A stretch of DNA of 21,566 nt, from contig JWZX01001583.1 in NCBI GenBank assembly GCA_001275005.1, forward strand, positions 1 through 21,566. The letters are read 5' to 3'. The number at the start of each line of letters is the position of its first letter. Position 1 is the stretch's first letter. The notes under the pieces were generated by a model, which ran no database searches, was not told the DNA's origin, and saw only the letters and a list, made by a program, of their open reading frames with translations. The position numbers were made by a program, and so were the translations under genes. Origin of the DNA: Chrysochromulina tobinii (Eukaryota > Haptophyta > Prymnesiales > Chrysochromulinaceae). Positions 1 through 21,566 of the stretch are shown in pieces.

Positions 1-237
1 AGGGCTCGAGACGCCCTCTGCGCGAGTGCCAAGCTATTTCAGAGCCTTTTAACAGCCCCTACAGGCTCACGTTTTTCACACCGTCCCCTCAACGCCAAGA
101 ATGTACCCAGGCCTCTTTACTCGTACCTAGTACATGCAAGCAACTGGTCTTACCTGAATGTGATGGGTGTCTACTTACACTGTACTTACAGGTGGGGGCC
201 TCATCATCACAAACTGATCACGCAAATAAATGCTCTG
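1..237. other. Window edge, no gene seen; likely 3' flank of the PBZ gene
   Basis: No convincing reading frame, RNA gene or repeat is visible. The composition is more AT-rich than the rest of the window. Because the minus-strand gene ends at 238, this stretch probably holds its 3' untranslated region and downstream flank. Confidence 0.4.
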
Positions 238-2798
238 CTACTTCTTCTTCAGTTTGGCTTCATGAAGCTTTTGTTCAACCATGTTGATGACCTGCTCAGT
301 TGCAATCAGGGCCATGCTAGGCATGAGGCATGCAGGTATTTGTGAAGTCACCTCCAGAGACGCAAGCCATTTAGCTGTAGCAGATGCATCGACATGAGCA
401 TGGTGCCACTCAGACTGAGTACCCCCTACAAACGTTTCGTAGTTGTTCCGATTTGATCCAAGTGTGATCTTCGTCTTCTGACCTTGTGGCTGAGAATTGA
501 TGTGGTTCTTGAGGACACAGTGAAGACCAGCAACCAAATCTCAGATACGCGCTGGGGAGCGTTAAGCGGGTAAAGGTTAGAGCAAGGGGCGATCTGCGAG
601 CCCACCCTCGAGCTCCCCGCGTATCTTTTATCTCACACTCATTCTCGGTCACGCTCACTTTTGGCCCACGTTCAACTCACGTTCGCTCACGCTCGGTACT
701 TCATGCTGGGCTTACACTCACATTTGGCTCACTTTTGGCCTCACTCTTGGCCCATACTCGGCCCTTCCGCCATCACGCTCGCATGCTCTCAATTCGCACG
801 CCCTGTACCATCTCTCATGCAGTGTAACCCCCTCGCTTGTCCAAACACTAAAACGTGCCTGTCTTAACGGGCTCCGTAGCATGCTCCGCAACGACCCTCA
901 GCGGTGTGCAGTGGCAAACAGCGGTGCTTGGCAACACTAAGTGCCTGTCTTATCGGGCTTGGTATAGCATGCTCCACAACAACCCTCGGCGGTGCGCAGT
1001 GGCAAGCAACGGTGCTCGGCGGTGCTCAGTGCCCGCAGCGACGCGATCGTGCTCGCGTCATTCCTTCAGCGCGTTTCTGCATCTGGCACACGCATTGCCC
1101 GCAGAGGTGCATGATGCGGTGCCAAACGGGCACTTTGGCCACTTCGGTTTCGTAGCCAACTCACCTGTTGCAAGGAGTGGCTGGCACCTTGCACATGCGT
1201 GTGTCTTACCATTGCAGCTAGCCATCATGAACGGGCACGTATAGGTCGTGGAAGTTTGCTTACCACCCTGGCCGAGTAGACAAGCTTGCCGTTGCTTCTC
1301 CAAGTAAACATCGTGAGCATTTTTTGCCGAACGACGTACGGCAGGAGTAATTGTCATCCGGATCCCATTCTTTTTGACGAAGACCGTAAACGTCTCGGTC
1401 TCGTACACGTTGATCGCTTTGACTTGCGCTTGAATTTCCGGGAGCTGCCACACAGACGGGTCAAAGTCAAAGCCAATTGCGCCCGAGATGATCTGTGTAA
1501 GGGACAGTTCAGAGATAAGGTTTGAAGGATAGAGAGTGTCAGAACAATCATTCACATTGATGGCAATCTCAAAAGCACATAACCTGATTGAGAGTCGGGG
1601 CCGTTGTCGATGACCCCGTGAGCAGATTCAGCGCGAGGCGCATGAGTCGGCCACCGGCAGCAAGCGTGATGGCGGCGGCCTTTGTAGTCGCGAGATTGCG
1701 CCGGTCATTGGAGACCAGCACCGTGTGGTACGTGTTGGTGACGAACACATTTGAGCGTGAAGTAAAAGCGGAGAAGAGCTTGTTTCCCGCTTGAAGCCCG
1801 ACAAGAAGGATCACGACGACGAACCCCTGGTCAAGCAGCGAGTCCACGTATCTGAGGTTCTGGATGACGCCAAAATCTTTGTTCTCCACAGTCGGCTTCG
1901 CTCCATCAGAGGGGTGAAATCCCAAACATAGATCCGACACCAGAACGTCTTCGAGTGGGTAGGTCGATCCGGCAAGACACACGCGCAGCGCACTCAGTAG
2001 CACCTTACCACTGGGGCACGCAGGGTCCATAATGTCGTTAGCTGCCTTGTTCATGCCCTCGCCGATCACCATTAAAGCAACGGGTTGCAAAGATGCGTCG
2101 AATCGCCTGACCGTGGCATCCAGGTTTTTAATGCGTGACAAAGGCTCCCCGGGCGATGTGTACCCAAGCGCTTCCGAATCGTCGATAATCTGCTGGGTGA
2201 CCATGCCCTGCGTGAGTGCAAAATCCGAGGACGAAGTTGTGGCGTTGGCAGGGTCGGTGGCGGGGTCGGGGGCGAGGGCGGATGCCACCGCCAAAGAAGA
2301 GGCGGAGGCTGAAGTGGAAGTTGAAGCTGAGGTTGAGGCGGAGGCGGAGGCGTGTACGGCAGCGGCGGCGGCGGCGTCTTGCTGTGCCGTAACCGTTACC
2401 ATCATCGATCCCATTTCTGAAGAACCTTGTGCCATGTTCTGCCTTGCACGTCTGATATCAGCAGGACCCGCTGCTGTTCCTTTTAGAACACTCAAGCCAT
2501 TTTGAATTGCCCTGGAAGATGGTGGCATTGTCCACATCTCGTTCTCATCCTCCTCGCCACTCGAGACAAGGTCAATCGTACCACCGCTTCCTACAGGGAA
2601 CGCGAGGCGCGGGGTCGGCGGCGCAAGGCAGGCCGCCTGGATGAAATATGGATGGTCGTCCGGATGGTCGTTCTGTGCAAAGTGCTCCGGATTCTTGCGG
2701 TAGCACTTGGTCCCGTATTGACAAAGTGGCTTACCCGGGGCACGCGTGTAGATGAGCGGCGCCGGCGGCATGACAGCCGTAGACCCAGGCTCCGCCAT
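238..2798 (-). CDS. PBZ zinc-finger protein with SUMO-interaction-like motif, three predicted exons
   Basis: The predicted exons are 2798-1584, 1492-1264 and 539-238, giving about 581 residues. The start is the first ATG of the frame and sits in a good context (ACCCATGGC). Intron 1 (1583-1493) is phase 0, GT to TTACACAG. Intron 2 has a strong donor GTAAGC at 1263; its acceptor (ending at 540) is weak, so exon 3 is tentative. Residues 26-45 match the PBZ finger exactly: C26-x5-C32-x6-H39-x5-H45 with the CYRKNPEH core. In APLF and CHFR this finger binds poly(ADP-ribose) at DNA damage or mitotic checkpoints. Residues 75-84 (IDLVSSGEED) look like a SUMO-interaction motif. A Ala/Ser/Thr-rich low-complexity tract follows (about 145-170). 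The remaining ~400 residues are a globular region I do not recognise. A nuclear role in ADP-ribose and SUMO signalling is inferred. The base composition is lower in GC than in neighbouring genes. Confidence 0.7.
655..770. repeat. Degenerate short repeat rich in TTGGC / CTCAC words
   Basis: Words such as cttttggccc, acgttc, gctcac and cttggccc recur irregularly. This is low-complexity sequence with no clear unit. It lies inside the predicted long intron of the PBZ gene. Confidence 0.5.
855..1019. repeat. Diverged 86-bp tandem duplication
   Basis: The segment from 855 (gtgcctgtcttaacgggct) recurs from 941 (gtgcctgtcttatcgggct). Both copies continue through a shared core (gcatgctcc, aaccctc, ggcggtg or agcggtg, gcagtggcaa) to about 932 and 1019. 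The copies differ at scattered bases and by small indels. They lie in the predicted second intron of the PBZ gene. Confidence 0.75.
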
Positions 2799-3011
2799 GG
2801 GTCTCAAGGAGATGCAAATCCGGGAACGAATCTAAATGAGCCGAGAGAGCTCGTTCCGATCACCGCGGACAAAAAGTGCATGCGTAACAATCACACGAGG
2901 GACACGTTTGTACACCCGTTCAAATCGGACGCCCCAAATCTCACTCATGCATGAAAAAACGATCCCAAACATGCGCCCTGTGTCGGCCGGCGCAGAAAGT
3001 CCAGAAAGCAA
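2799..3011. promoter_or_regulatory. Short divergent (bidirectional) intergenic region
   Basis: These 213 bp separate the ATG codons of two genes transcribed away from each other, so the stretch must hold both 5' flanks. I see no convincing TATA box. The function is inferred from gene layout only. Confidence 0.45.
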
Positions 3012-3648
3012 ATGGACAAGCGACAAAAGAGCGCGGCTTATCTCGACGGCCTTGTCTCGGCAAATACGTCGGTGAGCAAGTACGCGGACCCCATCGCAGC
3101 CGAGCCGTCTGATGCACTGGCGCCCGCTCTAGAGCACGCGGATGCTCGTGCTCGTCTGTTGGCCAGCCTAAAGTCGCAAAAGCACAAGGAAATGGTCCAA
3201 GCCGGCATGAATGTGAGCATGAATGTGCAGCGCGTGCGTGTGCCATGATTTCCCATTGTCTTTTGACGACGTGTGCTCACACTCTCCTTTGACGTGCTTG
3301 GACTCGTATACCTGTCTGCCACCACGTGTGCAGGGCACTGACCCCGGCACCGTCGTCCTCCAAGCTGAGGTCGTGTGCGACTACAAGACCGTGTGGCGCG
3401 AGCTGTGCGACATCTACGACGAGGTGCAGACGCAAGAAGAGCTCCTCAAAGTCTCGAAGATCGTGCTGCCGCACCTCTTCTGCTCGGAGACGCGCACGAT
3501 TGGGGAGTTGGCTCGACTCACCGACGAGAACGGCGAGTACATGCCGTTGACCCTCATGATCGAGGACGTCGAGTCGGGCACCGCGCAGGGCAGCAGCGTG
3601 GCGGTCGTGCACGCTGTGCTCGGGACGCACGTGCGTGCTTCCATCTGA
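3012..3648 (+). CDS. Conserved-looking 171-residue orphan protein, two exons
   Basis: Exon 1 is 3012-3212 and exon 2 is 3334-3648. The intron (3213-3333, 121 bp) runs from GTGAGC to a pyrimidine-containing acceptor ending GTGTGCAG and is phase 0. Splicing joins ...QAGMN to GTDPGTVVLQAEV... and removes an early stop. The product is soluble and mostly helical in appearance. It has an Ala-rich, charged N-terminal half with a possible amphipathic helix (HADARARLLASLKSQKHKEM) and a more ordered C-terminal half beginning with alternating beta-like residues. There is no signal peptide, membrane segment or recognised motif. I do not recognise the family and assign no function. It is divergent from the PBZ gene and about 475 bp upstream of the SHCBP1-like gene on the same strand. 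Confidence 0.65.
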
Positions 3649-4123
3649 GCGCCGCTGAGCAGGGAAGGTGAGATGAGGTTTCGCGGCGTCCTTCATGGCT
3701 TTTGTGTGTGGCGCGATCCAGAGGCACAAGGGGCCCATGTCGTGTGGGTGTAAGCTAATCATGAAGTTAATGCGAGAAGTCCATAACGGGCGGCAGATTG
3801 CGCGGCAGATTGCGCGGCAGAGCGCCTCGGGAGCCGCTCGATGCAGCTGATGAACCGGCTCATCGACGCATGCATCTGAGGCTGCAGGCCTTAAACAACG
3901 CGCGGGAGAGAGCGCTTTCTTGGACGGAAAAGGAGCCGCTCCACCCGTCCGCCAACAAACGCGACCAGCTACCCGGTACCGACAAGATGCCTCAGGTTCG
4001 CTCCGGGTCCGATCAATCCCGAGGACGGTAAAAAGTATCGTCGCGAGATGTCGGCCTACCCCCGAGGTGTTTTCCCCCGTCCCCGCTAGACTTCCATTTT
4101 CGTGTCCAAGCAGCCTCTTCATC
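3649..4123 (+). promoter_or_regulatory. Intergenic region, likely 5' flank of the SHCBP1-like gene
   Basis: No supported gene lies here. A 12-bp motif (cgcggcagattg) is repeated about three times at 3789-3822. The codons upstream of 4124 in the same frame are open to 3920, but they lack the composition of the downstream protein and start in a weak context. Confidence 0.35.
3789..3822. repeat. 12-bp short tandem repeat, about 2.8 copies
   Basis: The unit is cggcagattgcg. Two copies are nearly perfect and a third is truncated and altered (cggcagagcg). It lies in the 5' flank of the beta-helix gene. Confidence 0.7.
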
Positions 4124-6215
4124 ATGTTCAGCCCTTCTGGGAGGAGCAAGCGGCTCAGGATCGAATTCGTAGAGGACAAGGCAATCGCAGACATAGCCGA
4201 GACAGTCAACATGTCGGCTTCGATGGCAGCCAAACGACTCGTCGCAATGCAGCTCGAGATCGACGAGGCCGCGAAGACAACCGCGCGGCACCGGCGTGTA
4301 GTCCAGAGCGCCAAAGTCTTTGAAGGCGACGCCGGCTTGTCCGACGGTGTCCGCCGTATAAAGGAGCAGATTGAGCTTCTCAAGCTGCAGCTGGGACGGA
4401 TGTCGGCAGCACCGTTGCCGAGCAGCACGCAGGCTGCCTATGACGTGGAGCTCCGTCGTACAGCCGCGGAGCAGGAGCTCGGCCGGCTCGAGGCCGCCCT
4501 CTCTGCACTCGACAGCCGCGGCCCATCGATGCTCCTGCTCATCCGGCAGCTAGCCAAGGACGGCGACATCCGCGGCGAGTTGGTCCCAGCGCGGGGCGTG
4601 CGACCCTCAGGGTTGCTGTGCGAGGAGCGGCCAGACGATGTGCTCGTGCACCACTACGTGGGCGCGAGCCTGCCGCAGCATCTGTGCATGGCCACCGAGC
4701 TGGGCGACTTCGAGGACATGGACGACCGCAAGCTTGACGAGGTGATGGCCTGTGGTCCCCAGCTGCTTCTTCCAGGGCCGCAGCCGTGCACAGTGAGGCT
4801 GGCGCTTCATGAGAGCCTCGAGAGTGCCCTGAGTGCAGCGTGCGACGGTGACGAGATCTTTCTGCCTGAAGGCGTCTACTCCGCCAACGGCCTCGCGCGA
4901 CTGCGCGAGAGTATCGTGCTGCGCGGCAGCGGCCACGGCACGGTGCTGCTTTCCACCCAGGGTGACTTTTTCATTGATGCAGCGGCGGTCAACCTTACTT
5001 TGCGAGAGCTGACGGTGCGCAGCCGCGGCGTCACCGAGGGCGCCGTGCGCGTTGCGCGTGGCTCGCTCACGCTCAAGGACTGCGACATCGACTGCGGCGG
5101 CCACGAGGGCATTCGAGTGCTCGGCGGTGCTTCTCTGACGATGGGAGGCTGTATTGTACGCGGTGCCGCGAGCGCGGGAGTGCAACTATCTCCGGGTGCC
5201 CAGGCGAGGCTCGAGCGCTGCCTCATCGCACAGAATGGCGGCGGCGGCCAGTGGTGGCCTGCGGGCCAGGGTGGAATCCAACTCCTCATTGAGATCAGCA
5301 CAGACCCCTTCGATCGTCAGCTACTCAACCCATGCTCGAGAGGGTCCAGCCCCCTCGTTCACCCGAGTGCAGTGCCACCGGGGGCGGTGCCGCCGAGCGG
5401 TCTGACGTGTGCGTCTGATGGCAGCGGCGGCTTAGGAGGAGGAGGCGTTGGCGAGTCTGCGGGCGCGAAGCGGCCTCGCGGCGGCACGTCGATGCTTGCG
5501 GGCGGGCCATGCACGACTGTGGGGAACCCTCCGGATACGGCAGCACAGGCTGGTGAGACATCTCCTCGGCGAGCTCGGGGGCCGTCGATCTTAGATGCCG
5601 ATGCGCCCGACCCGGAGATACCGTCGCCTGCCCATGCCGCCGCCACCGCCGCCTGCCATGCCGCCGCCACCGCCGCCTGCGATGCCGCCGCCGGTGATGC
5701 CGCCGCCAATGCAGCCGGCGGGGAAGTCCGCGGCGTCCGAGGAGGCCGAGCCGTCGGAGGCCTTACGAGCCCTCGCTTCCGAGCCACTCAAACCGCCCGC
5801 ACTCCTCTCCCTCGTCGGATGTCAGCTCCGTCAGAATCGTGGCGCGCCGATCGTCTTCTGCCAGCCACGGGCGCTGCTCGACCTCGGCGGGCGAGGCGTC
5901 GTCCAAGGCGTGCCCAACGGCGCATGTGTGTGGCTCGGGCGCGGGAACACCTTCGACTGCGCGCCGAATGCTCGGTACGGCACGCTCTCGCGCGAGGAGC
6001 AGAGTAGCCAGTTGCCCCGGCTGCAGCTCACGCCACGGATGACGCCCAGCGTGACCCCAGCCAAGATGCCCTCCCTGATTCCACAACTGGCGCTCTCGCC
6101 CCAAATCCAGCTGGAGCGGGGCGTGATTCCACAACTGGCGCTCTCGCCCCAAATCCAGCTGGAGCGGGGCGTCGGCTTCTCCACAGGCAAGCTGGCGCCA
6201 AGTGGTCTGCGTTGA
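4124..6215 (+). CDS. SHCBP1-like right-handed beta-helix protein (spliced or frame-changed)
   Basis: The start ATG at 4124 opens MFSPSGRSKRL. Residues ~20-160 are helical and probably coiled coil. From about residue 221 (GDEIFLPEGVY) to 371 the chain shows stacked short turns with recurring G and C positions (GSLTLKDCDIDCGG, GASLTMGGCIVRGA), typical of a parallel beta-helix. The turn pattern and the opening LPEG motif resemble SHCBP1/SHCBP1L, animal proteins of the mitotic spindle and midbody. A Gly/Pro-rich linker follows. The frame then shifts by one: the continuation (5595-6215) has Pro-rich runs, one more helix turn (LLSLVGCQLRQNRGAPIVF) and a 16-residue duplication. An intron of length 3n+1 is needed; 5519-5594 (GTGGGG to TCTTAG) is one candidate and would give about 671 residues. 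An indel is the alternative. The family call is moderate, and a cytoskeletal or cytokinesis role is inferred from it. Confidence 0.68.
6078..6173 (+). repeat. 48-bp in-frame tandem duplication (47/48 identical)
   Basis: Copy 1 is 6078-6125 and copy 2 is 6126-6173. They differ only at the last base. Each encodes IPQLALSPQIQLERGV near the C terminus of the beta-helix protein. Near identity implies a recent duplication or an assembly artefact. Confidence 0.95.
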
Positions 6216-7373
6216 GGGGGGACCGTCCGCACGGCCACACTGCCGTTGAGGGGGGGGGGGGCGCCCGAAAGGCCACACAGCCGGCCGGCTTGGATGCTGG
6301 ACGGGAGGAAGTTGAGGACGTGAGAGGTCCGCGGGCAGTTGTGCGCTAGCCTAGTCGGCTGATGGAGCTCGTTGAGGAACTCATGTTGGAGCGCGGAAGC
6401 CCCAGGGAGCCTAGGGCCCTCTGTCTTACCTCTGTCTACCCTCCAGGGCACCATATGGTACGGCGCGGGGGTGTGCGGCTTCGTGGGAGGGGAGAGAGTG
6501 CCCTCCTCTGCGCTCCGCTCGCGGCTGGAGGGGGGGGGGGCACGCCAGCACTCTTTCGTATCTGACACGTTGCACGTTGCTCTCGCGTCGTTCTTTGGGC
6601 CTTGGGGGGGGGTGTCTGTGAACCGGCCGCGGAGGCGACCCGAGGGCGTCACCGTCTGCTTTTCTAGATTCTATACCCAAAATTGTGTCAGGAGCGACCG
6701 CGCCGCGCGCGCGTGCTCGCGAGCTCAGAACGGGACCGAGCGTTCTATCGACCACACAGCTCGCACAGGCGAGGACCCCCACCTCCACACCCGTAAAGAC
6801 CCGCGACCCGACATCGACACCCCGTGTGTGCGCGGTGAAACTCGGGACTCCACACACACGACACGAGCACTACCGTACCGAGTACCGGCTACCGCCCTAC
6901 CGCCCTCCGGCTCCGCCTGTGTTCACACGCCTGTATTAAGTATTACGCCTGTGAAGAACGCCTGTGAAGTATGCCTGTGTCGGCTCGGTGTGCGCGCGAT
7001 CTACAACTGCGCTCCTCAGGCTCGAGGCTGTGCTGGTGGCTCCGACGCACCCGACGAAACTCGGTAGGCGCTCGCACGTCGCGTCTCGACTCTGTGGCAC
7101 GAGGACCACGGGAGAGTTCTGCTTGTACCCTGCTTGATGTGTACGGCTGTGAACGAGTTTGAATACACACCAACCGCAACCCGTCGCGTGTCTCGCGCGC
7201 GAACTTATCAAGCATCCTCCACATGAGTGGTGACCGGAGTGCTCGCGTTCGGTCGTTAGGTTGTAGGATGTAGAGCCTACCTGAAAGTGAAACGGTGAAA
7301 GTTGCGCGCACTACTTTAATACTAACCTTTCCCCGGCTTTCGCAGGGAATCGTTCGGTTCATCGCAACGTAAC
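6216..7373. other. Convergent intergenic region with G-tracts and short repeats, no gene supported
   Basis: This region lies between two genes that end toward each other, so it should hold both 3' ends. It contains three long G runs: 12 G at 6250-6261, 11 G at 6530-6540 and 9 G at 6604-6612. A diverged ~35-bp duplication (gttgagggggg ... ggccacac) lies at about 6210-6277. A short repeat of gcctgtgaag-like words occurs at about 6915-6985. Open frames here have no domain, no consistent codon bias and many overlaps, so I do not call them. Confidence 0.5.
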
Positions 7374-10300
7374 TCACCGCCTGCTGCTGCTCGCTCCGTT
7401 CCGTCGAGAAGAGGGTTGTCGCACCGCCGCAGTGCTAATGGGCTGTGAGGCCTTCGTCGTCCCCCCTAAGAGGGAGAGCGCAGCCGCGGCCGTCGAGAGC
7501 ACACGCACGGCCCGGTTGCTGCCGCTGGTACTGCTTCTACCGGTACTACTGGTACTACTGGTGCAGCCGCCGCATAACGCCGATCGTTGGGCCCTCGACT
7601 GCGACGACGCCGTCGGCGGCAGAGCCCCAACGGCAGTAGCGGCGATCGGCTTGGAGGTAACAAGTCTTCCACTAGTGCGCGCGTTGAGCTCCGCCATGGC
7701 TGGCTGCAATGAGCGGGCTTGGAGCGGGTGCGGGTGCGGCGACGGCGAGGGCGACAGTGAGCGCCGCGACGAGAGCGACGGCGAGTGCGGCACCTGCAAC
7801 GAAGGCGACGGGGGCCGATGCGCGGCTTGTGACGTGTGCTGCAGGTGCTGCAGCGCCTGTGCATGCGTCTGCGCCTCTGCGTCCGCCTGCGCCTGTGCCA
7901 CGAAGGAGCGCCATGCGTGCGCCTGTGCCTCCGCCTGCGCCTGCGCCTGTGCCTCCGCCCGCGCCTGTCGCAGGATGCTGAAGTAGCGGCCGATCGAAGA
8001 CATCTGTGCGATGCGCCGCACGTCGACATAGGCGGGCGCGCCGTGACGGGCGCCTGCGCCCCCGTCCCCACTCTCCTCGATAGCCGCCTCAAACAAGGCG
8101 GCGAGCTGGGCGGCGGGTACCACGATGCCGTACGCGCTCGTAATCTGACCCATCAAGCGCGCCCAGCACGGCGCGTCGACGCGCCCGTCGCCGTCGGGAC
8201 AGAGCAGCTGGTACGTGCCGAGCACCGCCTGCGCAAACGGGTCCGACGCAGGCTGAGCGGCCGTCAGCGGCGGCGCCGCCATGGGCAGTCCTGCTACCGC
8301 ACCGGCCGCGGCCAAGCTGCCGCCGCCCTGCGGCCGCAGCAGCGCGCGCGCTGCCGGCGCCGGCGCCGGCGCTGCCACCCAGAGAGATGGTAATCGACAT
8401 GTCGCCGCTGCGCACGCAAGCCTTGGCGCCTTTGCGCGCCGTGCCCACGACAGCGCCATGCTTGCGCTCCGTGCCCCCTGTGACGCGCTTGCCCTCCGCC
8501 ATGATGAGCGCGGTGGCAGCCGCGGAGGTGCCAGAAGGCGCCGCCACGGGCGCCACCATGGGCACCAGTGGATGCCGAGCTGACATTATCGGCGAGCCTG
8601 CTGTACTACTGGACGGCGAGCTGCTCGCGCCAGGGGTGCCCTCGACGGCGCCCGGGGTGCCCTCGGATGCGTTCGTCCCGCTGGCGGCGAAAAGCCGGAT
8701 CGCCTGCGTCCACATGTCATACTCCGCAAAGGTTGGGGCGCGCAGCTTGAGCTCGCGCTCGGCAGACTCCACTGCGAACCGAAACACTTGCCCCTTAGTG
8801 GACTGGCTCAAATGTGCCCCCGCGCACTCGAGCGTGCCAGATGGTGGCTGGTCGGACTTCGAGAGTTCCTCATTCTTGTAATAGCATAGCGTCGAGCCGC
8901 GAAGCACGAACCAGCGCTTGTCCCACTTCTCAAGCAGCTTCACCTTGTTCGGCCCCTTGCTTCCGCTCCTCTTCTCGAGCCATCCGGAGACTGAGGCCAT
9001 GGCTGCGACGTGGACAGATGCATCCACAAGCCAATCAGGAGCGTCTTCGCCCAAGTCCATTCGTATTTCCATAGGCGAGGCAGCGATTGGCGAGGCAACG
9101 ATTGGCGCACTTGCCGATGTCGCGATTGGCGGCGCGATGGGTGTGCTTGGGATTGTGCTTGCAAATCGAGATGGTGCGGGCGCGGCAGCTGGTGGAGTCT
9201 CACTCGGGTGGGCTACGCGTAACACCACGTGCTGGCCTGAGTTAGCGACCAGGCGCAGCAGCTCCTCTTCGCTCGGGGTCTCCTCGAACGCAACCCCGTT
9301 GATCGAGAGCACGATGTCGCCCACGAACAGCAGCTTACGCTCATCGTCCACGTCGTGTGCGTCCGAGATGTGTTCGAGCCGAATGGTGCCGTCGCCGGGA
9401 GAGTGAAAGGAGACGCCGAAACGGCCGGCCGAGTTGCGCTTCAGCGTGCCAACTCGGCTATGTGCTTCGGCGGGCGCGGCAGCTGGTGGCGGCACCTTTT
9501 GCTGCTTGCGCACTTGCATGCGCACAAAGTCCGCGAAGTGAACCAGACCGTCCCCATCCGTGTCCACGGCATCGAACATGGCGTCGAGCGTGCTCACCTC
9601 GTGCGAGCGCCCGCGCGAGCCCATCGCTCGCATGGCCGCGCGGAAGTCGTCACGCGACACAACGCCGTCGCCGTCAAAGTCGAATTTGGCGAACATGCGC
9701 TGCGATGTGCGCAGCTCCTCGTCGCTCATCGTCGCTTGCACGCGTGCTTGCTCATCGGTGCTCAGCCCGGAAAGATGAGGCCGCCGAGGCAACGGCAGCT
9801 TTGGGATGGAGGGTGTCGATTGGAAGGAATGGGCCACAGCTGCGGGTGCGGCGGCGGCGGGCGCGTCGGCGGCGGGCGCGTCGGCGGCGGGCGCGGCGGC
9901 GGCTGGCGCGGTGGTGGCTGGCGCGTTGGCGGCGGGTGCGGCGGCATTCTCAGCCTTGGCCTCATCTCGCGCTGCTATCGCCTTGCTCCGGCCCGCTCGG
10001 CCACGCCTCGCGGCCTGCAGTTTGGTGGCCGCATCGTCTTCGGCTTTCGCCTTGGCTCGCGCGACCGTCGCCCTGCGATGAGAATCATCCTCATCAGCCT
10101 GGGCTTCGGCCTTGGCTGCGGCCTGGACTGCGGCTTCCTCCTCCTCACACCGCAGTGCTTCTAACTGCTCCCGCTGTGGCGTCGCTGGCATTGGCACGGC
10201 AGCACGACGAGAGGGTTCAGGCGCCGTTATGAGCGCCGTTGCTGCCGGTCGCTCGAGCATAGCAGTCAGCCTCGAGGGCTCGTCAGAGAGCTCGGCGGTG

Positions 10301-11994
10301 GCGGCCGCCGGCGCGGTTGCGTCGGCAGAAGGGACGTCGGCGACCGGCGTGGTGGCAGCGGCAGGCGGGGCGTCGGCGGCCGGCGCGGGCTCGGCAGCGG
10401 CTGAGGCAGCTGCAGAGCGAATCAAAGGCTCCAGCGACGGTCTCGCTGGCGATCGACGAGCCTTGGCCATCATCAACCCGTCGCCTTGCGTAAACGCGCC
10501 ATCCTCCTCCTCCTCGGGAACGAAGGGCTCCGGCGAATGCACAGCTTGCAGGCTGGCCCTCGCGTCTGCCTTCTCACGGAACGCTCGGCGATCACGCTGA
10601 CCGCGGCGTACAGCCTGAAGCTGGATCGCAGCAACTTCCTTCTCCTGCTCTGCCTTCCTCTGCTTTTTCTCCTCCTCCTCCTCCTCCCACTTCTGCTGGA
10701 ACTCCTCTGCCTTCTTCTTCGTTGGTTTCGTGCCTCGGAGCGCGGGCTGCACCACAGCTGCTGCCGCATCTCGTCGCTCCTCCCCGGATCTCGTCGCATC
10801 TCGTCGCGTCTCCCCAGATCTCGTCGCATCTCGTCGCTCCTCCCCAGATCTCGTCGCATCTCGTCGCTCCGTCATCTCCTCCCCAGAAAGCTCCTGCTTC
10901 ACCTTCCTTGCCTTCTTGGTGCGCACGGCAGACTGCAACACGGTCGCCGCTGCGTCCTGCTCCTCCTGCGGCTGCTGCATCATGGCGGCGGCCGTCAGGG
11001 GTGCCACCTTGTCCTCTTTCACCGAATGGACCAAGCGCGAGACCGTGAGCGTCACCTCCAAACCCTCGTTCACAAGCAGCTCCGTGAAGTTTGTCAAGAC
11101 CGAGACTGAGCGCCCGCCCACGGCCACAATCTGATCATCGATCTTGAGCGCGCCGCACCGGTCGGCGGGTGTGCCCGGAGCGCACGAGAGCAGCAGCGCT
11201 GCCCCGTTCTCGTCGAAGCCCACGCTAATCCCGAGCGACTCATCCTCGGTGAGCCGCACGAGCGTCACTTCGAAGATCCGCTCGGTCCACAGATGATCCT
11301 CCTCCTCCTCCTCCTCCTCCTCCTCCTCTGCCTCCGGCTCCTCCTCCTCCTCCACGTGACGCACCAACACCGCCTCCGCCTGCTCCACGTCCTGTGGCTC
11401 TCCCGCCTCAAACACCTCCTCAGCCACTGCGGCGGCCGTCAATTCCGTCGGCTTCGTCACCTCCTTCACTCTCCTTTGCCTATTTCGGTTTGTTTGCTGG
11501 ATGCATATGGCCGCCGCGGAGAGGCGCGCCGAGCGTCGGGCGCGCCAACGATCGACAGCCCTGCGCTGGACCACAAGAGCGGCGCGCTCGCATCGCCGCC
11601 AGTCGGCGATGCGCTCCGCAAAGGCACGCAGCACGGCATCGGCAGGCTGGCAGCTCAGCTTGCACAGTCGGCCCACGTCTCGCATGACGAGCCACATGTT
11701 GCGCTCGCTCGAGCCCAACTCGAAATCGTCGCCACGTCTGAGCCCTGCAGCGCTTGCGAGCACCTCGAACGATGCACGAGAGCTCAGACCCCGAAGTGGC
11801 GGCTGCTCCAAATAGCCTTCCCGGGCAAGCGCAGCTCGCAGGCCATCGAGAGGTAAAGCAACCGTTCCAAGACCCCAAAGGAGCTCGTGCTCTCGCACGA
11901 GCGCGTCCCACGAGTCTGCATCATCGGGCATCGGCGGTCCTATTGATGCGGAGACAGCGGCCGCCGTCATTCGCAGCAACACGTCCGGCGGCAT
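7374..11994 (-). CDS. Multidomain IQ-PDZ-EF-hand-PDZ-PH scaffold protein
   Basis: The start ATG at 11994 gives a frame open to 8089. A +1 change near 8300 is resolved by a GT-AG intron at 8378-8291 (88 bp), giving about 1,510 residues. Domains in order: IQ-like helices (135-175), a Glu-rich stretch (215-233), PDZ1 (239-320, SLGISVGF loop), an IQ-like segment (348-365), a 10-residue tandem repeat (377-410), a coiled coil with an IQ (430-475), Ala/Pro-rich linkers, an IQ (653-672), an EF-hand pair (loops 772-783 and 811-822), PDZ2 (847-930, RFGVSFHS) and PH (1003-1104, conserved Trp at 1096). The C-terminal exon adds a degenerate DGDG motif and Ala/Gln- and Ser-rich tails. IQ motifs bind calmodulin, PDZ domains bind C-terminal peptides and PH domains often bind phosphoinositides, so a calcium-regulated membrane-proximal scaffold is inferred. 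The intron lacks a pyrimidine tract, so an indel in the GC-rich repeat remains possible. Confidence 0.82.
8291..8378 (-). other. Predicted 88-bp GT-AG intron in the scaffold gene
   Basis: On the minus strand the donor GTGGCAGC begins at 8378 and the acceptor GGTAGCAG ends at 8291. Removing it joins ...SITISLG to LPMAAPPLTAAQP and moves the reading from the upstream to the downstream frame, which carries a clearly protein-like sequence to the stop at 7374. The sequence is a (GCCGGC)-type simple repeat with no pyrimidine tract, so confidence is moderate. Confidence 0.45.
9840..9960 (-). repeat. 15-bp-type Ala/Pro codon repeat inside the scaffold gene
   Basis: Tandem units of roughly 15 bp encode APAAD/APAAA-like residues (about 685-720). 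This is a flexible linker between the fourth IQ motif and the EF-hand pair. A similar but looser Ala/Pro tract lies at about 10300-10410. Confidence 0.7.
10777..10866 (-). repeat. Three 30-bp tandem units encoding RRDATRSGEE-type repeats
   Basis: The units are 10777-10806, 10807-10836 and 10837-10866, nearly identical. They read in frame as the ten-residue RRDATRSGEE, with one unit ending ET. A further partial copy lies on either side. The repeat is strongly charged and sits between PDZ1 and the coiled-coil/IQ region. Confidence 0.92.
11295..11355 (-). repeat. CTC/GAG trinucleotide microsatellite (poly-Glu)
   Basis: A run of ctc triplets on the plus strand gives GAG codons on the minus strand. 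It encodes the acidic stretch just N-terminal of PDZ1. Such tracts are prone to length variation. Confidence 0.9.
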
Positions 11995-12148
11995 TGGCCA
12001 AAGGGGCGATGACGTCTTTCATTATAATGCGTTCCTGTGTGTGCTTAACCAAACAAATCGACAGCACTTGCTCTCCACACCATAGGGATCGGCATCCTCG
12101 CGCCGGAAACTTCACGGCGAGCCTTTGTGTCCGACCCCCCCTTTACAC
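11995..12148. promoter_or_regulatory. 154-bp divergent promoter region with CRE-like and TATA-like elements
   Basis: This short gap separates two ATGs on opposite strands. It contains TGACGTC at 12010-12016, seven bases of the palindromic CRE TGACGTCA, and the palindrome CATTATAATG at 12020-12029, which could act as a TATA-like element for the minus-strand gene. Sequence resemblance is the only evidence, and such short words also occur by chance. Confidence 0.3.
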
Positions 12149-13354
12149 ATGAAGTCAGCCAATGCCGCAGCACCCGCCATCCTCGACGCTCTGATCACCC
12201 TTGGCTCTGCTACCGAAGCACACTTGTCTTACGCGATGCTTGGGCTGCCACACCACATCCAGTTGGCCGCTCGTGCTGCCCAAGATCACTGCCGCCCGGT
12301 CGCCGCCCGGCTCAAGTCTCGCCGGATCGGCTCAAGTCTCCGGATTGAGAAGACCGCTCTCACCGCGGCGAGCTCGCAGGAGCTCAGCAATAAGGCGCAA
12401 TGGGACGCTCCGTCCGACATCCTTGGAGGCGACTTCGTGTCGCTCCTCGTCGGGAATAGCGCACCGCCTCTCAAGGAACTAGGCGAACTTGACTTCAGCG
12501 AGACGAGCACCATCGCGTACCCGACGCGTCGAATCGAGCACTACCGATTCGTTGCATCCCTATCGCTTCTCAATCGCTCCTGGTTGGTGGCTGCCCAGGC
12601 GTGGCGTCACGAACGGTGCACAATCTGCCTTGTGAGGCCGGACGATGCCATGGTGGGAGGAGTTGTGCGTCAATCGCCGAACGTCGTCGAGCTGCAGTGC
12701 CTGAGCGGTTCCACTGCAGCTCTCGCTCTGACGGACAACGCCCTCTCGTGCATCCGCGCAGTATGCTCAGGGCTGCAGCGGCTCGCGCTGCGCCTGGTGA
12801 CGATTGTGCCTACGACTGCGATCGTGCATTTGCTGGCGGGCTGCCCATCGCTACGAGAGATCGATTTGATAGGATCCGGTTTCACCCACTTGGAGGACTT
12901 CCGCGCAGGCGAATACTTCCGCGCCGGCGAAGACGGTACCTTCAACCAAGTTGTCGATGATCTTATCAGCGCTCTGGTAGCGCATCCGCAAGTGCGCGTC
13001 ACCATGTCTGCGTGCGACGACCTATACAGGTACCTTGAGGGTACTGCAGCGCACGATCAGATTCGATGCCTCACTTGCTTTGGAGTCAGGGAGCCGTTCA
13101 TGACCCGTAACCAGGCCGTGTGCGACACGTGCTATGTCGAAGCGCGTGCGGGTCAACCCGGCGGACGAGATCGCAAATTCTTAATGGAGTGGAATTTGTC
13201 AGCAGGTACATGCAGGCAGACTACAACCGGTCGCATCGTCTCGCGCTGGCCCGAGTCGCACCCCGCCAGAGCCGGCTGGGAAGACTTCGAATGGCAAAGC
13301 GAAGATGTGCGAGAGGGGCCGCGTCCAGGGCGGTGGCGTTTATCTCGAGTGTGA
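12149..13354 (+). CDS. LRR-like protein with C-terminal CxxC/CxxC zinc-ribbon-like motif
   Basis: The ATG at 12149 follows a C/T-rich leader and gives 401 residues in one exon. The middle (about 130-255) has an F-box/LRR flavour: a helical segment (SLLNRSWLVAAQAWRHERC), then spaced leucine-rich strands (SPNVVELQCL, LQRLALRLV, CPSLREIDLIGSG). No canonical F-box start is clear. At about 307-329 a C-x2-C-x15-C-x2-C pattern (CLTC ... CDTC) suggests a zinc-binding ribbon. The tail is Trp/Arg-rich and apparently disordered. Two short internal duplications are visible: cggctcaagtctc at about 12308 and 12329, and an FRAGEY/FRAGED pair at 12897-12934. F-box/LRR proteins are usually SCF ubiquitin-ligase substrate receptors, but that role is only a possibility here. 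The gene shares its 5' region with the PDZ scaffold gene. Confidence 0.65.
   Translation: MKSANAAAPAILDALITLGSATEAHLSYAMLGLPHHIQLAARAAQDHCRPVAARLKSRRIGSSLRIEKTALTAASSQELSNKAQWDAPSDILGGDFVSLLVGNSAPPLKELGELDFSETSTIAYPTRRIEHYRFVASLSLLNRSWLVAAQAWRHERCTICLVRPDDAMVGGVVRQSPNVVELQCLSGSTAALALTDNALSCIRAVCSGLQRLALRLVTIVPTTAIVHLLAGCPSLREIDLIGSGFTHLEDFRAGEYFRAGEDGTFNQVVDDLISALVAHPQVRVTMSACDDLYRYLEGTAAHDQIRCLTCFGVREPFMTRNQAVCDTCYVEARAGQPGGRDRKFLMEWNLSAGTCRQTTTGRIVSRWPESHPARAGWEDFEWQSEDVREGPRPGRWRLSRV
12897..12934 (+). repeat. 18-bp in-frame duplication (FRAGE motif)
   Basis: The motif acttccgcgc(a/c)ggcgaa occurs twice back to back and encodes FRAGEY then FRAGED. It lies just after the last LRR-like strand. 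Confidence 0.85.
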
Positions 13355-13937
13355 GAGAGGCTAGTTTGAGGGGCCGAGACGGCGTCGGCGCACGCTCTCA
13401 TGTCTCAAAACTCAAATGTTACTTGTTACTCAGTATGCACACGTCTTAGAGACGGTTAGACACTGTTACTCAATGCGGCGTCAAATTGTGACTCGCACTC
13501 CGGAGCTTCTCGGAGCACGGCGGGGCGGGGCGCGCGACGCTCTCGTCAGGTCGAACTCCCTGGACCCTGCGCGGAGCGAGCGTGGTGTCCCAGAGCTCCC
13601 GGTTCCCCCTGGGTCCGGTCTTTGTAGCACAGGTTTCACATCGACGCGGCTTGTGGGCCCGCCGCTTCAAGCTTCATTCATTTCCAAGCATGCACATGCT
13701 ACTCAGTTTCGCACCGAATTTCCCGGCGCGCAGGCTCAAGATTCCGTCGACGGCGGTGTGGGCGGTCTTGATGACTGAAATTTCGCCCTTTGCGCCGCGC
13801 CCCGCCGCGCCTTCGCGCAGGGGGTAGGCGAGGAGCGCGCAAACGGGCGCCGATCCGGTAGAACGTTGCTGTGCCGAGTGCCGTACTTGGCCACACACAC
13901 CGGTGTCTTCTAACCGTGTCTTCTCCATGTGTGTGAA

Positions 13938-13965
13938 CGGCTCCCCCGGTTTCTTCTAACCGGTA
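13938..13965 (+). repeat. Dispersed copy of the hairpin-arm element
   Basis: This 28-bp segment matches the right arm of the downstream hairpin (reverse-complemented) at 25 of 28 positions and the left arm at 23 of 28. It is followed by tcg and then taccggctaccgggg, which partly pairs with it, so it looks like a decayed version of the same hairpin. A further partial copy (accggtgtcttctaaccg) lies at 13899-13916. Confidence 0.75.
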
Positions 13966-14136
13966 TCGTACCGGCTACCGGGGCTGCGGCTGTTGAGTCG
14001 GCCGCGAACGGTCGATTCGGTCGTCGCGCTGTCGTGCGGGTGCGCTGGACGTGGTTTGGGATGTTGGTTGTGAGGTTCGTCTGACACGTCTGTGTGATCC
14101 GTGTGCCCGTGTGCGCCCGTGTGTCCCGTGTGTGTC

Positions 14137-14203
14137 CCGGCTCCCCCCGTGTCATTTTACCGGTACATTATCGATACCGGTAAAAAGACACCGGGGGAGC
14201 CGG
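14137..14203. repeat. 67-bp near-perfect inverted repeat (MITE-like hairpin)
   Basis: The left arm 14137-14165 and right arm 14175-14203 are 29 bp each and pair at 27 positions, around a 9-base spacer (cattatcga). The arms begin ccggctccccc and end taccggta at the loop. The hairpin lies about 110 bp upstream of the ATG at 14312. With no protein gene and related copies nearby, it resembles a tiny non-autonomous element or a transcribed foldback. Confidence 0.9.
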
Positions 14204-14311
14204 TAACCTCCCTCGGCGCTCGGGGGCTCCGGAAACACGCCAACTTCGTCGCCGCGGCAGCCACGGGGTGCAAAGTTGGCGCAGTTCGCACAATAGGAAT
14301 CGCACACCGTC

Positions 14312-15064
14312 ATGTCAACCAGGCTCGATGACGACCTCGATGAGAGTTTCCAAGACACGGTCAACATCAACAGTGAGGGCTCTTTTACGCCAAAAGACAA
14401 GAACAATTCCGCGTACAAGGCGCGTCTCAGCCGTGCCAAGAGCTCGAACTCGATGAAATTGGGAGGACTCCTTGGGAGATCGGAGGCCACATTGCTCGGG
14501 GACACTGAGTCCTCAGACTCTCCCCACTTCGGTAGCGACTCTGGGCGCCAGGAGCCGGAGCGGCCGAGCCGCGCGTCCAACGCGGATTCGACGCGCACTG
14601 AAGTGGAGGATGCATCGCCATCGACCCGCCCCTCCAAGGGGGTGCAGCGCTTCCAAGAGGGCGCGACCGTTCTCTGCATGCGTAGCACGGGCGCGGAGTC
14701 GCCTGCTATGGTTCTGAGCTACGACCCCATCAGTGAGACGTACGAAGTTGAGCTCGACGCTGTTGGCTCCGGGCTGAGGAAGCGCTGCAAGGAGGACTCG
14801 CTGCGCAAGGCTAAGGCTGACCTCCCGGGAGCGGCCGCCCCCCCGGACTTTGCTATCGGCGCGTGCGTGTTCGTCAAGCGCAGCTCGGGCGATGAATCGA
14901 TGGCCTTCGTCCAGTCGTACGCGAACGGGGTCTACGTGCTCGAGCTTGAGAGCAAGGGCTCGGGCAAGAAGAAGAACGCCCCTGCGAGCATGATCCGCTC
15001 GTCCCCGTCGGAGGCCCCGCCGCCGCCCCCGCCCCCGCCCCCGCCGGAGGCCTCGCTCATATAG
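14312..15064 (+). CDS. 250-residue protein with two tandem SH3/Tudor-like modules
   Basis: The ATG at 14312 gives MSTRLDDDLDESF. Residues 1-110 are acidic and Ser-rich, probably disordered, with many possible phosphorylation sites. Two homologous modules follow: about 114-167 (FQEGATVLCMRS ... YEVELDAVGSG) and 180-231 (FAIGACVFVKRS ... YVLELESKGSG). Shared positions include GA-x-V, RS-x-G-x-ES, SY, a V/L-EL strand and GSG followed by basic residues. The length and strand pattern suggest small beta-barrels of the SH3, Tudor or Agenet type. This is inference, since I cannot match a named family. A run of ten prolines and EASLI closes the chain; the poly-Pro could bind SH3, WW or profilin partners. 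A single exon is sufficient. The gene is followed by an ~850-bp gap before the cyclase gene. Confidence 0.75.
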   Translation: MSTRLDDDLDESFQDTVNINSEGSFTPKDKNNSAYKARLSRAKSSNSMKLGGLLGRSEATLLGDTESSDSPHFGSDSGRQEPERPSRASNADSTRTEVEDASPSTRPSKGVQRFQEGATVLCMRSTGAESPAMVLSYDPISETYEVELDAVGSGLRKRCKEDSLRKAKADLPGAAAPPDFAIGACVFVKRSSGDESMAFVQSYANGVYVLELESKGSGKKKNAPASMIRSSPSEAPPPPPPPPPPEASLI

Positions 15065-15915
15065 GTATTCGGTATTGGGGATCGGAGCGAATGGGCAGAG
15101 AGTGATGTGAAGTGCGTCGGTGTGTGCTGTCGTACGGTCGGACGCTCTGGACTCATTCGAGATGGGAGGTGGGACCGGGGTCCGCCGGGCGGCTCCGGTC
15201 GTTGCGTACTGTAGCGGTACGGTAGGTCGTGCGTTGTAACACGCGGACTTTTTGCGAGCAAAAGGGAGAGGGCGACACTGTGTCACTCAAACATTCTTTG
15301 ACTTTGCCGCGCATTGTTGCCCATCGCATGATTCTTGTTCGGCCGCGCTTATTAAAATTTTACCGCGCGGCTGCTTCGGCGCGCGGCGCCTAGGGTGCGC
15401 CAATGCGCGCAAGCTTGTTCGCCCGGCAGTTCGGGTAAGCCAATGTCGGGGCGTCGGGCCGTGGCTATACCGCGTCTCGTTTGCTACGCGTCTGCCACCC
15501 GACCATGGCCACCATAAGGCCACCACGCACAGTATACACCCTCTACACCACCTCAGATCATAGCATGCATGATACTCACTCACTCGCTCGCTCGCTCAGC
15601 TACTCGTCTTGCTACTCGTGCACGCGGTGCGGGCGCTTGGCTCATGGCTGTCGCGCAGTACGCCTCGAGCAGTCGAGCTCGAAGCGGCCGCGTTAAGCCG
15701 GGCGCAGTGGGACCGAATCGGTGCCGTCCAGACGCGGCGCCGAGGCTGGCTGCGCGGGGGCCTCGAAGAAGGCCGCCACTCGTGCCGATCATTCGAAGCA
15801 CTAAAATGCCAAATACGAAATGAGGTGTGAATGAGGGATTCCTTTCAGGGTTTGGGGAAAATTAGGGTTCCTGCAGGGTTGCAGGCCGCGCTTGTGGGAC
15901 CACACGTCGCCGAGG
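15065..15915 (+). promoter_or_regulatory. Intergenic region upstream of the cyclase gene
   Basis: No supported gene lies here. It includes a small hairpin (ccgcgcg ... cgcgcgg, about 15363-15386) beside an AT-rich patch (ttattaaaatttta, 15349-15362), a tetranucleotide (ctca/ctcg) microsatellite at 15575-15599, and G-rich tracts at 15848-15888 (cagggtttgggg, attagggttcc, gcagggttgcagg). The last ~100 bp should include the 5' leader of the cyclase gene. Confidence 0.35.
15575..15599. repeat. (CTCA/CTCG)n microsatellite
   Basis: Tandem tetranucleotides ctca, ctca, ctcg, ctcg, ctcg, ctca are visible in the intergenic region upstream of the cyclase gene. Confidence 0.85.
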
Positions 15916-18900
15916 ATGAGCAGGCGAAATCAAGGAACTCCGGATGACTCGAGTAGCTGCCCTGCAAACTCGCATGCTTCGGAGGGACGGGCGATGGATT
16001 CCGTCGAGCATGACCCGCAGCAGAACCCGCAGCAGAACCCGCGCCGGTCGAGCTCGATCAAGACGGTTGACCGCAAGATGTCGCAGGTGGCGGCGTTCTC
16101 GCCGTTGCTCGCGCGCTGGGAGCTCGAGCGGCACCACCCCGACAAGCTCGTCGCGCCCGGTGCCTTCGACTTCGAGAGCGCCCTCCTCTTTGTCGACATC
16201 AGCGGCTTCACCGCGCTGTGCACGAAGCTCGACATTGACGTGCTGCAGCGGCACATCAACACTTATTTCGGCGAGCTGATTGATGTGGTCTCGAAGCACG
16301 ACGGCGACGTGCTGCGCTTCGTGGGCGACGCGCTCTTTTGCGCGTGGTCGCTGCCCTGCGGCGCGGAGGACGAGGGCACTCTGGCACTCGCGACGCTCGC
16401 TGCGTGCCGTTGCGCCCTTGAGCTCCACCAGAAGTGCAGCTCGTACCTCATCCCCGAGGCGAACGAACACCTTTCCATGTGCGCGCCGTCGCCGCCTCCC
16501 CCCTCCCCGCCTCCCCCGAGCTCCTCTCCTACCTTGGCTCTCTCCCTGCTCCCCGCCCTGGCCCACCCGGCATCGCGTGGCCACCTAGCAACCCCCTCTT
16601 CTTATCCTTGACTCTGACGCCTCGCGCTTCGCGGCTTGCGTCCTCTTACGTCCTCTCAGACACTCGGGCGTTGGCGCTGGGAAGACCTCGGGTTTTCGCG
16701 TGGGGCACAAGGACCGATGGGAGTTCCTGATCGCGGGCGACCCGATGCGACAGGTGGCCGAGGCTAAGGCGCTCGCAAAGCTCGGCGAGACGATCGTCTC
16801 CCCTGAGGCCTGGGCTCTGGTCAGTCACGCATGCCAGGGTGATCCGTGCGAGGCCGCCACGCCCAGTGCGTCCACCGTCAGCCTCGGCAGCACGGCGAGC
16901 AATGGGACCAAGGGGAGCAAGCGTAGCCCGAGCATGGTGGGGATGCCGATGCGCCTCGTTGCGTGCGCCGTCGTCCGCGCGGAGCCGGTGGCAGAGGGCA
17001 ACGACGCCTTGCTGTTCGAGGATGCTCTCGAGAAGCGGAATGCCTCCGATGGGGTTGTGTGTGTCATCTGCTTTGACGAGGTCACGGAAGCAACTGGGGG
17101 GCGGGCTCTCGACTGTGCACACGTGTATCACCCGTACTGCATCGAAGGTTGGCTGAATCGTGCCGCCAGATGCCCGCAATGCCAATACCCCGTTCCAGAC
17201 CCCCCCCGAAGGGCTCGGAGGCCTTCCGCTTCTCGAGAGCATCACCGCCCAATTCTCCAAGCTTCGCTCGAGGCTTATGTACACGAGACGGCGCGCGAGG
17301 TGATCGAGGCGGACGTCGACCTCGAGCTGCTGAGCGAGATCGCCGAGCGACGTGTCGTGGTGGTCGGCTTCGGGCGCGTGCGTGGGCTCGACGCCGCGCT
17401 CGAGAATGGGAGCTCGGGACTACGTGATGTCCAGTCCTGCCTTACCACGTGTCTCGAGCCTATCTCGCAGAGCGGCGCACTGCTCCGACAGTTCATCTAT
17501 GATGGCAAGGGTGTCGTGTTGATCTGGACGTTTGGGCAGACGCGGGCCACCTTCGAGGACAACCCGCATCGTGGGCTACGCACCGCGCAGGCGCTCCACG
17601 AGGCTCTGAGCGCGACGGGCCTCTCGATCGACATTGGCATCACCTCGGGGGAGGCCTTCTGCGGCTTAGTGGGGGTGCCCGGCCGCAGGTGCGAGTATGG
17701 CGTGATGGGGCCGTGCGTCAACCTGGCGGCGCGCCTGATGTGCATGTGCGAGGCCAAGGGAGTCAACCTGCTCTGCTGCGACCAAATGAAAGCCGAGCTG
17801 ACCAAGGGGCGCGTCAGGGACGTGCGCTTCACCTCATATGACCCAGTCGTGGTGCGCGGGTATGCGGCGCTGGTAGGCATCCATCACCCACGTCGGGACG
17901 AGGCGCTGATGGACATGATGCAGCTGCTCGAGCACGTGCAGATCTACGCGCTGCTCACGCCGCGCGAGCAGTCCAAGTTTCTCGACGCGGTAGTCAAGCG
18001 CTCCTTCGATACGGGCGAAGACCTCATCGTCGAGGGCGATGCGGCCGAGCACTTTTTCATCCTAATGGATGGTACGGTGCACGTGACTAAGCGCACAATC
18101 GACGGCTCTGCCGTGGTACTGGTGCCGGAGCTCAAGCGCGGCGACAGCTTTGGTGAGGTCGCGCTCATCACTGGCTTCAAGCGTACCGCCACCATCACCG
18201 CCACCTCACTGGTCGTGGCGATGACCATCTCGCGTTCCGTCTTCATCGACCTGTTCGGCGGGATGGCCGATCTGCTCTCGAATCGGCGCGCGGGTATACT
18301 CAGGAATCAAGCACTTCCTTCGGACAAAATTTTTGAGTACCGTGACTCTTCAGCATGGATATGCAGCGATCCCTCGAGCGGTGTGCCGCCAAGCGTCCCC
18401 GGGTGCCTTCGCTCGACGTCATGGGATCATCTTCAACACCCTGGTGGCTCCGCCACAAACCCCGCTCTCCGCTCGTCGCGCGGCATTGCGGACAAGTTTA
18501 TGTTGCGCTCCGTTGGGCGCGAGACCGAAGCGCGCCATCTAGCCAACCGGGTTCAGGCTCTTTTGGCCACGGGAGAGCCCTCACTCACCTTGATGACGGG
18601 TGAGCCTGGCATAGGCAAGACTCACCTGCTGCGTGAGCTGCGACGGCTTTACGGCGAGTGTGAGCTGCAGGTAATGCACGCAGAGGGGCGTCGTCACGAC
18701 ATGGAGCCACTGTCTGTGTGGGTGCCGCTGCTGCAGGCGATGCTGGCCTCGCATCTGCAGAAGCCGGTCGCGCACGTCAAGCTCTCGGAGGCGCTCGATC
18801 TGGTGCCACCCGCGCTGCGCGGGCACGTTGGCCGCCTGGCGAGCTTGCTGGATGGCGCTGCCAAAGGGACCGTTCGTCGTCGTCGCCCCTACGCCGAGAC

Positions 18901-21566
18901 TGGCTCGAAGCGCCACCTCGAGGCCGAGTGCGAGATGGCCGTGCGCATCGCGTCGCACCTGATGAGCCTGCGCCCGCAGCTGCTGATCATCGACGCTGCC
19001 GAGAACCTCACGCCGTACGCGTGGCAAGTGCTCACGGGAGTGCTTGCCGCGGCGCCATCGGTCGCCGTCATCGTCTCATCTCGCGAAATGAACACCGGGT
19101 CCAACGGCGGAGCCTCCGAGGAGCTCTCGCGGTTGCGTAGGCGGTGCATGGCCCCAAATGTGAGCGCCACGTGCCGCATCTCACCCACGCTCGCGATCAC
19201 CGAGCTGCAGCTGGCTCCGCTTTCGCAGGTCGCCACGCGCGCGCTGCTCGCGAATGCCCTCTCCGTGCGCCCCGAGTCACTTGACGCCGCTACGGTGGCC
19301 AAGGCGCACGAGCGCTGCGGCGGCAACCCGGGGTTCTTGCTCGAGTTTTGCACACCCGACATTTCGACGGGCGCGTCGTCATCGCAGATCAACGAGGCGG
19401 TCGTGCGCTCCCTCGCGGAGCTCCCGCCGACCGTGACCGAGATCGTGCTTGCCGAGCTGGACAGGCTGCCAGTGCCAGCGCAGCAGCTCGTCAAGATTGC
19501 CGCGGCAATCGGAGTCCCGTTTGAGCGCCAGATGCTCATTGGGATCTACCCGGGCCGCGCCGCCGAGGTCGACGAGGCGCTGCGCTCGCCCGCACTCCTG
19601 AACTACCTTGTCGAGCTCTCCCCAACGAGCCACGTGGGTGGTCGCGAGACCCCTAAAGAGGGTGGCGAGGAAGGGGGTGGCCAGGAGAGTCCTGTCCCCG
19701 GCCCGTCTAACGGCGCCTCGCAGCAGTGGACGATCAAGAACCCGGCCGTGGGCGATGTGGTGAACCGGCTGATGCTCTTGTCGCAGAAGCAGAAGCTGCA
19801 CAAGCAGATCTCGGAATGGTACTTGCGCCTGTGCGTGCTGGAGACCAGGGGGGTGGCTGGAGACCAAGGGGGGATCGAGGAGCTTGTGAACCGGCTCGCG
19901 TACCACAGCTCGCGCTCGGGTGACGCCAACCTTGCGAAGCGTCATCTGCTCGCGGCGGGGTTTGGGGCGATCAAGCGTGGCGTCTACAAGGAAGCCGAGC
20001 GCCACTTTACCGAGTGCGTCGCCTTCGACGAGGACAAGACTGACCCGCTCTACGTGCGCGCCGCCGTCGCGCTGGCAGAGATGTACTCGCGCTATGGGCT
20101 CACGTTAGTCGAGGATCCGGCATCTGCCGGAGCCTCCGGATCCGTCCGAATCGTGGCGATGCTGCGCTCGCTGCTCGCGGCACAGCTGCCCCCGGGCGCC
20201 TCGCTCGATAGCCTCGATCAGGATGAGCTCACTGAGAAGATGATCACGCCGCAGACGATGCTCAACATGTCGCATGTGTGCCACTCGCTCGCATGGGCGC
20301 TGAGCAACGATGGCATCGGCGAAACCTCCCAACTGTCGGTCGAGAATTACTTCAACCACGCCATCCGGTTGCGCACTGCCGCGGGCCAGCCGCTACTTGC
20401 CGCCGAGTCACTCGCCGGCTTGGGCACCTATTTCCACGGCGTCGGGCTCTCTCACGTGGCAGTCGACCCGCTGCGCGCCAACGAGTACTACGAGCGCGCC
20501 TCGATGCTCCTCGAGCGCTCGTTGCAACTACGCGCGGCCGATCCTCGCTATGAGTGGTCAGTCGAGCTCGCGAGCTCACTCACGGCGCTTGGCGTGCTTC
20601 AGCGGGACAAGGGCGGCCACGACACCCTTCTGGCCGTGGGCACGTGCTTCTGGGCCTTTGAGCGGTACGGCGCGACGCTTGGCCCGTTCCATCCGCGCTC
20701 GTCGAGGGCACTCGACAGCCTGTGGCGAGCGTACCTTCAGATGGGCGAGGCCGCATGCGCGCTCGCGGTGCTGGCGATGCTCGTGCACCTTCGCGCGGCG
20801 ATAGGCACGCAGGACACCCTCTTCATGGAGGCGGCGTCCATGGAGTACAATGCGCTCAGCTCAACGTTCGAGCGCCCATGGCGGCGCGTATTGCCACGAC
20901 TGGAGTCGCAGATGGCGACCGCTCCACTGCATCCGACGCAAACGTTGTCTGAAATCGCGCCCACTCTCGCGGATCCGCAAGCCCGGTTGGCCTCTAGCCA
21001 TCGTACCGTCACCGATGAGATGCCGTCGAATTTGGTGAGCAAGGATGCCTTGCTGCTGTCCGGCATCAGTCTGTGCGAGCGCCTCCAGAGCGGCTACTTT
21101 GATCCTGTCGAGCACAAGGCGGCGGCAGAAGCGGCGGCAGAAGCGGCGGTGGGTGCGTCAGACCGTCAGTGTCGGCCATCTGCGGAGGACAATGGCGGCG
21201 TCGAGGCTGGCGCAGCCGGCAGAGGCAACGGCCGGAACGTGAGCCCGCAGTCGCGTCGTCGTGCCGGCCCGCTAGTCGTCCTGCCACACGTGAGAGTTCC
21301 ATCAAACGAGCAGTGGGAGGCGTCACGTACGGAGCTGCGCGAGGAGCTCTTCGTTACCTACCCGGAGCTCGACTTTTATATTGGGATGACGCTCGATGAG
21401 GATGGCATGCTTGGCGACGGAGCGACGGAGCTCAAGGAGTCTGTGGTCGCCTCGATGGAGCTAGCGGTGCAGCTGGCCGCCCTTGCGCGTGTCGAGAACC
21501 CTACAGAGCAACCGAATGCCGCGCTCGCGCGGCACTGCCCTGCGCTGCTCACGCTCGCCGCTCAAG
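15916..21566 (+). CDS. Soluble-adenylyl-cyclase-like protein with RING finger and cNMP-binding domain (3'-truncated by window)
   Basis: Exon 1 is 15916-16478; exon 2 runs from 16660 with no stop to the window end, giving at least 1,823 residues. The intron (16479-16659) goes from GTGCGC to a pyrimidine-rich TCCTCTCAG. Splicing joins EANEHLS to IHSGVGAGKTSGF and restores cyclase domain 1. Order: disordered leader (1-60), cyclase domain 1 (85-240), Ser/Gly-rich linker, RING-H2 (322-362), linker, cyclase domain 2 (420-562), cyclic-nucleotide-binding domain (about 613-724), P-loop NTPase (Walker A GEPGIGKT at 835-842) and a long helical TPR-like region (about 1200-1650). Paired cyclase domains, NTPase and helical tail are the architecture of ADCY10-type soluble cyclase, which makes cAMP from ATP in cytosol or cilia and is often bicarbonate- and calcium-regulated. 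The RING and cNMP-binding domains are unusual additions. No membrane segment or signal peptide is seen. Confidence 0.9.
16169..16820 (+). other. Cyclase homology domain 1 (coding region, interrupted by the intron)
   Basis: The class III signature FVDISGFT is at residues 92-99 with metal-ligand Asp94, and LRFVGDALFCAW carries the second metal Asp138. After the intron, WEFLIAGDPMRQVAEAKAL (from residue 208) matches the C-terminal part of the domain. It lacks the Asn-x3-Arg pair, as expected for a C1 domain. The residue four before Asp138 is Arg134, where human ADCY10 has Lys95. Confidence 0.88.
16479..16659 (+). other. 181-bp GT-AG intron in the cyclase gene
   Basis: The intron is phase 2 and strongly C/T-rich, with a branch-point-like ttgactctgac about 45 bp before the acceptor. 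Reading through it would end at a stop near 16609 after a Pro-rich nonsense stretch. Removing it gives a continuous cyclase domain. Confidence 0.85.
17021..17243. repeat. 29-bp inverted repeat flanking the RING-finger coding segment
   Basis: The left arm 17021-17049 and right arm 17215-17243 are reverse complements at 28 of 29 positions. Each contains the gatgctctcgagaagcgga core. The 165 bp between them contain the whole RING coding sequence. Both arms are translated, in different readings, within the linker of the cyclase. No target-site duplication is obvious outside the arms. Confidence 0.93.
17060..17182 (+). other. RING-H2 zinc-finger domain of the cyclase gene
   Basis: The ligands are C322-x2-C325-x14-C340-x-H342-x2-H345-x2-C348-x10-C359-x2-C362, a complete RING-H2 pattern. 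The usual Trp (W352) lies between ligands six and seven, and a Pro follows C359. RING-H2 domains usually recruit E2 ubiquitin-conjugating enzymes. All eight ligands are intact, so the domain is probably folded. E3 activity is inferred, not shown. Confidence 0.9.
17354..17782 (+). other. Cyclase homology domain 2
   Basis: The domain starts VVVVGFGRV at about residue 420. Lys471 in the YDGKG loop matches the purine-contacting lysine of adenylyl cyclases. Asn542 and Arg546 (VNLAAR) form the transition-state-stabilising pair of an active C2 domain. GITSGEAFCGLVG is the conserved core. The residue after EY is Gly535, where ADCY10 has Thr405, so the second purine-selecting contact is changed. Confidence 0.88.
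17933..18268 (+). other. Cyclic-nucleotide-binding domain (CNB)
   Basis: The fold runs from an N-terminal helix (LLEHVQIYALLTPREQSKFL) through the beta-barrel to the phosphate-binding cassette at residues 685-699. The cassette keeps Gly686, Glu687 and Arg696, needed to hold the cyclic phosphate and ribose. Thr697 follows Arg696 in KRTATI, as in the cGMP-preferring sites of PKG. It lies directly after cyclase domain 2, so product binding in the same chain is plausible. Confidence 0.88.
18590..21566 (+). other. NTPase (STAND/AAA-like) and helical TPR-like C-terminal region
   Basis: Walker A GEPGIGKT is at residues 835-842 and a Walker-B-like LLIIDAAEN ends in Asp966. Helical repeats follow, for example residues around YKEAERHFTECVAFDED and YYERASMLLERSLQL, which look like TPRs. 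Near the window end an Ala/Glu repeat (AAAEAAAEAA, nucleotides 21117-21148) and a disordered Arg/Gly stretch appear. The frame is still open at the last base, so the C terminus is missing. Confidence 0.8.

What the first reader, a model, noticed from the sequence alone, without database searches (positions are those of the whole stretch)
15916..21566. Soluble adenylyl cyclase fused to a RING-H2 finger and a cyclic-nucleotide sensor
One uninterrupted frame after a single intron links two class III cyclase domains, a full RING-H2, a CNB domain, a P-loop NTPase and helical repeats. ADCY10-type proteins have the cyclase-cyclase-NTPase-helical plan; I do not know of a described member with a RING between the cyclase domains and a CNB after them. 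The chain could make a cyclic nucleotide, sense it, and couple this to ubiquitination of itself or a neighbour.
Basis: partly seen in the sequence, partly recalled or inferred. Interest (0 to 1): 0.88.

Follow-up and report, generated by a model that had tools for sequence, protein, structure and literature searches.

The report
Algal cyclase gene carrying RING finger
In a microscopic alga, one copy of a large signalling-enzyme gene appears to have recently picked up a RING finger, a module that in other proteins attaches ubiquitin tags, from a small gene elsewhere in the same genome; what the combined protein does is not yet known.

Summary
After one GT-AG intron a single frame runs to the contig end (21566) and encodes two ADCY10-like cyclase halves, a RING-H2, a CNB domain, a P-loop NTPase and a probably helical region. 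The contig end cuts the gene. The host is a Chrysochromulina haptophyte, most likely C. tobinii. The cyclase-cyclase-CNB-NTPase plan is a haptophyte family plan (paralogue C1113, P0009, Prymnesium P0010). The RING is young and restricted: C1113 and other near-copies have an ordinary linker there; the RING DNA is about 90% identical to a stand-alone RING gene (C1353) and is bracketed by an inverted repeat. P0057, a database protein from another assembly (source label ena), carries the same in-frame cyclase-RING-cyclase-CNB junction, so this is probably not an assembly slip. P0057 departs from the window after the CNB, so RING and NTPase in one chain rest on this assembly alone. All eight zinc ligands and the main catalytic residues are kept, but a motif in CHD2 has a change unique to this copy and constraint looks weak near the RING. 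Cyclase activity, ligase activity and their coupling are inferred. A new variant of a known kind.

The parts
15916..16478 (+). Exon 1: N-terminus and first part of cyclase homology domain 1 (CHD1); start codon not proven
   Evidence: Translation; PF00211 at residues 89-177, 26.3 bits; 88% DNA to C1113 over 16034-16980; 473/484 identical bases to the end of C874 over 16035-16518
16479..16659 (+). Intron, GT...AG, 181 bp; joins ...LSI|HSGVGAG...
   Evidence: Sequence; the ADCY10 alignment continues across the join; splice dinucleotides shared with C1113
16660..21566 (+). Exon 2, open to the contig end (1635 complete codons); C-terminus missing
   Evidence: contig length 21566
16180..16822 (+). 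CHD1 (interrupted by the intron); keeps the Asp motifs FVDISGF and FVGDALFCAW
   Evidence: Best PDB match ADCY10 first half, E=1.3e-14; motif positions
17003..17199 (+). Inserted stretch, 90% DNA identity to the stand-alone RING gene on contig C1353 (11849-12054)
   Evidence: absent from C1113, which has about 102 bp of ordinary linker between the flanking alignments
17060..17185 (+). RING-H2 domain, all eight Cys/His ligands
   Evidence: PF13639 35.6 bits, cut-off 27.3; alignment A2
17021..17049 (+). Left arm of an inverted repeat that brackets the RING
   Evidence: 29 nt, 97% complementary to 17215-17243
17215..17243 (+). Right arm: inverted copy of the stretch that precedes the RING; by eye the likeness extends left to about 17200
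17249..17902 (+). Cyclase homology domain 2 (CHD2); keeps Lys in YDGKGVV and Asn/Arg in VNLAAR
17999..18256 (+). Cyclic-nucleotide-binding domain with phosphate-binding cassette FGEVALITGFKRTAT
   Evidence: PF00027 62.8 bits; PKA/PKG domains in PDB
18290..18398 (+). Variable linker: 109 bp here, 713 bp in C1113 between the flanking alignments; frame differs between copies
18512..19060 (+). AAA_16 / STAND-like P-loop NTPase (Walker A GEPGIGKT at 18599)
   Evidence: PF13191 40.8 bits
19061..21566 (+). Probable helical-repeat region, cut off by the contig end
   Evidence: Sel1 and TPR_12 below cut-off

Best explanation
This is one copy of a haptophyte family of very large ADCY10-like cyclases (CHD1-CHD2-CNB-P-loop NTPase-helical; paralogue C1113 adds a weak C-terminal nucleoside-hydrolase-like match). 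In an ancestor close to C. tobinii a piece of a small stand-alone RING-H2 gene was copied into the linker between the two cyclase halves, with an inverted duplication at its right edge, and the frame was kept (a gain from copied DNA: supported by comparison; repair with template switching as the route: inferred). Most likely the two halves still pair and make a cyclic nucleotide, the CNB binds it, and the RING hangs from the interdomain linker and recruits an E2, so that the cyclase or a bound partner is ubiquitinated (all inferred). I put about 0.8 on the fusion as a real gene beyond this one assembly (set slightly below my first figure of 0.85 because the origin of P0057 is known only by the label ena) and about 0.35 on an active RING ligase in it; the figure given is for the whole.
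For: Domains. Paralogue without RING. RING DNA matches one other place in the assembly (2 candidates scored). Stand-alone relatives P0086 and P0087 in the protein database. Same in-frame junction through the CNB in P0057 (source ena, 18 member sequences, 2 contigs). The two RING cyclases are one clade (97/97) nested among RING-less rows in a tree of 18. RING core differs from the stand-alone gene at 2 residues with all eight ligands kept. CHD2-CNB versus C1113 dN/dS 0.40.
Against: Codons 1-106 of exon 2 versus C1113 dN/dS 1.17, exon 1 0.75, NTPase-to-end 0.70, helical part 0.81: weak or relaxed constraint. The window has G where all 14 other rows that cover the site have D (DDKG motif). The residue at the Thr of ADCY10 EYTVIG is Gly. 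The RING fold was not modelled with confidence (mean pLDDT 45.6; under 50). P0057 leaves the window's sequence after the CNB, so RING with NTPase in one chain is seen in one assembly only. No transcript was seen.
Confidence: 0.5

Rival explanations
1. Passenger: the RING insertion is real but neutral, in a redundant copy that is drifting towards a pseudogene; no ubiquitin function.
For: Near-identical copies without RING exist (P0002, P0062); dN/dS near 1 beside the insertion; the window-only D-to-G change in DDKG; frame differences between copies in the linker after the CNB.
Against: Long frame intact; RING ligands all kept at dS about 0.12 from the stand-alone gene; identical RING in P0057; CHD2-CNB dN/dS 0.40.
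Confidence: 0.3
2. Splice variant: the RING stretch is, in part of the transcripts, removed as an intron, giving an ordinary cyclase and a RING form.
For: A GT donor at 16988 and an AG acceptor ending at 17239 lie either side of the RING and keep the frame (sites listed; frame worked out by hand); the paralogue's linker has no RING.
Against: The stretch is stop-free, open in its stand-alone relatives, and its ligands are kept; the sites are only dinucleotide matches.
Confidence: 0.12
3. Assembly chimera: the RING cyclase is a misjoin in a 454/Illumina assembly of several similar copies.
For: At least three copies, two of them (C667, C874) cut by contig ends; a run of 8 C at 17200-17207 at the RING's right edge; inverted repeat; mosaic P0002-P0007; the published C. 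tobin assembly was shredded and rejoined with Phrap (passage of PMC4580454).
Against: The RING is 90% identical to C1353, so it is not that contig misplaced; P0057, which differs from the window at 16 sites between residues 450 and 706 and so is not the same assembly, has the same two in-frame junctions. A misjoin further 3', after the CNB, is not excluded.
Confidence: 0.08

Closest known systems
Human soluble adenylyl cyclase ADCY10
   Same: Best PDB match for both halves, in the same order; P-loop NTPase and long helical region after them (the ADCY10 plan beyond the solved part is recalled)
   Different: ADCY10 has no RING or CNB (recalled); Thr of EYTVIG is Gly here
Haptophyte relatives: C1113 paralogue, P0008 (named Chrpa1 / Chrysochromulina_OHIO, which I read as C. 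parva), P0009 (organism not named), P0010 (Prymnesium parvum)
   Same: Cyclase, CNB and AAA_16 in the same order (P0008 by precomputed Pfam and alignment); P0010 shows both cyclase halves
   Different: No RING; ordinary linker between the halves
P0057 (database protein, source ena)
   Same: Identical from residue 203 to 449 of the joined protein, which spans the RING; CHD2 and CNB follow
   Different: 16 substitutions between residues 450 and 706, then another linker and end of frame after the CNB
Stand-alone RING-H2 gene C1353 / P0086 / P0087
   Same: RING with 90% DNA identity for C1353; all ligands
   Different: Small protein, no cyclase; no inverted repeat found at C1353
Hanusia phi cyclase P0055 (cryptophyte)
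   Same: PF00211 and PF00027 listed in one protein
   Different: No RING or AAA_16 listed; read from the hit table, plus the RING pattern scan

Membership tests
ADCY10-type soluble adenylyl cyclase | Two class III cyclase halves in one chain, each nearest the matching ADCY10 half among solved structures | tested here: met
   cyclase fold of the second half
ADCY10-type soluble adenylyl cyclase | Metal-binding Asp pair in CHD1; Lys, Asn, Arg in CHD2 | tested here: met
   FVDISGF, FVGDALFCAW, DGKG, VNLAAR aligned; which residues are catalytic is recalled
ADCY10-type soluble adenylyl cyclase | Adenine-contacting Thr in CHD2 (recalled) | tested here: not met
   EYTVIG of ADCY10 is EYGVMG here and in the Chrysochromulina copies read; EYSVMG in P0010; alignment
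ADCY10-type soluble adenylyl cyclase | P-loop NTPase then long helical C-terminus | tested here: inconclusive
   NTPase met; helical repeats below cut-off and the C-terminus is missing
ADCY10-type soluble adenylyl cyclase | Bicarbonate-stimulated cAMP synthesis (recalled) | not testable with these tools
   needs an assay
RING-H2 E3 ligase | Eight Cys/His ligands with RING-H2 spacing | tested here: met
RING-H2 E3 ligase | E2-contact Ile, Trp and Pro (recalled) and basic linchpin after the last Cys (recalled) | tested here: inconclusive
   CVICF, GWL and CPQC present; the residue after the last Cys is Gln
RING-H2 E3 ligase | RING fold in a model | tested here: inconclusive
   mean pLDDT 45.6 with 5 rows
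RING-H2 E3 ligase | E2-dependent ubiquitin transfer | not testable with these tools
   needs an assay
Cyclic-nucleotide-binding domain | Phosphate-binding cassette with Glu and Arg | tested here: met
   FGEVALITGFKRTAT
Cyclic-nucleotide-binding domain | Ligand binding and choice of cAMP or cGMP | not testable with these tools
   RTA at the end of the cassette recalls PKG (recalled) but does not settle it

The most novel reading that the evidence does not exclude
A self-contained switch in one chain: the cyclase makes a cyclic nucleotide, the CNB on the same chain reads it, and this turns a RING E3 on or off, so that second-messenger synthesis and ubiquitin marking are joined; and the module was assembled so recently that copies with and without the RING still coexist.
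Probability: 0.12. Interest if true: 0.85.

Novelty: new variant of a known kind. Interest (0 to 1): 0.52.

Why it matters
It catches a domain gain in an enzyme while a donor-like gene, RING-less near-copies and the RING copy all still exist at roughly 10% divergence, so how a RING is grafted in frame into a multi-domain protein can be studied. If the RING is active it would be, to my knowledge and within the seven paper searches that bear on it (listings and abstract starts only), the first cyclase with a built-in ubiquitin-ligase module.

Tried and rejected
Considered and set aside: that the CNB is the novel part (it is family-wide); that C1353 and the window are one sequence misplaced (90% identity); that the RING is ancestral and lost elsewhere (would need several losses; the RING rows are nested, though the fork that joins them to the RING-less near-copies has only 81/84 support). 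The RING models were poor, so I ran no fold search with the RING model. The structure search of the long model covers CHD2 and hardly tests the RING or CNB. Paper searches found nothing on this fusion; I saw listings and starts of abstracts, and of PMC4580454 passages. Target-site duplication was not seen: no direct repeat of 12 nt or more in 16900-17330. A raised divergence on both sides of the RING, which I first suspected, holds only to the left: 44 of 68 compared bases in 16934-17008 against C1113; to the right 63 of 74, no lower than the lowest windows elsewhere (63 of 75 at 17834). Both large cyclase searches scored only the 7992 and 7994 candidates sharing most words, within a length range, so other RING cyclases may have been missed. 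The dN/dS figures come from my own Nei-Gojobori script on few codons and are rough.

Full report

Host. The assembly has 53.15 Mb in 2253 contigs. A protein named guanylyl cyclase, partial [Chrysochromulina tobinii], on a contig of 13661 bp (P0075), matches the end of contig C874, also 13661 bp, at 98% over 13155-13661 and at 96-97% further up; the published genome has 59 Mb, 3,472 contigs and 63.4% GC (passages of PMC4580454). I take the host to be C. tobinii; the smaller total here is not explained by any search.

Family. Contig C1113 holds a paralogue, 84-85% identical in protein over three stretches and 72% over a fourth of exon 2, whose exon-2 frame of 2911 codons ends at a stop and shows cNMP_binding, AAA_16 and, below cut-off, a nucleoside-hydrolase-like match near the C-terminus (30.3 of 34.2 bits); P0009 shows the same three (the last at 31.4 bits). 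P0010 of Prymnesium parvum has two cyclase stretches, CNB and AAA_16. Hence the CNB and NTPase are family traits.

The RING. In C1113 the window's 16981-17241 is replaced by about 102 bp of linker. In the assembly the RING DNA has one other match, C1353:11849-12054 at 90% (2 candidates scored, so a lower bound), in a small RING-only reading frame; other RINGs of the genome are far more distant (32-38% in protein; C459, C2202, C1696, C630, C151). P0086 and P0087 are database relatives of the small gene. Of 84 distinct database proteins found in the two cyclase searches (55, 31, two shared), one, P0057, lists RING families; a RING-H2 pattern scan of all 87 proteins held (those 84 plus P0001, P0086, P0087) hit P0001, P0057, P0086 and P0087 only. 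In a tree of 18 rows (16 of the 84 plus the window and C1113) the two RING cyclases are one clade (97/97) beside RING-less near-copies (81/84), with 8 of 15 inner forks open. The simplest reading is a gain from the stand-alone gene. Synonymous divergence of RING from C1353 (0.119, 66 codons) is like that of the window from C1113 (0.067-0.135), so the gain may be about as old as the copies; these are rough figures.

Scar. A 29-nt inverted repeat (17021-17049 / 17215-17243, 97%) brackets the RING. The right arm is an inverted copy of the stretch before the RING and keeps bases that C1353 has but the window's left arm lacks. Divergence from C1113 is clearly raised only on the left (44 of 68 bases in 16934-17008). 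This looks like repair synthesis with a template switch, which is inference. No inverted repeat of 12 nt or more was found in the stretches of C1353 and C1113 tested.

Is it real? P0057 (source ena, 615 aa, 18 member sequences, 2 contigs, longest 31.7 kb) agrees with the window from residue 203 to 449 of the joined protein without a difference, which spans the RING, then differs at 16 sites between 450 and 706 and, from about residue 729, in linker and frame. From which sample it comes is not stated. P0066 shows the downstream flank typical of the RING copy. Against this, P0002-P0007 are identical to the window over long 3' stretches but have no RING and a distinct 5' part, and are mosaics of window-like and C1113-like pieces; their sources are blank. 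So the RING junction is supported twice, while its linkage to the window's NTPase half rests on this assembly. C874 ends within the intron and is 473/484 identical to the window there: a third copy of unknown content. The P0002-type 5' part has no place of its own in this assembly.

Function. CHD1 keeps both Asp motifs and CHD2 keeps Lys, Asn and Arg, so catalysis is possible; the Thr that contacts adenine in ADCY10 (recalled) is Gly in the Chrysochromulina copies read and Ser in P0010, so substrate choice is open. The window has G for D in DDKG, unlike all 14 other rows that cover the site. The CNB cassette is canonical. The RING keeps eight ligands and the usual E2-contact residues (recalled) but has Gln at the linchpin place. 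dN/dS against C1113: 0.75 in exon 1, 1.17 in codons 1-106 of exon 2, 0.40 in CHD2-CNB, 0.70 in the NTPase-to-end part, 0.81 in the helical part; RING against C1353 0.46 from 5 synonymous and 8 other changes. This is why the passenger reading stays at 0.3.

Splicing. From the sites, a donor at 16988 and an acceptor ending at 17239 would remove the RING in frame (my arithmetic). Nothing here tells whether it is used.

Verdict. Observation confirmed; interpretation partly supported. A new variant of a known kind: a young RING graft in a haptophyte ADCY10-like cyclase.

Noticed in passing
L019:968-9700 (C1113), residues 2476-2744 of the frame; also P0009: Nucleoside-hydrolase-like C-terminus (PF01156, just below cut-off) on the RING-less cyclases: an unusual partner for a cyclase. 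The window copy is cut off before it.
   Followed up: partly
window 18290-18398: Linker after the CNB is 109 bp here and 713 bp in C1113, with a shift of frame that is later compensated; other copies run into a different frame here.
   Followed up: partly
window 8092-11994 (-): 1301-residue frame with PDZ, an EF-hand pair and a PH domain.
   Followed up: no
window 1572-2807 (-): Frame with a PBZ zinc finger (zf-CCHH, 42.4 bits).
   Followed up: no
L020 (C874), contig coordinates 9934-12436: Exons upstream of a third CHD1 copy that the C. tobinii gene model P0075 joins to it; P0075 finds no counterpart of them in the window, so either the model fuses two genes or copies differ at the 5' end.
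   Followed up: partly
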